The notes beneath the pieces were generated by a model, which was not told the origin of the DNA, did not search any database, and was given only the letters and a program-made list of their open reading frames with translations. This document shows, in pieces, positions 1 through 64,000 of a stretch of DNA of 64,000 nt. The translations under genes and the position numbers were made by a program. The number at the start of each line of letters is the position of its first letter. The first letter of the stretch is position 1. Source of the DNA: Thalassomonas haliotis (GTDB taxonomy: Bacteria > Pseudomonadota > Gammaproteobacteria > Enterobacterales > Alteromonadaceae); NCBI RefSeq assembly GCF_028657945.1, contig NZ_CP059693.1, forward strand, positions 5,580,001-5,644,000, written 5' to 3'.

Positions 1-870
1 GCCGGTAGCCCTGATATTCGAAGCATACAGGTATTGCCGATTGCTTTTCACCTGCTCGCTGCGGCCAAAAACAATCACAGGCTGCGCCTGCGGCCAGTCG
101 GCCAGCTTTTCACCGGCCCAACGGTCATCGCCATTTAAGATGGCGATTTGCCCGGCTTCACCGGTAAAGATGGAAAATTTTGCCTCGGCATAGTTTTCCA
201 TGGTTTCATGATAATCGAGATGGTCGCGGCTGAGATTGGTAAAAACCGCGATATCAAGCAAACTGGGGCAAACCCGGTTCTGGGTTAATGCATGTGAAGA
301 AACTTCCATGGCAACATCGCTGATACCCAGACCGGAAAATTCTGCCAGCAGCTGATGCAGTTGGGTCGGTCCCGGCGTGGTATTGGCAATGGGGGTTAAC
401 GCATCCAACGCGCCCGCGCCGACAGTGCCGATAATGGCGCAATCTTGCCGGTAAGCCGACAGCAATTTGGCAATGATCTGGCTGGTACTGGTTTTGCCGT
501 TGGTGCCGGTAATACCGACTATGGTCATTTGCGCTTGCGGTTCGCGGTAATAGGCTTTGGCCAGATCATATAAGCGGCTGTCGAGCTGATAAAACTGTAC
601 TAAATTTACCGATTTGTCGCCAAAGGTGCGCTTGATGATATTGCCGTGCTGCAAATGATGCTGGCACTGGGCAATGACCAGCTTAGCTCCCGCCAATACC
701 GCTTTTTCGATGTGCTGGCGGCCGTCCTGGTGTGTCCCCAAAATGGCACAAAAAATATCTCCCGGCTGGATTTCCCGGCTGTCATTAACCAGATTGCCGG
801 TAACCACAGGCTCAAGACTGATATCAAACAGGGACAAGGCCTGATCTATGGCGTAGTTAGCATCAGGCAT
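1..870 (-). CDS. murE: UDP-N-acetylmuramoyl-tripeptide synthetase MurE (partial, C-terminus outside window)
   Basis: MurE adds the third stem-peptide residue (meso-diaminopimelate in Gram-negatives) to UDP-MurNAc-L-Ala-D-Glu in the cytoplasm. Translating the minus strand from ATG 870 gives an open frame to base 1, beginning MPDANYAIDQ. It contains the Mur-ligase ATP loop GITGTNGKTSTSQ, then NTTPGPTQL, EVSSHAL and FTNLSRDHLDYH, all in the MurE order. The start codon overlaps the end of ftsI by eight bases, so the two are translationally coupled. The ATG at 863 is excluded because its frame meets a stop after five codons. About 290 residues are visible of the roughly 490 usual for the family. 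The C-terminal ligase domain that selects diaminopimelate or lysine is not in the window, so substrate choice is inferred from the lineage. Confidence 0.95.
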   Translation of the reverse strand, partial: MPDANYAIDQALSLFDISLEPVVTGNLVNDSREIQPGDIFCAILGTHQDGRQHIEKAVLAGAKLVIAQCQHHLQHGNIIKRTFGDKSVNLVQFYQLDSRLYDLAKAYYREPQAQMTIVGITGTNGKTSTSQIIAKLLSAYRQDCAIIGTVGAGALDALTPIANTTPGPTQLHQLLAEFSGLGISDVAMEVSSHALTQNRVCPSLLDIAVFTNLSRDHLDYHETMENYAEAKFSIFTGEAGQIAILNGDDRWAGEKLADWPQAQPVIVFGRSEQVKSNRQYLYASNIRATG

Positions 871-2656
871 TGGCTTTTTCCTTAACACCGGTGCTATCCG
901 CTGCGGCTTGTATTGCTGCGCCCTGAACTTGTTGGCCTTTATTGTTTGGCAAGGCAACACTTCGGCTAGCATCCGGGGCGATATTAAGTAATTGCAATGC
1001 GCCTTTCATCACCCGGGAAAATACCGGTGCGGCAATTTCTCCGCCATGATAAAGATCGCCGCCGGGTTCGTTAATCATGACCACCACCGCCAGCTCGGGA
1101 CGTGAAAGCGGCGCAATACCGGCAAAAGTGCCGACATAGTCATTACCATAGCCGCCGGCAACCGCCTTGATGGTGGTGCCGGTTTTTCCGCCGACGCGAT
1201 AACCGTCAACCTTGGCATTACTGACTTTTTCATTGACCACATGCTCAAGCATGTCCAGTACTTCACCGGTATAACTTTTCGATAATACCCGCTCGCCCTC
1301 GGGGATTTTATCGGCTTTAACTATGCTTAACGGCCGCTTGATGCCGCCGTTTGCCAGGGTACTGTAAAATCTTGCCAGCTGTGCCGGACTAATCGCCAGG
1401 CCGTGGCCCCAGGACAGGGTTGCCAGTTCGAATTTAGACCAGCGGCTGCGGTCCGATAACATACCCGGGCTTTCGCCTATCAAACCTGTGCCGGTATCTT
1501 CGGCAAAACCCATTTCAAAAAACTTATCCAGTAAAAATTCTTTCGGTACCGACAAGGCCAGTTTAGTGGTGCCCATATTCGACGAAGTCACCAGGATATC
1601 GGTCAGGCTGAGCTTGCCGCGGTTTCTCGGATCCGAGACCCGGCGCCCGCCCAAACGCATCCAGCCAGGACTGGTATCGATAACGGTATCCGGCCCGGCG
1701 GCGCCAAATTCAAGTGCGGTCAGCACAGTTAACGGCTTCATGGTAGAGCCGGGTTCAAATACATCGGTAATGGCCCGGTTTCTTAACCTGTGGGTGGCGG
1801 TATTGGCAAGGTTATTCGGGTTATAAGAGGGATTATTCACCATGGCCAGAATTTCGCCGGTATTGACATTGGTTACCACCACAGAGCCGGATCTGGCTTT
1901 AAAGGCGGCGACCGCCCCTTTTAATTCTTTATAGGCAAGCGCCTGGATACGCTGGTCGATACTCAAAGTTAAGTCTTGCGGCGGCCTGGCTTCTTCCACC
2001 GAGAGGATTTCAATTTTTCTGCCCTTGGCATCTTTCCTGAAGCGTTTTTGTCCGCCGACACCGGTTAACAACTCATCGTATACCCGCTCTATGCCTTCAA
2101 TGCCTTTATCATCAACATCCGTCACCCCGACCACATGAGCGCTGATTTCACCGGCCGGATAAAAGCGCTTCGACTCCTTACGTAAAAACACACCGGGAAT
2201 TTTCAGCTCTTTGATATAATTGGCCATGGCCGGCGAGACTTTGCGCTCAACATAAACAAAACGTTTTTTCGGATTTTTCGATATGCGCCGGGTCAGGCGA
2301 TCAACATCCTGGCCAAGCACATCCGCCAGCGCCTGCCAATGCTCGGTCATAGTCAGAGCATTGTTTTGCATGATCATTTTAGGATCCGCCCATACGGTTT
2401 CCACCGGCACGCTAACCGCCAGCTGATCACCGTTACGATCGATAATAGAACCCCGCTGCACGGTATTGGCCAGGGTACGCAATGAACGCAGATCCCCCTG
2501 CTTTTTCAGCATATCCGGCTCCACCACCTGGATGTAGGCGGCACGGGCCAGCAAACCAAGATAAATCAGCACGATAACAGCCAACACAACGTAAAAACGC
2601 CATGCTATTGCTGTTACCTTGTTTTGCTCTGATTTTCTTTTTACGCTGTCTATCAT
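863..2656 (-). CDS. ftsI: Peptidoglycan D,D-transpeptidase FtsI (PBP3)
   Basis: This is the septal transpeptidase that cross-links peptidoglycan during division and acts with FtsW. The 597-residue protein has a short cytoplasmic N-terminus, one membrane anchor at about residues 20-38 and a periplasmic dimerisation domain containing RGSIIDRNG. The transpeptidase domain has all three penicillin-binding motifs: STMK at 304-307 (nucleophile Ser304), SSN at 358-360 and KTG at 491-493. Length and motif spacing are normal for class B PBP3. It lies between ftsL (69 bases upstream) and murE (eight-base overlap), the standard dcw order. The C-terminal tail after about residue 565 is rich in Ala, Gln and Lys and looks unstructured. 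Expression probably comes from the mraZ promoter upstream. Confidence 0.97.
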   Translation of the reverse strand: MIDSVKRKSEQNKVTAIAWRFYVVLAVIVLIYLGLLARAAYIQVVEPDMLKKQGDLRSLRTLANTVQRGSIIDRNGDQLAVSVPVETVWADPKMIMQNNALTMTEHWQALADVLGQDVDRLTRRISKNPKKRFVYVERKVSPAMANYIKELKIPGVFLRKESKRFYPAGEISAHVVGVTDVDDKGIEGIERVYDELLTGVGGQKRFRKDAKGRKIEILSVEEARPPQDLTLSIDQRIQALAYKELKGAVAAFKARSGSVVVTNVNTGEILAMVNNPSYNPNNLANTATHRLRNRAITDVFEPGSTMKPLTVLTALEFGAAGPDTVIDTSPGWMRLGGRRVSDPRNRGKLSLTDILVTSSNMGTTKLALSVPKEFLLDKFFEMGFAEDTGTGLIGESPGMLSDRSRWSKFELATLSWGHGLAISPAQLARFYSTLANGGIKRPLSIVKADKIPEGERVLSKSYTGEVLDMLEHVVNEKVSNAKVDGYRVGGKTGTTIKAVAGGYGNDYVGTFAGIAPLSRPELAVVVMINEPGGDLYHGGEIAAPVFSRVMKGALQLLNIAPDASRSVALPNNKGQQVQGAAIQAAADSTGVKEKANA

Positions 2657-2725
2657 GCTAATCGTATAATCGTTTAGGTTTTGGCATCCGGCCGTTTCAT
2701 CCCGGCATATTTCCGCCCAGGTTTA

Positions 2726-3040
2726 TCAGGGCAAACGTATTACCACTTCACTTTCGGCATCCGGCCGGCTCATCTCCAATAACTTTTGTGCCTGCGTTTC
2801 AATTCGGCTGTGCTCCGCCAGTGCATTTTGCTCCAGCAAGAGGTTGCGCCATTCAATATCCAATTCATCCCGGCCGGTCAGCAAGAGCTCAAGTTCGCTG
2901 GTGGTCTGGCGGTTTAAATGGGTAAAATAAATCACCGAAAACGCCGAAATCACCACCAGAAACAAAAGCAAATAAATCACTAAGTGCCGCCTGATATCCT
3001 GCCAGATATCAAAAATAAGCACATTACCCGGTTTTGCCAT
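2726..3040 (-). CDS. ftsL: Cell division protein FtsL
   Basis: FtsL is a small bitopic divisome protein that forms the FtsQLB complex and activates FtsWI. The 104-residue product has a cytoplasmic head, one strongly hydrophobic segment at about residues 18-38 (YLLLFLVVISAFSVIYF) and a periplasmic heptad-rich helix with a typical leucine-zipper pattern (LELLLTGRDELDIEW). Sequence conservation in this family is low, so the call rests mainly on size, topology and its place between rsmH and ftsI. Its ATG shares one base with the rsmH stop codon (TAATG), which indicates coupled translation. Confidence 0.92.
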   Translation of the reverse strand: MAKPGNVLIFDIWQDIRRHLVIYLLLFLVVISAFSVIYFTHLNRQTTSELELLLTGRDELDIEWRNLLLEQNALAEHSRIETQAQKLLEMSRPDAESEVVIRLP

Positions 3041-3984
3041 TACTGATCCGCTAACCTCTCGGCCACCCGCATCACTGAGCTTCTTGAGCGGACATTGTCT
3101 TCCACTTCCTGCTTGCTGGGTTTTAATTTCCGGCCAACCAGGGCCAGCTTTTTACCCTTTTGCAATTCTTCTTCACTCACAGGTAAACCGCGCGGCACTT
3201 TTTTGCCCTGTGAATGTTTTTTCATAAACTGTTTTACCAGCCGATCCTCAAGGGAATGGAAACTGATCACTACTAAGCGACCGCCTTGGCTTAAAACTGA
3301 TAACGAGGCATTTAATGCCTGCTCAATTTGATCCAGCTCGCTGTTGATATACATACGGATCGCCTGGAAACTCCGGGTTGCCGGGTGTTTTTTAATTTCC
3401 CGCTGCGGCGCCGTGGTTTTGATCAATTTCGCCAGTTGCCCGGTACGGGTCAGGGGATTTTCTTCCCGGCTGTCCACTATGGCATTGGCGATACGCCAGG
3501 CATGTTTTTCTTCGCCAAAGGTTTTTAATACCCAGCTGATATCTTCGACATCCGCTTGTGCCAGCCACTCGGCCGCCGTTTTGCCGCGGGTGGTATCCAT
3601 GCGCATATCCAGCGGACCGTCCTGCATAAAGCTGAAACCACGCTGTGCATCATCGAGCTGGGGTGAAGAGACACCGAGATCAAGCAGCACACCGTCAACT
3701 TTTCCGATCAGATCGTGCTTTTGCGCGATAGCCTCAAGTGCCGCAAACCCATCATGCTCTATGGTAAAGCGGGCATCGTCGGCAAACTTTTCCGCCGCTG
3801 CGATCGCGGTCACATCCCGGTCAATGGCAATTAAGCGGCCTTTGTCGGAAAGCCTGGAAAGGATCAGTCCGGAATGTCCGCCGCGGCCAAAAGTACAATC
3901 GATATAACAACCGTCCGGGTTTATTTCTAAACCGGAAACCGCTTCTTCTAACAGCACTGAAATATGTGTATTATCCATTGTCAT
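3040..3984 (-). CDS. rsmH: 16S rRNA (cytosine(1402)-N4)-methyltransferase RsmH
   Basis: RsmH (formerly MraW) uses S-adenosylmethionine to methylate N4 of C1402 in 16S rRNA near the P site. The 314-residue protein starts [16 protein letters not shown]. It shows the SAM-binding region [13 protein letters not shown] and the family signatures [18 protein letters not shown] and MRMD. Further on it has [16 protein letters not shown] and [13 protein letters not shown]. Length matches E. coli RsmH (313). It begins seven bases after mraZ and ends overlapping ftsL by one base, so it is part of the dcw transcript. Nothing unusual is seen. Confidence 0.97.
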
Positions 3985-3990
3985 CTTTTT

Positions 3991-4449
3991 TTAGAGGGAA
4001 AGATCCATCAATCTTTCCGTTAATTCAATCTCGCCGGACTGGATCTGGCTGATGCCTTGTTGCATCTGTGCCTGCCAGGCCGCTTCGCTCCAAATCTCAA
4101 ATTTTTTCAACTGTCCCACCAACATGACATTTTTATCTAAATTGGCATGCTGGCGCAGCGGGCCGTTGATCAGGATCCGGCCGTTTTTATCCAGGCTGCA
4201 GTCCGAGGCATTGCCTAACAAGACTTGTTGCAGTAACCGCTCCTGCGGATTCATGCTCGACAGCTCGCATAACTTAAGTTCTATTTCTTCCCATTCGGGC
4301 AGGGGATAAAGCAATAAACAAGGATGTTGTATGTCCACGGTGCAGATCATCTGGCCATCGCAATCGGCAATAAGCTCCTCGCGATACCTGGTTGGCATCG
4401 TGATGCGATTTTTAGTATCTAGCGTAATTGCGCTGGCGCCTCTGAACAT
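3991..4449 (-). CDS. mraZ: Transcriptional regulator / division protein MraZ
   Basis: MraZ is the AbrB-fold DNA-binding protein that binds repeats upstream of its own operon and represses dcw transcription. The open frame can start further upstream, but the ATG at 4449 (MFRGASAITLD) is preferred. It gives 152 residues, the E. coli length, matches the family N-terminus, and has an AAGGG ribosome site just upstream. Two SpoVT/AbrB-like halves are visible: ITLDTKNRITMPTRYRE near residues 7-23 and SLDKNGRILINGPLRQ near residues 86-101, each with the DxxxR motif. It is the first gene of the cluster and is followed at seven bases by rsmH. Confidence 0.95.
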   Translation of the reverse strand: MFRGASAITLDTKNRITMPTRYREELIADCDGQMICTVDIQHPCLLLYPLPEWEEIELKLCELSSMNPQERLLQQVLLGNASDCSLDKNGRILINGPLRQHANLDKNVMLVGQLKKFEIWSEAAWQAQMQQGISQIQSGEIELTERLMDLSL

Positions 4450-4480
4450 AACCCTTTTTTTATTATGTGATCTTTTAAGA

Positions 4481-4505
4481 TCCACTATTTCCCACTTTTC
4501 CCCAC
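4481..4505 (-). promoter_or_regulatory. MraZ box: three direct repeats of GTGGG/GTGGA with 10-bp period
   Basis: Read on the minus strand, GTGGG occurs at 4505-4501 and 4495-4491 and GTGGA at 4485-4481, exactly ten bases apart. Known MraZ operators are TGGG-type direct repeats spaced by one helical turn just upstream of mraZ, so this is very probably the autoregulatory site. It lies between the promoter elements and the mraZ start. Confidence 0.88.
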
Positions 4506-4513
4506 ATTGCTAC

Positions 4514-4543
4514 AGTTTAGAGAGTAAAGCAAACCTATGTCAA
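4514..4543 (-). promoter_or_regulatory. Probable sigma-70 promoter of the mraZ/dcw operon
   Basis: On the minus strand a perfect -35 TTGACA (4543-4538) is followed after 18 bases by a -10-like TAAACT (4519-4514). Transcription would start just before the MraZ repeats, so MraZ bound there could block initiation. The 10-element is imperfect. Confidence 0.7.
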
Positions 4544-4761
4544 GCAATGTTTGCTAAAATGATCCCGCTGAAGGTCAATAAAATAAAGGGTTTTAGCGAA
4601 GTTGATGATATTGTGGGACTTTGTGGATCTCGGTCCCGAATTATGACGAATTAGGGCAAAATAGTGACAGCCTTGTCAGATTTGATCGCTAATAAAGGGG
4701 AAGAAAGAGAGAAAAAGGGGATAAAAAAGCAGCCATCCCCCATTATCAGATTATTGCCGGA

Positions 4762-5841
4762 TTAATTGTCAAAAAATGAGTGCGGATCTTTTGCAAACAC
4801 CAGGAGATCATGGGGTTTTATTGTCACCTGCAAATGTTGCCCTAAGGCCAGTATCTGCGGAGAGTATAAACTTAAGTGGTCAAAGGTGAGCTGGCTTGGT
4901 GCATTGCTGCTGGCCAGATGGTAGTGATAACCCTGCTCGGTCACACTGATATGATTAACCGTCACATTGTGACCTTGTGTTTCGTCTTCACAGATTTCCA
5001 CATCCTGGGGTTTGATTAATAAAAAGCTGTTCTCCCCCATTTTTGGCACATCGGTTATATCCGTCAGTGTGCCGATGGCTGTGGTTAAATCCTTGCCGGA
5101 TAATGAATACGGGATCCAGCTGCCTAACTGTAAAAAGTCGGCCACCTGCCAGCAATTGGGCTGCTGGCACACCTCGACGGGTTTGCCAAGCTGTAGCAAT
5201 TTCCCCTGGTGCATAACCGCCACTTTATCGGCAAAGGTAAACACTTCGTCCTTATTATGGGTGACAAAAATCGCCGTCATTTGCAGCTTTTTCAACAGCT
5301 GGCGGATTTCCAGCATCAATTCATTACGTAACCTGGCATCGATATTGGAAAACGGCTCGTCCAATAATAACAATTTAGGCCGCGGCGCCAGTGCCCGGGC
5401 AATCGCTACCCTTTGCTGCTGGCCGCCGGATAGCTGGTGCGGATAACGTCCGCTATGTTCCGTTAATTTCAGCAGCTCAAGCAGTTCATCTATCCTTTGC
5501 TTTTGCTCGCTTTTAGTTAATTTGGTGATACCAAAAGCAATATTCTGAGCCACGGTCAGGTGCGGGAACAAGGCATAATCCTGGAAGATCATACCTATGT
5601 GCCTGTGCTCGGGGGCGATATTGTGCTTGGGGCTGATCAGCATATCGCCGTCAATCCTGATTTCTCCCCCCGCCAAAGTGACAAAACCCGCCAGGGTATT
5701 AAGCAGGGTGGTTTTACCGCAGCCGCTGGGACCTAATAAGCCCAGTATCTCTCCACAGTCGAGCTGCAAACCGATATCGGATAAAATGCTTTTATCGTCA
5801 AAATTCACCGCCACTTGCTGTAAATTTAATATCTCACTCAC
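4762..5841 (-). CDS. fbpC: Ferric iron ABC transporter, ATP-binding protein FbpC
   Basis: This ATPase energises import of Fe3+ from the periplasmic binding protein. The 359-residue protein has Walker A GPSGCGKTT near residue 36, Q-loop FQDYALFPHLT, the ABC signature LSGGQQQRVAIARAL, Walker B LLLLDEPFSNID and the switch VTHN. A C-terminal TOBE-like regulatory domain follows residue 240 (FLLIKPQDVEI). It is third in the fbpA-fbpB-fbpC order, 11 bases after fbpB. FbpC, PotA and CysA ATPases look alike; the neighbouring FbpA-type binding protein and the Fur box decide for iron. Confidence 0.92.
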   Translation of the reverse strand: MSEILNLQQVAVNFDDKSILSDIGLQLDCGEILGLLGPSGCGKTTLLNTLAGFVTLAGGEIRIDGDMLISPKHNIAPEHRHIGMIFQDYALFPHLTVAQNIAFGITKLTKSEQKQRIDELLELLKLTEHSGRYPHQLSGGQQQRVAIARALAPRPKLLLLDEPFSNIDARLRNELMLEIRQLLKKLQMTAIFVTHNKDEVFTFADKVAVMHQGKLLQLGKPVEVCQQPNCWQVADFLQLGSWIPYSLSGKDLTTAIGTLTDITDVPKMGENSFLLIKPQDVEICEDETQGHNVTVNHISVTEQGYHYHLASSNAPSQLTFDHLSLYSPQILALGQHLQVTIKPHDLLVFAKDPHSFFDN

Positions 5842-5852
5842 GTGATATCCTC

Positions 5853-7478
5853 TTAGTGCGATTTACTACGGTTTAGCCAGATGATCGGCAATAAACCAAA
5901 TAACACGATTAATATGGCCCCCAAGGCTCCCTGCTCTAACATTTCATCCGAGATCAACTGATATACCTGGGTACTCAAGGTTTCGAAATTAAAAGGCCGC
6001 AGCAGCAATACCGCAGGTAATTCTTTCATGGCTTCGACAAACACCAAAAGCCAGGCCACCAGCAGCGAAGGTTTCAGCAGCGGCAAATGCACTTTAAGCA
6101 ACATCTTGTGCAAACCGGCCCCCAGGCTGGCGGGCGCCAGATCCAGGGAGTGGGGTATTTGCCCGATACCGCTGGCAATGGTGCCGTTGGCAATCGCGGC
6201 AAAGCGAACAATAAAGGCAAAGATAATGACAAAAATGGAACCGGACAGTATCAAGCCCGGCGTTTGCCAGCCAAGCATTTCCGCCAGGTCGTTAATCCAG
6301 TGATCCAGCGGCCCGAAAGTCGCCAGCATCGCCATGGCAATCACAGTACCGGGAATAGCATAACCAAAACCGGAAATCACTTGCGGCACATGGGCAAATT
6401 TATCCCGGTGCAGGCGGCGGTACAAACCAAACAGCAAGGCCAGCAACACTGTCAGGCTAGCGGCATATACCGCCACTTCCAGGCTGTTTTTGCCGGTCAC
6501 CATCAATTGCGATAACTGCTCGACATCACTGTATGCAAATGCCATCTGCAGCAATAAAGCCAACGGCAAAACAAAACCCGCCAGCACCAGAAACCAGCAA
6601 AAAACACCGGCGCCAACTTGCTGCCAGCGGCTTAGCATGATCACTTCGGTTTGTTTATTGGGACGGTTGCTCTGATGGCGCTGGCCGGCGCGGCTCCTTT
6701 GCTCGGCAACCACAGTAAATAGAATAAACAACATCAAGACACTGGCCAGGGCATTGGCTGAGGTTAAATCTCCGTAGCCGAGCCAGGTATCATAAATAGC
6801 CGTGGTCAGGGTATTAACGGCAAAATACTGTACCGTGGCAAAGTCCGCCAGGGTTTCCATCAAGACTAAACTGGCAGCCACGGCAATCGCAGGACGTGCC
6901 AGCGGCAGGGCAATCTTAAAAAAACTCTGCCGGGTTGAAAGCCCCAATAAGCGGCTGGCACGTAATAAATTCTGATCTTGCTGCTCAAACGCGGTACGCG
7001 CCAGCATATAAACGTAGGGAAATAATACCAGGGAGAGGATCACCGCCGCACCGGGTAGAGTGCGCAAATCAAAAAACCAATAATCCGCCGGCGTGCTCCA
7101 GCCAAAAGCAGCCCTTAAAAAACGCTGCACCGGTCCGGCATAATCAAATAAGTCGGTATAAAGATAGGCCACCAGGTAGGCTGGCATGGCCAGGGGCAAT
7201 AACAGCAGCCAGCGCAGATATTTTTTCCCCGGGATATTGGTCTGGCTGATAAAAATTGCCGCCGGTACGCCAAAACACAAAGAAAGCAGCACCACCAGGG
7301 CGCCGAGCAGCAAGGTATTGATAATATAATCGGGTAGGACCGTTTGCCACAGGTGAACAAACAGATCTGCCGGCGCGCCTATGCCCGCCAGCAACATCAC
7401 CAGCACAGGTGCCAGAAGCACCAGTGCCGATAACCAGGTTGTGGTTAACCAGGTTTTACTGTTATTGCCAGAAATCAC
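5853..7478 (-). CDS. fbpB: Ferric iron ABC transporter permease FbpB
   Basis: Inner-membrane channel of the Fe3+ importer. The 541-residue protein is a fused permease with two homologous halves of about six membrane helices each. Each half has an EAA-type loop, near ARPAIAVAASLVLMETLADF and near LKPSLLVAWLLVFVEAMKEL. Between them lies a charged linker at about residues 258-280. The length is typical of FbpB/SfuB/HitB-type fused permeases. Its start overlaps the fbpA stop by four bases (ATGA), giving coupled translation. Confidence 0.93.
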   Translation of the reverse strand: MISGNNSKTWLTTTWLSALVLLAPVLVMLLAGIGAPADLFVHLWQTVLPDYIINTLLLGALVVLLSLCFGVPAAIFISQTNIPGKKYLRWLLLLPLAMPAYLVAYLYTDLFDYAGPVQRFLRAAFGWSTPADYWFFDLRTLPGAAVILSLVLFPYVYMLARTAFEQQDQNLLRASRLLGLSTRQSFFKIALPLARPAIAVAASLVLMETLADFATVQYFAVNTLTTAIYDTWLGYGDLTSANALASVLMLFILFTVVAEQRSRAGQRHQSNRPNKQTEVIMLSRWQQVGAGVFCWFLVLAGFVLPLALLLQMAFAYSDVEQLSQLMVTGKNSLEVAVYAASLTVLLALLFGLYRRLHRDKFAHVPQVISGFGYAIPGTVIAMAMLATFGPLDHWINDLAEMLGWQTPGLILSGSIFVIIFAFIVRFAAIANGTIASGIGQIPHSLDLAPASLGAGLHKMLLKVHLPLLKPSLLVAWLLVFVEAMKELPAVLLLRPFNFETLSTQVYQLISDEMLEQGALGAILIVLFGLLPIIWLNRSKSH

Positions 7479-8485
7479 AAATCAAACTGGACTTTATCCA
7501 ATAATACCAAAGCAGTTCTACGGTTGGCGGCTATGGTTTCCAGCGGTAGGTGATCTGCTTTAAAATCACCCCAGGAGGCAACCAGCTTAGAGACTTTCAC
7601 GCCGACGCGTACCGGATATTCCATATTGGTTTCCGCATACATGGCCTGGGCCTGCTTGGAAGCCAGAAATTCCATCAAAGCTTTGGCATTTTTGGCATGA
7701 GGCGCATATTTGGCCATGGCAACACCCGAGATATTGACATGGGCGCCACGGTTTTTCTGGTTAGGAAAGTTGATGTTGACGGCATCGGCCCAGATTTTTT
7801 GCTTGTCGTCTTTAAGCATTTTACCAAAATAATAGCTGTTGCCTAGAGACAGATCACATAAGCCCTGGTGGATGGCCTGTACCTGGGCACGGTCGCTGCC
7901 CTGAGGTTTACGCGCCAGGTTGGCTTTAACCCCCTGGAGCCAGGTAAAGGTTTCGGCTTCGCCATGCTCCGCTACCATAGCGGCAACCAGGGCAACATTG
8001 TAGGGGTGTTTACCGCTGCGGGTACAAATTCTGCCTTTCCATTTAGGATCCGCCAGTTCTTCATAGGTAAAATCAACTTCGCCTAAACGTTTGGCAGAAT
8101 AAATATTTCTCACCCGGGTGGTTAAACCGTACCAGCTGTTGTCGGATGCACGGTAGCGGGCCGGGATCGCATCAACCAGGGCTTTTGACTCAACCGGTTG
8201 CAGCAATTGCTTGTCCTGTAATTCAATCAAGCGGCTGATATCTGTGGTCAGCAGTACATCCGCCGGGCTGTGTTTGCCTTCACGGGCCAAACGCTCAGCC
8301 ATGCCTTTTTTGGCAAAAACGACATTGACTTTAACCCCGGTCTGCTCGGTAAACCTATTGAACAGGGGCTCAACTAAAAACGGCTGGCGGTAGGAATATA
8401 CATTGACTTCGTCGGCGGCACTGGCAAGGAACGGCATTGCCACGGCCAGTAATAGAGTTATTTTTTTTAAGCTATTTGTGAACAT
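7475..8485 (-). CDS. fbpA: Ferric iron ABC transporter, periplasmic binding protein FbpA
   Basis: Captures Fe3+ in the periplasm and hands it to FbpBC. The frame is open further upstream, but the ATG at 8485 gives a normal signal peptide (MFTNSLKKITLLLAVAMPFL, cleaved after ASA) and about 336 residues. The mature protein starts DEVNVYSYRQPFLVEPLF, the usual opening of the FutA/FbpA transferrin-like family. It also has a lobe motif RVRNIYSAKRL and the pattern LGNSYYFGKML, where tyrosines of this kind bind Fe3+ in relatives. It is first in the operon, and a 15-bp Fur box lies about 97 bases upstream of the start. Confidence 0.92.
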   Translation of the reverse strand: MFTNSLKKITLLLAVAMPFLASAADEVNVYSYRQPFLVEPLFNRFTEQTGVKVNVVFAKKGMAERLAREGKHSPADVLLTTDISRLIELQDKQLLQPVESKALVDAIPARYRASDNSWYGLTTRVRNIYSAKRLGEVDFTYEELADPKWKGRICTRSGKHPYNVALVAAMVAEHGEAETFTWLQGVKANLARKPQGSDRAQVQAIHQGLCDLSLGNSYYFGKMLKDDKQKIWADAVNINFPNQKNRGAHVNISGVAMAKYAPHAKNAKALMEFLASKQAQAMYAETNMEYPVRVGVKVSKLVASWGDFKADHLPLETIAANRRTALVLLDKVQFDL

Positions 8486-8581
8486 AAGGAACCTGTATAA
8501 AAAAGCGAAAAATCGTATACATAGCACAATTTTAATAATAGTCGCCAGCCTAATGAAGAACCACTGGGCTGTCAAGGTTTT

Positions 8582-8596
8582 TGAGAACTATTCTCA
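8582..8596. promoter_or_regulatory. Fur box upstream of fbpABC
   Basis: The 15-mer TGAGAACTATTCTCA is a 7-1-7 inverted repeat with one mismatched pair and fits the Fur consensus TGATAATNATTATCA. It lies in the fbpA upstream region. This predicts iron-dependent repression of the operon. Confidence 0.8.
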
Positions 8597-8620
8597 TTTA
8601 AGTAATAAATTTCATTCGCT

Positions 8621-9130
8621 TTACTGATCTGTATCATGATCCTCTGGCAAGCGGCGACAAATAAAACCTCTTGCCTCCTCCGACAAACAGCGGTTGGAGA
8701 TGTAACTCCGCCCCCCTTTATGTATCACCAGTAAGCCCAACTCGGTGGCTGTAACTTCCTTAATATCTTCCCAACGGATCAGGGCGTCGACATAAACAGA
8801 TTTAGACCTTATGCCCTGCCCGTCTATGGTTAACGTGACCTGGCTATTGCTGCTACGGCTAAGCATTTGCCGCGCCAGCCACCAGGGTTTTTGGTATTTC
8901 ACACTTAATGCTTCAACCAGGCCCAAACCAATCAGAAACCAGGCGGCATATTGGTCTATCTCGGTAAAAAGCGATAATCCCAATCCCATCAGCACCAGCA
9001 AAATCGCTTTACTGTAAGCCCGCAGCGAATAATCCGGCTCGACAGACTCCTGGTAACACTCGCTAAAGTGGCTTTTGTCTAATTTAAAGGTGGTGGAATA
9101 AGCAAAAGAATCGGTCATAACAATATTCAT
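8621..9130 (-). CDS. YcxB-like domain membrane protein
   Basis: A 169-residue protein with two adjacent hydrophobic segments at about residues 41-60 and 62-78. They are followed by a soluble C-terminal domain with the pattern IRWEDIKEVTATELGLLVI and SYISNRCLSEE. This arrangement (paired helices, then a beta-rich domain with W-x-D-I-x-x-V) matches the YcxB-like family, whose function is unknown. An alternative start is the fifth-codon ATG at 9118; neither has a strong ribosome site. It faces fbpA across the Fur-box region but is on the same strand, so it is not obviously part of the iron operon. Confidence 0.7.
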   Translation of the reverse strand: MNIVMTDSFAYSTTFKLDKSHFSECYQESVEPDYSLRAYSKAILLVLMGLGLSLFTEIDQYAAWFLIGLGLVEALSVKYQKPWWLARQMLSRSSNSQVTLTIDGQGIRSKSVYVDALIRWEDIKEVTATELGLLVIHKGGRSYISNRCLSEEARGFICRRLPEDHDTDQ

Positions 9131-9187
9131 TTATAAACAGTGGCGCTAGTGTAGCGGATATTAACGACAAGGCAATCTTTAGCCTTA

Positions 9188-9655
9188 TCAATTATCCGGC
9201 GTGACAGGCTTGTCTTCACTTTTCGAGATGATTTTATCTAAATAACGATCGATTGAGACTTTCGCCGTTGCCGTTAATCCCCCCTTATCATGCTGCTCTT
9301 TAAGCAAAGTTTCCACCTGGCAAAATAAATCATCCAGGTTTCGCCCTTGCTCCGGCATATTATTTAAAGCAGAAGTTTCCGCCTCTTTGTCCGCCGACTC
9401 TTTTGTTGCTTGACTCTTAAGCTCGGCGGCACCGAACAAGTTTAACCAGTGATCGGTTTTTCGCCCCAGTTTCATCACCTTGTAAAAATAACTTTGGGAA
9501 TATTGATGCCCTTTTATCAGGTCAATCACGGCGCTGACGATAGATACCGGGCTGAGTAAAAGATCCCGTATCGCATCAAGTGCCAGTTTCACCTGAAAAA
9601 TGCCTATATCCCGTAATAACTGCCAGCGGCTCAGTTTAGGCTCTGTCATCTTCAT
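9188..9655 (-). CDS. Conserved hypothetical protein, about 155 residues
   Basis: I do not recognise a named family. Starting at ATG 9655 (MKMTEPKLSRWQLLRDIGIF), the N-terminal half is amphipathic and helical, with a moderately hydrophobic stretch KLALDAIRDLLLSPVSIVSAV. The motif SQSYFYKVMKLGRKTDHWLN follows, and a polar, acidic C-terminal half (KESADKEAETSAL). There is no signal peptide. It could be a peripheral membrane protein. An upstream alternative start at 9676 would add seven residues including a Cys. It lies 57 bases upstream of the YcxB-like gene on the same strand. Confidence 0.6.
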   Translation of the reverse strand: MKMTEPKLSRWQLLRDIGIFQVKLALDAIRDLLLSPVSIVSAVIDLIKGHQYSQSYFYKVMKLGRKTDHWLNLFGAAELKSQATKESADKEAETSALNNMPEQGRNLDDLFCQVETLLKEQHDKGGLTATAKVSIDRYLDKIISKSEDKPVTPDN

Positions 9656-9726
9656 GTCCCAGCAAAAATAAAGCACAATAATAACATGAAGTAAGAGTTT
9701 TAGATGAGCCGCTTTGTAAAAGAATA

Positions 9727-10488
9727 TTAGTCGAGGTTGTTACGGATCCAGAGATAGTCCCGATACAGGATATCGATATCAAATGCCAGATTGCCGAACG
9801 GATCTTTGAGTGGCTGAAATACCGCCTGCAATTTCCCGTCGGGATTAATCAAATATAAGGCGCCGCCATGACTGACCTGGTAGTCGCCGTTATCGCTGTT
9901 GATATTCACTACCGCCTTAATACCTAACTCCTGCTCAAAAACCTTTGCCCTGTCTTTTTCTTCCGCCCGGATCCCGGTTAAGTTTTCACTGAAGTAGGCA
10001 ACATATAATGCCAGCTTTTCAACACTGTCCCGGACGGGGTCTATGGTATAAAACAAAAAATGCAGCCCCGAAGCTTTATTGCCCGTTCTCAGTTTATCTT
10101 CCAGCTGGCTTAACAGCAGCAAGGTATTGGGGCAGATATCCGGACAGGAAGTATAACCATAGGAAATTAAATGCCATTTTCCTTTTAATGCCTGATTGTT
10201 GAAGACCTGGTTATTGTGATCCCTTAACTGAAAAGGCGCAATGCTCAGGCCTGAAGTTAATTTCGTGCCCCTGCTGAGCCTGGCCTTGCCTAACGGCGAA
10301 CTCGCCAGCTTGGCATCCAGCGGCCGGGTATAATTTAACAGCGAATGACTTAGCGAAGAGATAGTCTCCGGCAGATAAAACAACAACCAGATCAGGGCAA
10401 ATAAAAAGCCGCAAACAATCGCCAAACTCATGTTCAGTTTGGTCCTGACACTCCAGTTGATGGTATTTCTTGAACGCTGCACCGCCAT
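9727..10488 (-). CDS. SCO1/SenC family copper chaperone for cytochrome c oxidase
   Basis: SCO proteins deliver copper to, or reduce, the CuA site of oxidase subunit II. From ATG 10488 the product is about 253 residues with one N-terminal membrane anchor (MSLAIVCGFLFALIWLLFYL) and a periplasmic thioredoxin-like domain. That domain has the copper motif CPDIC (in SYGYTSCPDICPNTLLL) and the distal ligand His in YQVSHGGALYLI. The longer frame starting at 10545 would overlap the preceding gene by more than 50 bases; the chosen start lies four bases after it and has a TTAAGG ribosome site. It is the last gene of the oxidase operon and presumably serves it. Confidence 0.92.
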   Translation of the reverse strand: MAVQRSRNTINWSVRTKLNMSLAIVCGFLFALIWLLFYLPETISSLSHSLLNYTRPLDAKLASSPLGKARLSRGTKLTSGLSIAPFQLRDHNNQVFNNQALKGKWHLISYGYTSCPDICPNTLLLLSQLEDKLRTGNKASGLHFLFYTIDPVRDSVEKLALYVAYFSENLTGIRAEEKDRAKVFEQELGIKAVVNINSDNGDYQVSHGGALYLINPDGKLQAVFQPLKDPFGNLAFDIDILYRDYLWIRNNLD

Positions 10489-10492
10489 GACC

Positions 10493-10837
10493 TTAAGAAG
10501 AAATAAACGACAGCAGGCGGTTGAGAAAAGTGTAATCCCCTTCAATAGCCATCATGACAATCAACACTACTATCGCCAGCGGCGGCAAAAACAGCACCAG
10601 CTTTAATGCTATCCGCTCCCAGGTAACGTGCATGAAAATGGCCAGGATAAAGCCCGCTTTTAAAAACATAAAGATTAAAATCAACGACCACCTCAGCCCC
10701 CCCTGCAACTGGAAATAATCCACCAGATACGACAGGGTGCTGAGAACAAAAAGTAATACCCAGACTTTCAGGTACAAACTAATGGGATGTAGCTTAACCC
10801 CTTCTTGCGCCTGCGGTTGTACATTCGACTGATTCAT
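10493..10837 (-). CDS. Cytochrome c oxidase subunit IV family protein
   Basis: Small accessory subunit of bacterial heme-copper oxidases. The 114-residue protein has three predicted membrane helices (about residues 22-42, 50-70 and 78-98) and the conserved region FLKAGFILAIFMHVTWER, typical of the prokaryotic subunit IV/CyoD-like families. It lies eight bases after the subunit III gene and four bases before the SCO gene. The role is structural or assembly-related by analogy. Confidence 0.82.
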   Translation of the reverse strand: MNQSNVQPQAQEGVKLHPISLYLKVWVLLFVLSTLSYLVDYFQLQGGLRWSLILIFMFLKAGFILAIFMHVTWERIALKLVLFLPPLAIVVLIVMMAIEGDYTFLNRLLSFISS

Positions 10838-10845
10838 GCTTTACC

Positions 10846-11547
10846 TCACCATAAATAGAAAAAGGCAAAAATAAACACCCATACCAGATCAACAAAATGC
10901 CAGTACAAACCGGTAATTTCGACGATATGGTAACCTTTTTTTTCATAATCTCCGCGGGCAACCTTCCTTGCGACCACCGCCAGGTAGATCACCCCGGCAC
11001 TCACATGCATGCCGTGAAAACCTGTGATCATAAAAAACGCCGCGCCAAACTGCGCTGCCCCCATGGGATTGCCCCAGGGACGAACGCCCTCTTCCACTAT
11101 CAGCTTAGTCCATTCAAAGGCCTGCATGCCGACAAACAAAGCCCCCAGCAAGGCGGTGGCCGCCATAAAATAAACGGTTTTTTTCTTATCCCCCCGGTAG
11201 GCAAAATTTACCGCCATCGCCATAGTGCCGCTGCTGGTGATCAGCACAAAAGTCATGATGGCGATCAGCACCAAAGGGATATGGTGTCCGGCTATGGTCA
11301 GGGCAAACACTTCGCTGGTATTGGGCCAACTGTCCATGGCGGACATGCGGACATTCATATAGCCGGTGAGGAAAATACTGAAGATGAAAGTATCGCTGAG
11401 CAGAAAGATCCACATCATCAATTTGCCCCAGGGCATATCGAAGGTTTGTTTATCCGCCGACCAGTCCCTGACAACCCCCTGCCAGTTATCCTCATTTTTC
11501 TGTTCAGTATTTCTATTTTCTGTTGGCGGCATATTCTCTTTCATCAT
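10846..11547 (-). CDS. coxC: Cytochrome c oxidase subunit III
   Basis: Heme-free core subunit that stabilises subunit I. Starting at the ATG at 11547 (GGAG ribosome site), it is about 233 residues. Membrane helices start at MPWGKLMMWIFLLSDTFIF. The family motifs are FSIFLTGYMNVRM, MQAFEWTKLI and ITGFHGMHVSAGVIYL, and the C-terminal helix is YWHFVDLVWVFIFAFFYLW. The Asp/Gly-rich N-terminus (about 35 residues) is polar. It follows a second subunit-III-like gene by ten bases. Both belong to the same superfamily, but this one is closer to canonical subunit III. Confidence 0.92.
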   Translation of the reverse strand: MMKENMPPTENRNTEQKNEDNWQGVVRDWSADKQTFDMPWGKLMMWIFLLSDTFIFSIFLTGYMNVRMSAMDSWPNTSEVFALTIAGHHIPLVLIAIMTFVLITSSGTMAMAVNFAYRGDKKKTVYFMAATALLGALFVGMQAFEWTKLIVEEGVRPWGNPMGAAQFGAAFFMITGFHGMHVSAGVIYLAVVARKVARGDYEKKGYHIVEITGLYWHFVDLVWVFIFAFFYLW

Positions 11548-11557
11548 TCTCCAGCTC

Positions 11558-12268
11558 CTAGAAGCCACAAAAAGCAGCAATCGAGTTATAGGTATCCGGA
11601 CTCGCCGTTAACAAGACAAACAGAAACATCCACAATAAAAACAGGTAATGCCAATAATAGGCGCATAACCCCAGGCTACGCCTGAGCAGTGCCAGCTCGC
11701 TTTTCTGATAAAAGTGCACCAATACCCGCACCAGCGCCAGCAAGCCGCCGAGTAAATGAATACCGTGTACCGCAGTTAACACATAAAAGTAGCTGTTGGC
11801 GGGATTGCTATAAATTAAAAACCCCTGCCGGCTCAACTGCTGCCACACCAGGTATTGGCCAAAAACAAAAGCGATGGAAGAAATCACCGCCAGTACCAGG
11901 TAAACAAGTAAGCCGTTGATTTCTCCACCTTGCCCGCCAGGCTTTACCGGCTTATTTGAGTCTTTGGCAGACAACTGTAAAAAAACACTCGCCAGCAGCA
12001 AAACCCCGCTGTTGAGCCATAGCTGAACGGAATTGGTCAGGGGCAACCAGGGCTCCCCCGCCAGAGCCTGGAAATCCGGGTATTGCGAGCGGGACAAATA
12101 GGTGATAGTAAAAAGAAAAAACAGTACCGACACCACGGCAATAAAAAATTTCAAGGCGGTTTTTGCCGGAAAACCCGATGGCGCATAAGCCGGTACGCCA
12201 TCAGCAGCAAGACTTGACTCATCTGCCGGCAACCAAGGTTTTTCTGTTAATTTACTGAAAATACTCAT
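11558..12268 (-). CDS. Second heme-copper oxidase subunit III-like protein
   Basis: The 236-residue membrane protein has the subunit III hallmarks TAVHGIHLLGGLLAL and YYWHYLFLLWMFLFVLL near the C-terminus, but it is otherwise diverged from the next gene. It has an N-terminal polar extension of about 35 residues and about five membrane helices. The ATG at 12268 shares one base with the subunit I stop and is preceded by a strong GGGGAGGA ribosome site; a GTG three bases upstream is less likely. Tandem subunit III paralogues occur in some proteobacterial caa3 operons. It may be a true extra subunit or an assembly factor. Confidence 0.85.
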   Translation of the reverse strand: MSIFSKLTEKPWLPADESSLAADGVPAYAPSGFPAKTALKFFIAVVSVLFFLFTITYLSRSQYPDFQALAGEPWLPLTNSVQLWLNSGVLLLASVFLQLSAKDSNKPVKPGGQGGEINGLLVYLVLAVISSIAFVFGQYLVWQQLSRQGFLIYSNPANSYFYVLTAVHGIHLLGGLLALVRVLVHFYQKSELALLRRSLGLCAYYWHYLFLLWMFLFVLLTASPDTYNSIAAFCGF

Positions 12269-14079
12269 CACTTATCCTCCCCGGCCGGCTTCTCTTTCAG
12301 GGGAACAACATTATCTCCCCCGGTCTGCCGGGGTTCTGCTGCCAGCTTTTCCACTTCGCTGTCGGGCATATTTTGCGGAATAAAGTCTGCCTTAACGCCG
12401 GGTACGCTGTAGTCATAAGCCCAGCGGTACACCACGGGAATGTTTTCCCCCCAATTACCATGCCCGGGAGGCGTGGTTTGTGTTTGCCACTCCAAGGTCG
12501 TGGCATTCCAGGGGTTGTCACCGGCCTTTTTACCTTTAAAAGCGCTCCAAATAAGGTTATAGATAAAGATCAGCTGCACCACACCGACAATAATCGCGGA
12601 AATGGTAATATTGGCATTAAGTGCCTGGGCCGAGTCGGGAATAAATTCCGTTGGTCCCATGGCAAAATAACGCCTGGGCACGCCGAGAAATCCCAGGTAA
12701 TGCATAGGTAAATAGATGGCATAAGTGCCTAAAAAGGTCAGCCAGAAATGAGCCTTACCTAAACCTGTATGTAAAAAGCGCCCGGTGATCTTCGGATACC
12801 AGTGGTAAATGGCGGCAAATAGCACCATGATAGGCGAAACTCCCATCACCATATGGAAATGCGCGACCACAAAATAGGTATCCGACAAGGGTAAATCCAC
12901 CACGACATTGCCAAGGAAAAGCCCGGTAAGGCCGCCATGGGTAAAGGTAAAAATAAAACCTATGGCAAACATCATAGGCACCGTCATATGGATATTGCCC
13001 CGCCATAAGGTCAGCACCCAGTTATACACTTTTAATGCCGTGGGCACGGCAATGATCAACGTTGTAGTGGCAAAGAAAAAGCCAAAATAAGGATTCATGC
13101 CACTGACATACATATGGTGGGCCCAGACAACAAAGCTTAAGCCGCCGATGGCCACTATCGCCCACACCATCATGCGGTAGCCGAAAATATTTTTCCTGGC
13201 ATGGGTGGCCAGTACATCAGACACCATGCCAAAGGCCGGCAGGGCAACGATATAAACTTCGGGGTGACCGAAAAACCAGAACAGGTGCTGAAATAAAACC
13301 GGGCTGCCGCCGGTGTAATCAAGCGGCTGTCCCAGGGATAACACAGCGGGCATAAAGAAGCTGGTGCCGATAACCTTATCCAGCACCATCATGATGGCGC
13401 TCACCAGCAAGGCAGGGAAGGCCAGCAAGCCTAAAATGGTCGCGATAAAAATGCCCCAAATGGTCAGCGGCATCCGCATCAAGGTCATCCCCCTGGCCCT
13501 GGCCTGTAAAATGGTAGTAACATAATTTAAACCGCCCATGGTGAAGGCGATAATAAAGATCGCCAGCGAGGCCAGCATGAGAATAATGCCGCCGTCATTG
13601 CCCGGGGTTCCGGGTAATATCGTCTGCGGCGGGTATAAGGTCCAACCGGCCCCTGTCGGCCCGCCGGTGACAAAAAAACTGGCCAGCAGCACAATCACCG
13701 CCAGCAAATAGGTCCAGTAACTGAGCATATTAAGAAAGGGAAACACCATATCCCTGGCCCCCACCATCAGCGGGATCAGGTAGTTGCCAAATCCCCCCAG
13801 CAATAATGCCGTAAGCAGGTAAATCACCATTATCATGCCGTGCATAGTCACAAATTGCAGGTAGGCCGAGGGATCAATAAAAGAAAAGCTGTCGGGGAAA
13901 CCTAACTGCAACCGCATCAGCCCCGACAATACTAAGGCTACCAGGCCGACCCCTATGGCAGTAATGGAATACTGTATCGCGATAACTTTATGATCCTGGC
14001 TCCAGATATACTTGGTAAAAAAGCTCCCGGGATGGGGGGAGTCATCAACTTGATCGGCAATTGCGGTATAAGAAGTCAT
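12268..14079 (-). CDS. ctaD: Cytochrome c oxidase subunit I (aa3-type, catalytic)
   Basis: Carries heme a and the heme a3-CuB centre where O2 is reduced to water with proton pumping. The 603-residue protein has twelve expected membrane helices. Ligands are in place: His80 (VTMHGMIMV), the CuB His272 with the cross-linked Tyr276 in FGHPEVY, and the His321-His322 pair in WAHHMY. His407/His409 are in VVAHFHMV. Glu274 of GHPEVY and the THGGLTG stretch indicate an A1-type enzyme. A polar C-terminal tail ends after EVEKLAAEP. The gene is 120 bases downstream of subunit II and overlaps the next gene by one base. Confidence 0.97.
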   Translation of the reverse strand: MTSYTAIADQVDDSPHPGSFFTKYIWSQDHKVIAIQYSITAIGVGLVALVLSGLMRLQLGFPDSFSFIDPSAYLQFVTMHGMIMVIYLLTALLLGGFGNYLIPLMVGARDMVFPFLNMLSYWTYLLAVIVLLASFFVTGGPTGAGWTLYPPQTILPGTPGNDGGIILMLASLAIFIIAFTMGGLNYVTTILQARARGMTLMRMPLTIWGIFIATILGLLAFPALLVSAIMMVLDKVIGTSFFMPAVLSLGQPLDYTGGSPVLFQHLFWFFGHPEVYIVALPAFGMVSDVLATHARKNIFGYRMMVWAIVAIGGLSFVVWAHHMYVSGMNPYFGFFFATTTLIIAVPTALKVYNWVLTLWRGNIHMTVPMMFAIGFIFTFTHGGLTGLFLGNVVVDLPLSDTYFVVAHFHMVMGVSPIMVLFAAIYHWYPKITGRFLHTGLGKAHFWLTFLGTYAIYLPMHYLGFLGVPRRYFAMGPTEFIPDSAQALNANITISAIIVGVVQLIFIYNLIWSAFKGKKAGDNPWNATTLEWQTQTTPPGHGNWGENIPVVYRWAYDYSVPGVKADFIPQNMPDSEVEKLAAEPRQTGGDNVVPLKEKPAGEDK

Positions 14080-14199
14080 TTATCTCACCTTCAATATCAT
14101 TATTATTGTGCGAACAACCAGGTCATCGCATGCTCGGATAGCAATCATCCGCTTGCTCCTGCAACTTGCTGTTATCGATAAAACATATCAGCAAGGGCA
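14080..14199. other. Spacer between oxidase subunit II and subunit I genes
   Basis: 120 bases without a gene. No convincing terminator was seen, so subunits II and I are probably co-transcribed. Confidence 0.5.
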
Positions 14200-15654
14200 T
14201 TATTCCCCTTCAGAGACTTTTTCCGGCACAAGCGCTTTTCCTGATTTAAACGCTTTACCCGGCAAACTAAGCTTAGATGTTAATACCCCGCTGCCAGGTA
14301 CAAGCGAACGGATATAAGCCACGACATCATCCACCGCCTGTTCGTTTTGCAGCAGCCTGGACATCAATATCATCTGGTTACCGTACATATCCTGTGGATG
14401 TGCCCCCCTGATGCTTTGCTGGTAGTTAGTGAGCTGTCTTTTCAGGTACCAGGGTTGCAGGGCCGTCAACTTAGGGGCATTAAGGGCAAACTTTCCTTCG
14501 CCATTATCGCCATGGCAGTAGGAGCAATTAGCATACAAAAACTTCCCCTTAACCAGATCTGCCGGACCGGCAGCGGCTTTTTCAGCTTGTCCCGGCAAAG
14601 TCGCAATATAGGCAAGCACATTATCAATCGCCTTGTCGTCGGATAAGGTCGCAGCCATTGCCGCCATTTGCTGGCCGTATTGATCGTTTTGATGGCTGCC
14701 GCGGATCCCTTGCTGATAATATTTCAGCTGACGTTTCATATACCAGGAGGACTGACTTGCTAATTGCGGGGCATTCATGGCTTCATTGCCTTGCCCCTGA
14801 CTGCCGTGGCAGGCGGTGCAACCGGCAAAAAGCGCCTTTCCTTTAACAAGGTCATATTCGGGAGGTTTCAGGGTTTGGGCAAAAGTCGTCTGCTTTGCCA
14901 ACCAAAGCTCATAGTTTTCCCTGCTGTCGACGACGATATGGCCGCGCATGGTATAATGCGCCATACCGCAAAGTTCTTCACAAAGTAATTCATAGCGTCC
15001 CAGCTTGGTCGGCGTAAACCATAAATAGCTAACCAGCCCCGGCACTAAATCCATTTTGACCCTGAACTGGGGCACGGCAAAGTTGTGCAAGACATCTTTT
15101 GAGCGCATCAGGACTTTTACCGGCTGGTCCAGCGGCACATGCATTTCGTTACTGAAAATTAAAATATCATCCAGGGCATTGGCATCTTCAGGATTGATGC
15201 CGAAGGGGTTTTTCTCGCTGATCAGCTCAACCGCCGTCTGTCCCAACTTGCCGTCAGCTCCGGGCAGGCGGTAACTCCAGTGCCATTGCTGGCCAACCGC
15301 TTCAAAAACATCGGCATCTTCAGGCACATTAACAAATTGTCCCCAGACAAATAATCCCGGCGCCAGCATAGCCGCAACCCCGGCGGTGGTGATCAGGGTC
15401 AGCCAGGTTTCCAGCTTTTTATTTTCCGGTTCATAATCGGCGCGTTTGTTTTTATTAAAACGGTAACGGAATACCGCATAGGCGAGAAAACAATTGACCA
15501 GCACAAAAACAATGCCTGTGACCCAAAAGGTAATATTGATAGTGTCATCAATTGAACTCCAGTTGGACGCCAGCGGCGTAAACCACCAGGGACTGGCAAA
15601 ATGAAAAACCAGCGAAGCCACCACCAGGGCTAAAATGACAATTGCTACCAGCAT
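14200..15654 (-). CDS. ctaC: Cytochrome c oxidase subunit II with two fused cytochrome c domains (caa3-type)
   Basis: Receives electrons from cytochrome c or quinol-derived donors and passes them via CuA to subunit I. The 484-residue protein has two N-terminal membrane helices (about 3-20 and 40-62) and a cupredoxin domain with CuA ligands His190, Cys225, Glu227, Cys229, His233 and Met236 (CEELCGMAHYTM). It then has two cytochrome c domains, with CTACH at 279-283 and CSYCH at 377-381. The two heme domains are internally similar (WYMKRQLKYYQQGIRGSH versus WYLKRQLTNYQQSIRGAH), a recent-looking duplication. Ordinary caa3 subunit II carries none or one. A GGGAG ribosome site precedes the ATG. There is no typical lipobox. 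Confidence 0.96.
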   Translation of the reverse strand: MLVAIVILALVVASLVFHFASPWWFTPLASNWSSIDDTINITFWVTGIVFVLVNCFLAYAVFRYRFNKNKRADYEPENKKLETWLTLITTAGVAAMLAPGLFVWGQFVNVPEDADVFEAVGQQWHWSYRLPGADGKLGQTAVELISEKNPFGINPEDANALDDILIFSNEMHVPLDQPVKVLMRSKDVLHNFAVPQFRVKMDLVPGLVSYLWFTPTKLGRYELLCEELCGMAHYTMRGHIVVDSRENYELWLAKQTTFAQTLKPPEYDLVKGKALFAGCTACHGSQGQGNEAMNAPQLASQSSWYMKRQLKYYQQGIRGSHQNDQYGQQMAAMAATLSDDKAIDNVLAYIATLPGQAEKAAAGPADLVKGKFLYANCSYCHGDNGEGKFALNAPKLTALQPWYLKRQLTNYQQSIRGAHPQDMYGNQMILMSRLLQNEQAVDDVVAYIRSLVPGSGVLTSKLSLPGKAFKSGKALVPEKVSEGE

Positions 15655-16022
15655 ATATTCTGCTCTCCCAAAAAGCCTTTAAGCTAAACAGAGATAAAAA
15701 ATCTTGTTTCTGTCGGCCCTGCGCCCTTCACCATAACTAAAAAATACAGTGAAAAAAGAACCGGCCGCCAGTAGGAGAAACCAACAAAACATGTGGTAAA
15801 TAGCTGATGTTTTTTGAGTTAAGTTGACCGCTTGTTTATCCGGAGTTTATTTTTATCTAACTACTATTAACATAGACCAAAAAACCGAATCTTCCAGAAT
15901 CAACCAGAAAAACAAGGTATTAATTAAAGGGTTATAAAAACAAAAAAAGCGAAGTGATAGAGAAAAAGGGACGGCGGCATGAAGCCGGTCATGCCGCTTG
16001 TGTCACCTGGGCCGCCTGCTGA
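15655..16022. other. Intergenic region upstream of the oxidase operon
   Basis: About 370 bases. It must hold the oxidase promoter, but no element could be assigned with confidence. The left-hand gene's terminator lies at 15962-15997. Confidence 0.5.
15962..15997 (-). terminator. Rho-independent terminator of the 16023-16580 gene
   Basis: On the minus strand GCGGCATGA and TCATGCCGC form a perfect 9-bp stem with a six-base loop, followed by CGTCCCTTTTTCT. It lies 26 bases past the stop codon. Confidence 0.75.
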
Positions 16023-16580
16023 CTAAGGCATGGTTTTCATAAAGCTGCGGAACCTGTCCTGTCCCCGCACCACCCACCTTGGGGTCGCAGCCCCGGTACC
16101 GGCAGCCTCCAGCGCAGGATGTGCTTTGATCACTTTACTGAACACCTGCTCCTGATCAGCGTCAACATCAACAAACAGAATATGTTTGCCCTTATGCAGC
16201 AACTCCTGAAAACGCTCAAAGTTAACATTAGGTTTCTGAATGCCGATAAATCCGCCTTCCCAGGTACAAAAACCTAACACTATGATTGCCAGAAATATTA
16301 CGGGTAACCAACCCGCCGAACTTTCTGTCCATCCCATAAAATAAGCAAGCAATAAGGTTAACGCTGCGCCTACTACGCCAACTATAGCTCCCACTTCGGT
16401 TGAATGGACGACATCCTGTTTTAAAACGGCTTCCACTTCATGCAAATGATGGGTTTCAACTTCGGTATCATTCTCGCTCAAAATATGAATCTGAGGTTCT
16501 GTGATGCCTTCTGCTTCCAGCTCTTGTTCAACTAACTCCAAATCATCAAGATCATCAGTGATATAATAATGTCTTAACAT
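16023..16580 (-). CDS. Uncharacterised membrane protein with two central transmembrane helices
   Basis: A 185-residue protein with an acidic N-terminal domain (about residues 1-60, YYITDDLDDLELVEQELEAE). Two membrane segments follow at about 63-82 (GAIVGVVGAALTLLLAYFMG) and 90-108. Next is a small soluble domain with GFIGIQKPN and HILFVDVDADQE, and a basic C-terminus. The N-terminal part resembles domains that sense or bind small ligands, but I cannot name the family. Similar proteins in marine gammaproteobacteria carry vague names. It stands alone between the oxidase operon and the two-component genes and has its own terminator. Confidence 0.65.
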   Translation of the reverse strand: MLRHYYITDDLDDLELVEQELEAEGITEPQIHILSENDTEVETHHLHEVEAVLKQDVVHSTEVGAIVGVVGAALTLLLAYFMGWTESSAGWLPVIFLAIIVLGFCTWEGGFIGIQKPNVNFERFQELLHKGKHILFVDVDADQEQVFSKVIKAHPALEAAGTGAATPRWVVRGQDRFRSFMKTMP

Positions 16581-16959
16581 ATTTAACTCCTATTAATAGG
16601 CCCGATCATTACAAGATTTTCCCGACAATGATCCCCAACGAATTCGGATAGGCGGCTAATGCCGGGGTCAATAAATTCAGACTTTTCCTGTTTATTCAAA
16701 CCATTCGGCACAGTAAAAATATCCGACCTGTATAGTCAAGTATAGCAGTAATTGAACAATAACAAGCTCTTGCTGGTCAGGCGGTAAGCCGGAAGTAACC
16801 ACTTGCTTTGCTTTTCAGGGGTTTCAATATTTTCAGTGGCAAATCACCGGGGGCGGCAAGGAAACCTGGTTGGATAAATGTCGCCATTTACAGCCAAATT
16901 CAAGGGTGCAAAATTTATCCGACCAAATTAACCCGGCTTTAACCGGGACAAGTCCGCTC
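16581..16959. other. Intergenic region with no gene seen
   Basis: 379 bases. A short inverted repeat CCCGG-N6-CCGGG at about 16931-16946 may be a weak terminator for the response-regulator gene. Nothing else was recognised. Confidence 0.4.
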
Positions 16960-17634
16960 TCAACAAATTTCAACCTTATAACCAACACCGTAAACCGCCT
17001 GGATCACTTCGGCCCCGGGTAATAATGTCGCAAGCTTTTTACGGATTTTTTTAATGTGGCAATCTATAGTGCGCTCGCTGACAACACGGTGGTCATCATA
17101 TACCTTTGCCACTAACTGCTGCCGGGTAAATACTTTGTCTGGCTGTGCCAGCAGGGTTTTAAAGAGCTGGAATTCCACCTGGGTCAGGGAAACTTTCTCT
17201 CCTTTAACCTCCGCCGAATAACTTTCATCATAAAGCTCTATCACCGGCTCCCGGACCAGTTGACGAACACAGGTGCAACGCCGCCCCACCGCCCGGATCC
17301 TTGCCAGCACTTCTCTCGGGCTATAAGGTTTGCAGATATAGTCATCGGCCCCTAATTCCAGCCCTAATAAGCGGTCGATTTCCTCAATCCGTGCCGTCAC
17401 CATAATAATAGGCACCTGGGAAAATAACCGGATTTCCTTACATATTTCTATGCCGTCTTTACCCGGCAGCATTAAATCAAGCAGAATAAAATCCACGGGC
17501 TGTTGCTTTACCCGGTCGACAACTTCTAAACCATTTTCAATCAGCTCAGTATCAAAACCTGCCTGCAACAGATAACCCGACATTAACCTTGCCAGCTTAA
17601 TTTCATCTTCAACAATTAATATCTTCTGCTTCAT
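16960..17634 (-). CDS. OmpR-family response regulator (BaeR-like)
   Basis: Phosphorylated by the kinase encoded just upstream; binds promoters as a winged helix-turn-helix protein. The 224 residues comprise a receiver domain (acidic cluster VEDE near residues 8-11, phospho-acceptor Asp in LLDLMLPGKDG, Thr in MVTARIEEID, Lys in YICKPYSPREVLARI) and a C-terminal DNA-binding domain ending IQAVYGVGYKVEI. Linker and sequence are closest to BaeR, and the partner kinase fits BaeS. It begins 53 bases after the kinase stop. Targets are unknown from this window. Confidence 0.9.
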   Translation of the reverse strand: MKQKILIVEDEIKLARLMSGYLLQAGFDTELIENGLEVVDRVKQQPVDFILLDLMLPGKDGIEICKEIRLFSQVPIIMVTARIEEIDRLLGLELGADDYICKPYSPREVLARIRAVGRRCTCVRQLVREPVIELYDESYSAEVKGEKVSLTQVEFQLFKTLLAQPDKVFTRQQLVAKVYDDHRVVSERTIDCHIKKIRKKLATLLPGAEVIQAVYGVGYKVEIC

Positions 17635-17687
17635 TTACTCTTTTCCAGAACATGGCGCGTAAGGGCCTGGCCATCAGGGGCATTAAA

Positions 17688-19151
17688 TTATCTTTTGAGC
17701 TGTTTATTAAAAAGGGGAATTTTAATGGTCAGCCACAAGCCCCCCATGGGTGAGCTTTTCGCCCGGATAGTGCCGCCATGGGCTTTGACAATATTGTGGC
17801 AAATGGACAAGCCTAAACCGGCGCCGCCGGTTTTTCGGTTGCGGGAAGCATCCACCCGGTATAAGCGTTCAAATATCTTTTCCAGTTCATCAGTGCCGAC
17901 CCCGGGAGAGGAGTCCTGAAAATGCAGCAGCAGATTTTGCCCGTCGCTGTGGCTTGCTATCTGCAGTTTTCCCGGGTTATCTGTATAACGTAACGTGTTT
18001 TTCAGCACATTGGAGAACAACTGTTTCAGCCGATCGGCATCCGCCAGCACTAAGCTGGTATCGGCGCCAGCATCAAAGGAGATCTCTATCCCCTTGCGGA
18101 TAAAGTCATTACGCAAGCCTGCCAGGGTAGTTTCGAGGATCACTTGTGGCTTTAGCGGCCGCTTCTGATAACTCAGTGCGCCGATATCCGACATCGACAA
18201 CTCATAGAGATCCCTGATCAAAAAATTCAAATGCTCAACTTCGCCGTGCAGGGAAGCAATCGCTTCCGGCGTAGACTGGCGTATCCCGTCCTGAATTGCT
18301 TCAATCTCCCCTTTTAACACCGCCAGCGGCGTACGCAACTCATGGGAAATATCCGCCCCCCATTGCCGGCGGGCCTGTTCGTTTTCTTTCAGGGTATGAG
18401 CAAGCGTATTAAAGTTTGCCGACAACAAACCCAGTTCATCTTGACTGGTCACCGGAATGACGGTTTGATACTTACCGGCGATCAGCTTAAGGGTGCCCCG
18501 GGTGAGTTCGTTTACCGGTTTCACCAAATAGGTGGCAACAGGCAGCACCGCCAGCAAAGAGATTATGACCATGATCACCGCCACCAAAATAAAGGTATGG
18601 CTTTGCTGACGGATAAATTGCAGGTCCAGCTGGTCCAATTTGGGCTGATGACTTAGCAGGCCCAGGTAACCTAGGGTTCTATCACCGGCAAGAATGGGAT
18701 AAAGCTTAAGCTCACCCACTTCCCCGGGAGGCCCGTGCAGTATATTCTTGTTTTCATCAAGCAGATAAGGCGGCTTATGGCCCGGATGCCCGCCCTTGCC
18801 AATTCCCGGCGGCGGGCCTGGCGGCCTCGAACGTTTTTCCCCTTCAGCACTTACTGCGAAAGACCAGAGTCCTCCGGGCTTTTCCAGTAACCCCGGAACG
18901 CCCCAGACAGGTTCCATCAGTTCAAACCAATAGCTGCGATGACTGCTGATATATTGCCAGCTTTGCTCTTTTTGCCACTCCCGGGCAAGCAGTTCACTAA
19001 ACTTCTGATGCAGCAGGCTTTCCTGCTGATCAACATAATTTAAGAACCCCTGATCAAAACTCCATTGCATAACAAGATACATACATAACACCGCCCCGCC
19101 GGTGGCCGCCAGCAAGGTCGCAAATAATTTTGAACGTATACTAAAACTCAT
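17688..19151 (-). CDS. Sensor histidine kinase (BaeS-like)
   Basis: Membrane sensor for the adjacent response regulator. The 487-residue protein has an N-terminal membrane helix (about 9-27), a periplasmic domain of about 150 residues, a second helix at about 187-210 and a HAMP domain. The dimerisation helix has phospho-acceptor His in DISHELRTPLAVLKGE. An HATPase domain has N-box LKNTLRYT and G-boxes DSSPGVG and GGAGLGLSI. The periplasmic loop carries an unusual Pro/Gly/His-rich stretch, RPPGPPPGIGKGGHPGHKPP, that is not typical of BaeS and could bind metal. The signal is unknown; BaeS homologues sense envelope stress. Confidence 0.9.
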   Translation of the reverse strand: MSFSIRSKLFATLLAATGGAVLCMYLVMQWSFDQGFLNYVDQQESLLHQKFSELLAREWQKEQSWQYISSHRSYWFELMEPVWGVPGLLEKPGGLWSFAVSAEGEKRSRPPGPPPGIGKGGHPGHKPPYLLDENKNILHGPPGEVGELKLYPILAGDRTLGYLGLLSHQPKLDQLDLQFIRQQSHTFILVAVIMVIISLLAVLPVATYLVKPVNELTRGTLKLIAGKYQTVIPVTSQDELGLLSANFNTLAHTLKENEQARRQWGADISHELRTPLAVLKGEIEAIQDGIRQSTPEAIASLHGEVEHLNFLIRDLYELSMSDIGALSYQKRPLKPQVILETTLAGLRNDFIRKGIEISFDAGADTSLVLADADRLKQLFSNVLKNTLRYTDNPGKLQIASHSDGQNLLLHFQDSSPGVGTDELEKIFERLYRVDASRNRKTGGAGLGLSICHNIVKAHGGTIRAKSSPMGGLWLTIKIPLFNKQLKR

Positions 19152-19368
19152 AAAACTTAATTACTGCCGGCTTGATACAGCCGCTAAGAATCCCGAATTC
19201 GCTAACACTAACATTGCCGGCGGCAGATACCAGCCAAGTCATCGGATTTCCTCAATGTTTCCACAATGCTTGCACAATCTGTTTAAAAATAAAGTGTTAG
19301 CAGTAAGGACAACAACCAGAAGTAATGAATAAAAACCAGAGTAAGCGGGAGCCTGGTACAGGTCACTC

Positions 19369-19568
19369 TTTCACATCCAGGTGACCGCGGCATTGCCTGC
19401 ATGTATGCCGGTACTTAGTTTATGCCTGGAACAAATAAACTGACCATACATCCTGTATATACGGTCACTCCTTCACATCCATGTGACCGCGACATACCAT
19501 ACATCCTGTATATACGGTCACTCCTTCACATCCATGTGACCGCGACATACCATACATCCTGTATATAA
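19369..19568. repeat. Tandem intergenic repeat, 53-bp period (copy A of a dispersed family)
   Basis: The units starting at 19443 and 19496 are near-identical with a 53-base period, and a third partial unit starts at 19549. Each full unit contains GGTCAC ... GTGACC as an inverted repeat (19463-19488) around TCCTTCACATCC, and the phrase CATACATCCTGTATATA. A diverged copy precedes them from 19369 (TTCACATCCAGGTGACCGCG). Related copies are at 22754-22859 and 57196-57297. Confidence 0.85.
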
Positions 19569-19593
19569 AAAGGCTGCCGGGGTAGCGGCAGCC
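19566..19593 (-). terminator. Rho-independent terminator of the metalloprotease gene
   Basis: On the minus strand GGCTGCC-GCTACCCC-GGCAGCC is followed by TTTTT. The stem is 7 bp and GC-rich, about 54 bases past the stop codon. Confidence 0.85.
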
Positions 19594-19646
19594 TTGGATA
19601 AAAGGGAATAAAAGCCGTTAGGCTCAATTAAGTCAGGGGTCTGCCC

Positions 19647-20423
19647 TTATTTGAAGGCAGCAATAGTGCTGGTAATGTTATCCAGGGCGCGCTGCGCATC
19701 CGACTCATTTGCTACGCCACACTTTGAGTTAGTGCTGCAGCTTCTGTCGGGATCAGAAAATACCGGTAAATGAGTACTAGTATTAAACGCCTGCGGGTAA
19801 GCCATTATGGTAGCGAACTCATAGTCCACCCCGTGGCCCATACCGTACTCGTAAACGCCGTGGTACAACTTGCCGCCTACGGTATTTTGCTGCACCGAGT
19901 GACCTAAGCCCATATTATGACCCAGCTCATGCATAAAGGTCATAGTGGTATTGCCGCAATCGGTAGCGGTAATGTTGTAGGCATAACTTTGGTAGGTATC
20001 ATGATCCGGGAAATAATCTCCCATACCGTAAATCGCTCCGGCGATACCACAGGTGGTACCTTGCCAGGTACTGTTTTTAGAGCCTAACACCACGACAAAG
20101 TCCGAGTTGAACTGATCACGCCAGCTCCTGATATCGCTGTTTTTATAAACACTGCTGACATCGCTTTCCGAGGCAACATAGTTAGTGCTCAGCTGATAAG
20201 GATCGGCAGCCAATACCAGGTTAATCGATAAACCATTATCGGCATAATAGCGGTTGGAAGCAGAAATCATCTGGGTGATTTCTGACTGGATATTAAAGCT
20301 GTTTGCAGCCGCTTCTGCGGTGTAATAAACATCGACAACAACATCCGTTGCCATCGCCGAAGCACTGAATAATCCCGCCATTGAAAGGCTTAACAAGGTT
20401 TTACCAGAGACTTTTTTCAACAT
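19647..20423 (-). CDS. Secreted zinc metalloprotease (reprolysin/metzincin type)
   Basis: A 258-residue exported endopeptidase. The signal peptide covers about residues 1-25 (cleavage after ASAMA). The zinc site HELGHNMGLGH lies at 165-175, the full metzincin HExxHxxGxxH pattern, with a Met-turn in ATIMAYP. FSDPDRSC near the C-terminus is the FSNPD-like segment common in bacterial reprolysins. Four or more Cys residues suggest disulphides. No propeptide is visible between signal peptide and catalytic domain, which is odd for a metzincin. The gene upstream encodes a protein resembling such a prodomain. Its own terminator follows. Confidence 0.9.
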   Translation of the reverse strand: MLKKVSGKTLLSLSMAGLFSASAMATDVVVDVYYTAEAAANSFNIQSEITQMISASNRYYADNGLSINLVLAADPYQLSTNYVASESDVSSVYKNSDIRSWRDQFNSDFVVVLGSKNSTWQGTTCGIAGAIYGMGDYFPDHDTYQSYAYNITATDCGNTTMTFMHELGHNMGLGHSVQQNTVGGKLYHGVYEYGMGHGVDYEFATIMAYPQAFNTSTHLPVFSDPDRSCSTNSKCGVANESDAQRALDNITSTIAAFK

Positions 20424-20638
20424 AACATTTTCCTTCTGTTTTATGTTTGAGTTATTATTTTTTTACCGGGTAGCTAGGCTCTGCTGCTCTTTGGAAGGCT
20501 TAAGATTTTTGAGCGTTTTTGCCAATATCAGGACAGATAAATAGACATGCAGTTGTTCTACATGACATTTTCATAACGCCGATGGAGGTAAACACAGCCC
20601 AAAAAACATGCATCGCCAAAGTTCAACAGCTCCTGATC
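20424..20638. other. Spacer between prodomain-like gene and metalloprotease gene
   Basis: 215 bases, no gene. No strong terminator was seen, so the two genes could form one transcript, but a separate promoter cannot be excluded. Confidence 0.4.
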
Positions 20639-21388
20639 TCAGCGCATACCGTTACCCGTACCAGCAGGCGCTGTGTGTGTATCGCCGCCGGCGGTGGCGC
20701 CGGTAACAAAACTGTCTTGTATCACGTCATGGATTAAATCCGCCGTTTCCGCCATCCAGGCATATTGACCATTGCCTTCCATGGCATAACTGCCATAGGG
20801 AGTGGTGATATTGGCATATATGGCATGCTCGCTGATGGTAATGATCGAGCTGTATTTAGCCTCCTGGTCCGGCAATACCGCCTCTATGGTTTTATTGCCA
20901 AATTTATCCTGGTGAGTTTTATCTACGGCAATTTCATAAAACATACCCAGTTCAGGGATCTCCAATTTAAAACTGTCTCCGGCTTCAAGTGAGGAAATTT
21001 CAACATTGTTAATTTCCAGGTAAACCTCACCCTGCAAGTTATCCCTGAGTTTGCCCGAGGCTTTTAATACCTGCTCCGCCTTTAAAGAAGGTTTAAAAGC
21101 CAACTCATTGAGGTAATCATCGCTTGATATTTGCTCTTTTTGGCTTACCGGAGCGCTTTTCCCGATTTCTTTTGCCTGCTGCGGCAAAACCTGCTCCTGT
21201 AAGCTGGCAATGTTTGCAGCTTGTTGCTCTTTCCTTTTCGGTTCGGCTTTTGAACCACCAATACCGGCTTTGGTTACCCTGGTGCTTTCGCCGTTTTTTT
21301 CCTTGCTGCCGGCGCCCAAATCCAGCAGCAAAACCGAAACAAACAGCACCATTACGGCGGCTAAAATCAAGGCAATTTTTTTCATCAT
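20639..21388 (-). CDS. Exported protein resembling a metalloprotease prodomain
   Basis: A 249-residue protein with an N-terminal hydrophobic segment (IALILAAVMVLFVSVLLL) that is either a signal anchor or a signal peptide. A polar Gln/Lys-rich linker runs to about residue 85. The folded domain (about 100-225) has ITISEHAIYANITTPYGSY and GNGQYAWMAE. That layout (beta strands, then GSI..TPYGSY..GxGxYxWM) resembles the N-terminal prodomains of bacterial reprolysin-like peptidases, here without a catalytic domain. It sits directly upstream of a metalloprotease that lacks a prodomain. A trans-acting chaperone or inhibitor role is inference. The C-terminus is Gly/Thr-rich. Confidence 0.6.
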   Translation of the reverse strand: MMKKIALILAAVMVLFVSVLLLDLGAGSKEKNGESTRVTKAGIGGSKAEPKRKEQQAANIASLQEQVLPQQAKEIGKSAPVSQKEQISSDDYLNELAFKPSLKAEQVLKASGKLRDNLQGEVYLEINNVEISSLEAGDSFKLEIPELGMFYEIAVDKTHQDKFGNKTIEAVLPDQEAKYSSIITISEHAIYANITTPYGSYAMEGNGQYAWMAETADLIHDVIQDSFVTGATAGGDTHTAPAGTGNGMR

Positions 21389-21685
21389 CTACTCCAGTTA
21401 CCGACTTCTGCTTTTCTGTTTTCTTTACTTTTAAAACATAAACAACCCCATCTGAACAGGAACAAAACAATCCAAATGGTCAACTTTTAAAAACAAATAA
21501 ACATATAAAAAACAATAAAAAGATATAAGAAAATAAATTAGTCATCCATTTGGTTATGTTTTGACTTTCTTATTTAATCGGTTAAATTATCTTCTTGTTT
21601 GTAATTTATGCGTTAACTTAAAGTAAATTAGAACGCTTGAGAAATGAGTAAAATTTATACGCAGGAATAACTAAAGGTTATAACC

Positions 21686-22666
21686 ATGACAGGGAAGATG
21701 AACTTTAACCAATTAACGGCCTTACGTTATTTATTGGAAGAGAAAAATGTCAGCAGGGCAGCAAAAAGAGCCTTTGTTTCTCAGCCGGCGATGAGCAAAA
21801 CACTGCAAAATTTACGTGCTTTAACCGGCGACAGCTTATTGATCCGACTTGGCAATGATATGGTGATCAGCCCCTATGCCGAGTGTTTGTTAAACAAGCT
21901 GATCCCGGCATTAAACCAGCTTGATGCGGTAATGGAAAGGAAACAGTTTGAGCCGGGAAAAAGCCAGCATAAATTCACCCTGGCTTCTTCCGATTACTTC
22001 AGTAATTATGTCCTGCCGCCAATTTTTACCGCCCTAAACCAACAGGCTCCCGGCGCCAAATTCAGGGTGCTGAACTGGAGTGAGAAAAAAACCAAAGCAT
22101 TAGAGTCCGGTAACATAGACATTGCCGCAGCGGCTTTTTTAACACCACCGGTTCTGCCTGAGGCGGTAAAAGCCACTCTTTTCGGCGAAGATCATCTGGT
22201 ATGTGTGATGGCAAGAAATCATCCCCTGGCGGGATTGCCCCTGTCCCTGGAAAGCTATAGCCAAAGCTCCCATATCTGTGTTTCCGGCGACTCGGAAAAA
22301 AGCAGCATTATGGAACTGTGCCTGGAACAATTAAACCACGATTATGCCGTCACCTTATCCGTGCCTTATTACACGGCTGCCTTTGAAATCATACAAAACA
22401 GTGATTGCTTGCTGACAGTCCCTGTCCATATAGCAGGGAAAATGGCTAAAGATTTCAACATCATCTTTACCGAGCTGCCGTTTAAATCTCCCAAGATCAG
22501 CTATTATCTGCTCTGGCCCAGGCTCAAGCAGGAAGACGAGCCTGGCCTGTGGTTGAGAAGTGAATTACACCGGCAAATGAGCCGGGATTTTGAATGTTCA
22601 AAAGCCCAGGGCCTCACCCGCTTATCCGGACAAAAATCAGCCGGGCAACGCTTGAGTTGGAATTAA
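21686..22666 (+). CDS. LysR-family transcriptional regulator
   Basis: A 326-residue regulator, divergent from the prodomain-like gene with 297 bases between starts. The N-terminal winged helix is FNQLTALRYLLEEKNVSRAA with the recognition helix region VSQPAMSKTLQNLRALTGD. The C-terminal substrate-binding domain starts around residue 95 (KFTLASSDYFSNYVLPPIF). Ribosome site AAAGG precedes ATG 21686. Divergent LysR genes usually control their neighbour, so it may regulate the prodomain/protease genes; the ligand is unknown. A short basic tail follows residue 305. Confidence 0.88.
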   Translation: MTGKMNFNQLTALRYLLEEKNVSRAAKRAFVSQPAMSKTLQNLRALTGDSLLIRLGNDMVISPYAECLLNKLIPALNQLDAVMERKQFEPGKSQHKFTLASSDYFSNYVLPPIFTALNQQAPGAKFRVLNWSEKKTKALESGNIDIAAAAFLTPPVLPEAVKATLFGEDHLVCVMARNHPLAGLPLSLESYSQSSHICVSGDSEKSSIMELCLEQLNHDYAVTLSVPYYTAAFEIIQNSDCLLTVPVHIAGKMAKDFNIIFTELPFKSPKISYYLLWPRLKQEDEPGLWLRSELHRQMSRDFECSKAQGLTRLSGQKSAGQRLSWN

Positions 22667-22753
22667 CAATAAAATATGTAAGCGGAAAAGCAGGCCTGGA
22701 AAACTTTGCCGAACAGACACAGCAAAAAAAGGGTAACTACTAAAGGACATCAA

Positions 22754-22859
22754 ACCTGCTCCTGTTCGTCCATGAACTCGCAAGGATAAATACTTCCATG
22801 TATAAACCCTGCTCCTGTTCGTCCATGAACTCGCAAGGATAAATACTTCCATGTATAAA
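22754..22859. repeat. Tandem intergenic repeat, two 53-bp units (copy B of the dispersed family)
   Basis: TGCTCCTGTTCGTCCATGAA at 22757 recurs at 22810, exactly 53 bases later; the two units are almost identical. The phrases TCCATG, CTCGC and ATACTTCCATGTATA align with CATCCATG, CCGC and ATACATCCTGTATA of the units at 19443-19568. It lies between the converging LysR and DUF885 genes. Confidence 0.8.
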
Positions 22860-22919
22860 AAAGTATGTCCGGATAAACCAAGCGTACTTTTATCGTCAAG
22901 CCATGTGCATAAGTTTACA

Positions 22920-24761
22920 TTAAGCTTTTTTCTGCGCTTCAACCCATTGCTCTACCTTGGCCTGCAAAATCGGCATAGGTAAAGCACCGTCGATTAAAAT
23001 CTGGGTATGGAATTTACGGATATCGAACTTATCCCCCAGAGCCGCTTCCGCCTTAGTTCTCATATCACGGATGGCACGCTGGCCAATCTTATAAGCCAAA
23101 GCCTGGCCGGGAATAGAGATATAACGCTCTACTTCCGATTCAATATCACTGGCAGCCATAGAGGAGTTGGCGGTCATAAAATCTATCGCCTGCTGACGGC
23201 TCCAGCCCTTGGCATGTAAACCTGTATCCACCACTAAACGCATCGCCCTAAGCTGTTCATCCGCCAGGCGTCCGTACCACTGGTAGGGATCGGTAAATAA
23301 TCCCATCTCTTTACCCAGACTTTCGGCATACAAGGCCCAACCTTCGTCAAACACGGTATAACCGCCAAATTTCCTGAATTTCGCCAGCCCTTCCACTTCC
23401 TGCTGGATAGAGGTTTGGAAATGGTGGCCGGGAGAGGCTTCATGGATACTTAAAGTTTCCATAATAAATTTCGGCTGAGCTTTTAGATCATGGGTATTGA
23501 TATAAAAGATCCCCGGGCGAGAGCCGTCCGGTGCCGGACTCTGGTAACTGGCACCCGCTGAAGAGGCCGCACGGAAAGCTTCCACCGGACGTACTTCATA
23601 ATCCGCTTTAGGGAAAATTTCAAACAACTGACCAACCCGGTTATTGATCTTGGTTTTGACCGCTTCATAGGCATCGACCACTTCCTGCTCGGAGCTGAAA
23701 TAGAATTGCCCGTCTTCTTTGAGGAAGGTAAAGAACTCAGGCAAACTTCCTTTGAAACCGACGGTTTGTTTTACTTTTTTCATTTCACCAAGAATACGGG
23801 CCACTTCCTGCTGGCCATACTCATGAATTTCTTCTGCAGTTAACGGCAAGGTTGTATTTTCGGCAATTTGATATTCATACCAGGCTTTACCTTTAGGTAA
23901 AGCAGATAAGCCCACGGAATCCCGTCCATGTTGCTGGTATTCATCTTTAACAAAGGCATAAGTCTTTTTATAAGTAGGCACGATCACCCCCGCTATTACC
24001 TTAGAGTAACTGGCAATGATTTTTGCTTTTTCCGACTCGCTGATTTGCTCGTTAGTCTCCAGCATGGTTAACGGGCCATAAAAAACACTGCTCTTAACAT
24101 CATCGACCATATGAGCTTGCAGCTGGGGCAGCACTTTTTCAATAATGGCCTTAGGTAAAACCACCTTTTTTTCTATACCTTCACGCATAGCGTCAATGGC
24201 GCTGTCCATAAACAGGGCAAAGCCCTTGGCACGTTGCTCGAAGTTATAATAATCTTGTGCCGTGTTAAAAGGCTGGGCGCTGGCGCCCGAACCTAAGGTG
24301 GCGAAAAAGTTGTGCACCCCGTACATCTGGTTGAAAGGCAACAGGTAGTCATCGAAGCTGCTGCCGATAATGCTCATTTCCCGGTCTTGCTTGAAGATTT
24401 TATAACTTAATAAATCCTGTCCTTCGAGTTTACCGGCATCTATCGCATTGATAGCTTTCAGGTACTTTTTCTCAAAAGCCAGCTCCTTTGCCCGGTTTTC
24501 CACAGAGATAGGGGCCGGGAACTTATCGTTATAAGCATTTTCACCGACAAAAGTGGCATATATCGGGTTAAGCGCCATGCTCTCTTTAAAATACTCTTCT
24601 AATAAAATATTCAAGCGCTGGGCTTCACTTTGTTTAACCTGGACAGCACTGGATGAAGCATTTGCTAGCTTGCTTGATGAAGCACCTGGTTCAGAAATAG
24701 AGTTTGACTGGCACGCGCTTAACAGTAAAACAACTGACGCCCCCAAAAGTTGCTTTTTCAT
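22920..24761 (-). CDS. DUF885-family metallopeptidase-like lipoprotein
   Basis: A 613-residue exported protein of the DUF885 family, proposed zinc-dependent carboxypeptidases or aminopeptidases. A lipoprotein signal peptide ends at Cys17 (LLLSAC), so it is probably membrane-anchored on the periplasmic side. The family signature SIHEASPGHHFQTSIQQE has a HExxxxH pattern with His440, Glu441 and His446, followed by DEGWALYAESLG. Length is usual. It stands alone: converging with the LysR gene, and 161 bases from the end of argR. The substrate is unknown. Confidence 0.9.
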   Translation of the reverse strand: MKKQLLGASVVLLLSACQSNSISEPGASSSKLANASSSAVQVKQSEAQRLNILLEEYFKESMALNPIYATFVGENAYNDKFPAPISVENRAKELAFEKKYLKAINAIDAGKLEGQDLLSYKIFKQDREMSIIGSSFDDYLLPFNQMYGVHNFFATLGSGASAQPFNTAQDYYNFEQRAKGFALFMDSAIDAMREGIEKKVVLPKAIIEKVLPQLQAHMVDDVKSSVFYGPLTMLETNEQISESEKAKIIASYSKVIAGVIVPTYKKTYAFVKDEYQQHGRDSVGLSALPKGKAWYEYQIAENTTLPLTAEEIHEYGQQEVARILGEMKKVKQTVGFKGSLPEFFTFLKEDGQFYFSSEQEVVDAYEAVKTKINNRVGQLFEIFPKADYEVRPVEAFRAASSAGASYQSPAPDGSRPGIFYINTHDLKAQPKFIMETLSIHEASPGHHFQTSIQQEVEGLAKFRKFGGYTVFDEGWALYAESLGKEMGLFTDPYQWYGRLADEQLRAMRLVVDTGLHAKGWSRQQAIDFMTANSSMAASDIESEVERYISIPGQALAYKIGQRAIRDMRTKAEAALGDKFDIRKFHTQILIDGALPMPILQAKVEQWVEAQKKA

Positions 24762-24946
24762 GATTTGTTCCTAAAAAGTTATTTTTATGTTTATTTTTAT
24801 CAGTAAATATTTAAGCATGCCTGAGAAATAACACACCATCGAAAAGGTAAGAGAATATGACAAAGGCCTGTTAGCGCTTCCCTGAGCTTTAGCCTTGTCA
24901 TGGAAGTAAGCCTGGAAATAGACAAAACAGGTCGGTATAGAAAAAT

Positions 24947-25426
24947 TTAGTTATTACCGACATCAAGCAATTTACGGATAGAGTCGGCAATTTCATCAAT
25001 TTTAGTGACATCGGTCGGCGCAATAAAAATGGTGTCGTCTCCCGCCAGAGTCCCTAAAATACCGGCCGCTTCCCCCATACTGTCGAGCATACGGGCGATC
25101 AGAGGCGCACCGCCGATACCGGTTTTTAAGATGATTTGCATATTGTTATGCTTGACCCCCAACACCACAGACTGGATCGCATGTTTAGATCTGGGGATCA
25201 CTAACTCTTCCGGCAGGATATAAACGGTTTGATCTGAAGTATTGCGGGATTTTACCGCGCCGAGTTTCGCCAGCAAGCGGGAAATTTTTGCCTGGGACAG
25301 GTTTTCAAAGCCCAGCTCAGCCAATGCCTCCGCCAGCTGCCCCTGAGAGCCATAACACTGATCCCTTAACAAGCGTTTAAAGGCAAGAATTAATTCAGAG
25401 TCATTTTTATTTGTTTTCAGGGTCAT
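24947..25426 (-). CDS. argR: Arginine repressor ArgR
   Basis: Arginine-dependent hexameric repressor of arginine biosynthesis genes. The 159-residue protein has an N-terminal winged helix (YGSQGQLAEALAELG, LSQAKISRLLAKLGAVKSRN) and the C-terminal oligomerisation/arginine-binding domain with GTLAGDDTIFIAP, where the paired Asp residues contact arginine. Length matches E. coli ArgR (156). In relatives it neighbours mdh, but not here. An autoregulatory ARG box upstream was not convincingly located. Confidence 0.95.
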   Translation of the reverse strand: MTLKTNKNDSELILAFKRLLRDQCYGSQGQLAEALAELGFENLSQAKISRLLAKLGAVKSRNTSDQTVYILPEELVIPRSKHAIQSVVLGVKHNNMQIILKTGIGGAPLIARMLDSMGEAAGILGTLAGDDTIFIAPTDVTKIDEIADSIRKLLDVGNN

Positions 25427-25546
25427 ACTGCTACTCGGTTCGCTTTAAGGTGAGATATCGGCAAAGTTCCTTTTTCTTATCTCAACAATGTTGATCCGGC
25501 GAGTGTAACAACAGATGCCGGGGTGATGCAATGCTATTAGCTTATG

Positions 25547-25579
25547 CCAAAAACAAAGCAGGAGGCAAATGCCTCCTGC
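25547..25579 (-). terminator. Rho-independent terminator of the acyltransferase-like/E1 operon
   Basis: On the minus strand GCAGGAGGC-ATTT-GCCTCCTGC is followed by TTTGTTTTT. It is a perfect 9-bp stem, 28 bases after the stop codon. Confidence 0.9.
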
Positions 25580-25606
25580 TAATAAACTGACACTCAGGAT
25601 AACTCA

Positions 25607-26686
25607 CTAAGGCAACACCAACTTCCGCTGATCTTCCAGCCCCATAGACAGGATAAACGGCTCTTGTTTTTGCTGACGGATAAAGTCGGCTTTAGTATTC
25701 ATGCCCAGCCATTGATGGCGGATCAGGCTTTGGGCGACAGCACCGCCCAGGGTGGCTCCCGGGCCTAAGATAATCAGCTTATCCGGGGCATATTCTTTTA
25801 TCGCCACCTCAATTGCCTTGCTGAAATTATAAGGCGCAACCACCTGGGTACCTAAGGTATAGTCATAAAGGGCATCGAGATCAGCACCATAAGGTTGCCA
25901 TATCTGGCCTTCACCATCGATCAGCGGCACATCCGGCTTATCGAATAACGACTTAGCCAATAACGACTTGGCTTTTTCCGAAGTGCCCTGCAATAACGGG
26001 GTATGAAAAGCAGCATGGTTAAACAGGTTCATCGGGTACCTGTCCTGCACCACAGGCAATTTCAGCTCTAATGCCGCCAGGCCTTCTTTATTGCCGCCAA
26101 AAACCAGGTAACCGCCAAGTTCTATCGAGATATGTACTTCGGCGCCCTCTTGCCGGTTCACTTCCTCCAGCCATACCAGCAACTGTTTTTTAACCTCATC
26201 GTCCTGTTGCCAGTCTTCATTGATCACCGGGTAGATCATCTGGCCACCGATAACGCCGTCGGTCATCATAGAACCCATGGTATTAATAAGCTCAATCGCC
26301 GCTTCCGGTTTAAGCGCCCCGGCAACGGCCAGGGCAATATACCAGCCCATGGAATTTCCGGTGACGGCAACAATATCATATTCATCACGGTTAATACTTT
26401 GATAATCGGCAGCGGCACAGGCATAGATCAGCGCCGAGGCATTTTCACCTGCGGTATGCAGCCGCATACTGTATTTGTCCATGCCGTCGAGTTCGCTGAT
26501 GGTTTTTTGTCCCTGCCCTGTCCGGTAGTTGTCTATCACTTCCACCAGTTCGGTTTTATCGCTATGCAGGCGTTGCAGGTAACCCAGCTCTTCTTTGTTA
26601 TAGGTGCCGCGTCCGGGACAGATCACCACGACACGTTTTTTGCTTTCACTTGCATTAGCTGTATTAGCTGTTTCCGTTGAGCTCAT
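25607..26686 (-). CDS. FabD-like acyltransferase-fold protein
   Basis: The product (about 359 residues from ATG 26686, ribosome site GGAAGGG) has the malonyl-CoA:ACP transacylase fold. It shows an oxyanion-like loop VVICPGRGTYN, the nucleophile elbow TGNSMGWYIAL with Ser at about 112, and a His in HAAFHTPLL. It differs from true FabD: GHSLGE is replaced by GNSMGW, and the GQGSQ loop is absent. It starts 13 bases after the stop of the fused E1 dehydrogenase, so the pair is an operon. It probably acts on the acyl product of that enzyme or on a CoA or ACP thioester; the substrate is not known. A GTG start at 26698 is possible but lacks a ribosome site. Confidence 0.75.
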   Translation of the reverse strand: MSSTETANTANASESKKRVVVICPGRGTYNKEELGYLQRLHSDKTELVEVIDNYRTGQGQKTISELDGMDKYSMRLHTAGENASALIYACAAADYQSINRDEYDIVAVTGNSMGWYIALAVAGALKPEAAIELINTMGSMMTDGVIGGQMIYPVINEDWQQDDEVKKQLLVWLEEVNRQEGAEVHISIELGGYLVFGGNKEGLAALELKLPVVQDRYPMNLFNHAAFHTPLLQGTSEKAKSLLAKSLFDKPDVPLIDGEGQIWQPYGADLDALYDYTLGTQVVAPYNFSKAIEVAIKEYAPDKLIILGPGATLGGAVAQSLIRHQWLGMNTKADFIRQQKQEPFILSMGLEDQRKLVLP

Positions 26687-26698
26687 ATACCCTTCCAC

Positions 26699-28975
26699 TT
26701 AAACTTTTTCTATGTTGTCATGATGTAAAACAACCACAGGATCTATGGTGATACCCGAGAGCATTTCTTTTGCTGTTTCAACAATTTCATTGTTCGATGG
26801 CAATACCTGGTAGGCGGCAGCCCCTAAAGGAATAAAGCAGTCTTGTGCGGTAATGCGGCGAACACGCTTTTGCACTTTGCCCGCCGACTGCGCTTCCTGG
26901 ATTAAGGTCATCAGGGCTTCACTGACGGAGCCGGTTTTACGGCATTCATCAACAATCAAGACATTGTCGAAGCCGCGGACCTGTTTCACTATGCCTTTTT
27001 CATCCAAAGGCGCCAGCCAGCGTAAATCAATGACGGTGCAGTTTATACCCTGCTCCGCCAGGATTTTCTCCGCCTGACGCGACAGGTAATAACCGTTACC
27101 GTAACTGATGATGCACAGATCTTTGCCTTGCCCATAAACGCTGATGCTCTGATTGATGTTTTCACCTTGGGTTAATTTCGCCTGCTCGGGACTGACATAT
27201 TCCGAGGTCCATAAACCGTCGCCTTCTTCATGTAGGTCTTTGGTCATATACAGGGCGATAGGTTCGAGGAATACCACCAGGCGCTGCTGCTCCTGCGCCA
27301 GGCGGACACAGGAACGCATCATTTCAACCGCATCTGTGCCGTTTGACGGACAGGCCAAGATAAGCCCCGGGATATCCCGGAACACGGCAAAAGAATTGTC
27401 ATTATGAAAATGGCCGCCGAAACCTTTCTGGTACGCCAGCCCGGCAATACGGATCACCATGCCGTTGCTATACTGGCCATTGGAGAAAAACGGCAGGGTT
27501 GCCGCTTCGCCGCGGATCTGATCTTCGGCATTATGGACATAAGCCAGGAACTGGATTTCCGGGATAGGTAAAAAGCCGTTGTGGGCCATGCCAATGGCCG
27601 TGCCTAAAATAGATTGCTCGTCGAGCAAGGTATTGATCACCCGGTTCTGGCCGAACCTTTCACAAAGCTTGCTGGTAACATTATAAACGCCGCCTTTTTT
27701 ACCTATGTCTTCGCCGCACATGACGATATTGTCATGCTCGGCCATAAGGTCCATCAGGCTCCAGTTAATCAGCTTGGCCAGGTGCTGTTTCTTGCTCAGG
27801 TTATGTTTTTCATGTTTGAACAACTGTTGCCTTTGCGTCTGGGTCACATTAGCCGTTGCCACCTCCCGGCTTGGCGGGATAATACTGGCCATCACCTCTT
27901 CCGGCGACGCTAACCTGGTTTTAGTGGCGACGATATCGGCAATGGCGGCAATACGTTTTTCTACCGACAGATAAAGGGCAATGATCTGCTCCTCACCAAG
28001 AATATTGTTGTCCAGCAAGATACGGGCACTGTGCAGCAAGGGATCTTGCTTTTCATTGGCTTCTATTTCCGCCACCGGGCGGTAGACAAATTCCGCATCC
28101 GAACCGGCATGTCCGAGCAAACGTATGGTTTTCACATGCAGGAACACCGGCTTGCGGTATTTACGCGCCAGCAACTCGGCTTTTTTCGCACTCAGGTAGG
28201 TATCAAGCAGGTTTAAACCGTCGCAATATATATAGGTCAACCCGGCGCGGTTGCTGAAATTGGCCTTAACCCAACCCTCCGGGGTCGAGGTAGAAATGCC
28301 GATACCATTGTCTTCACAAACATAAACAATCGGCATAGGAATAGACTGATAAGCCGCCCAGGCGGTGCTGTTGATTGCCCCCTGCGCGGTAGAATGGTTC
28401 GACGAGGCATCGCCAAAGTTACAAATCACTACACCGTCATCGGGTATTTCGCCGTCCAGCTCCATTCTTTTGGCCAGATCAATGCTAAACGCCGCCCCCA
28501 TAGCTTTCGGCAAATGCGAGGCTATGGTACTGGTTTGCGGCGGAATACTCAGGGTTTTACTGCCCAGTACCTTATGGCGGCCGCCGGAAATGGGATCATC
28601 TTTTGAAGCAGCAAACGAAAGCAGCATATCATAAAGCGGTGTTTGCCCTTTTACCTGCTTGGAGCGCTGGATCACAAAAGCGCCGCTGCGGTAATGTAAA
28701 AACGCCATATCATCTGCCCTGAACGCCTTGGCATAGGCGGCATTGCCTTCATGACCGGCACTGCCTATGGTATAAAAACTTTGCCCTTGCTTTTGCATGA
28801 TGCGCGATTGCAGATCCAGGTGGCGGCTCATGACCTGAGTTTCAAATAAATCAATCACCTCTTCATGGCTTAAGCCGACATCATCCGGGGTCAATGTGCT
28901 GCTTGCCTCCGGCAGCTTGCCCTCGCGGACAAATTTTACAAAATTTTCTTTTACCAACAGGTTGCGGTCTAACAT
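26699..28975 (-). CDS. Fused alpha/beta E1 component of a branched-chain 2-oxoacid dehydrogenase-like enzyme
   Basis: A thiamine-diphosphate enzyme that decarboxylates a 2-oxoacid. The 758 residues join an alpha-like half (about 1-370) to a beta-like half (about 390-750). The alpha half has a TPP motif starting VVICNFGDASSNHSTAQGAI and ending in Asn. The beta half starts LAKLINWSLMDLMAEHDNIV and includes MCGEDIGKKGGVYNVT and the C-terminal transketolase fold VIDLRWLAPLDE. The alpha half has HAGSDAEFVYR, like oxoisovalerate dehydrogenases. No E2 or E3 gene is adjacent, so it either borrows an E2 from elsewhere or works without one. It is co-transcribed with the acyltransferase-like gene. Confidence 0.88.
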   Translation of the reverse strand: MLDRNLLVKENFVKFVREGKLPEASSTLTPDDVGLSHEEVIDLFETQVMSRHLDLQSRIMQKQGQSFYTIGSAGHEGNAAYAKAFRADDMAFLHYRSGAFVIQRSKQVKGQTPLYDMLLSFAASKDDPISGGRHKVLGSKTLSIPPQTSTIASHLPKAMGAAFSIDLAKRMELDGEIPDDGVVICNFGDASSNHSTAQGAINSTAWAAYQSIPMPIVYVCEDNGIGISTSTPEGWVKANFSNRAGLTYIYCDGLNLLDTYLSAKKAELLARKYRKPVFLHVKTIRLLGHAGSDAEFVYRPVAEIEANEKQDPLLHSARILLDNNILGEEQIIALYLSVEKRIAAIADIVATKTRLASPEEVMASIIPPSREVATANVTQTQRQQLFKHEKHNLSKKQHLAKLINWSLMDLMAEHDNIVMCGEDIGKKGGVYNVTSKLCERFGQNRVINTLLDEQSILGTAIGMAHNGFLPIPEIQFLAYVHNAEDQIRGEAATLPFFSNGQYSNGMVIRIAGLAYQKGFGGHFHNDNSFAVFRDIPGLILACPSNGTDAVEMMRSCVRLAQEQQRLVVFLEPIALYMTKDLHEEGDGLWTSEYVSPEQAKLTQGENINQSISVYGQGKDLCIISYGNGYYLSRQAEKILAEQGINCTVIDLRWLAPLDEKGIVKQVRGFDNVLIVDECRKTGSVSEALMTLIQEAQSAGKVQKRVRRITAQDCFIPLGAAAYQVLPSNNEIVETAKEMLSGITIDPVVVLHHDNIEKV

Positions 28976-29023
28976 TTGTGCTCCAAATAATCAGTAAGAT
29001 TCCGGCATCTAGATTAGCGATAT

Positions 29024-29048
29024 GCCGGGAAGCAGGTCACTTCCCGGC
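29024..29048 (-). terminator. GC-rich hairpin between gcdH and the E1 gene
   Basis: GCCGGGAAG at 29024-29032 and CTTCCCGGC at 29040-29048 form a perfect 9-bp stem just past the gcdH stop. There is no T-tract, so it may be a weak terminator or attenuator that separates gcdH from the downstream pair. Confidence 0.55.
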
Positions 29049-29062
29049 GAAGGTGATCAAGC

Positions 29063-30250
29063 TTAGAAAAAAGCCTGAATACCGGTTTGTGCCCGGCCCA
29101 GGATCAGGGCGTGTACGTCATGGGTGCCTTCATAGGTATTCACCGCTTCAAGGTTCATTACATGACGAATCACATGGAACTCATCGCTGATACCGTTACC
29201 GCCGTGCATATCACGGGCAACACGGGCAATGTCTAACGCCTTGCCGCAAGAGTTGCGTTTCACTAAAGAAATAGACTCAGGCGCCAAAGTACCGGCATCC
29301 ATCAAACGGCCGACCTGCAGACAGGCGAACAAACCTGTGGTGATCTCGGTTTGCATATCTGCCAGTTTCTTCTGGATTAACTGGGTAGCGGCTAACGGCT
29401 TACCGAACTGCTCGCGGTCTAAAGTATATTGGCGGGCGGCATGCCAGCAGAACTCGGCAGCACCCAAGGCACCCCAGGAAATGCCGTAACGGGCCTTGTT
29501 CAAGCAACCAAACGGGCCGGATAAACCTTTGGCATTGGGTAACATTTGCTCGGCAGGCACAAAGACATTGTCCATCACGATTTCACCGGTAATGGAAGCC
29601 CTTAATGAGAACTTACCTTCTATTTTCGGCGCAGATAAACCTTCCATGCCTTTTTCCAAAATAAAACCGCGAATGACGCCGTCAAGTTTGGCCCAGACAA
29701 TGAAAACATCGGCAATCGGCGAGTTGGTGATCCACATTTTAGTGCCGCTGATACGGTAGCCGCCATCAACCGCTACCGCTTTGGTTGCCATGCTCGCCGG
29801 ATCTGAACCTGAGTTCGGCTCGGTTAAACCGAAACAGCCGATCAGCTCTGCCGTGGCCAGCTTAGGCAAATACTTCATTTTCTGCTCTTCGCTGCCGTAG
29901 GCATAAATAGGATGCATCACCAGGGAAGATTGCACGCTCATGGCGCTGCGGTAACCGCTGTCGACCCTTTCCACTTCACGCGCCACCAGGCCGTAAACCA
30001 CAGAATTGGTACCGGCACAGCCGTATTTTTCCGGGATAGTACAACCCAATAAGCCCAGCTCGCCCAGCTCTTTCATGATATTGACATCGAACGTTTCATT
30101 GCGGTTGGCTTCAAGCACCCGCGGCATTAACTTTTCCTGACAGTATTGATGGGCACTGTCGCGGATCATTCGCTCTTCTTCGCTCAGCAGCGAATCAAGT
30201 AATAGCGGATCTTGCCAGTTAAAGGATGGGCGTGTAGCTGAATTAGACAT
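29063..30250 (-). CDS. gcdH: Glutaryl-CoA dehydrogenase
   Basis: FAD enzyme that oxidises and decarboxylates glutaryl-CoA to crotonyl-CoA in lysine and tryptophan breakdown. The 395-residue protein has the acyl-CoA dehydrogenase signature [16 protein letters not shown] and the C-terminal block [20 protein letters not shown]. That block contains the catalytic Glu at the position typical of GCDH, and [22 protein letters not shown] precedes it in part. Residues near the C-terminus (GIQAFF) match GCDH rather than other acyl-CoA dehydrogenases. It is divergent from a LysR gene that probably regulates it. Confidence 0.94.
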
Positions 30251-30268
30251 GAAAAAGCACCTTAAAGT

Positions 30269-30296
30269 TATCGAGTAATTGCGTATCTTTTCGATA
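30269..30296. promoter_or_regulatory. Candidate LysR-type operator in the gcdH/lysR intergenic region
   Basis: TATCGA (30269-30274) and TCGATA (30291-30296) form an inverted repeat with a 16-base spacer, close to the gcdH start. Its position suits a LysR-type site. There is only one copy and no experimental consensus to match. Confidence 0.35.
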
Positions 30297-30448
30297 CTAA
30301 TAAAAAGCCAGCCAAAGTTAAAATATCTATTTCCTTTAACAGATATAGGAGTAAACTATACCTAGCTGTGCACGAGATGAACAAAGCCCTGCCCAGTGGT
30401 CAGACCATGAATTTAAAAAAATTGCTGTAATAAGATGAGTTTAGCGAT

Positions 30449-31279
30449 ATGGATTTAAGAAGCCTGCAATATTTTGTCGCCGTTTTTGAAAAACAAAGCT
30501 TTAGCGCGGCGGCGAAAACCTGCTATGTCGCCCAGCCCTCGGTCTCTGCAGCAGTGGCCCAGCTGGAGCAACATTTACATACCAGTTTGTTTAACCGCCA
30601 CGCCCGCGGCGTCAACCCCACCAACAGCGGTGAAAAACTCTATCCGCTGGCAAAACAGCTGCTCGGCCAGGCAGATGCCATTAAAACCGTGTTTACCGAG
30701 CGCAGCGTAAAGCAGCCCTTTTATCTCGGCGTCACCAAAGGCTTGGGGGTAAAACGCATGAGCGCGCTGTTAAAAGACTTTACCTCCGCCGAACAGCAGA
30801 TGGAGCTGACCTTAGTGCCCCACACCCAAGACTGCGATGCCCGCATCATTATCAAGGAAGAGCTGAAAGAGCAGGAAACCCACTGGTCGCTTTGGCAGGA
30901 AGATTATCTGCTGGCACTGCCCTACAACCATATTTTATCCCTGCAGGACAGCATAAAATTACGGGATCTCGACGGCCTGCCTTTTATCCAGCGTACCCCC
31001 TGCACCGAATGGGACACCCTGAGCGACGCCCTGACCCTGGAAGGGATCAGTGTCGACACCCGGGCTAAAATCCAAACCATAGATTATGCCCTCGGCCTGG
31101 TACAGGCGGGCCTGGGTTGCGCTTTGGTGCCCGCCCACCCGGAAATCATCAGCAAAACCGATGTGGTGTTCAAACCGATTGAAGGCTTGAGGCTGATGCG
31201 GGAAACCGTGCTTGCCTATCAACAGCCATCGGATATTATCAATACCCTGTTGCAGTTGGTATTAAAACACAGGCAATAA
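30449..31279 (+). CDS. LysR-family regulator, probable activator of gcdH
   Basis: A 276-residue LysR protein with the standard N-terminal helix-turn-helix (LRSLQYFVAVFEKQSFSAAA, then VAQPSVSAAVAQLE). A shorter than usual effector domain follows (about 190 residues; typical regulators total about 300). It is divergent from gcdH with a 198-base spacer. By analogy with the GcdR regulators found beside gcdH, it likely responds to glutarate or glutaryl-CoA. That assignment is from position, not sequence. Confidence 0.85.
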   Translation: MDLRSLQYFVAVFEKQSFSAAAKTCYVAQPSVSAAVAQLEQHLHTSLFNRHARGVNPTNSGEKLYPLAKQLLGQADAIKTVFTERSVKQPFYLGVTKGLGVKRMSALLKDFTSAEQQMELTLVPHTQDCDARIIIKEELKEQETHWSLWQEDYLLALPYNHILSLQDSIKLRDLDGLPFIQRTPCTEWDTLSDALTLEGISVDTRAKIQTIDYALGLVQAGLGCALVPAHPEIISKTDVVFKPIEGLRLMRETVLAYQQPSDIINTLLQLVLKHRQ

Positions 31280-31447
31280 AATAATTTATCAAAGAATTTC
31301 ACCTGCAAGCAAGAGAGTAACTTTATTGCCTGCCCCATAATAATGGCGTTTAACTGTCACTTGAATCAGATAAAAAAACTCAATAGACTGTACATTTAAT
31401 AAGCAACGGATTTTTGCGAATAAATTACATCATTGGAGGATGCGCTA

Positions 31448-32095
31448 TTGTTTAAAAATTTGTTTCAAAAAAAACACGCCCCTCTAATACCGGCATTACT
31501 TCATTCCGGTAAGTTTCAGCTGCTAATCGCAATTATCCTGCTCTTACTAATTATTCTCTTGCTCAAGCCACAGGAGGTACAAGCCATGTTTGGCATCTTT
31601 AAACGTTATGATATAGAAATGTCCCCCGAGGTACGCGGTCGTATCACAGACGGCGGCAAACCGGTTGTGGGGATGCAGGTGGCGCGCAGCCTGTCTTACG
31701 AGGGCTATCAAAAAGGCAAGGAGCAATTAGAGCATACCATAACCGATACCGACGGCCGCTTTTCATTTAAACCGCTAATGGTTAAATCACGACTGCCGGG
31801 AGATTTGTTCGGGCAAAATATGCTTATTTGGCAGGCTGTATATGTTGAACGCAGCGAACAACTCTACCACCTCTGGTCTACCCATAAAATATGGCACCCA
31901 GTAAAACCCCTGTCCGATTTATTAGTTCAACTTGAGTGCGATTTGCAAGATAAAAAGGTCCAGCACGAAATAAATGCTTCCGATTTTGGCGGGATGTCAA
32001 GCCAAATAGTTGGGTCGATTTGTCATTGGCAAGGAGAGCAGATCTCAACCTATTATAATAATGAACTAATTTCATCATATGATGAGATTAAGTAG
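31448..32095 (+). CDS. DUF6795-type membrane-anchored protein
   Basis: About 215 residues starting at TTG 31448, seven bases after a GGAGGA ribosome site; the ATG at 31586 (MFGIFKRYDIE) is the alternative. A single N-terminal membrane helix (LLIAIILLLLIILLL) leads to a soluble beta-rich domain: EMSPEVRGRITDGGKPVVG, QVARSLSYEG, DTDGRFSFKPL and a Trp-rich middle. It ends SICHW. The GRI..G.PV.G...DGRFSF pattern is that of carboxypeptidase regulatory-like folds in DUF6795 proteins. Function is unknown. It is 38 bases upstream of a class 3 lipase gene, so it may be a partner or adaptor. Confidence 0.7.
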   Translation: MFKNLFQKKHAPLIPALLHSGKFQLLIAIILLLLIILLLKPQEVQAMFGIFKRYDIEMSPEVRGRITDGGKPVVGMQVARSLSYEGYQKGKEQLEHTITDTDGRFSFKPLMVKSRLPGDLFGQNMLIWQAVYVERSEQLYHLWSTHKIWHPVKPLSDLLVQLECDLQDKKVQHEINASDFGGMSSQIVGSICHWQGEQISTYYNNELISSYDEIK

Positions 32096-32133
32096 CCATT
32101 AACGGAGTTAAATAAATATTTTAAGGATAAAAT

Positions 32134-33294
32134 ATGACCGCCATATCCCCCAGAGTCGCTTCAGACTTAGCTTTAGCATCCTATAAAATAAAGGGAACCA
32201 TCCCCAAAGGGTATGAGTTAAAACTTAAATCAGAAACCCAACAACATTTCAGCTTTAACTTATCCAAACACATATACAAAGGTACATCTGGCGGCTTTTT
32301 CTGGCGCCAGGAAAGCGGTTTCGCATTAATCGGCCAAGGCAAAAGTCAGCAACATGCGAATGATCATGTTATTGCCATCAGGGGCACAAACAGTCTGGCA
32401 GATGCACTAACCGATGTTACTTGCCACAGCACCAACAGCGATACTGGCACTTCGGTACATACAGGTTTTCAAAGTAGCTTTGCTTCACTCAGACCCGGTT
32501 TATACGCTTACCTGAACCAGTGGGAGATCCGGCGCCAACAGGGCATCATCCATTGTGTCGGCCATAGCCTGGGCGGCGCCCTCGCAGCCTTAACCGCCGA
32601 CTGGATCAAGGCCGAATTTAATAAAACCGTCTACCTCTATAGTTTCGGCGCTCCTCGCGTAGGCAAGAAAGATTTTGCCAATAACACCAGCGCCCGGGTC
32701 GATAAGATGTTTCGCTGTGTCCATGGGGCAGATCCCGTACCTAAAGTTCCCGTTTGGCCTTTTCATCATGCTCCCCTAAATGGCAACGAGTACCTGTTAT
32801 CCCGAGCCCAGGGCATTGATTTTAATGCTCACTCTATGCCAGCTGGCCCCGGCTATATTAATACTGCAGATCATAATGACTGGGACGGCTTATATCGACA
32901 GGCGGCAACCTCTATAAGCCAACGTGTGGTGCTTAATTATCAAAACCGCATACACACCACTTACTCAAGCCATTGGGCAGATAAAATTGCCGCAGCATTA
33001 ATGACCATCATGATAGACGGCGGTGCTACTGCCATAGTAGCAAGCTTACAGGCAGCAGGCACCACCATAGGCACAGTATATGATGTCATGGCCAGAACCT
33101 TAGTGGGTATCGTAAAAATTGCCGACAAGCTCAAAGAGCAAGTAAAGGGCTTGTTGGGACATATGCTGGTTTTTGCCGGCAGAGGCGCCAATGTCACTAT
33201 AGAGTTCACCGAAAAATTTATCCGCTGGGTTTTTAGCATAACGATTGGCAGGTTAAATAAAGCTGCCAGGCAGGCATTAAAACAAAATTCATGA
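32134..33294 (+). CDS. Class 3 lipase with hydrophobic C-terminal extension
   Basis: A 386-residue alpha/beta-hydrolase. Nucleophile Ser145 lies in GHSLGGALA, a probable acid Asp200 in VHGADPVPKVP, and His233 is a possible catalytic base. VIAIRGTNSLADALTD is the lipase class 3 oxyanion region and YSFGAPRVGKK is the family signature. There is no signal peptide, which argues against Sec export. Residues about 285-350 are hydrophobic or amphipathic (GGATAIVASLQAAGTTIG) and may insert in membranes. The DUF6795-type gene precedes it and a small four-helix membrane protein follows, an arrangement that resembles lipase effector cassettes. The effector role is inference. Confidence 0.85.
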   Translation: MTAISPRVASDLALASYKIKGTIPKGYELKLKSETQQHFSFNLSKHIYKGTSGGFFWRQESGFALIGQGKSQQHANDHVIAIRGTNSLADALTDVTCHSTNSDTGTSVHTGFQSSFASLRPGLYAYLNQWEIRRQQGIIHCVGHSLGGALAALTADWIKAEFNKTVYLYSFGAPRVGKKDFANNTSARVDKMFRCVHGADPVPKVPVWPFHHAPLNGNEYLLSRAQGIDFNAHSMPAGPGYINTADHNDWDGLYRQAATSISQRVVLNYQNRIHTTYSSHWADKIAAALMTIMIDGGATAIVASLQAAGTTIGTVYDVMARTLVGIVKIADKLKEQVKGLLGHMLVFAGRGANVTIEFTEKFIRWVFSITIGRLNKAARQALKQNS

Positions 33295-33331
33295 CCCCCG
33301 TATTTTCAATCTTAAAGTTGAAGGAAGTAAA

Positions 33332-33745
33332 ATGGGACTGGTATTGGCACCATTAATTATATTTTGGCTCGTGATGGCACTTTATTCATTACGCATGGGA
33401 TATGCATTAATAGCCAACTCCCCTAGTTATGCCAATGCCGTTATCATCTCCCTGATTGCTCTTTTTGCCTTAATAACTCACCTGCGACTCAGCTTAGCCA
33501 GGTTTAAGGGCAGAACAAAGCTATTAACCTTTGAGATCCCAATATTTTTTACCACCAATAAAGTCTCTTTTTTATTGGTGATTCTCGCCATATTGTTCAA
33601 CAAGTTTGGCTCAGATTATCTCAGTCTTGAATACCTTAAACCTGCGCCTTTTATACTTGTCTTTACTATTTCTTTTGCCGCCCTCATCGGTACTTTTTAT
33701 TCAGAGAGTTTTATAAAAAAACACAAAATAAATCAAATGCGTTAA
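33332..33745 (+). CDS. Small multi-helix membrane protein (candidate immunity or partner protein)
   Basis: A 137-residue protein with about four membrane helices: 5-25, 33-50, 75-93 and 101-118. A basic tail follows (KKHKINQMR). I recognise no family. It is 37 bases downstream of the lipase and on the same strand. In lipase effector cassettes the gene after the toxin often encodes an immunity protein, and membrane immunity proteins exist, but the sequence itself does not prove this. Confidence 0.55.
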   Translation: MGLVLAPLIIFWLVMALYSLRMGYALIANSPSYANAVIISLIALFALITHLRLSLARFKGRTKLLTFEIPIFFTTNKVSFLLVILAILFNKFGSDYLSLEYLKPAPFILVFTISFAALIGTFYSESFIKKHKINQMR

Positions 33746-33866
33746 CAGCCTTCCATAATCAAAGGTATGCTCTACTGCCGGGCTTTCTCCCATATTGCCA
33801 CGGTTAGAATAAACAACCCCCCTCAATAAAAGTCCAATGCCATAACTTATAAAGCATAACTAACCT

Positions 33867-34752
33867 CAGATCAGTTTAAGCTCGCACTATCAAATTACGC
33901 TCAATGTCAGTAATTTTAAGGGTTGGCTTACTGCCTTTTAAGCAGTAAACCACTAAACCGCCAAGTAAGTTCGGCATAAAACCATTCGGGCTACAGTGGC
34001 GAGAGTGTTCTATCTGAGAAATATTCTTTAATTTACGTTAATTGTCTCAATAATAAACTGCCTGGATAGCATTGCTTTGTCCCACAATGACAAGGTTTTA
34101 GCCTTCATATTACGACGAACCGTTGTGACTAAATCAACCCCTTTATTTTTTAACTTTTCAGTCAGATTTTTGCTGATATAACCTTTGTCAGCATATAATT
34201 TTTCTGTCAAATTTCGACTTAATTCCATCACCGGCTTTGTGTCATGCACGTTACCTGTCGTCAATTTAGCATCAACAACCTCTCCCCTATAATTCGTGAC
34301 CAGATGAAGTTTAAAGCCATAAAACCAGCCCATTGTACCTTTACCTCGCCCAGCGATATTTAAAAAAGTTTTATGTCGTGGGATACGCAAGTTATGACAT
34401 ACTTTAATACTGGTAGAGTCAATAAATTCGCTGCCTGTAGCCTCTTCTTTGATCGTCGTAAAATAACTTGATAAAGGGGCAATGGCTTTAGGCATCATCT
34501 CTAAAAAACGTATGTAGCTTAATAAAACAGGGAAATGACTTCGATAAAACTGGCTCACAAAGCCTTTATAGTAGTTTTTGAAATTTCGATGGTTAGAGGT
34601 ATGAAATGCAATAATAATCGTCATGATTTCACTCATTGACATACGGCAATGACCATAGAAAAACTCAAAATATTAATGAAAGAGCATGGCTTGTAAACTT
34701 TTCTATTAGATACTAATAGCTTAAACTAAAGCCCCTCCAACTTACTGATCTG
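33867..34752. mobile_element. Decayed IS982-family insertion sequence
   Basis: The 9-bp sequence CAGATCAGT at 33867-33875 is repeated in inverted form (ACTGATCTG) at 34744-34752, bracketing an IS982-type transposase remnant. The enclosed 886 bases are shorter than the usual IS982 element (about 1 kb), in line with loss of the transposase N-terminal region. No clear target duplication was seen. The transposase stop codon abuts the left terminal repeat, as is usual for this family. Confidence 0.65.
33876..34672 (-). pseudogene. IS982-family transposase, N-terminally truncated and frameshifted
   Basis: The longest intact stretch (34642 to 34028) has MSMSEIMTIIIAFH, the DDE-domain region SEFIDSTSIKVCHN, GWFYGFKLHLVTN and KLYADKGYI, all typical of IS982 transposases. 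The frame fails at about 34028. Restoring one T there continues it as [13 protein letters not shown]...[14 protein letters not shown]...ERNLIVRA and a stop at 33876, so a single-base deletion truncates the protein. Upstream of the intact part only about ten more codons are readable before a stop; the first 60 or so residues expected are gone. It cannot encode an active transposase. Confidence 0.85.
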
Positions 34753-34839
34753 GCAATTATTAATTGATATTTAATCTAATTGTCTTAGAATCAAAATCAT
34801 CTGATAACCATCCACTGTAACTTCAACTAACCACTGCAA

Positions 34840-36543
34840 ATGAACATTGATAAAAACATGTTAATTCGCCTTGCCGGTGAAGGCGCATACCAAAGAGGTG
34901 TTAAGATATACCAAAACGGCGGCGTATTATCTGTTCGGGAAAAAGCAGGCCATATATTGGCTAAAGTGGAAGGGACAGATACTTACCAGGTCACACTGCA
35001 AATTACCGATAAGCTATTAGAGGGCAGCTGCGACTGCCCGGCTTCAGAGAACTTTGATTTTTGTAAGCATTGCGTTGCGACCGCCCTCGCCTATCAGCAA
35101 CAGCAAACAGAGCAGGAGCAGCTCCAGCAAGCAGCTCCCCTAGAACGTATTCAGGCCTATATCAATCAATTGCCTGAACAAGAAGTCAGAGATATCCTGT
35201 TTCAACTGATCGCTGATGATGACCTGCTTAGCCAAAAATGGCAGTTAAAAGCCGACACAGCCTCCGGCTCCATAGATATTAAACAGCTTAAAAAACAAAT
35301 TACCCAGGCCCTGCCTTATCGTAGCATCTGGGAATACAGCAAAGTTCGCAACTATTTTCTAAGGGCTGAAACGGTACTGGCACCTGTCTTTGACATTTTT
35401 ACCACACTGGATGCTGAAGATGCGTTTACCCTGAGTCAATACCTGTCCCGGCGGCTGAATAAGGTACTGGAACGCCTGGATGACTCTGGGGGTTACCGTT
35501 ATAGTCTGGAAGAGCAGATCAATGAGCAGCTCACCACATTGTTTAAGCAACTGTCGTGAACAGCCGATAAAAAATCACAATTTTTACTCCAGGCACTCAA
35601 CAGTGAAGACAGCGATATGATTTACCCCGAAATACCGGGAGATTTCTTCGACAGCTCTACCCCTGAAGTCGAACCCCTGTTTTACCGGGCAATACAAGAG
35701 CAATGGGATGCCTTACCTGACTTGGCAAGTAACGCCAGTTATGAGGAGAGAAAGCCATATAGCAAGTTGCTTTATATTTTATTGAGACAGGCGGAAGCCA
35801 AAAAAGACATCCCCGGGGAAATCGCATTAAAAACAAAAGTTGCGGTCAATATCCGCGATTTTATGGAACTTTCCGAACTAAACCTGCATCAGGAGAATAT
35901 AATAGAAGCAGAATTATGGCTTAATAAAGCCCGGCAACATCCAGATAAATTTCATCATGTTATAGCAATAAAAGAATTAACAATAAAATTATTAGAGGCC
36001 AAACAGCAGCCTTTAGCGGCATTAAAGATTCAATGGGAAATATTTACCAAAACAGAGCTTTTTCAGGATTATCAAAAATTAGTGAAGCTGACCGAAAAAG
36101 CAGGTGAAGAAACAGCTGCATGTTACCAGCAGGCAGAATCCGTATTAATCAAAAACAGCAGCAACGAACAACATAGCCATTGGCATGCCCCCGGCTACAG
36201 CTTGGTTAACTTCTATATAAAAAACAAAGAAATAGAAAAGGCAGCCGCTTACGCAAAAAACAACCCGACCGACACCGAACAACTGCAGTTTATCGCCAAA
36301 GAAATTATGCCGTCAGATACCGGTTTAGCCTTCGAATTCTATCAGCGGCTTGTTATGCTTTTTCCGCAACAAACCAACAATGAGGCATACCAAAGAACAA
36401 TTGATACCCTCATAGAATTAAAACAAAGTTTACCTGATGAAATGCGCTGGGATGACAAGCTTAGCTTGCTGGTTGATGAAATAAGGCAGGCATATAAAGC
36501 TAAACGAAATTTAATGAAGCTGTTAAAACAACATTTTTCGTAA
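34840..36543 (+). pseudogene. SWIM zinc-finger protein interrupted by one in-frame TGA
   Basis: Two open segments, 34840-35559 (239 residues) and 35617-36543 (308 residues from its ATG), are in the same frame, separated by a single TGA at 35557-35559. No other stop occurs between them (TADKKSQFLLQALNSED continues the reading). The first half has the SWIM motif CDCPASENFDFCKHC (CxCx(n)CxHC). The second is helical and repeat-like (YEERKPYSKLLYILLRQAEA), as in the long C-terminal region of SWIM proteins. The intact gene would give about 567 residues, a normal length. Homologues seem to have Trp near this point, and TGG to TGA would explain the stop. Either a pseudogene or read through. Confidence 0.8.
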
Positions 36544-36624
36544 GAGCTTCATAGCCCCTTTATCGCCAGATAATGCTCCTGTGCTTAACGCCAAAGCACA
36601 AGCGATAAACTTTAAAAAGTTCAT
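36523..36624 (-). CDS. Possible 33-residue peptide with signal-like N-terminus
   Basis: ATG 36624 preceded by GTAGGAAA gives MNFLKFIACALALSTGALSG followed by 13 residues and a stop at 36523, overlapping the end of the SWIM pseudogene antisense. It resembles a signal peptide with almost nothing behind it. It could be a truncated secreted-protein gene or chance. Confidence 0.25.
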   Translation of the reverse strand: MNFLKFIACALALSTGALSGDKGAMKLLRKMLF

Positions 36625-37150
36625 TTTCCTACTTAATCGGCAGTTCACAAAATATTGCAATTCCATTGCCAAAAAACGGAGAACAATTCTATTCCCCGGG
36701 TTATGTTAAGAAATTACTCAGGACACTTGCATTTATTGTAAAATCACCATTTATCAATCACATATTATTACAGCGGCAATATAAAGAGAGGACTATTTAA
36801 TTACTCACCCTGAACTCATCTGGCGTTAGCTAAAGACTGAGTGTTTGTGCGCTCAAGTTGCAATAACTCAGGCTATTAGTGAGTGTTTTAATAGTAAAAA
36901 ATCAGGTGTAAAGAGGATTAGCCACATCTTTAAAAACCCAGATAAAAAAAGACTAACCCGCTGTTGCTTTAGCCAGTAGGTTAGTCTTTATTTATAGCCC
37001 CCCCAGCAAAACAAGGAGGCCCTTCAGCCGCCATCTTGATAAATAATGTCATAGCAAATGGCTGCATCAATAAGTAAACCAAGTCGCGCCCCCTGAGTGC
37101 TGAGACACCCAGAGGCCGCTAACCAAAACGAACTACACAAGGAGTCCGTC
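36544..37150. other. AT-rich intergenic region before the SymE gene
   Basis: About 600 bases containing the possible small peptide start and a hairpin at 36948-36989. The rest shows no gene. An antisense RNA promoter for SymE could lie near 37100-37200, but none was identified. Confidence 0.4.
36948..36989. terminator. Hairpin AAAGACTAACC...GGTTAGTCTTT
   Basis: An 11-bp perfect stem (36948-36958 with 36979-36989), a 20-base loop and flanking A/T tracts make it a terminator in either direction. No intact gene lies immediately before it, so it may end a lost gene or an RNA. Confidence 0.6.
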
Positions 37151-37423
37151 ATGGCTGAATATCATCATACGTCAGAGCTTTGCCCGACAAAAGCAAAATA
37201 TCCCACCACACGGCAACTTACGGTATTGGAAACCGTGCTCAATAGTGTCGTAAAAGTTAGGGGGGCAGGCATTAATTATCTACCGGTTAACCTGCAACCC
37301 TGTCTTGTCCTTCAGGGAAAATGGCTGCATCAAGCCGGTTTTCCTATCGGGCAAAAGGTAACGGTTACCGCGGAAAGAGACAGGTTAGTGCTAACACCTG
37401 TTTTGGTATCATCCAAAGCATAA
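37151..37423 (+). CDS. SymE-family toxin-like protein
   Basis: A 90-residue protein (ATG 37151, AAGGAGT ribosome site at 37139). The C-terminal core QPCLVLQGKWLHQAGFPIGQ and VTVTAERDRLVLTP matches SymE, the SOS-induced E. coli endoribonuclease-type toxin with an AbrB-like fold. The longer frame starting at 37097 has no ribosome site. In E. coli SymE is controlled by the antisense RNA SymR and LexA; no SymR homologue or LexA box was found here. Many SymE-like genes lie near restriction or mobile elements, in line with this accessory setting. The nuclease activity is not shown. Confidence 0.75.
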   Translation: MAEYHHTSELCPTKAKYPTTRQLTVLETVLNSVVKVRGAGINYLPVNLQPCLVLQGKWLHQAGFPIGQKVTVTAERDRLVLTPVLVSSKA

Positions 37424-37930
37424 ATTAAGTCATAGAGGCTATAACAGGGCTGCTGCGATAGTATGCAGTGCAGCAGCTGCCATCCCGGGCAGATCAAGTT
37501 TTGAGTTGCGGATATAAAGTCACTAATTTTGTATACAACTCTTTCTTATTTTTAGCAAAAGAAATTGCATCTTGCTTATGAAAACCAATAATGCTTGCTC
37601 AGGCGTTAATTAAAGCATCAACATAGCGAACAACATTCCATGTAGAACCTGATAATTCTGGGCAGCGAGTATAGACAAATTAAAAATTAGAGTAAACACA
37701 ACAAAAAAGTATCAAAAGAGTTAATTTTTTGTATCATCCTCTATCAGAAAATAACCAAAGATAAGTAAATAACCTTCAAAAAACCTTACAGATTTTTACA
37801 GTTTCCAACGCTTTCTCCTCAATTCCTTCACTGAATTGAACACGGATAACAACCTAGAATACCCCTGTGCTTAACGATAACCCCCACCCGATATTCTACA
37901 TACCCGGGTGCAAATAACCAGGAGAAGGAA
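37424..37930. other. Intergenic region with a degraded ORF
   Basis: About 500 AT-rich bases. Apart from the remnant at 37494-37679 nothing was recognised. Confidence 0.4.
37494..37679 (-). pseudogene. Remnant of an unidentified coding sequence
   Basis: One minus-strand frame reads FVYTRCPELSGSTWNVVRY then VDALINA, a TGA, then ASIIGFHKQDAISFAKNKKE and LYTKLVTLYPQLKT before a final stop at 37494. Composition is protein-like, but there is no start codon and one internal stop. It could be a decayed gene tail. No family recognised. Confidence 0.35.
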
Positions 37931-38308
37931 ATGAAAACTCTGCTTAGCCACTTACCTTTAGCTGTTACTGTCGCACTGCTGGCGGGCTGCTCCGCCAAAC
38001 CGCAAAATTCAGGAAGCGAGCAAATATTGCTTACCAGCCACAAGGCTGCTGAAAACTGCCGGTTTCTCGGCGAAGTCAGGGGTACACAGGGCAATTTGTT
38101 AACCGCCACTTTTACCTCAGATGAAGATCTGATCTTGGGAGCGCGCAACGAACTCAGAAACCAGGCAGCTACAATGGGCGCCAACTATGTGGTGATTGAG
38201 CAGCAAAACCAAAGCATCAATCTTGGCGGTTTTGGCGGCGCATATAATTCGACCTTATTCGGTAATGCCTATAAATGCCCGCAACCGGCCATGACAAACG
38301 GCGCCTAA
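37931..38308 (+). CDS. DUF4156 lipoprotein
   Basis: A 125-residue lipoprotein: signal peptide with lipobox LLAGC (Cys at about residue 20). DUF4156 features follow: AAENCRFLGEVRGTQGNL, then ARNELRNQAATMGANYVVIE and a second and third Cys (YKCPQP). The layout resembles RcsF-type outer-membrane lipoproteins, and a disulphide is likely, but the function is unknown. It is monocistronic, with a GGAG-type ribosome site before ATG. Confidence 0.85.
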   Translation: MKTLLSHLPLAVTVALLAGCSAKPQNSGSEQILLTSHKAAENCRFLGEVRGTQGNLLTATFTSDEDLILGARNELRNQAATMGANYVVIEQQNQSINLGGFGGAYNSTLFGNAYKCPQPAMTNGA

Positions 38309-38606
38309 AGCTAAACTTGCCGCAGCAAAGTAAAACTCAGGTAAGAAATTGATACAGCCATAACAACAGCCGCAAAAAAACTTAGCTTAACAAACTCAGT
38401 TTCTTACAATTTTTAAACAAATTAACTGGAGGAGCACTCTGCCCAAAGTAACCGCTATTTGTTAACATATGTGAATTATTAGCACATAAAAGTTCATTGG
38501 TTTTATTTTCAGGCGCCTGGAATATAAACCGGCCTGTGCTGCATCACGCAGATTATTTTTAGGCAGCAACAACAGCAAATGAACTGATAACAAAGGTTTT
38601 GCACAA
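38309..38606. other. Intergenic region, no gene seen
   Basis: About 300 bases before the MipA/OmpV gene. A promoter for the envelope/signalling block is expected here, but no clear elements were assigned. Confidence 0.4.
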
Positions 38607-39503
38607 ATGCTCAGCAGAAAGCTATTCGCTACCTTATTTTTACTCTTGCTAACAACACCTGTTTGTTACGCCGGAGAAAGTCAGGATCCGGCTCCAAACG
38701 CAGATACGGTAACTCAGGAGCAAGAACAGGAAGAAAGCGATTTTAGCTGGCAGGCCATGATAGGCCTTTCTGCGGTATATGATCCAAGCTTACTCAAAGG
38801 GGTTGATCAGCAAGATGCATTAGACTTTCTCAATCTGGCCTTGCTGTTAGATGTTTATTATAAGGGATTTTTTATTCAGTCAAATCATCGCCGTGCCAAT
38901 GGCCTGTTAGACGGCACTTCCCATGGCGCCGAGCTCGGTTACCGGATAGAAGCTAACGATGATCAGGAACTGGATATCATCTTTAAAAACTATATCGGCG
39001 GCTTTGAACCTGATGAACTGATAGACAAAAAAGACAAAAACATCCCGACCCTGGAAGGGCTTGATGACCGGCTGCCCGGCCATGGTGTTGCTTTTCGTTA
39101 CTCCCGTTTTATCGAAGACCAGATGTATTCACTGGACTTGGCCCGGTTAACGATGGAAGGTGAAGAAAGCGGCTGGCTAATCGAGGGGTTTTACAGTTAC
39201 TTTATCCCCTACCGTAACTGGGATATTTATTACGGCGGCGTACTGACCTACTACTCCGGCAGCATAGTGGATTATTTTTACGGCGTAGATAAAGATGAAG
39301 TCACCAGCGCCCGGGACTTGTACCAGGCTGATGGCGGCTTTCGCGCCCAGTTAGAAGTTGTCGTACAGTACCCGATATCGAAAAGCTGGTCGTTTAACGG
39401 TGCGGTTACCCAAAGCTTTTATTCCGACAGCTTTACCGACAGTCCGCTGGTTGATAGAAACAATACCACCCAGATCATGTTGGGGGTACTGTATGTATTT
39501 TAA
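38607..39503 (+). CDS. MipA/OmpV family outer-membrane protein
   Basis: A 298-residue outer-membrane beta-barrel with a signal peptide (about 1-23, MLSRKLFATLFLLLLTTPVC). Alternating aromatic strands follow, and the end is MLGVLYVF, a typical barrel C-terminus with terminal Phe. GVAFRYSRFIEDQMYSLDL and NWDIYYGGVLTYY fit the MipA/OmpV family, which scaffolds peptidoglycan enzymes or responds to envelope stress. It is followed by DUF3019, a response regulator and a kinase, an arrangement common in gammaproteobacteria. This suggests the two-component system controls the barrel gene. Confidence 0.85.
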   Translation: MLSRKLFATLFLLLLTTPVCYAGESQDPAPNADTVTQEQEQEESDFSWQAMIGLSAVYDPSLLKGVDQQDALDFLNLALLLDVYYKGFFIQSNHRRANGLLDGTSHGAELGYRIEANDDQELDIIFKNYIGGFEPDELIDKKDKNIPTLEGLDDRLPGHGVAFRYSRFIEDQMYSLDLARLTMEGEESGWLIEGFYSYFIPYRNWDIYYGGVLTYYSGSIVDYFYGVDKDEVTSARDLYQADGGFRAQLEVVVQYPISKSWSFNGAVTQSFYSDSFTDSPLVDRNNTTQIMLGVLYVF

Positions 39504-39951
39504 AAGGGCCGCCATTGTCCTGGCTTTTGTCCTGCTTAATGCCTGGCAGCCCCAGGTGATGGCCGCGCAGGCAAGCAAGGTCAATACTTTACCGGCAGCG
39601 GCCAGCACAGGGAAAGTTACCACAAAGGCACAGGCCCAACCGGTATTATCGGTGCAACCGGCAACTTGTGTCGCCCTGCACCAGGGACGTACCTGTTTTG
39701 CCCAGCTATCATTAAACTGGCAAAGCACCGGCGCCGGTAATTTCTGTATCTACCTTAAAGACAGTAAACAGCCGGTGCACTGCTGGCAAAACAGCCGGGG
39801 CAATTTAATCAATTTCGAGTTTGAGTCAAACAAAAAAGTGGTTTTTCAGCTAATCGAACAGGGAAAAAACCATGTCGTGGCGGAAACCAGTGTTGATGTC
39901 AGCTGGGTCCATAAAGCGGCCCCGAGAAAACGGCGCTGGCGCATATTTTAA
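39493..39951 (+). CDS. DUF3019 exported protein
   Basis: A 152-residue protein starting at ATG 39493, inside the last codons of the OmpV gene (11-base overlap). The frame is open further upstream, but that start would lie deep in the OmpV gene. The signal peptide covers about residues 1-24 (MYFKRAAIVLAFVLLN). The mature part has VQPATCVALHQGRTCFAQL, FCIYLKD and HCWQN (paired cysteines), which matches DUF3019. It is positively charged at the C-terminus (APRKRRWRIF). It is encoded in one cluster with MipA and a two-component system, and may act as a periplasmic partner. The function is unknown. Confidence 0.82.
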   Translation: MYFKRAAIVLAFVLLNAWQPQVMAAQASKVNTLPAAASTGKVTTKAQAQPVLSVQPATCVALHQGRTCFAQLSLNWQSTGAGNFCIYLKDSKQPVHCWQNSRGNLINFEFESNKKVVFQLIEQGKNHVVAETSVDVSWVHKAAPRKRRWRIF

Positions 39952-40015
39952 CCGCTATAGTTTTAAAGAACTAAGGCAGGCTTGATGAAAAGCTGCTTAG
40001 TGAACGGAAAAAGAG

Positions 40016-40735
40016 ATGACAGAGAATATAAAGATTTTATTGGTAGAAGACGATGTCAGCCTGGCTTCCTGGATCAGCGAATATTTACTGGAACAAGCGT
40101 TCCAGGTAAAACATGTTGAACGCGGCGATCAGGTGATGGCGGCACTGGCAGACTTCCCGGCAGACCTGGTCTTGCTTGATGTCATGTTACCCGGCCTGAA
40201 TGGCATCGAAGTGTGCCGGCTGATCCGGGAAAAATCGGCCATTCCCATTATTATGCTGACGGCACGCGCCGATGAATTTGATGAAGTGATCGGCCTGGAA
40301 GCCGGCGCCAATGATTATGTGATCAAACCGGTACGCCCCAGGGCCTTGCTCGCCCGCATTAAAAGCGCACTAAGAACCCGGGTGGTGGAAGCCGGACCCA
40401 GCAATAAACTGGTCCATGGCGACCTGGTGATTTACCAGGATGCCAAACGGGTGATCTACCAGGGGCAAGAAATTGAATTATCCACCAATTTATTTGCCTT
40501 TTTATGGTTTTTAGCCAGCCATGCCGGGGAAGTCATCGACCGGGATACGGTATTTAAGGCCCTTAAAGGTCGGGAGTATGACGGCCTGGATCGCCGCTTT
40601 GATGTTATGCTTTCCAGCTTAAGGAAAGTCTTTCACGACGATCCGCAAAAACCGAAAAAGTTTAAAACCATCTGGGGTAAAGGTTACCTGTTTGTCGCCG
40701 ATGCCTGGCAGGACAATAACCCAGCCGAGTCATGA
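40016..40735 (+). CDS. OmpR-family response regulator (RstA-like)
   Basis: A 239-residue regulator with a receiver domain (VEDDVSLASW acidic pair, phospho-acceptor Asp in LLDVMLPGLNGIE, Thr in MLTARADEFDEV, Lys in VIKPVRPRALLARI). A winged-helix DNA-binding domain ends FKTIWGKGYLFVA. It overlaps the kinase gene by four bases (ATGA), so the two are translated together. It is 64 bases after DUF3019. Likely targets are the MipA/DUF3019 genes upstream. Confidence 0.9.
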   Translation: MTENIKILLVEDDVSLASWISEYLLEQAFQVKHVERGDQVMAALADFPADLVLLDVMLPGLNGIEVCRLIREKSAIPIIMLTARADEFDEVIGLEAGANDYVIKPVRPRALLARIKSALRTRVVEAGPSNKLVHGDLVIYQDAKRVIYQGQEIELSTNLFAFLWFLASHAGEVIDRDTVFKALKGREYDGLDRRFDVMLSSLRKVFHDDPQKPKKFKTIWGKGYLFVADAWQDNNPAES

Positions 40736-42033
40736 AAAGTCTTTACGCCAGTATTATTTTTACCGTTTTTGGCTCCTTGTTTTTTATCGGCTGGGGCCTG
40801 GACAAACTGGTTGCCGACCACACGGTATCCGAAGACAGCAAAGAGATCGTCTTTTATAAACAGTTGATTGAAGGCTTAAGCCAGCAACTTAACCAGTTGC
40901 CCGGGGAAGATATCCCGAAAGAGGCCGATAAGTTCCGGCAGTTTTTCCAGATGGACCTCAGCCTGAAAAATGCCGACAATATCGCCCTGCCGCGCACCTT
41001 AAGCAGCAAGTTATCACAAAGCGGCGGTTTATTGCTGGCATCGGAATCCGGCGCCTACTTATTAAAAAGCATCGACAGCGATCCCCAGCAAATCCTGCAA
41101 CTGAACTTGCCGCCTGAGCCGATCCACAACCAGAAACTGGATTTGTTCCTGACTTTAGCCTTATACGTCGGGGTTTGCGGCGTGTTGATTTTATGGTCCT
41201 TGCCGTTAACCCGGCGTATTTACCTGCTCAATGCCGCTGCCGCCAAATTCGGCAAAGGAGACTTAACAGTCAGGGTACCGAAAAGCCGCTTCTCCTACAT
41301 TACCATGCTAGAAAACAGTTTTAACCGCATGGCAACGCAAATAGAAACCCTGATCGCCGACAATAAAATGCTCGCCAGCAGCTTATCCCATGATATCCGC
41401 ACCCCTATGGCCTGTTTACGCTTTGGTGTCGATGCCGCGCTGGACACCACCAATACCGAGAAAAAAGACATTTACCTGAACCGCATGGACAACGAGCTGA
41501 CCCGGATGGAAGATATGACCGCGGCCTTTTTGGAATTCGCCGGACTGGAGCGTCACGGCTTACATTTAAAAGTCACCCCGGTTGAAGTAAAAGCCTTGCT
41601 GAATTCCATTATCGAAGACAGCCAATCGCTGGCGGAGCAGCATAATATCAAGCTTACCGCGGTGCTGCCGGAGCAGGAAATTTATTGCCAGCTCGACTTT
41701 CACTGGTGTTACCGGGCGATACAGAATCTGGTAGGCAATGCCTTTCAATATGCCGCCACCGAAGTCTTGCTGACCTTAAAACAAAAAGATCACAGGATTA
41801 TTATCACGGTAGAAGATGACGGCGTCGGCATACCAAAAGATAAACTGAAAACGATTTTTTCTCCTTTTGTCAAGCTAGAGCAAAACCGCTCCCGGGAGCA
41901 AGGTCACTTTGGTCTTGGGCTAGCCATTAGCGCCAAAGTAATGGACTGGCACGAAGGTAAGATTTGTGCAGAAAAGTCATCAGCCTTATCCGGGGCTTGC
42001 TTTATCCTGTCCCTGCCGGAAAAACAGCACTAA
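40732..42033 (+). CDS. Sensor histidine kinase (RstB-like)
   Basis: A 433-residue inner-membrane kinase with helices at about 5-23 and 137-157 flanking a periplasmic domain of about 110 residues. It has a HAMP domain (NAAAAKFGKGDLTVRVPK), the His box SLSHDIRTPMACLRF, and the N box IQNLVGNAFQYA. The G boxes are EDDGVGIP and FGLGLAIS. It lies immediately after its response regulator. The signal is unknown; the surrounding envelope genes point to cell-surface stress. Confidence 0.9.
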   Translation: MKSLYASIIFTVFGSLFFIGWGLDKLVADHTVSEDSKEIVFYKQLIEGLSQQLNQLPGEDIPKEADKFRQFFQMDLSLKNADNIALPRTLSSKLSQSGGLLLASESGAYLLKSIDSDPQQILQLNLPPEPIHNQKLDLFLTLALYVGVCGVLILWSLPLTRRIYLLNAAAAKFGKGDLTVRVPKSRFSYITMLENSFNRMATQIETLIADNKMLASSLSHDIRTPMACLRFGVDAALDTTNTEKKDIYLNRMDNELTRMEDMTAAFLEFAGLERHGLHLKVTPVEVKALLNSIIEDSQSLAEQHNIKLTAVLPEQEIYCQLDFHWCYRAIQNLVGNAFQYAATEVLLTLKQKDHRIIITVEDDGVGIPKDKLKTIFSPFVKLEQNRSREQGHFGLGLAISAKVMDWHEGKICAEKSSALSGACFILSLPEKQH

Positions 42034-42184
42034 CAGGCCCCATAAACACAAAAATACCACATCACAAAATTGCACTGTTTTTGTGATACAAATGTGATAA
42101 CTCAGTGACCAAGTCGCAATATCTGCTGCCCATACTTGCTTTTGTTGATTGTTTTTTGCTTATTAAAACTAGAAGGAAGCACAG

Positions 42185-42886
42185 ATGAAACTCAAGTCAC
42201 TATTCGCCGTTGCCGCATTGGCAGCGGGCAGCTCAGCGGCACAAGCCCAGGATTTAAATATCACAGTCACTAACCTGACCCAGGCAATCTATTTTACTCC
42301 GCTGATCACCGCTGCTCACACAGCGGATAACCAAATGTTTTCCAGCGGCACAGCTGCCAGCACGCAATTACAGGCAATGGCGGAAGGCGGAGATATCTCC
42401 GGTTTATCAACCCTGCTTACCGGTGTGAGTGCCGATATTAATGAAAACCCCGCCGGCGGCTTGTTGGCACCGGCCATGTCGACTTCTTTTATGCTTACCA
42501 ACAGCGAAAATAATGACTATCTGTCGCTGGCGGCCATGATTTTACCTTCCAACGACGGCTTTGTCGGCCTGGACAGCTGGATGATACCGGAAGAAGCCGG
42601 CACCTACACCCTCTATCTTAACGCCTATGACGCCGGCACCGAAGCCAACAATGAACTGGTTGTCGAAGGCAGCGGCGCACCGGGTGTTGCCGGCATTCCA
42701 GCCGCCCCCGGCGGTGATGCAGGTACAGGCGGCACAGGCGTGACCAGCAGCGAAGGAAATACTATGGTGCATATTCACCGCGGCAACCTCGGAGATGATA
42801 ACCTGACCGGCGGCAGCAGTGATCTCACCAATAACGTACACCGCTGGTTAAACCCGGTTGCCAAAATCACCATAGTGGTCATGTAA
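42185..42886 (+). CDS. Spondin-domain exported protein
   Basis: A 233-residue secreted protein with signal peptide (about 1-21, cleavage after AQA). The spondin-N-like domain reads DLNITVTNLTQAIYFTPLI, then ALxEGG-type text (QAMAEGGDISGL), then LSLAAMILPSNDGFVGLDSW, NAYDAGTEANNEL and the C-terminal HRWLNPVAKITIVV. These blocks recur in bacterial spondin-domain proteins. A Gly-rich insert of about 30 residues (about 165-195) separates the last block. It has a GAAGG ribosome site. It is paired with a second spondin protein nine bases downstream. Confidence 0.85.
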   Translation: MKLKSLFAVAALAAGSSAAQAQDLNITVTNLTQAIYFTPLITAAHTADNQMFSSGTAASTQLQAMAEGGDISGLSTLLTGVSADINENPAGGLLAPAMSTSFMLTNSENNDYLSLAAMILPSNDGFVGLDSWMIPEEAGTYTLYLNAYDAGTEANNELVVEGSGAPGVAGIPAAPGGDAGTGGTGVTSSEGNTMVHIHRGNLGDDNLTGGSSDLTNNVHRWLNPVAKITIVVM

Positions 42887-42895
42887 GGAGGCTTT

Positions 42896-43615
42896 ATGTC
42901 TATCTATAACATTAAAGGGCTGGCGCCGCTTGCCCTGGTGACCTTGCTCAGCGCCTGCGGCGGCAGTGATAACGACAACGACAATGACGGTGTTGTTGAT
43001 ATGCCCGAACCAACACCGGTTGAAATGAGTTATGAAGTTACCGTAACCAATTTGACCTATGCCCAGCCATTATCGCCGATTGCCGTGGTATTACATGGCG
43101 ACAGTGCGCTGTGGACAGTTGGCGAAATGGCCTCGACGCCACTGGAAATACTCGCTGAAGGTGGTGATAATAGCGATTTAATCGCCATGGAATCAGTTTT
43201 AGCCTCAGTTTCAGGTGAGGCTGCGGTAGGACCGGGGGCAAGCACTACGTTAATGGTAAGCACCACAGATGAAATGGCGACACATTTGTCTATAGTTTCT
43301 ATGTTGGTGAATACAAATGACGCCTTTACCGGTCTAACTGCCATGGACTTATCTTCATTAACGGTAGATAACCCACAAACATGGACTTTAGGCGTATATG
43401 ACGCAGGCACCGAAGCCAATAGTGAACTTGCCGGCACTATTCCAGGACCTGCCGACGGCGGCACCGGGTATATCGCTGAGCGCGACGATGTCGACTTTGT
43501 CGCCAAGCATCCCGGGGTAGTCACCATGGACGACGGCTTGTCGACCTCAGTATTAACGCAGGCCCATAGATTTGATAATCCGGCAATAAAATTAACAATA
43601 ACGCGGAAGCAATAG
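42896..43615 (+). CDS. Spondin-domain lipoprotein
   Basis: A 239-residue paralogue of the preceding protein, but with a lipobox (LLSAC, Cys21), so it is lipid-anchored, while the first copy is soluble. After an Asp/Asn-rich linker (about residues 24-36) the spondin blocks follow: YEVTVTNLTYAQPLSPIAV, ILAEGGDNSDL, HLSIVSMLVNTNDAFTGL, VYDAGTEANSEL and HRFDNPAIKLTI. The two genes are nine bases apart and clearly co-transcribed. A soluble and an anchored copy next to two two-component systems suggests a shared surface function, but the ligand is unknown. Confidence 0.85.
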   Translation: MSIYNIKGLAPLALVTLLSACGGSDNDNDNDGVVDMPEPTPVEMSYEVTVTNLTYAQPLSPIAVVLHGDSALWTVGEMASTPLEILAEGGDNSDLIAMESVLASVSGEAAVGPGASTTLMVSTTDEMATHLSIVSMLVNTNDAFTGLTAMDLSSLTVDNPQTWTLGVYDAGTEANSELAGTIPGPADGGTGYIAERDDVDFVAKHPGVVTMDDGLSTSVLTQAHRFDNPAIKLTITRKQ

Positions 43616-43622
43616 GAAAACT

Positions 43623-43649
43623 GCACTGGCCAGTTTTCCTGGCCAGTGC
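43623..43649 (+). promoter_or_regulatory. Perfect 11-bp hairpin abutting the response-regulator start
   Basis: GCACTGGCCAG (43623-43633), loop TTTTC, CTGGCCAGTGC (43639-43649). Two bases later comes ATG 43652. There is no U-tract after the stem, so it is not a standard terminator. Folded in the mRNA it would cover the space where a ribosome site should be. Confidence 0.75.
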
Positions 43650-43651
43650 CT

Positions 43652-44374
43652 ATGAAAGACAAAGTTTTAATTGTAGAAGACGAATTAGACATCGCCGAGT
43701 TGATAAAAGTACATTTATCCGAACTCGATCTTGAGGCGGAAATATGCGGTCATGGTGATTTAGCCCTGAAAATGGCGTTAAACCAGGACTTTCAACTGGT
43801 GATACTGGATGTCATGTTACCCGGCACCAATGGTTTGGACATTTGCCGGGAACTACGCGGCGCCAAGCCCCTGCAGGCGATCATGATGCTCACTTCACGA
43901 ACATCGGAAACCGACCGGGTGTTGGGGCTGGAATTAGGCGCCGACGATTACTTAAGTAAACCTTTTAGCGTCAGGGAATTGCAAGCCAGGGTGCGCAGCC
44001 AGCTTCGGCGGGTACATAGCCTGGCACAAAGCCAGAACCAGGAGAAGAATCAGGAAAGTGCGGTGACCTGCATCGGCGATTTAATGGTAGATCACAGGTG
44101 CCACCAGGTGACCTATCAAAATGAAGCGATAGAGTTAACCTCCACCGAATTTGATCTGCTGAGCTTTTTAGGCAAACACCCGGACCAGGTATTTTCACGG
44201 GCCCAATTGCTGGACTCGGTATGGGGGTACCACCATAGCGGTTACGAGCACACGGTAAATTCCCATATCAACCGCTTGCGCAATAAACTGGAACGGGACA
44301 GTGCCAACCCGCAAATAATCCAAACCGTGTGGGGGGTCGGCTATAAACTCAACTCCGCAGGTGTGAGCAGTTAA
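43652..44374 (+). CDS. OmpR-family response regulator
   Basis: A 240-residue receiver/winged-helix protein starting at ATG 43652 (MKDKVLIVEDELDIAEL); a GTG at 43646 lies inside a hairpin. Phospho-acceptor Asp is in ILDVMLPGTNGLD, Lys in YLSKPFSVRELQARV, and the DNA-binding end is IIQTVWGVGYKLN. No standard ribosome site is visible between the hairpin and the ATG, so initiation may be regulated. It is followed by tandem repeats derived from its own 3' end and then by its probable kinase. It is 36 bases after the spondin lipoprotein gene. Confidence 0.9.
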   Translation: MKDKVLIVEDELDIAELIKVHLSELDLEAEICGHGDLALKMALNQDFQLVILDVMLPGTNGLDICRELRGAKPLQAIMMLTSRTSETDRVLGLELGADDYLSKPFSVRELQARVRSQLRRVHSLAQSQNQEKNQESAVTCIGDLMVDHRCHQVTYQNEAIELTSTEFDLLSFLGKHPDQVFSRAQLLDSVWGYHHSGYEHTVNSHINRLRNKLERDSANPQIIQTVWGVGYKLNSAGVSS

Positions 44375-44716
44375 AAAATATAACCGGTAACAGATGAGCA
44401 CAGGATTTTGACAAGCCGAAAATAATGCAAACACTCTCGGCAATACACGGTCTTGGCTATAAACTCAACTCCGCAGGTGTGAGCAGTTAAAAAATATAAC
44501 CGGTAACAGATGAGCACAGGATTTTGACAAGCCAAAAATAATGCAAACACTCTCGGCAATACACGGTCTTGGCTATAAACTACCCCCTACGGGAGTGAGC
44601 GGTAAAAAACAACCGGCAACAAATTGGAACAGTTTTTTGCTCGGGCATACATTATCAACACTCTAGATAATACACGCCATGACTTAAACTTAATTCAGCA
44701 GGAGTAAGCGGCTAAC
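44339..44716 (+). repeat. Tandem repeat of the response-regulator gene tail (about 116-bp units)
   Basis: Units start at 44339, 44455 and 44571 (116-base period); a degenerate part-unit follows at about 44681. Units 1 and 2 are nearly identical; unit 3 is diverged. Each unit begins GGCTATAAACT, encoding the regulator's C-terminus GYKLNSAGVSS and stop, so the array copies the gene's last codons plus the downstream spacer. The end of each unit (CAATACACGGTCTT) also resembles the sequence before GGCTATAAACT in the gene. Together they push the kinase start to about 355 bases after the regulator stop. Confidence 0.9.
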
Positions 44717-44730
44717 CCCCTTATAAGCGA

Positions 44731-46254
44731 ATGAAAATATCATTATACCAGCGTCTGGCAATCACCTTATCCTTTGCCTTTATTTTAATGGCTTATCTGC
44801 TGTATTGGTGGAGCAGCGAGCTTTCCCAGCATTCCCAGCACCAGGCAGAGCAAAAATTGCACCTGCAACTGGCAGAACATCTCGCCCATGACAACCCTTT
44901 ACTGCAGGACGGCGTTTACGACAAAAAAGCCCTGGCAAACCTGTTCCATACCCTGATGTTGCTGGGACCCTCGTTTGAGTTTTATTTCCTCGATCCCAGC
45001 GGAAAAATTCTCAGCTACTCCGCCGATGCCAGTAAAATAAAACGCCAGGACGTTAATATACGCCCGCTGCTGGATTTAATTGAAAACCCGCAAAAGCTGC
45101 CGCTTTATGGCGATGATCCCAGGAGTACAGATAAGCAGAAAATCTTCTCCGTGGCTCCCGTGTATACCAATGAACATAATACCAGTGAAACAAACACCAA
45201 TGAAAGTACTCAGGATAAAACCTTGCAAGGCTATCTCTACGTCATTATCGGCGGGGAAATATATGACTCGGTATTCCAGGTCACGAAATCGGATCAACAG
45301 CTGCAGCAAAATATTATGCTGATCTGCGGCGGCCTGCTGTTATTATTGCTTTTACTGCTGGCACTGTTCCGCTACTTTACTTCCCCTATCCGACTATTGC
45401 TCGCCGATATGCAGGCAATTCAGCAACATAAATTCGATCCCGCCAAGGTCAATTTGCACAAGTGGCCGAAAAATGACAGCAATGAAGTTAACCTGCTCGG
45501 CTGTGCCTTTACCGCCATGGTGGAGCAAATTAATGCCCAGTTATTACAGCTCAATGCCAACGAGCGCATGCGCAAAGAGTTGCTGGCCCACCTGTCACAC
45601 GACTTACGCACGCCACTGGCGGCCATGCAGGGCTATATTGAAACCCTGGCGATAAAAGGAGACTCAATCAGCCAGCAAGAGCGGGAACAATATATCGCCA
45701 CGGTTTTACGTAACGGCAAACAGCTAAAAATGCTGATCGACCAGATTTTTGAACTGGCCCACCTGGAAGACGGCCAGGTCTCGGTTAACCTGGAAACCTT
45801 CCCTATCGGCGAATTGCTCTATGACATTGTCGCCAAGTTCTCCCTGAAAGCCAGCGAGAAAAACATCCGCTTAACCCTGAACCCCCAGCAATGTCGCTAT
45901 ATGGTTTATTCGGATATTGCCAAGCTGGAACGTATCCTCACTAATCTGCTGGAAAACGCCATTCGCCATACCCCGCAACAGGGAGAAATCACCCTGGAAG
46001 TAATACAGGATAAAGACAAAGTCAAAGTTTCGGTGATAGATACCGGTACCGGCATCAGCAATGAAGATATTGCCTATATTTTCGATCCCAGATACCGCGC
46101 CAGCAACGCCACCGGGGATAAAAAACAACATGCCGGATTGGGGCTGGCCATCAGTAAACGCCTGAGCATGATTTTAAATTCGGAATTAAGTGTCGAAAGT
46201 AAACTCGGCAAAGGCTGCCGCTTTTCTTTTTGCCTGCAGTCGGTGATGACCTGA
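44731..46254 (+). CDS. Sensor histidine kinase with PhoQ/BaeS-like layout
   Basis: A 507-residue membrane kinase. Helices lie at about 10-28 and 193-213, with a periplasmic domain of about 160 residues between them that includes a Thr/Asn-rich patch (NEHNTSETNTNEST). A HAMP-like linker is followed by the His box HLSHDLRTPLAAMQGY, the N box LTNLLENAIRHTP and G boxes DTGTGIS and HAGLGLAIS. It presumably pairs with the regulator at 43652-44374, from which it is separated only by the repeat array. No other kinase or regulator gene lies between them. Confidence 0.9.
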   Translation: MKISLYQRLAITLSFAFILMAYLLYWWSSELSQHSQHQAEQKLHLQLAEHLAHDNPLLQDGVYDKKALANLFHTLMLLGPSFEFYFLDPSGKILSYSADASKIKRQDVNIRPLLDLIENPQKLPLYGDDPRSTDKQKIFSVAPVYTNEHNTSETNTNESTQDKTLQGYLYVIIGGEIYDSVFQVTKSDQQLQQNIMLICGGLLLLLLLLLALFRYFTSPIRLLLADMQAIQQHKFDPAKVNLHKWPKNDSNEVNLLGCAFTAMVEQINAQLLQLNANERMRKELLAHLSHDLRTPLAAMQGYIETLAIKGDSISQQEREQYIATVLRNGKQLKMLIDQIFELAHLEDGQVSVNLETFPIGELLYDIVAKFSLKASEKNIRLTLNPQQCRYMVYSDIAKLERILTNLLENAIRHTPQQGEITLEVIQDKDKVKVSVIDTGTGISNEDIAYIFDPRYRASNATGDKKQHAGLGLAISKRLSMILNSELSVESKLGKGCRFSFCLQSVMT

Positions 46255-46269
46255 AAATTTGAAAAAAAT

Positions 46270-46310
46270 GCCCGGGTTACCATTTAACGGCCATCACCCG
46301 GGCTATTTTA
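46270..46310 (+). terminator. Rho-independent terminator after the histidine kinase gene
   Basis: GCCCGGGT (46270-46277) pairs with ACCCGGGC (46296-46303), followed by TATTTTA. It lies about 15 bases after the kinase stop. Confidence 0.8.
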
Positions 46311-46320
46311 CCATTGTTGG

Positions 46321-46510
46321 TTAACCGCTTTTAAAGGCCGCGCCATCTGCCGAATGAACACAGGCATTCTGATTGCTCTTAACACTTTCTTGGTTCAGGT
46401 AGCCGCAAAAAGCCGCATTAGGATAAGCCGCCGCAGCAGTGCTTATCCCGAGTCCCGTACCCGCTGACATTCCTAAAAGCATTAATGTTTTTCAATTTAT
46501 TATTTATCAT
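46321..46510 (-). pseudogene. Small secreted peptide gene with an apparent one-base frameshift in an A-run
   Basis: ATG 46510 with a GGAG ribosome site starts MINNKLK, and after the run of five A bases the frame is off by one. Reading the other frame, an ideal signal peptide continues (MLLGMSAGTGLGISTAAAA) and a mature part YPNAAFCGYLNQESVKSNQN followed by ACVHSADGAAFKSG to the stop at 46321. If one A is removed, the whole gene encodes about 62 residues. The frameshift may be real decay or a homopolymer sequencing error. Two Cys residues remain in the mature part. It is unrelated to any family I know. Confidence 0.6.
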
Positions 46511-46756
46511 GGTCGACTCCAATCGCCATATTACAGGGATGATGTTCAAAAATATTCCAGCCCCTTTTTACTCAATAGCCGTTTAGTTGCCACTACCCCT
46601 GGTAGAATATTTCAACAGGCATCAACCTCCAAGCATCAAAAAAACAAACAAAATATTTACAATTAAGCTACCCAAAGATACCAACTCTTTGGTAGAATTT
46701 TTCTGTTTAATTTACCTGCAAAATTTTATCTGACGAACATTTCTAACGGAGTAGAT

Positions 46757-47260
46757 ATGAAACTTTTCTTTGGACTGATCATTAGCCTGTTATCGCTAAG
46801 CCCGGCAGCACAAGCTGAAACTATTGTCCTTTTTGACGCAGATAAGCAGTGCCATTCCCGGGAAACAGGCAAAGGCATACGCTACACTCCTCCCTGCAGC
46901 TTAACTGAAACTGAATTTGTTTTTACCCTAGCTGAGGATAATACCCGTGATATAAAGACCAGCGCCGGCACACAAAAACTGGACCTTAATTTTCACTGTG
47001 AATCGTTAAGGCCCTTAAGCATTGAATACCAAATCAGCCAACAGGCAAACATCATCACCTCGGGCAAGCTGGCGCCAACACAAAATAACCATAATGCACA
47101 TTCAAGTCTAAGCATGTCAGAGCCTGCCGGTGACTACCGGTTAACCTTGCTCAAAATTAACGGTATGAAAGGCTTCCAAGCAATCAAACCCGGCTGCCGC
47201 CTGACCCTGGAACTTGGCAAAAAGGCCGCAGCCGATCTGGCAGTTATCACAGCTTCCTGA
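46757..47260 (+). CDS. Secreted protein of unknown function
   Basis: A 167-residue protein with a clear signal peptide (MKLFFGLIISLLSLSPAAQA). The mature part has several Cys residues (DKQCHSRE, PPCSL, FHCESL, PGCRL) that may form two disulphides, and beta-rich text. No family was recognised. It follows a 500-base AT-rich spacer and precedes the M16 protease gene by about 300 bases. Confidence 0.6.
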   Translation: MKLFFGLIISLLSLSPAAQAETIVLFDADKQCHSRETGKGIRYTPPCSLTETEFVFTLAEDNTRDIKTSAGTQKLDLNFHCESLRPLSIEYQISQQANIITSGKLAPTQNNHNAHSSLSMSEPAGDYRLTLLKINGMKGFQAIKPGCRLTLELGKKAAADLAVITAS

Positions 47261-47530
47261 AATCAATAATCGCCAACATCCGGCCATCACACTATGCTGG
47301 TCTTTTAAATGATCCCCCCAGACCCCTAAAGTATTTCATGCTTGATATGCCAGGCAAGTCGCTACTTATAAACTCCCGACCGAAAAGCTCTCTACCTAAA
47401 AGAAAGACAGCTATCTGCAAAGAGCATGCACCAGCTCAATTTTATGGCCATAAATTTAATGAAAAGATTTACCGGCATTAAATAACATAAAAAAAGCAGC
47501 AGCCCTTCCACATTGTATACATTTGTTATA

Positions 47531-47550
47531 TTTTTACGCTAACGTAAAAA
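47531..47550. promoter_or_regulatory. Palindrome TTTTTACG-CTAA-CGTAAAAA upstream of the M16 gene
   Basis: A perfect 8-bp inverted repeat with a four-base centre ends 13 bases before the start codon. It resembles a repressor operator; the protein that binds it is unknown. It could also be a weak hairpin. Confidence 0.45.
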
Positions 47551-47563
47551 ATATGGAAAATAA

Positions 47564-50443
47564 ATGAAAAATAAATTTCAGCTCAGAGCTAAAACCTTAT
47601 TGCTCACAGCGGCGCTCACGACGGCAATGGCCGGATGCAGCCATCAGCAAACAGAGCACAAGCCAACAGCAAAAGTAGCCGCTAGTGCTTTAAACAAAAG
47701 CGCAGCATTTGATCTGCAATATGAAGCCTTCGAGCTGGAAAACGGCTTAAAGGTGATTTTACACCAGGATAAATCCGATCCGATTGTCGCCATGTCGACC
47801 ATAGTGCATGTCGGTTCGAGCCGCGAAAAAGCCGGACGCACCGGCTTTGCCCACTTTTTCGAGCATATGTCGTTTAATGACTCGGAAAATGTCCCTAAAG
47901 GGGCCAACCGTAAAATGATCCCGGAACTGGGCGGCAGCCGTAACGGCGGCACCTGGAGCGACGGTACCATCTATTATGAAGTCGTGCCCAAAGACGCATT
48001 TGATAAACTCTTATGGATAGACTCAGACCGCCTCGGCTTTATGCTCAATACCGTAGATGCCGGTACCCTGGAGCGGGAAAAACAGGTGGTTAAAAATGAA
48101 AAACGCCAACGGGTCGATAACCGCCCTTATGGTCATACCTACCATGTAATTAAAAAAGCTCTTTATCCTGAAAACCATCCCTATAACTGGACGGTGATCG
48201 GCGATTTGGCAGATTTACAGGCAGCGACACTTGAAGATGTGAAAGAGTTTTACCAGCAATTTTATGTGCCATCAAATGCCACCTTAGTGATCGCCGGCGA
48301 CATTGATATTGCCGAAACCAAAAAGAAAGTTAATCAGTGGTTTGGAGAAATAAAAGCCGGAAAACCTGTGCCTGAAATGAAGCCGCAGCCGGTTAGCCTG
48401 GCCCGGGATAAAAAACTTTATCACCTGGATAACTTTGCCAAGCTGCCGGAAATCCGACTGACCTTTCCCGCAGTAGAGCAATACCATCAAGATGCCTATG
48501 CCCTGGAGGTATTGGCAATATTGCTGGCGGAAGGTAAAAATGCCGAGTTATATAAAAGCGTAGTGGAAAAAGCCGGGTTAGCCTCCGGAGTCGATGCCTG
48601 GAATGAAGCAGATGAAATTGCCGGCACCTTCACGATCAATGTCCGCGGCAATAAGGGCAGCCAACTCGATGATGTTTACCGGGCAATAGAGCAGGCCTTG
48701 GTCAATTTCGAAAAAAATGCCTTTAGCCAGATACAGCTGGAAAAAATAAAAGCCAAACAGGAAACCGACTTTTACTACAATTTTGAAAGTATTCTCGATA
48801 AGGCGAAAAAGCTGGGGGAATATAACGAATACGCAGGTTCACCTGAGTATATTAAAACCGATATTGCCAATATCACCGCAGTAACCAAGGCGGATGTAAT
48901 ACGGGTATATCACAAATACATCAAAGATAAAGCCGCGATTATCACCAGCTTTGTGCCTAAAGATCAGCCGGAGCTGATCTTGACCGGCTCGGTTAAAGCC
49001 GACGTCCGGGAAGAAGAAATCAAACAGGGAGCGGAACAAAACTTTGTTGAAAACGATGCCATTGCTTTTGAGAAAACGCCAACCAAGTTTGATCGCAGCG
49101 AGCCGCCGTTATCCGAATTACCCGAGCTGAAAATACCCGATGTCTGGCAAAGCGAGCAAGCCAATGGTCTGCGGATTTACGGCATAGAGCAAACTGAATT
49201 GCCAATAGTGAATTTCAGTTTACGTATCGACGGCGGCCAGCTGCTCGATAACAAAAACAAACTCGGCACCGCAGCCTTGATGGCGCAGCTGATGAATGAA
49301 GGCAGCCAAAGCAAAACCCCGTTGCAGCTGGAGCAGGCAATCGGCTTGTTGGGGGCCAGCCTGGAAGTTTACGGCGATCAGGAGGCCATTGTTATCCAGG
49401 GGCAGACCCTGGCAAAAAATTTCGAACAAACCATCGCCTTGATGAAGGAAATGTTATTAACGCCGCGCTGGGATCAACAGGAGTTTGAACGCCTCAAAGC
49501 CGCCAGGTTAACCCGCATCATCCAGGATCAGGGCAACGCTTCCCGTATCGCCCGCAATGCCTTTATGAAGCGCCTTTATCCCCGGGGGCATATTGCAGGC
49601 CAGCCAACAGGCGGTACCCGGGAAACGGTAACCGCGATCAGCTTAGATGATGTTAAAGCCTATTACCGGAAAAACATCTCCCCGAAACAAGCGAGCCTGC
49701 ATGTTGTCGGGGCCATCAGCCAATCTCGGGTATTAGCTGCCAGCCAAGGTTTGGCTTCCTGGTCAGGCAAGAAAATCTCCCTGCCGCCGCAGCCGAAAAT
49801 GTCCGGGCTTAAACAGCCGCAGCTTTATTTTATTGACCTGCCCGGCGCCAAGCAGTCGGTTATATATGTCGGTAAACCTACCGTTGCAGCAAACAGCAAA
49901 GACTTTTACCCGGTGCAGGTGGCCAATAACCGGCTCGGCTCCGGCATGAGTGCCAGGTTAGGACAAACGCTGCGTATCCAGAAGGGTTACACCTACGGCG
50001 CTTATTCCTATATTCCGTCCACCGGCTATCAGTCACCTTTTATTGCCGCTTCCCAGGTACGCACCAATGTGACTTTAGAGTCGCTGGAAATCTTTAAAGA
50101 TTTAATCGCCAACTACCGGGACACCTATAAAGAAAGCGACCTGGCAGTCACCAAAAACATCATTATCAAGGGCAATTCACGGAAATTTGAAACCCTGGAT
50201 AAACTGCTGGCCATGCTGGAAACCCAAAGCCGGTTTGATTTAGCCGATAACTATATTGAACAGCGGCAAACTTATGTTAACCAGCTAGGCCTGGAACAGG
50301 TACACCAAACCATCAGCAAACATTTGGATGAACAGCAAATGATTTACCTGGTAGTAGGCGATGCCAAAAGCCAGTTAAAACGGATGAAAGATCTGGGTTA
50401 CGGTGAACCCGTCATCTTGGATAAACAAGGCAATATTATCTAA
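47564..50443 (+). CDS. M16-family zinc protease (insulinase-like) lipoprotein
   Basis: A 959-residue exported protease with two M16 repeats. The signal peptide ends in the lipobox AMAGC (Cys25), so it is anchored in the periplasm or outer membrane. The inverted zinc motif HFFEH is at 97-101 with the distal Glu at about 179 (VVKNEKRQR). The second half (from about residue 520) is the inactive M16 repeat, including SVIYVGKP and GSGMSARLGQTLRIQKGYTYG. The protein is longer than single-repeat M16 enzymes, as in the pitrilysin type. A terminator follows. Substrates unknown; relatives digest small peptides. Confidence 0.92.
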   Translation: MKNKFQLRAKTLLLTAALTTAMAGCSHQQTEHKPTAKVAASALNKSAAFDLQYEAFELENGLKVILHQDKSDPIVAMSTIVHVGSSREKAGRTGFAHFFEHMSFNDSENVPKGANRKMIPELGGSRNGGTWSDGTIYYEVVPKDAFDKLLWIDSDRLGFMLNTVDAGTLEREKQVVKNEKRQRVDNRPYGHTYHVIKKALYPENHPYNWTVIGDLADLQAATLEDVKEFYQQFYVPSNATLVIAGDIDIAETKKKVNQWFGEIKAGKPVPEMKPQPVSLARDKKLYHLDNFAKLPEIRLTFPAVEQYHQDAYALEVLAILLAEGKNAELYKSVVEKAGLASGVDAWNEADEIAGTFTINVRGNKGSQLDDVYRAIEQALVNFEKNAFSQIQLEKIKAKQETDFYYNFESILDKAKKLGEYNEYAGSPEYIKTDIANITAVTKADVIRVYHKYIKDKAAIITSFVPKDQPELILTGSVKADVREEEIKQGAEQNFVENDAIAFEKTPTKFDRSEPPLSELPELKIPDVWQSEQANGLRIYGIEQTELPIVNFSLRIDGGQLLDNKNKLGTAALMAQLMNEGSQSKTPLQLEQAIGLLGASLEVYGDQEAIVIQGQTLAKNFEQTIALMKEMLLTPRWDQQEFERLKAARLTRIIQDQGNASRIARNAFMKRLYPRGHIAGQPTGGTRETVTAISLDDVKAYYRKNISPKQASLHVVGAISQSRVLAASQGLASWSGKKISLPPQPKMSGLKQPQLYFIDLPGAKQSVIYVGKPTVAANSKDFYPVQVANNRLGSGMSARLGQTLRIQKGYTYGAYSYIPSTGYQSPFIAASQVRTNVTLESLEIFKDLIANYRDTYKESDLAVTKNIIIKGNSRKFETLDKLLAMLETQSRFDLADNYIEQRQTYVNQLGLEQVHQTISKHLDEQQMIYLVVGDAKSQLKRMKDLGYGEPVILDKQGNII

Positions 50444-50453
50444 TGCCCAAGTT

Positions 50454-50477
50454 AAAAAGGCCCGCAAGGGCCTTTTT
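50454..50477 (+). terminator. Terminator of the M16 gene
   Basis: AAAAAGGCCC-GCAA-GGGCCTTTTT is a perfect 10-bp stem with a T-run, 11 bases after the stop codon. Confidence 0.95.
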
Positions 50478-50554
50478 AACGCCTGGTTCAAGCAAAACTG
50501 AAATATTTTTAACCGACACTAAAGCTTATACTTCACCAGCGCGACTTAAAGTCG

Positions 50555-50731
50555 CTACCTACACTTGCTGTAATACGCGTCACAGAAGATACCACCGCTC
50601 ATGTCACAATACTGCTGCAGTTTACTGCAGCTCTGCCAGCGATAAGGGTCGCTCTCAGCAAAAAGGCTGCCGCTCATACTTAATCCCAGACCAAGTCCCA
50701 TAGCTAACATAATTGATTTAGTTTTTTTCAT
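50555..50731 (-). CDS. Small exported cysteine-rich peptide (58 residues)
   Basis: ATG 50731, preceded by AAAGGAT eight bases upstream, begins MKKTKSIMLAMGLGLGLSMS and continues GSLFA (signal peptidase site), then a 33-residue mature part. That part contains four Cys residues (positions 35, 42, 50, 57) in WQSCSKLQQYCDMSGG and IFCDAYYSKCR. The pattern suggests two disulphides. No family recognised; it could be a bacteriocin-like or signalling peptide, or a small envelope factor. It converges with the M16 gene, which has its own terminator. Confidence 0.65.
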   Translation of the reverse strand: MKKTKSIMLAMGLGLGLSMSGSLFAESDPYRWQSCSKLQQYCDMSGGIFCDAYYSKCR

Positions 50732-50739
50732 TATCTAAT

Positions 50740-51161
50740 CCTTTGTTAATAAAAAATAATAAAAATTGATTTGAGCCATTTCACTCAAATAAAGAGGGTG
50801 CCGAGAAAAATTCCCGGAAATTTTTGAAAGCGTCTACACCAACAAAAAACAGCGTTCCAGGCGATTTAATGTTCAGCTGGCTTCATGCTAAAGAAAAATA
50901 TCTTCAAAAACAAGAAACATAAAACAAAAACCTTATTAAAAATAAATTAACATTACATTTTAAAACGGATAACACGACTTGCCAGCAGGTTTCAGCTGCT
51001 TTTCATAACAGCATAGGGAAAGTTTCGATCTTTTAAGGCTTTACAGTTAGCGTATAAAAAATACAGCTCCCATAAACATGGGATCTGTATTTTTTTCAGT
51101 GCCGTTACTAAACTAACCGGCTATCAACTATACACCGGCCTGTAACTGGGCATTGGCCCGT
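50740..51161. other. Intergenic region before the 51162-51647 gene
   Basis: About 420 bases, AT-rich, including a terminator at 51056-51096. No other gene seen. Confidence 0.4.
51056..51096 (-). terminator. Rho-independent terminator of the 51162-51647 gene
   Basis: AAAAAATACAG...CTGTATTTTTTT surround the inner inverted repeat CCCAT/ATGGG. A stem with flanking A and T runs could work on both strands; on the minus strand it lies 66 bases past the stop codon. Confidence 0.85.
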
Positions 51162-51647
51162 TTAAGCGCGGCGACCTGCCAATAAATTATTGGTGCTAAA
51201 GCTCAGCCCCTGCAGCAAACTGCTTTGCTTAGCCGATTCAACCGAGGCATAACCCAAGGTAGTCACTTTTGCGCTGTCAATGTTATAAGACGGAACGCTT
51301 ACCAGCAGACTTTGTTCAGTGAAGTTGATAACAGCCTGTGGGGCATCTTCAACGTCGTTGTGGGCATAGCTGCTATCTTCAGAGCTGCTCTCTCCGGAAC
51401 TGCTGTCTTGTGAACCACAAGGCATAGGCTCCCATTCAGTTGTGTCCCAGCATCCGGTGTTGGCAGCCTGAGCCTGATTAAATCCCCAGCCCCAGCCGGA
51501 TTCCATGTTGACAGAAACCTGGTTAAAACCGGCATCATCTTCATAATAACCCTGCTCGGTCGGAGCAGTAATATTCCCCATTAACAGGGTTACGGCCAAT
51601 GCAGTTTGAGAAAGGGTTTTAACTGTTTTTTTTACTGAGTTATTCAC
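51162..51647 (-). CDS. Exported protein of unknown function
   Basis: A 161-residue protein. The N-terminus NNSVKKTVKTLSQTALAVTLLMG looks like a long signal peptide. A Trp/Gly-rich patch follows (SGWGWGFNQAQAANTG), then a Ser/Asp/Glu-rich low-complexity region with two Cys (CWDTTEWEPMPCGSQDSSSG). A C-terminal beta-like domain has VINFTEQSLLVSVPSYN. No family recognised. It may be a secreted or surface protein. Its own terminator follows. Confidence 0.55.
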   Translation of the reverse strand: MNNSVKKTVKTLSQTALAVTLLMGNITAPTEQGYYEDDAGFNQVSVNMESGWGWGFNQAQAANTGCWDTTEWEPMPCGSQDSSSGESSSEDSSYAHNDVEDAPQAVINFTEQSLLVSVPSYNIDSAKVTTLGYASVESAKQSSLLQGLSFSTNNLLAGRRA

Positions 51648-52070
51648 GTATATTCCTTAATTTTCCATGTTGATATAAATGATACTTGAAGGAAGTTACA
51701 TCCAAGTTACATCACATAAACATTTTATCCTATCAAGAACAGTACTTTAACTAAAAAAGCTTGATATCGATTAATTTTTTGTAAAAAACGCGTTAACCGA
51801 TCGATTTTTGGCTGAAATATAGAAACTTTGCCAGAAAATTAACCTGTGCCAGCATAAATTTATCTGCTTCCCGGGGGAAAAGCTCCCAGGTACAGGAAAA
51901 TTCCACAACAGCACTCCCCTGTAGCCATTAAAACTCCGCAAGCTCTTCACCTGAAAAACCGGCATTGTTGTGCTCTTTTTTTGCCTTATCAGGCCCTGCG
52001 TATTACATAGCGCCAAGGGGTATGATATTATTTTTTGTTCACTAATAATCAACCGCAGACACCGCCTTAA
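51648..52070. other. Intergenic region before the aminotransferase gene
   Basis: About 420 bases. A minus-strand frame 51771-52109 exists but looks non-coding. No riboswitch or other element could be supported. Confidence 0.4.
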
Positions 52071-53267
52071 ATGAAGATTGCAGTACCTCAAATTCAGCCC
52101 CTGAGCCAAATTTTACCCGAAGAACCGCTATTAATGATGGGGGCCGGCCCTGTGCCTATCCCTCAGGCGGTAGCCAATGCCAACGGCATAGTGATCAATC
52201 ATCTGGGCGAAACCATGGGCACTATAGTACAGCAAATGAAATCTATGGCGGGTTATATCTTTCAAACCCAGTCCCCCTGGATCGTAGGGGTGGCGGGACC
52301 CGGCTCTGCCGCCATGGAAATGGCCGTTGCCAATCTGGTCTGGGACAATACCCGGGTACTGAGTATCTGCAACGGTTTCTTCTCCGGCCGCCTGGCACAA
52401 ATGGCGGAAAGAGCCGGCGCCGAAGTAAAACAGCTAGCCATTGCCGAGGGCTATAGTGTCGAAGCCGAGCTTATCCGCCGGCAGGTAGAAGAATACCGCC
52501 CGCAAGTGATCACTATAGTGCAGGGGGAGACCTCAAATACCACCTATAATCATGAATTGGCAGAAATCGGCGCCATAGCCAAAGCATATAACTGCTACCT
52601 GATAGTCGATGCCGTCTGTACCTTAAGTACCATGCCGCTAAAAATGGACGAATGGCATATAGATGCGGTGATCACCGGCGGCCAGAAAGGTCTGAGCTCG
52701 ATCCCCGGGGTTTCCCTGGTGGCGTTTTCAGAAAAAGCCTGGCAACGTATCAATAGCCGGGAAAGCCAGATACCGCAATGGACACTGGATGCCAAACTGG
52801 CCTCTAATTTCTGGCATAAGAACTCCTATCATTATACCGCACCGGTTTCCGGCTTGCTGGCCCTGTATGAAGCCATGCGCCTGATTTGCGATGAAACCTT
52901 ACCGAAACGTTTTCGCCGTCACCTGACTTGTTCAAAAGCCTTACAAAGCGCCATTGAGGCATTGGGACTTGAACTTTATATTGATCAGCCTAACCGATTA
53001 AATTCTGTCGTGGGCATCAAGCTGCCTGAAGGACTGGAAGCAAAAACCGTATGTGAGCATATTTCCAAGAATTACCGGGTGGAAATCGCCGGCTCGTTCG
53101 GACCGCCAATTGTCCGTATCGGCCAGATGGGCGAGCAATGCCGCGAGCATAACCTGTTCCGCACCATACATGCGTTGGGTTCCACCTTTAAAGACTTAGG
53201 GATAAACGTAGATATTCCACGGGGCATGGCTGAACTGGAAAATGTGCTGCAGCGGGAAAAAATGTAA
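52071..53267 (+). CDS. Class V aminotransferase (alanine-glyoxylate / serine-pyruvate type)
   Basis: A 398-residue PLP enzyme. Family features include MGAGPVPIPQAVANA, the substrate loop AGPGSAAMEMAVANLVW and VQGETSNTTYNHELAEIG. The Asp in LIVDAVCTLSTMPL holds the pyridine ring, and the Schiff-base Lys is in ITGGQKGLSSIPGVSLV. That matches serine-pyruvate or alanine-glyoxylate aminotransferases. The N-terminus begins with a short extension (MKIAVPQIQPLSQIL). It converges with the asparagine synthase gene. Substrate preference cannot be settled from sequence. Confidence 0.9.
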   Translation: MKIAVPQIQPLSQILPEEPLLMMGAGPVPIPQAVANANGIVINHLGETMGTIVQQMKSMAGYIFQTQSPWIVGVAGPGSAAMEMAVANLVWDNTRVLSICNGFFSGRLAQMAERAGAEVKQLAIAEGYSVEAELIRRQVEEYRPQVITIVQGETSNTTYNHELAEIGAIAKAYNCYLIVDAVCTLSTMPLKMDEWHIDAVITGGQKGLSSIPGVSLVAFSEKAWQRINSRESQIPQWTLDAKLASNFWHKNSYHYTAPVSGLLALYEAMRLICDETLPKRFRRHLTCSKALQSAIEALGLELYIDQPNRLNSVVGIKLPEGLEAKTVCEHISKNYRVEIAGSFGPPIVRIGQMGEQCREHNLFRTIHALGSTFKDLGINVDIPRGMAELENVLQREKM

Positions 53268-53289
53268 TTTCTTTTCCCCTTAGCCAATA

Positions 53290-53312
53290 GCCCCCTGCCT
53301 GAAACAGGGGGC
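53290..53312. terminator. Shared hairpin between converging genes
   Basis: GCCCCCTG-CCTGAAA-CAGGGGGC forms an 8-bp GC-rich stem between the aminotransferase and asparagine synthase stop codons. No T-run, so it is a weak or factor-dependent terminator for both. Confidence 0.5.
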
Positions 53313-53328
53313 GCCAGCGGCCACAAAG

Positions 53329-55248
53329 TTAAGCACTAAGCTCTTGTTGCTGGTACCAGGCCTGAAACATCAATATCGTCCACAAATGCGAATGCCGCCC
53401 CTGCGGGTTTGCCTTACACCTTTCCCAGAGGTACCGTACCAGGACAGGATCGAGTAACCCCTGCCGGCGTAATTTCTCTTCAGACAACAATTCCTCCGCC
53501 CAATCCCTTAACGGCCCGCAAAGCCATTTTTTGATCGGCGAGCCAAAGCCTTGTTTCGGCCGGTTCATCAACTCATCCGGCACATAGCGGGCAAGCACAT
53601 CCCTTAACACGGTTTTCCCTGTGCCCTGGTTAAATTTATAGGCTGTCGGCAATGACCAGGCAAATTCGACAATGCGCCGGTCCAGCAAAGGATTTCGGGC
53701 TTCCAGGCTGGCCGCCATGCTCGCCCTGTCTACCTTCACCAGGATATCGCCGGTCAGATAACTGGTATAATCCAGTAACATCATATTAAATTCCGGCTCG
53801 CAAATATCCAGCGCCTTTACCTGTTCAATATTGGCTAAACTGACCGGCTCTGCTCCCTTTACCAGACGGTGCGGCTCAATAAACTTAGCAATGCGGCTTT
53901 GATATAAATCCAAAGGGTGGCTGGCGGCAATATTTTGCGCATGTTGCAAAAACTTATGCTCACACCGGGATAAACGGCCAATTGAGCGACAAAGCTTACT
54001 TAATGGCTGGCGCAACAAGCCGGGGATCTTCCGGTTTACTTTCGTTAATTTGTGGCTGCTGAAATAACGGCGGTAGCCATAAAAAAGTTCATCGCCGCCA
54101 TCCCCGGTCAGGGCCACGGTAACCCGGCTCTTGGCTAATTTTGCCACCAGGTAAGTGGGTATTTGCGAAGAGTCGCCAAAAGGCTCGTCATACATTTGTG
54201 GCAATAGCGGCAAGACATCCAGGGCATCCCGGCCGGTCACGATCAGTTCATTGTGAGCTGTGCCTAAATGACCGGCAATTTTCCTGGCGGCACCGGCTTC
54301 ACATTTGCGATTGTTTTCAAAACCTATCGAAAACGAATTCACCGCCCGGGAACTCAGCGACTGGGCGATGCCGGTTACTGTGGCTGAATCTATACCTCCC
54401 GAGAGCATCACCCCCAAAGGCACATCGGCAACCATGCGAATCTTGGTTGCATCCACTAAATGCGCATCCAGCTGATTGACGGCATCATGGTAACTGCCGC
54501 TAAATGGTTGCTGATATTGTTTTTTCGCCGACTGGTAGGCACACCAGTAATGGCGTACCCGCTCAAGCAGACCAGCTTTGTCGGTAAAAATATCCGGGCT
54601 TAAGGTGATGCAGGCCCCCTGGGCTAGTTTATAAATTTGCTGATAGATAGAACGCGGTGCGGGCACATAATTGTAAGCCAGGTATAAAGTTAACGCTTCT
54701 TTGTCTATCTCCCCACAAAATCCGGGCAACACCTTAAGTGCCTTTAACTCGGAAGCAAAAACGAAATCTTGCCCGACCCAGCCGAAATACAAAGGTTTTT
54801 TGGCTGCGCGATCTTGAGCCAGGGTTAACGTTTGCTGTTGTTTATCCCATAGGGCAAAAGCAAACATGCCGTTAAACAAGCCCAGGGACTTTTCCAGTCC
54901 CCACTGGCAAAGCGCCGCCAGCAAAACTTCGGTATCGCTGTGGCCGATAAAAGTAAGGCCTTCGTTTTCCAGCTGAACCTTTAGCGCTAAAAAATTATAA
55001 ATTTCACCGTTAAACACCAAAACATAACGCTGGCAGTGAGAGGACATCGGCTGATGGCCATGGGCGGTTAAGTCCTGGATGGATAAGCGGCTATGCCCTA
55101 AAGCAATACCGGCCTCATCGCTCCACAACCCCCGGGCATCCGGCCCCCGGTGATTAAGCTTTTCCGACATTAGCCGGATATTGTCAAGGTGCCTTTCCTG
55201 GTTAAAACCTTTATTCTTTGCCGACCATAAACCAGCGATACCACACAT
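53329..55248 (-). CDS. asnB: Asparagine synthase (glutamine-hydrolysing)
   Basis: Transfers the amide nitrogen of glutamine to aspartate, using ATP. The 639-residue protein has the N-terminal nucleophile Cys2 (MCGIAGLW) and glutaminase motifs LNHRGPDARG and LVFNGEIYN. The synthetase domain has the PP-loop SGGIDS, then SFSIGFEN and VALTGDGGDELFYGYRRYF. The length (over 600) and the form (YVPAPRSIYQQIYKLAQG) match the family often found with exopolysaccharide or exosortase clusters rather than the 550-residue E. coli AsnB. No such cluster is adjacent here, so a plain asparagine role is equally possible. Confidence 0.92.
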   Translation of the reverse strand: MCGIAGLWSAKNKGFNQERHLDNIRLMSEKLNHRGPDARGLWSDEAGIALGHSRLSIQDLTAHGHQPMSSHCQRYVLVFNGEIYNFLALKVQLENEGLTFIGHSDTEVLLAALCQWGLEKSLGLFNGMFAFALWDKQQQTLTLAQDRAAKKPLYFGWVGQDFVFASELKALKVLPGFCGEIDKEALTLYLAYNYVPAPRSIYQQIYKLAQGACITLSPDIFTDKAGLLERVRHYWCAYQSAKKQYQQPFSGSYHDAVNQLDAHLVDATKIRMVADVPLGVMLSGGIDSATVTGIAQSLSSRAVNSFSIGFENNRKCEAGAARKIAGHLGTAHNELIVTGRDALDVLPLLPQMYDEPFGDSSQIPTYLVAKLAKSRVTVALTGDGGDELFYGYRRYFSSHKLTKVNRKIPGLLRQPLSKLCRSIGRLSRCEHKFLQHAQNIAASHPLDLYQSRIAKFIEPHRLVKGAEPVSLANIEQVKALDICEPEFNMMLLDYTSYLTGDILVKVDRASMAASLEARNPLLDRRIVEFAWSLPTAYKFNQGTGKTVLRDVLARYVPDELMNRPKQGFGSPIKKWLCGPLRDWAEELLSEEKLRRQGLLDPVLVRYLWERCKANPQGRHSHLWTILMFQAWYQQQELSA

Positions 55249-55902
55249 AATTGCTACTCTCTTGTTTTTAGCAGCAAGGCGCTTTTAGTGATATGAAGCT
55301 TTAACAAGCCGCATATACTCAGCCCTGCCGGGAGCTTGAATTTCAGTTGCTTTTCAAAACAACCTTGAACGTGTCCCTACAAACGTTAGATAAACCAGCA
55401 ATGAATCGACTCTTAGCGGGTAAAAGCCGTTAATAAAACCGTCAAAACATAAAGGATAAATTTCTGTCACCCGGCATTATTTATTTGCTTAGCAAGCTAT
55501 ACCTTATTTCCTGATAAATTATAAAAACAACCTCTTTGACTGACTCCCCGCGACAAAACGCCGGCAGCTATGGATAAACCCTATCAAGAGATTCTTAAGA
55601 AATGCTTAACATTGAAAATTTACAGCAGATACTTGCAAACAGAGATGTTCAGCCTGGTGTTTTCAGACAGTAAAGCCGCCACCGGGTTCATAATTTCTTA
55701 CAAAAATGTTTCTCAAGGCAATTAAGCGCAAAGGCCTGCTCCCCCCTGCATTGGCATATGCAAGGCAGGGGAAAAGATTGCCACCAGAGCAGGAACATCA
55801 AGCACAATAGTTACACCACATTTACACTTGATTACTTTTTAAGACTAAAAAGAATAAAGAGAAAAGTAATTAACAGTAATAACAAGCAAATGAACATCAC
55901 CT
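55249..55902. other. Long AT-rich intergenic region
   Basis: About 650 bases with no clear gene. It contains a GC-rich hairpin CCCCTGC...GCAGGGG at about 55745-55773, without a T-run. A 51-codon frame from 55570 was judged unreliable. Confidence 0.4.
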
Positions 55903-57189
55903 TTGATAGCGGTATCAGCAGAAAAAACACAAGAAAATGTTAATAAATTGAAAACATTGTTTGTTATCTCGAATGAGTTTTGCTATATAAGCAGCCAAAT
56001 TTCCAAAGAAGGGCTGCATGTTTTGAGTTACAGGGAGCAATATATTGAGCGTTATGCTGGCGCAGAAACAGTAGAGCGTAAACATGGTGATAAACAAGAA
56101 ACCATCATGTGCGTTATACCGCCGACGCTGGCTGAGCAGGAAATCAGGCTGGAGATAAGTTTTGATTTAAATAACTTTAAGCAAGGGCAATATGGCGAAT
56201 TCTCATTAAACGGCTTTCTTAACCGTTATCTGGCGGGCAGCCGGAGCCTGAAAGAATCACGCTCGGTCTCCCGTAAACGCCTGGCCCTGGTGAGCAGCGG
56301 GATAGGTTTTGTTGACCCTGAAGCCATAGACTTAGTAACACAGATGGCCAGATACCAGCAAGCCAGGGAAATACTCGCCGCCAATAAACAGCTTTCGCGG
56401 CAAAAACTACTGAACGTCAACCGTCTGCTCGAAGCCGAGCACAAAAAAGCCGGCAATATCCGTAAAAACCAAAACTGGATCGGCGGTAAATCCGCGGCTA
56501 CTGCCTATTATGTTTGTCCGCCGGCTGAGCGGGTAGAGGCTCTTATCGGCGACTGGCTGGATTTTATCAACAACGCAGACTTAGCTGAAGAAGTTATCGC
56601 CATCGTCGGCCATAACCAGCTGCTGAACATCCACCCCTTTGTTGACGGCAACGGCCGTACCGGCCGGGTATTTTTACAGTCACGGCTGGAGCAAAAATAC
56701 GGCGATATTATCCATCCTTCCCTGTACCGTTTGCACAAGCCAAAAGATACCTATGTCGATGCGATCCAATCAAGCTTAAAACCAGAAAGTTTCAACGCGC
56801 CAATACACAGTTACTGGCAGGAAAGTTTATCCTGGGGCGACCGGTTAAAACGCCGGATGTATCAGATTTTGGCCGACGGCCAGGGCAAGCTAAATGCCCG
56901 CCTGGCAATGAGGGCCTTATCCGCCAACGGTAAAAAGTTGCTGGATCATTTGTGGGTACAGCCGATCGTTTGTGAAAAAGGCTTATTCAAGCATTTCGGC
57001 TGGGACTTTTTTAGCGCACAAACCGCCATTCAGGAGCTGATCAATTATAAAATTCTGGAAGCGCGCAGACTACGCCAGCCGGAAGGCGCGATCATCTATG
57101 ATTGCCCGTTAATGTTTGCCACCTGGCAACAGCTGGACGATGCTATTTTTCTTAAGGAAGCGGAAATTGATGCCGCACAGGCTATATGA
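55903..57189 (+). CDS. Fic family protein (putative AMP-transferase)
   Basis: Fic proteins transfer AMP or other nucleotidyl groups to target proteins. The 428-residue frame has the core HPFVDGNGRTGR (His244 to Arg255), the complete catalytic motif, and the N-terminal part NWIGGKSAATAYYVCPPAER. The C-terminal third contains a winged-helix-like segment (LFKHFGWDFFSAQTAIQELI). No adenylylation-inhibiting (S/T)xxxE(G/N) helix was recognised. The start is uncertain: TTG 55903 is the longest option, and the first in-frame ATG is 56107 (MCVIPPTLAEQ), neither with a good ribosome site. It lies next to a repeat array and a 650-base spacer. Confidence 0.85.
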   Translation: MIAVSAEKTQENVNKLKTLFVISNEFCYISSQISKEGLHVLSYREQYIERYAGAETVERKHGDKQETIMCVIPPTLAEQEIRLEISFDLNNFKQGQYGEFSLNGFLNRYLAGSRSLKESRSVSRKRLALVSSGIGFVDPEAIDLVTQMARYQQAREILAANKQLSRQKLLNVNRLLEAEHKKAGNIRKNQNWIGGKSAATAYYVCPPAERVEALIGDWLDFINNADLAEEVIAIVGHNQLLNIHPFVDGNGRTGRVFLQSRLEQKYGDIIHPSLYRLHKPKDTYVDAIQSSLKPESFNAPIHSYWQESLSWGDRLKRRMYQILADGQGKLNARLAMRALSANGKKLLDHLWVQPIVCEKGLFKHFGWDFFSAQTAIQELINYKILEARRLRQPEGAIIYDCPLMFATWQQLDDAIFLKEAEIDAAQAI

Positions 57190-57195
57190 AAAGTA

Positions 57196-57297
57196 CCGCT
57201 CCTGTTCATCCATGACCCCGCGTTATTGCCTGCATGGACGCAGCTACTTAGCTTACGCCGGGAAACAGGTAAGCTGCCCGCACATCCTGTACATAAC
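57196..57297. repeat. Copy C of the dispersed intergenic repeat
   Basis: GCTCCTGTTCATCCATGACC, then CGCG, ATTGCCTGCATG, TACTTAGCTTACGCCGGGAA and CACATCCTGTACATAA align in the same order with the sequence from 19369 to about 19460. The opening also aligns with the units at 22757. It lies immediately after the Fic gene stop. Confidence 0.8.
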
Positions 57298-57334
57298 AAA
57301 GCCCCCTGCGGGCCTTGTTATTTCGAGCAGACAG

Positions 57335-59500
57335 TTAACACTTGTGATGGGCCGCCCCGTTATAAGTAACGGCTATAGGTATGGTCAGTATCTTTTTCCC
57401 CCGATGTTTTAACCACAAATAAATCGCAGCAAATACCACCAGCACCATAGCCAGATTAATGACCGCCCATAAGGGGGCATTGGCGATATTTCCCAACTGG
57501 AAGCAGGCGGTAGATACCAGGTAGGCCAAAGTGAAACTCCATAAAGCGGCAAAACCTGCCCAACGGGAGCCAACTTCGTTTTTAATCGCCCCCATAGCCG
57601 CAACACAAGGGGTATAAAGCAAAATAAACAGCAAATAGCTAAAGGCCCCCAGCTGTCCGGAAAAAGCGGCTTGCATGACATGGTAAGTGGAAATATCCAC
57701 TTCCTGCTCCTGCGCCGCCACGGCTAAATCACTGACTTCACCGACATCAATACCTAAAGGATCATCCGGGGCTATCCCCAGCAGGTTCAACATGATGCTG
57801 TCTACGGCTTCCTCCCAGCTGACCGCCAACGAAGGCTCCGCCTCCTCTTCACCTTCTCCCGGTGAATACAAGTTATTGAAGGTTGCCACCAGGACTTCTT
57901 TGGCGAAGATACCGGTAATAATACCGACCCCCGCCTGCCAGTTTTCTTCCTTAACCCCCAGCGGCGCCAGCACCGGCATCACCATCTTGGCGCTTTGGCT
58001 TAATATCGAGCTTTCACTGTCCTGGTGGCCAAATTCGCCGTCCGTACCGATAGAGTTAAAGAAATTCAGCAAACATACCACTACGACTATGGTTTTACCG
58101 GCGCCGGTCACAAAACCCTTAGTACGCTGCCACACCCGCTGGCTGATATAAGAAAACCTGGGCCATTCATACAAAGGCAACTCCATAATATTAAGGGAAC
58201 TATTGCCGGGTAACAGGGTTTTCTTAAGCAGGAAGCCGGTGAAGACAGCAGCGGCGATGCCAATCAAATAAAGCAGAAACACCAGGTTCTGACCGTTATC
58301 GGGAAAGAAGGCCGCGGCAAATAAGGCATAAACAGGTAACCTGGCGCCGCACGACATAAAGGGCGCCATCATAACCGTTGTTAAGCGCTCACGTTCGCTA
58401 TCGAGCACCCGGGCCGACATTACCGCAGGTACGGTACAGCCAAAGCCAACAATCAAAGGCACAAAAGCTTTGCCGGGCAAGCCTATTTTCTGCATAACAT
58501 TGTCAACGACAAAGGCCGCCCGCGCCAGATAACCGCTGCTTTCCAGCAGGGATAAACCGATAAACAAACAGGCAACCACAGGAATAAAAGTCGCCACCGT
58601 CTGTATGCCGCTGCCTATGCCTTCGATAATGGTCAACAGCCACATCGGCAGGTTGAACTGGGCCAGGTAATGGCCGGGATAAGAAACAAATATGGTACCG
58701 CTGAGAATATCGAAAAAGTCGATAAAGGCGCTGCCGACATTGATGGCAAACATAAACAGCAAGTACATCATGCCGAGAAAAACCGGAATACCTACCAGCG
58801 GATGTAAAACCAGGTTGTCAATGCTATCGCTTAAGCCGGGTTTATGCTGCGCAGAACCAGTTGCCGCTTGTGATGCCTGCAGCAGGGTGTGCACCTGGCG
58901 GTGACGCCTCTGCATATCATTGAGCTGCGCCGTTTTTTCGCATGCCTGTCCGTCATTGCTGCAGCAAGTATTATCAGCGTTATCCACCCGGTAATCATTA
59001 CGCTGCACCTGGCTGTCAAGCATGACTATCAGTTCGGGTCTGCTCTTTTCTTCGCGGGCATTGACAGCAAATACCGGACAGCCCAGCTGCCGGGCCAAGT
59101 TATCACTCTCAACCGGTACCGCCTGCTTGCTGTCGCTTTTATTCAGCAGCACTATCATAGGCACGCCAAGTTCCAGCAACTGGGTGGTGAGATAGAGCTG
59201 GCGTTTTAACTGGGTGCTGTCGATCACATTGATCAAACAGTCTATTTGTTTTTCACGGATAAAATCATGGCTGATGCTCAGATCTTGCCCCTGTTTTTCA
59301 CGCCGGGTTAACGAACTCAATCCGGGTAAATCCGATAACAGCACTTCGCCACTAGCCAAAGAGAAAGCTTTATGTTTGGCCGCCACGGTGACACCGGACC
59401 AGTTGCCCACTTTTTGCTGGCTGCCCGAGAGCAGGTTAAACAGCGTACTTTTGCCTGAATTGGCAAACCCCACCAGGGCGTAATGCATCATACCTGACAT
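57335..59500 (-). CDS. feoB: Ferrous iron transporter FeoB
   Basis: Inner-membrane Fe2+ importer with an N-terminal G-protein domain. The 721-residue protein shows G1 GFANSGKST at about residues 11-19, G3 DLPG, G4 NKSD and a Cys-rich linker (NTCCSNDGQACEK) that is unusual. About eight membrane helices follow, with the two gate-like repeats VGFGCTVPAVMSARVLDSE and APFMSCGARLPVYALFAAAF. The Gate signature is normal. The start is uncertain, since ATG 59500 overlaps the feoA end by 13 bases and ATGs at 59491 and 59488 are possible. No FeoC gene follows. It is preceded by feoA and a Fur box. Confidence 0.94.
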   Translation of the reverse strand: MSGMMHYALVGFANSGKSTLFNLLSGSQQKVGNWSGVTVAAKHKAFSLASGEVLLSDLPGLSSLTRREKQGQDLSISHDFIREKQIDCLINVIDSTQLKRQLYLTTQLLELGVPMIVLLNKSDSKQAVPVESDNLARQLGCPVFAVNAREEKSRPELIVMLDSQVQRNDYRVDNADNTCCSNDGQACEKTAQLNDMQRRHRQVHTLLQASQAATGSAQHKPGLSDSIDNLVLHPLVGIPVFLGMMYLLFMFAINVGSAFIDFFDILSGTIFVSYPGHYLAQFNLPMWLLTIIEGIGSGIQTVATFIPVVACLFIGLSLLESSGYLARAAFVVDNVMQKIGLPGKAFVPLIVGFGCTVPAVMSARVLDSERERLTTVMMAPFMSCGARLPVYALFAAAFFPDNGQNLVFLLYLIGIAAAVFTGFLLKKTLLPGNSSLNIMELPLYEWPRFSYISQRVWQRTKGFVTGAGKTIVVVVCLLNFFNSIGTDGEFGHQDSESSILSQSAKMVMPVLAPLGVKEENWQAGVGIITGIFAKEVLVATFNNLYSPGEGEEEAEPSLAVSWEEAVDSIMLNLLGIAPDDPLGIDVGEVSDLAVAAQEQEVDISTYHVMQAAFSGQLGAFSYLLFILLYTPCVAAMGAIKNEVGSRWAGFAALWSFTLAYLVSTACFQLGNIANAPLWAVINLAMVLVVFAAIYLWLKHRGKKILTIPIAVTYNGAAHHKC

Positions 59501-59724
59501 TCACAATGTACCACTTTAATTTGATCAGCAACTTTCTGAGCGATAGACATTTTAGTATTGTGAATTCGAAACGCCATAGGACCGTTAAAAGGCGCCTTAT
59601 GGGCCAGGGAGATTTCACTGTCGGGCACAAATCCCTGCTCCAGCAGCAAAGCGGCTAAATCGAGATCTTCGGGTAAACGGGAAATTATCGCTTTCCGGTT
59701 AGGTTTTAATTCGGCTAAGGTCAT
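59488..59724 (-). CDS. feoA: Ferrous iron transport protein FeoA
   Basis: Small cytosolic SH3-like protein needed for FeoB function. ATG 59724 (MTLAELKPNRKAIISRL) gives 78 residues, the usual size; the frame is open upstream to 59790, which would add about 22 residues without FeoA similarity. FeoA motifs: LLLEQGFVPDSEISLAHKAP and MAFRIHNTKMSIAQKVADQI. It overlaps the feoB start. A Fur box lies about 45 bases upstream of the start, so iron represses it. Confidence 0.9.
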   Translation of the reverse strand: MTLAELKPNRKAIISRLPEDLDLAALLLEQGFVPDSEISLAHKAPFNGPMAFRIHNTKMSIAQKVADQIKVVHCECQV

Positions 59725-59768
59725 GTTTAATTCATCCTTTACGGCTTGTGTTCGGCCACTCCACTTAA

Positions 59769-59783
59769 TGAGAATGGCTATCA
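59769..59783. promoter_or_regulatory. Fur box upstream of feoAB
   Basis: TGAGAATGGCTATCA matches 12 of 15 positions of the Fur 7-1-7 consensus TGATAATGATTATCA and sits in the feoA upstream region. Confidence 0.75.
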
Positions 59784-59956
59784 TTTTCATTTTATCTTTT
59801 GCATATAAAAAGTACAGAAAAAAGAACAGCTTTGCCCGATAGCTTGATTTACGTCAAAACAAATAGCCATAAGCGCCCGCCATTGACATAGTCCGACTTT
59901 TCCCGCAAGTTATTGTGCAAATATCCAATACCTCTTCCGGGGAGCAAGAGCAAAAC

Positions 59957-60919
59957 ATGAATGATTTTTATCCCGAAATAGAACCTTACCAGCACTTTAT
60001 GCTGGAAGTTGGCCATGGCCACCAGATTTATGTAGAGCAGTGTGGCAATCCGGCAGGACAGCCGGTCATTTTTATCCATGGCGGTCCGGGCGCCGGCTGC
60101 TCCACCAACGACAGGCGTTTTTTCGATCCGGAAAAATACCGCATCATCTTATTCGACCAAAGAGGCTGCGGCCGCTCGTTACCCCATGGCAGCCTGGAAG
60201 AAAACACCACATCGGCACTGGTGGCGGATATCGAACGGATACGCCAACAGCTGGAAATAAAAAAATGGCATGTCTTCGGCGGCTCCTGGGGGTCGACTCT
60301 GTCGCTGGTATATGCCCAGCATCACCCGCAGCAGGTAACAAGCCTGGTGCTGCGCGGCATCTTTTTGGCCCGCCGCCAAGATACCGACTGGACCTTCTCC
60401 GGCGGCGGCGCCACGCGCATTTATCCCGATCATTGGCAGGCCTACCTTAATGCCTTTCCCCGTCAGGAAGGCGGGGGCGAAAACCAAGCTGATATTCACC
60501 GCGCCTATCAATTAATGACAGGCCCGGACAAACCCCTGGCAGAGAAAATCGCCCGTGCCTGGGCCACCTGGGAAATGTCCTGCTGTACCCTGGCGCCGGA
60601 CGAAACCTTCTTAAAAGAAGCCACCACAGACGACAGATGCTGGAGCCTGGCCCGCCACGAAGCCCATTATATGGTGAATAACTGTTTCCTTGGAGAAAAT
60701 CAGATCCTGGATAACTGCGATAAGCTCCGGGAGATCCCCACCATCATAGTACACGGCCGTTACGATATTGTTTGCCCTTTGGATAACGCCTGGCTATTAC
60801 ACCAAAAGTTACCTGGATCACAATTGATCATCAGTGAGCAGTCCGGCCATGCCTCGGTGGAAACCAATACCAAACACCACCTGATCGCCGCCACCCGGCA
60901 AATGCTGGCCCGGGGTTAA
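59957..60919 (+). CDS. pip: Prolyl iminopeptidase
   Basis: A cytoplasmic alpha/beta-hydrolase that removes N-terminal proline. ATG 59957 (MNDFYPEIEP, GGAGCAAGAG upstream) gives 320 residues; the frame extends upstream to 59915 but without a ribosome site. The oxyanion segment HGGPGAGCS, the loop FDQRGCGRS and the nucleophile elbow GGSWGSTL (Ser) define the family. C-terminal Asp and His lie in HGRYDIVCP and SEQSGHASVE. The sequence WTFSGGGATRIYPDHW is typical of proline iminopeptidases. It is monocistronic, with its own terminator. Confidence 0.93.
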   Translation: MNDFYPEIEPYQHFMLEVGHGHQIYVEQCGNPAGQPVIFIHGGPGAGCSTNDRRFFDPEKYRIILFDQRGCGRSLPHGSLEENTTSALVADIERIRQQLEIKKWHVFGGSWGSTLSLVYAQHHPQQVTSLVLRGIFLARRQDTDWTFSGGGATRIYPDHWQAYLNAFPRQEGGGENQADIHRAYQLMTGPDKPLAEKIARAWATWEMSCCTLAPDETFLKEATTDDRCWSLARHEAHYMVNNCFLGENQILDNCDKLREIPTIIVHGRYDIVCPLDNAWLLHQKLPGSQLIISEQSGHASVETNTKHHLIAATRQMLARG

Positions 60920-60927
60920 TAATAACC

Positions 60928-60944
60928 GGGAGCCTCCGGCTCCC
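60928..60944 (+). terminator. Hairpin after pip
   Basis: GGGAGCC-TCC-GGCTCCC: a 7-bp stem with a three-base loop, nine bases after the stop. The T-run is poor, so strength is uncertain. Confidence 0.6.
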
Positions 60945-61267
60945 TTACTGCTTACTAGCGCACTTTTTCAAAAAACAGGCTATACGCAATCTTGTCAAAA
61001 ATCGCACATTTGATTGCCGTACTCTGGCAAGTCAAGTGCCCTGCCAAGAGTAATGGCCTTGCGGCCTATATCGACGGTTTTTTCATTGCCCATGACCAGA
61101 CGGATAACCCCGTGAACTCCAGTTACAGTTCCCCACAGCGCTGGGGGATATACTGGTCAGTTATATTTAACCTAAGGCACAACCCCTGACAAAGGAAAAA
61201 AACATACTTTTACCGCCAGCTGTTATATTAAAAAACAGCCCCTTGGCTAAGCTCTGCTGATATAAAA

Positions 61268-61312
61268 AAACCCCTTAAGCCATTCGCTTTAAAACGATAG
61301 CTTAAGGGGTTT
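61268..61312 (-). terminator. Rho-independent terminator of the PEP-CTERM gene
   Basis: AAACCCCTTAAGC (61268-61280) and GCTTAAGGGGTTT (61300-61312) form a perfect 13-bp stem; an A-run on the plus strand gives the T-run on the minus strand. It lies about 60 bases past the stop. Confidence 0.9.
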
Positions 61313-61373
61313 AAACTCTTATGAAACTAGGAGTGCTTTGCGCGGTAAATATACTTACGGCAAGCAGCTTTTA

Positions 61374-62081
61374 TTAAACCTGCTTTTGTTTATTGCGTAA
61401 GCTTAATCCCACCAGGCCTAAGGCCAGGATTGCGATAGAAGCCGGTTCCGGCACTTCGCTGCTATAGGTATAAGTGACTTCAACCTTACCCCAGGAACCT
61501 GTCTGGAAGGTATTTTCAAAAGTCCCGGTACCCGATTCCACATCATTGTTGATATAAGTCAGGGCCAGGGCAGAGAAAACAAAATCAACCATGCTGCCGG
61601 TGGTAAAGGCGGACAAATCCACACCTGTCATCGCACCGGATTGCTCGCCGCTTGATAAGTCGTAAGTAAAAATTTCACCCGGCGATAAATCGAAGTTGCC
61701 CGCCGCAGAGCTTTGGTCATCGGCCAGGACAGCACCACCATTACCAAAGATGTAATCATTGGCCGCAGCCGAAGTTACCGACCAGTTGCTGCCTAATAAT
61801 ATACTGACTTCGGCACGGCCATCGGCGTCGCTGACATTTTTAGAAGAACCTTCGCTGTCCATCTGGCCAAAAACCGAAATACTGACACCGGTCAGAAGAC
61901 CTAACGAAGTATCAAAACCGGCAACAGAAAGGGTTTCATTTAACGCCCCTACCGGTACATCCATTGTGCTGCCTTGAGAACCAAAAGAGTCGCTTACCGT
62001 CATCATACCGGCAAAAGCATTTGAACTGGCAAGCGTCAATGCTGCCGCAGTGATGAGTCCCTTAGTGGTTTTCCCTTTCAT
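61374..62081 (-). CDS. PEP-CTERM sorting-domain exported protein
   Basis: About 235 residues from ATG 62081 (MKGKTTKGLITAAALTLASS, AAAGGA ribosome site); an ATG at 62096 is the alternative. A signal peptide ends in NAFA. The middle is beta-rich and ends with a C-terminal signal VPEPASIAILALGLVGLSLR plus basic residues, i.e. PEP motif, membrane helix and RNKQ tail. Such proteins are processed by an exosortase (EpsH/XrtA type), which is not encoded in this window. Likely secreted into biofilm matrix or surface; function unknown. Confidence 0.88.
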   Translation of the reverse strand: MKGKTTKGLITAAALTLASSNAFAGMMTVSDSFGSQGSTMDVPVGALNETLSVAGFDTSLGLLTGVSISVFGQMDSEGSSKNVSDADGRAEVSILLGSNWSVTSAAANDYIFGNGGAVLADDQSSAAGNFDLSPGEIFTYDLSSGEQSGAMTGVDLSAFTTGSMVDFVFSALALTYINNDVESGTGTFENTFQTGSWGKVEVTYTYSSEVPEPASIAILALGLVGLSLRNKQKQV

Positions 62082-62156
62082 ATTTATTCCTTTCATCCTT
62101 TTTCCTTTTCCTTTTTTCTTTAGTGTATTAACCTTTCGTGCTGTAAAAACAGCCAA

Positions 62157-62577
62157 ATCATGCTCTGCCTGTTTACCCCTGCTCTTTTTTAATTATTAAA
62201 AGCCGATATTCAAGAGTAACTGTTTGATATCACAACATTAAAGCAGGGACAGCCGACAAGCAAGGCACAGACCATCTTTTTATGTTATTGATTTTTAACA
62301 CATTTACTTAAGAGTGAAAATAATTAATTTAAATTTTGTAAATAAACCCGACAACAATGACCCTTACATTTCAGTTCTGAGGGTTACAGCCTGCCTTTTA
62401 AATTTGACTAACTACGGCCAATGTAAAGGCCAGTGTATAACCCCCTGAGTACCTTTAATGCGCATAAGGTTTGATGTTTTCATTGAAAAACTCCCAAGTG
62501 CCAACTTATCCCCGGACGGGACACTATCAATAAAAAGCCCCGGCGAACCAGGGCTTTTTATTCCAGCAAATCCACCT
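62157..62577. other. Intergenic region between two exported-protein genes
   Basis: About 420 AT-rich bases with one terminator at 62532-62559. Promoter elements of the PEP-CTERM gene are expected here but were not assigned. Confidence 0.4.
62532..62559 (-). terminator. Terminator of the GlyGly-CTERM protein gene
   Basis: AAAAAGCCC-CGGCGAACCA-GGGCTTTTT: a perfect 9-bp stem, T-run on both strands, about 20 bases after the stop codon on the minus strand. Confidence 0.9.
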
Positions 62578-64000
62578 TTAGCGTTTTAACTTCCCTCGTC
62601 CAGCCAGAACAGCGCAAGCTAGCAACAGCAGGCAGAAAATACTACCGCCGTTTCTCTTCCTGCCTTCAGCGCCGGTATACTCACGCGGCTCGACTAGCGT
62701 TATCGTCACTATGCCTTCCGCCTCAGCGCCAAAGCTATCACGGATCACATAAGTTACGATATCTGTGCCGATAAAGCTTGCCGGGGCATGGTAACTTAAG
62801 GTTCCGTCATCATTAATACTGACCCTGCCAAGTTCAGCCCTTGCTGCAATAACAAGCAGATCATCTCCTTCGGCATCGCTGTCATTACGCAAGACATACA
62901 AGGTTTGGCTTTCGCCGACAACAAGAGCCACGGCATCATTGACTGCCACCGGGCTTGCATTCGCTAATATCGTCACAGTCAAAACAGCCGATGCCGATCC
63001 CCCCTGGTTATCACTGATACCGTATACCAGGGTATCTTCCCCGAAATAGCTGCCTGGCGGCTGATAATAGAGCTGGTTGTTTTCTATGCTAACGGTGCCA
63101 AAAACGGCATTAGCCGAGGTAACTTCTAAACTGTCGCCGTCTCCGTCACTGTCATTGGCCAGTACATCTACGGTTACCGGCATATTCTGAAAGGTTTGCA
63201 CGCTATCATTTTCGGCCTGCGGTTGCTGGTTATTATCCAGCATCACAGCAACGCCGCCGGGATCTACTATAGTGCCATTGGCCAGGCCGTCGGCATCGTT
63301 GGCGCCACCGTCAGTCATCAGCAGTTGTACGCACCAGTGACCTTCGATAAGCCCGGGCTGCCATTGCTCATCTCCCGGCGGCGGACAGAAACCCGACTCA
63401 CCTTCGGTTGACCATAACTGGTTACCGCTGTCCTGGACAAAGTTGCTCCATTCACCGCTGCTCTTTTGTTTGCGGTACACGGCATTGGCAGGAATAGGTT
63501 GTATCTGCGGCAAAACCACTCGATATTCCTGGCCTTCAACCGGGAGACCGTAAGCGATAAAGTCAAAAATACCGCCGACATTTACCACTTCTTCGTCGCT
63601 GACATCAGCTTCAAGCAAACGGGTACCGCCGGAATCTCCCGTTAATGCCGTATCCCCCAGACGTAAACAAACTCCGGGATCTCCTTCCACCAGGAAGTTG
63701 TCTGTGACCCCTACCTGTTCCGGCACTACGTTGCATTCGTCGATATTATCCAGGTAATCGGGAATACCGTCGTTATCGCCGTCATCCAGACCTTCAACAT
63801 CATCGGCAATACCGTCATTGTCGCTGTCCTGACTGCCCAGCGCTATGCTGGCGGGATCCAGGCGCAGGGTTACCTGCCCCTGACCTGTGTAGGCAAGATC
63901 ATCGCTGTCGGTAACTGTCAACGCCAAATGATAAACCCCGACAGCTAACCCAGACGGATCAAAGCTAAAACTGACATCACTGGCATCGCTGTCGTTAAGC
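62578..64000 (-). CDS. Surface/secreted protein with Ig-like repeats and GlyGly-CTERM tail (partial, N-terminus outside window)
   Basis: The minus-strand frame is open from the right edge (...LNDSDASDVSFSFDPSGLAV) to the stop at 62578; about 474 residues are visible. They include thrombospondin type 3-like calcium repeats (DSDNDGIADDVEGLDDGDND) and a central domain with CVQLLMTDGG. Two cadherin/Ig-like tandem repeats follow (PVTVDVLANDSDGDGDSLEV and SPVAVNDAVALVVGESQTLY). The C-terminus NGGSIFCLLLLACAVLAGRG plus KLKR has the GG, hydrophobic helix and basic end of GlyGly-CTERM signals, which rhombosortase cleaves. It is probably a large secreted or surface protein. The start lies beyond base 64000. 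Confidence 0.8.
   Translation of the reverse strand, partial: LNDSDASDVSFSFDPSGLAVGVYHLALTVTDSDDLAYTGQGQVTLRLDPASIALGSQDSDNDGIADDVEGLDDGDNDGIPDYLDNIDECNVVPEQVGVTDNFLVEGDPGVCLRLGDTALTGDSGGTRLLEADVSDEEVVNVGGIFDFIAYGLPVEGQEYRVVLPQIQPIPANAVYRKQKSSGEWSNFVQDSGNQLWSTEGESGFCPPPGDEQWQPGLIEGHWCVQLLMTDGGANDADGLANGTIVDPGGVAVMLDNNQQPQAENDSVQTFQNMPVTVDVLANDSDGDGDSLEVTSANAVFGTVSIENNQLYYQPPGSYFGEDTLVYGISDNQGGSASAVLTVTILANASPVAVNDAVALVVGESQTLYVLRNDSDAEGDDLLVIAARAELGRVSINDDGTLSYHAPASFIGTDIVTYVIRDSFGAEAEGIVTITLVEPREYTGAEGRKRNGGSIFCLLLLACAVLAGRGKLKR

What the first reader, a model, noticed from the sequence alone, without database searches (positions are those of the whole stretch)
44339..44716. Tandem duplications of a gene's 3' end between a response regulator and its kinase
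116-bp units copy the last codons of the regulator (GYKLNSAGVSS-stop) plus the following spacer, two near-identical and one diverged. Such arrays usually form by slippage or recombination and can vary in copy number. They lengthen the spacer between regulator and kinase to about 355 bases and could tune kinase expression by phase-like variation.
Basis: seen in the sequence. Interest (0 to 1): 0.65.

Follow-up and report, generated by a model that had tools for sequence, protein, structure and literature searches.

The report
Decayed tandem copies of gene end
The DNA between a bacterial regulator gene and its partner kinase gene is made of three worn tandem copies of the regulator's own tail, an ordinary kind of local duplication whose copy number differs between related species and which has pushed the two genes 356 bases apart.

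Summary
In detail: two 116-bp units (99% identical) and a diverged third follow the regulator's stop. Of the four genomes held for the genus, two have no extra copy, one has one, the window's has three. The newest duplication runs between copies of an 11-bp direct repeat. No promoter or terminator site, unusual RNA fold or Rfam match was found in the spacer. Similar gene-end duplications occur elsewhere in this genome (6 of 553 sampled ORFs at 3' ends, 5 of 553 at 5' ends); the genus shows no significant excess over its family (10 of 1141 against 2 of 572, p 0.36). Best reading: neutral tandem duplication across a stop codon, with the side effect of uncoupling kinase translation. Phase-like tuning of the kinase has no support here but is not excluded.

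The parts
43655..44374 (+). OmpR/PhoB-type response regulator gene (ATG start; an upstream GTG at 43646 is also open)
   Evidence: Pfam Response_reg 1.7e-24 and Trans_reg_C 1.5e-28; 97-99% identical in the three other genus members
44265..44374 (+). parent segment: the regulator's own 3' end, from which the copies descend
   Evidence: local alignments of the copies to this stretch with shuffle controls
44375..44490 (+). copy 1 of the gene end (5' part decayed, last 36 nt from GGCTATAAACTC to TTAA identical to the gene)
44491..44606 (+). copy 2 (5' part one base different from copy 1; tail diverged after GGCTATAAACT)
44607..44718 (+). copy 3, the last one: decayed, but carries the native gene-end and junction letters of the relatives (TTAATTCAGCAGGAGTAAGCGGCTAA)
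   Evidence: score 52 against the array-free relative G001, shuffled mean 18.1, 0 of 2000; alignment
44339..44570 (+). the newest event: a 116-bp tandem duplication (44339-44454 and 44455-44570)
44571..44581 (+). GGCTATAAACT, the 11-bp direct repeat (also at 44339-44349 and 44455-44465) that bounds the 116-bp duplication
   Evidence: read: the letters on both sides of these 11 bases differ between the gene (44339) and the last unit (44571)
44731..46254 (+). sensor histidine kinase gene, intact, 507 aa
   Evidence: Pfam HisKA 1.1e-15, HATPase_c 1.7e-24; about 93% identical in the three other genus members

Best explanation
The array is an ordinary short tandem duplication across the stop codon of the response-regulator gene. 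A segment of about 110 bp (gene end plus junction) was duplicated before the four species of the genus separated. A duplication that spans a stop codon leaves the upstream gene whole in its first copy and the junction to the downstream gene whole in its last copy, so it is tolerated; the copies between lose their coding role and decay. Later, slipped pairing or unequal exchange between two surviving 11-bp GGCTATAAACT repeats duplicated 116 bp again in the window's lineage, while the G001/G002 lineage most likely lost the array by recombination between copies. Shown: anatomy, homology of the copies, copy-number differences between species, the 11-bp repeat at the edges. Inferred: order of events, loss in G001/G002, neutrality, and the likely effect that kinase translation, whose start overlaps or touches the regulator's stop in most relatives examined, now begins on its own 356 nt after that stop and so may be lower or noisier.
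For: G001 and G002 have the kinase ATG 14 nt after the regulator's TAA and no extra copy; G003 has one decayed copy, with 108 nt from stop to first ATG (an in-frame TTG at 33 nt is also open). In 27 distinct other family loci the first start of the next long ORF lies at most 5 nt past the regulator's stop in 24; the other three are L113 (33 nt), L118 (64) and L002 (57). The 5' part of the G003 copy and the window's copy 1 share letters that the gene lacks (CACAGGATTTTG; score 36, shuffled mean 15.3, 0 of 2000). G003 is the outgroup by synonymous distance over seven genes (dS 0.66-0.72 to the others; 0.41-0.43 for G000 to G001/G002; 0.20 for G001 to G002). The two 116-bp units differ at one base. 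Same architecture elsewhere: at L160 the gene's 3' end matches 7 times in G000, 2 in G001, 4 in G002 (no match in the G003 loci); at L162 two copies in G000, one in each relative; at L142 G000 and G001 carry extra junction copies, G002 and G003 none. Spacer RNA fold z -0.45.
Against: Near the junction the three lineages are about equally distant (RR2 541-717: 0.138, 0.126, 0.121; HK2 1-180: 0.089, 0.094, 0.078), so exchange of the junction between species, instead of loss in G001/G002, is not excluded. The protein tree of regulator plus kinase puts G003 with G001/G002 (support 88/79, not decisive), against the synonymous distances. Neutrality was not tested directly; the kinase's dN/dS is higher in G000-G003 (0.052) than in G001-G003 and G002-G003 (0.025, 0.029), though the excess of changes in G000 is not significant. 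The 5' part of copy 3 alone resembles the gene only weakly (32 of 2000 shuffles as good), and the G003 copy resembles its own gene end through its last 28 nt only (2 of 2000).
Confidence: 0.78

Rival explanations
1. Contingency-type locus: copy number changes within a population and tunes kinase output through spacer length (loss of translational coupling, exposure of untranslated mRNA to Rho).
For: Two adjacent 116-bp copies at 99% identity are recombinogenic in principle (recalled); copy number differs between species; most relatives examined have overlapping or touching genes. The kinase ATG is predicted less accessible in G000 (unpaired 0.08-0.09) than in G001 and G002 (0.21-0.33), with G003 at 0.09-0.16 (no control was run for this).
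Against: No within-species data. Unit number cannot shift a frame. No terminator-like site in 44375-44730; C and G content of the spacer is ordinary (largest C minus G in 78 nt is 11, against 12 and 16 in the two genes). The same kind of duplication sits beside unrelated genes.
Confidence: 0.08
2. The units are functional DNA or RNA for the kinase gene: an own promoter, a leader peptide or a structured leader, kept by selection.
For: The units hold short open frames (ATG at 44425 gives 21 aa, at 44541 gives 41 aa); the last copy keeps AGGAG near the kinase while the regulator's own copy has GGTGT in G000 and G003.
Against: No sigma-70-like site in the spacer, no Rfam match in the window, fold z -0.45, no short ATG/GTG/TTG frame ends within 20 nt of the kinase ATG, and two species do without any copy. 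AGGAG lies 26 nt before the ATG, too far for a usual ribosome site (recalled).
Confidence: 0.07
3. Footprints of an integrating or transposing element that targets the regulator's 3' end, or a dispersed intergenic repeat.
For: Direct repeats of a gene's 3' end resemble attachment sites (recalled).
Against: The array DNA matches nothing else in the 6.45-Mb genome at E 0.001; copies lie head to tail with no cargo between them; copies extend through about 110 bp of decayed coding sequence.
Confidence: 0.03
4. Assembly artefact.
For: Short tandem repeats can be misassembled (recalled); no reads were available to check.
Against: Copies differ (one base between the two 116-bp units, many in copy 3), the genome is one contig, and a decayed copy stands at the same place in G003.
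Confidence: 0.02

Closest known systems
Short tandem duplications (VNTR / minisatellite type) formed between short direct repeats by slippage or unequal exchange (recalled)
   Same: Head-to-tail units, near-identical newest copies bounded by an 11-bp direct repeat, older copies diverged, copy number differs between species.
   Different: Only three extra copies, mostly decayed; within-species variation not shown.
Partial gene duplication giving 3'-terminal pseudogene fragments (recalled)
   Same: The copies are pieces of the upstream gene's coding end, no longer part of the gene and decaying.
   Different: The fragments stay in tandem at the operon junction and form its spacer.
Phase-variable repeat tracts (contingency loci; recalled)
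   Same: Repeats next to a regulatory gene.
   Different: Unit is 116 bp, between a stop and a start; no switching or expression effect shown.

Membership tests
Short tandem duplication / VNTR-type array | head-to-tail copies with high identity | tested here: met
Short tandem duplication / VNTR-type array | short direct repeat at the duplication edges | tested here: met
   11-bp GGCTATAAACT at 44339, 44455 and 44571, read
Short tandem duplication / VNTR-type array | copy number differs between species | tested here: met
   3, 0, 0 and 1 extra copies in G000, G001, G002, G003, the four genomes held for the genus
Short tandem duplication / VNTR-type array | copy number differs between strains of one species | not testable with these tools
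   one genome per species held
Phase-variable (contingency) locus | high-rate reversible change within a strain | not testable with these tools
   no reads or strain sets
Phase-variable (contingency) locus | change alters a reading frame or a promoter | tested here: not met
   the repeat lies between a stop and a start; no sigma-70-like site within 44375-44730 (other promoter types are not covered by that scan)
Partial gene duplication (3' pseudogene fragments) | copies homologous to the coding end of the gene | tested here: met
Dispersed intergenic repeat (REP/MITE type) | copies elsewhere in the genome | tested here: not met
   single place in own genome
Structured RNA leader / riboswitch | known family or unusually stable fold | tested here: not met
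   no Rfam match in the window at gathering score; z -0.45, 27 of 100 shuffles fold at least as well

The most novel reading that the evidence does not exclude
Stop-codon-spanning duplications recur at operon junctions in this genus and act as an evolutionary dial that uncouples and re-couples neighbouring genes: they insert a spacer built from the upstream gene's tail and can collapse again between copies to restore the tight junction, so that the kinase-to-regulator ratio changes between lineages and perhaps between cells.
Probability: 0.08. Interest if true: 0.6.

Novelty: new member of a known kind. Interest (0 to 1): 0.27.

Why it matters
It shows in one locus, with sister species as snapshots, how an operon junction can be loosened without breaking either gene: duplicate across the stop codon and let the inner copies decay. 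It also says where some intergenic DNA can come from. The same regulator/kinase pair with 0, 1 and 3 extra copies in sister species would be a natural test of whether loss of coupling changes signalling balance.

Tried and rejected
Promoter, terminator, Rfam and RNA-fold scans of the spacer and a look at its C and G content gave nothing. A relaxed-selection signal in the kinase of the array-bearing genome was looked for: 13 amino-acid changes on the G000 line against 8 and 7 on the G001 and G002 lines, binomial p 0.38 and 0.26, not significant. The idea that AGGAG is kept in the last copy as the kinase's ribosome site was considered and left as weak.

A genus-wide excess of gene-end duplications looked striking at first: 3 of 351 ORFs in the window plus 400 kb of G000, then 10 of 559 ORFs at 3' ends in 800 kb of G000 against 0 of 292 in family controls and 0 of 371 in diverse loci (5' ends 9, 2 and 0). 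Four of those ten lay in a CRISPR-like repeat region (L158). With CRISPR-like places dropped (6 of 559 ORFs in G000, 5 of 308 in G003), slightly wider search stretches and a larger control it was 10 of 1141 in the genus against 2 of 572 in the family (p 0.36), or against 2 of 943 with diverse loci added (p 0.077); 3' hits (10) were no commoner than 5' hits (9), and several 5' hits belong to the same places as 3' hits (L160, L167, L182). Two of the ten (L211) look to me like neighbouring paralogous genes, not tested, which would leave 8 of 1141. The window itself (1 and 0 of 55 ORFs) was kept out of the genus totals because it was chosen for its array.

Literature: nine searches of the library ran; four of them returned no paper. 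Passages of two papers were read by term search (PMC3857721, PMC4060949); the others were seen as listings with the start of the abstract. No listing or passage that I saw describes this array or gene-end duplications in this genus; that says only that these searches did not show it. Statements on slippage, translational coupling, Rho and ribosome-site spacing are recalled. The genus name Thalassomonas, used as a term, is my guess from genome size and kin; no tool named the window's genome.

Full report
What is there. The response-regulator gene (43655-44374, receiver plus Trans_reg_C domains) and its histidine kinase (44731-46254) are separated by 356 nt. Tandem Repeats Finder and the repeat finder confirm a 116-bp unit at 44339-44454 and 44455-44570 (99% identical) followed by a diverged unit, and show a fourth member of the 39-nt repeat at 44680. 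The array DNA matches one place in the 6.45-Mb genome, which is a single contig.

What the copies are. Aligned with relatives, the spacer reads as three consecutive copies of the regulator's own 3' end: 44375-44490, 44491-44606 and 44607-44718. Copy 3 as a whole matches the gene end of the array-free relative G001 (52 against 18.1) better than its own gene's (44 against 17.4; 0 of 2000 for both) and carries the native junction to the kinase; its 5' part alone is only weakly similar to the gene (32 of 2000). So the native end of the gene is the last, worn copy, and the regulator now ends in the first copy.

Relatives. The four genomes held for the genus were compared. G001 and G002 have the kinase ATG 14 nt after the regulator's TAA and no extra copy; G003 has one decayed copy and 108 nt to the first ATG, with an in-frame TTG open at 33 nt; the window's genome (G000) has three copies and 356 nt. 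Over seven genes, dS is 0.66-0.72 between G003 and the others, 0.41-0.43 between G000 and G001/G002, and 0.20 between G001 and G002, so G003 looks like the outgroup. The G003 copy shares letters with the window's copy 1 that the gene lacks (CACAGGATTTTG; score 36 against 15.3, 0 of 2000), and matches the window's copy 3 plus junction with 67 against 17.5 (0 of 2000); against its own gene end only its last 28 nt align (31 against 17.3, 2 of 2000). The simplest history is one old duplication, kept in G003 and the window's line and lost in G001/G002. Two results speak against certainty: the protein tree of regulator plus kinase groups G003 with G001/G002 with modest support (88/79), and near the junction the lineages are about equally distant, so exchange between species is possible.

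Newest event. The two 116-bp units differ at one base. The duplication starts at the gene's GGCTATAAACT and ends where the older copy diverges after GGCTATAAACT. These 11 shared bases, with different letters on either side, are the expected footprint of slipped pairing or unequal exchange between older repeats (recalled).

Family-wide arrangement. One search found a regulator relative in 88 of 147 family genomes; only its best 30 loci, plus three, were looked at. Leaving out the four genus members, L122 (no kinase-like ORF next to it) and L003 (by its coordinates the same place as L110), 27 remain. In 24 of them the first ATG, GTG or TTG of the next long ORF lies no more than 5 nt past the regulator's stop (in 23 it overlaps or touches it); in three it lies 33, 57 and 64 nt past it. 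That ORF was taken as the kinase from its place and N-terminus and was not searched; the starts are mechanical first starts. The usual state is thus a tight junction that suggests translational coupling; the array has opened it in the window's genome.

Function. Nothing in the spacer points to a device: no promoter-like or terminator-like site within it, no Rfam family in the window, fold energy z -0.45, ordinary C and G content. Short frames exist in the units (up to 41 aa) but none with an ATG, GTG or TTG start ends within 20 nt of the kinase ATG. The kinase ATG is predicted to be less open in G000 (unpaired 0.08-0.09) and G003 (0.09-0.16) than in G001 and G002 (0.21-0.33), a hint without a control. 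The kinase is intact; its dN/dS is higher in G000-G003 (0.052) than in G001-G003 and G002-G003 (0.025, 0.029), but the excess of amino-acid changes in the window's line is not significant (13 against 8 and 7). The likely consequence, inferred and untested, is independent initiation of kinase translation after 356 bases that the regulator's ribosomes do not cross.

Is it special? In 800 kb sampled from the same genome, 6 of 553 ORFs repeat their 3' end downstream and 5 of 553 their 5' end upstream (6 ORFs at CRISPR-like places dropped); G001 gives 2 and 1 of 285, G003 2 and 3 of 303 (5 dropped), 14 family genomes 2 and 2 of 572, 77 diverse loci 0 and 0 of 371, the window 1 and 0 of 55. The genus does not differ significantly from the family at 3' ends (10 of 1141 against 2 of 572, p 0.36) or 5' ends (9 against 2, p 0.35). 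Three of seven such places in G000 (L141, L142, L143, L160, L162, L167, L176; L142 was found through its 5' hit and by Tandem Repeats Finder) were followed into the relatives, and at all three copy number differs between species: L160 (3' end matched 7, 2 and 4 times in G000, G001, G002; no match in the G003 loci), L162 (2 in G000, 1 in each relative), L142 (extra junction copies in G000 and G001 only). The window's array is therefore one of a class of short gene-boundary duplications and not a peculiarity of this two-component system.

Verdict. Observation confirmed and extended; origin explanation supported; phase-like tuning unsupported. A new member of a known kind, of modest interest.

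Noticed in passing
window 19443-19567: A perfect 53-bp tandem repeat (2.4 copies) belongs to a dispersed family: 28 matches in the window's genome, itself included. Its motif CGGTCACTCCT occurs twice here and also in the unrelated L143 array; these two arrays account for all 7 occurrences in 864 kb of this genome.
   Followed up: partly
window 22755-22859: Another perfect 53-bp tandem repeat (2.0 copies) with 45 matches in the genome, itself included, many of them at steps of about 52 bp in arrays near 4.89 Mb, 1.15 Mb and 0.51 Mb.
   Followed up: partly
L160 10659-12236 (G000 near 1.171 Mb): A gene's 3' end repeated downstream in 137-bp units: its end matches 7 times in G000, 4 in G002 and 2 in G001, the gene's own end included; a clearer copy-number ladder than the one in the window.
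   Followed up: partly
L142 8719-11090 and L182 4584-6740: A gene junction, flgK-flgL by my recollection of the sequences (not searched), carries tandem copies of the upstream gene's end and the downstream gene's start in G000 (159 bp x 2.4) and one extra copy in G001.
   Followed up: partly
L158 8.3-9.4 kb and 17.5-19.9 kb (G000 near 0.53 Mb): Eight arrays with period 61, probably pieces of CRISPR arrays; not tested further.
   Followed up: no
L143 16002-17163 (G000 near 2.036 Mb): A gene end repeated as a 93-bp unit, 5.0 copies; each unit also contains CGGTCACTCCT.
   Followed up: no
window 40016-43615: A second regulator/kinase pair whose genes overlap by 4 bases, then two spondin-domain proteins (NF038123), stand directly upstream of the pair studied here.
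   Followed up: no
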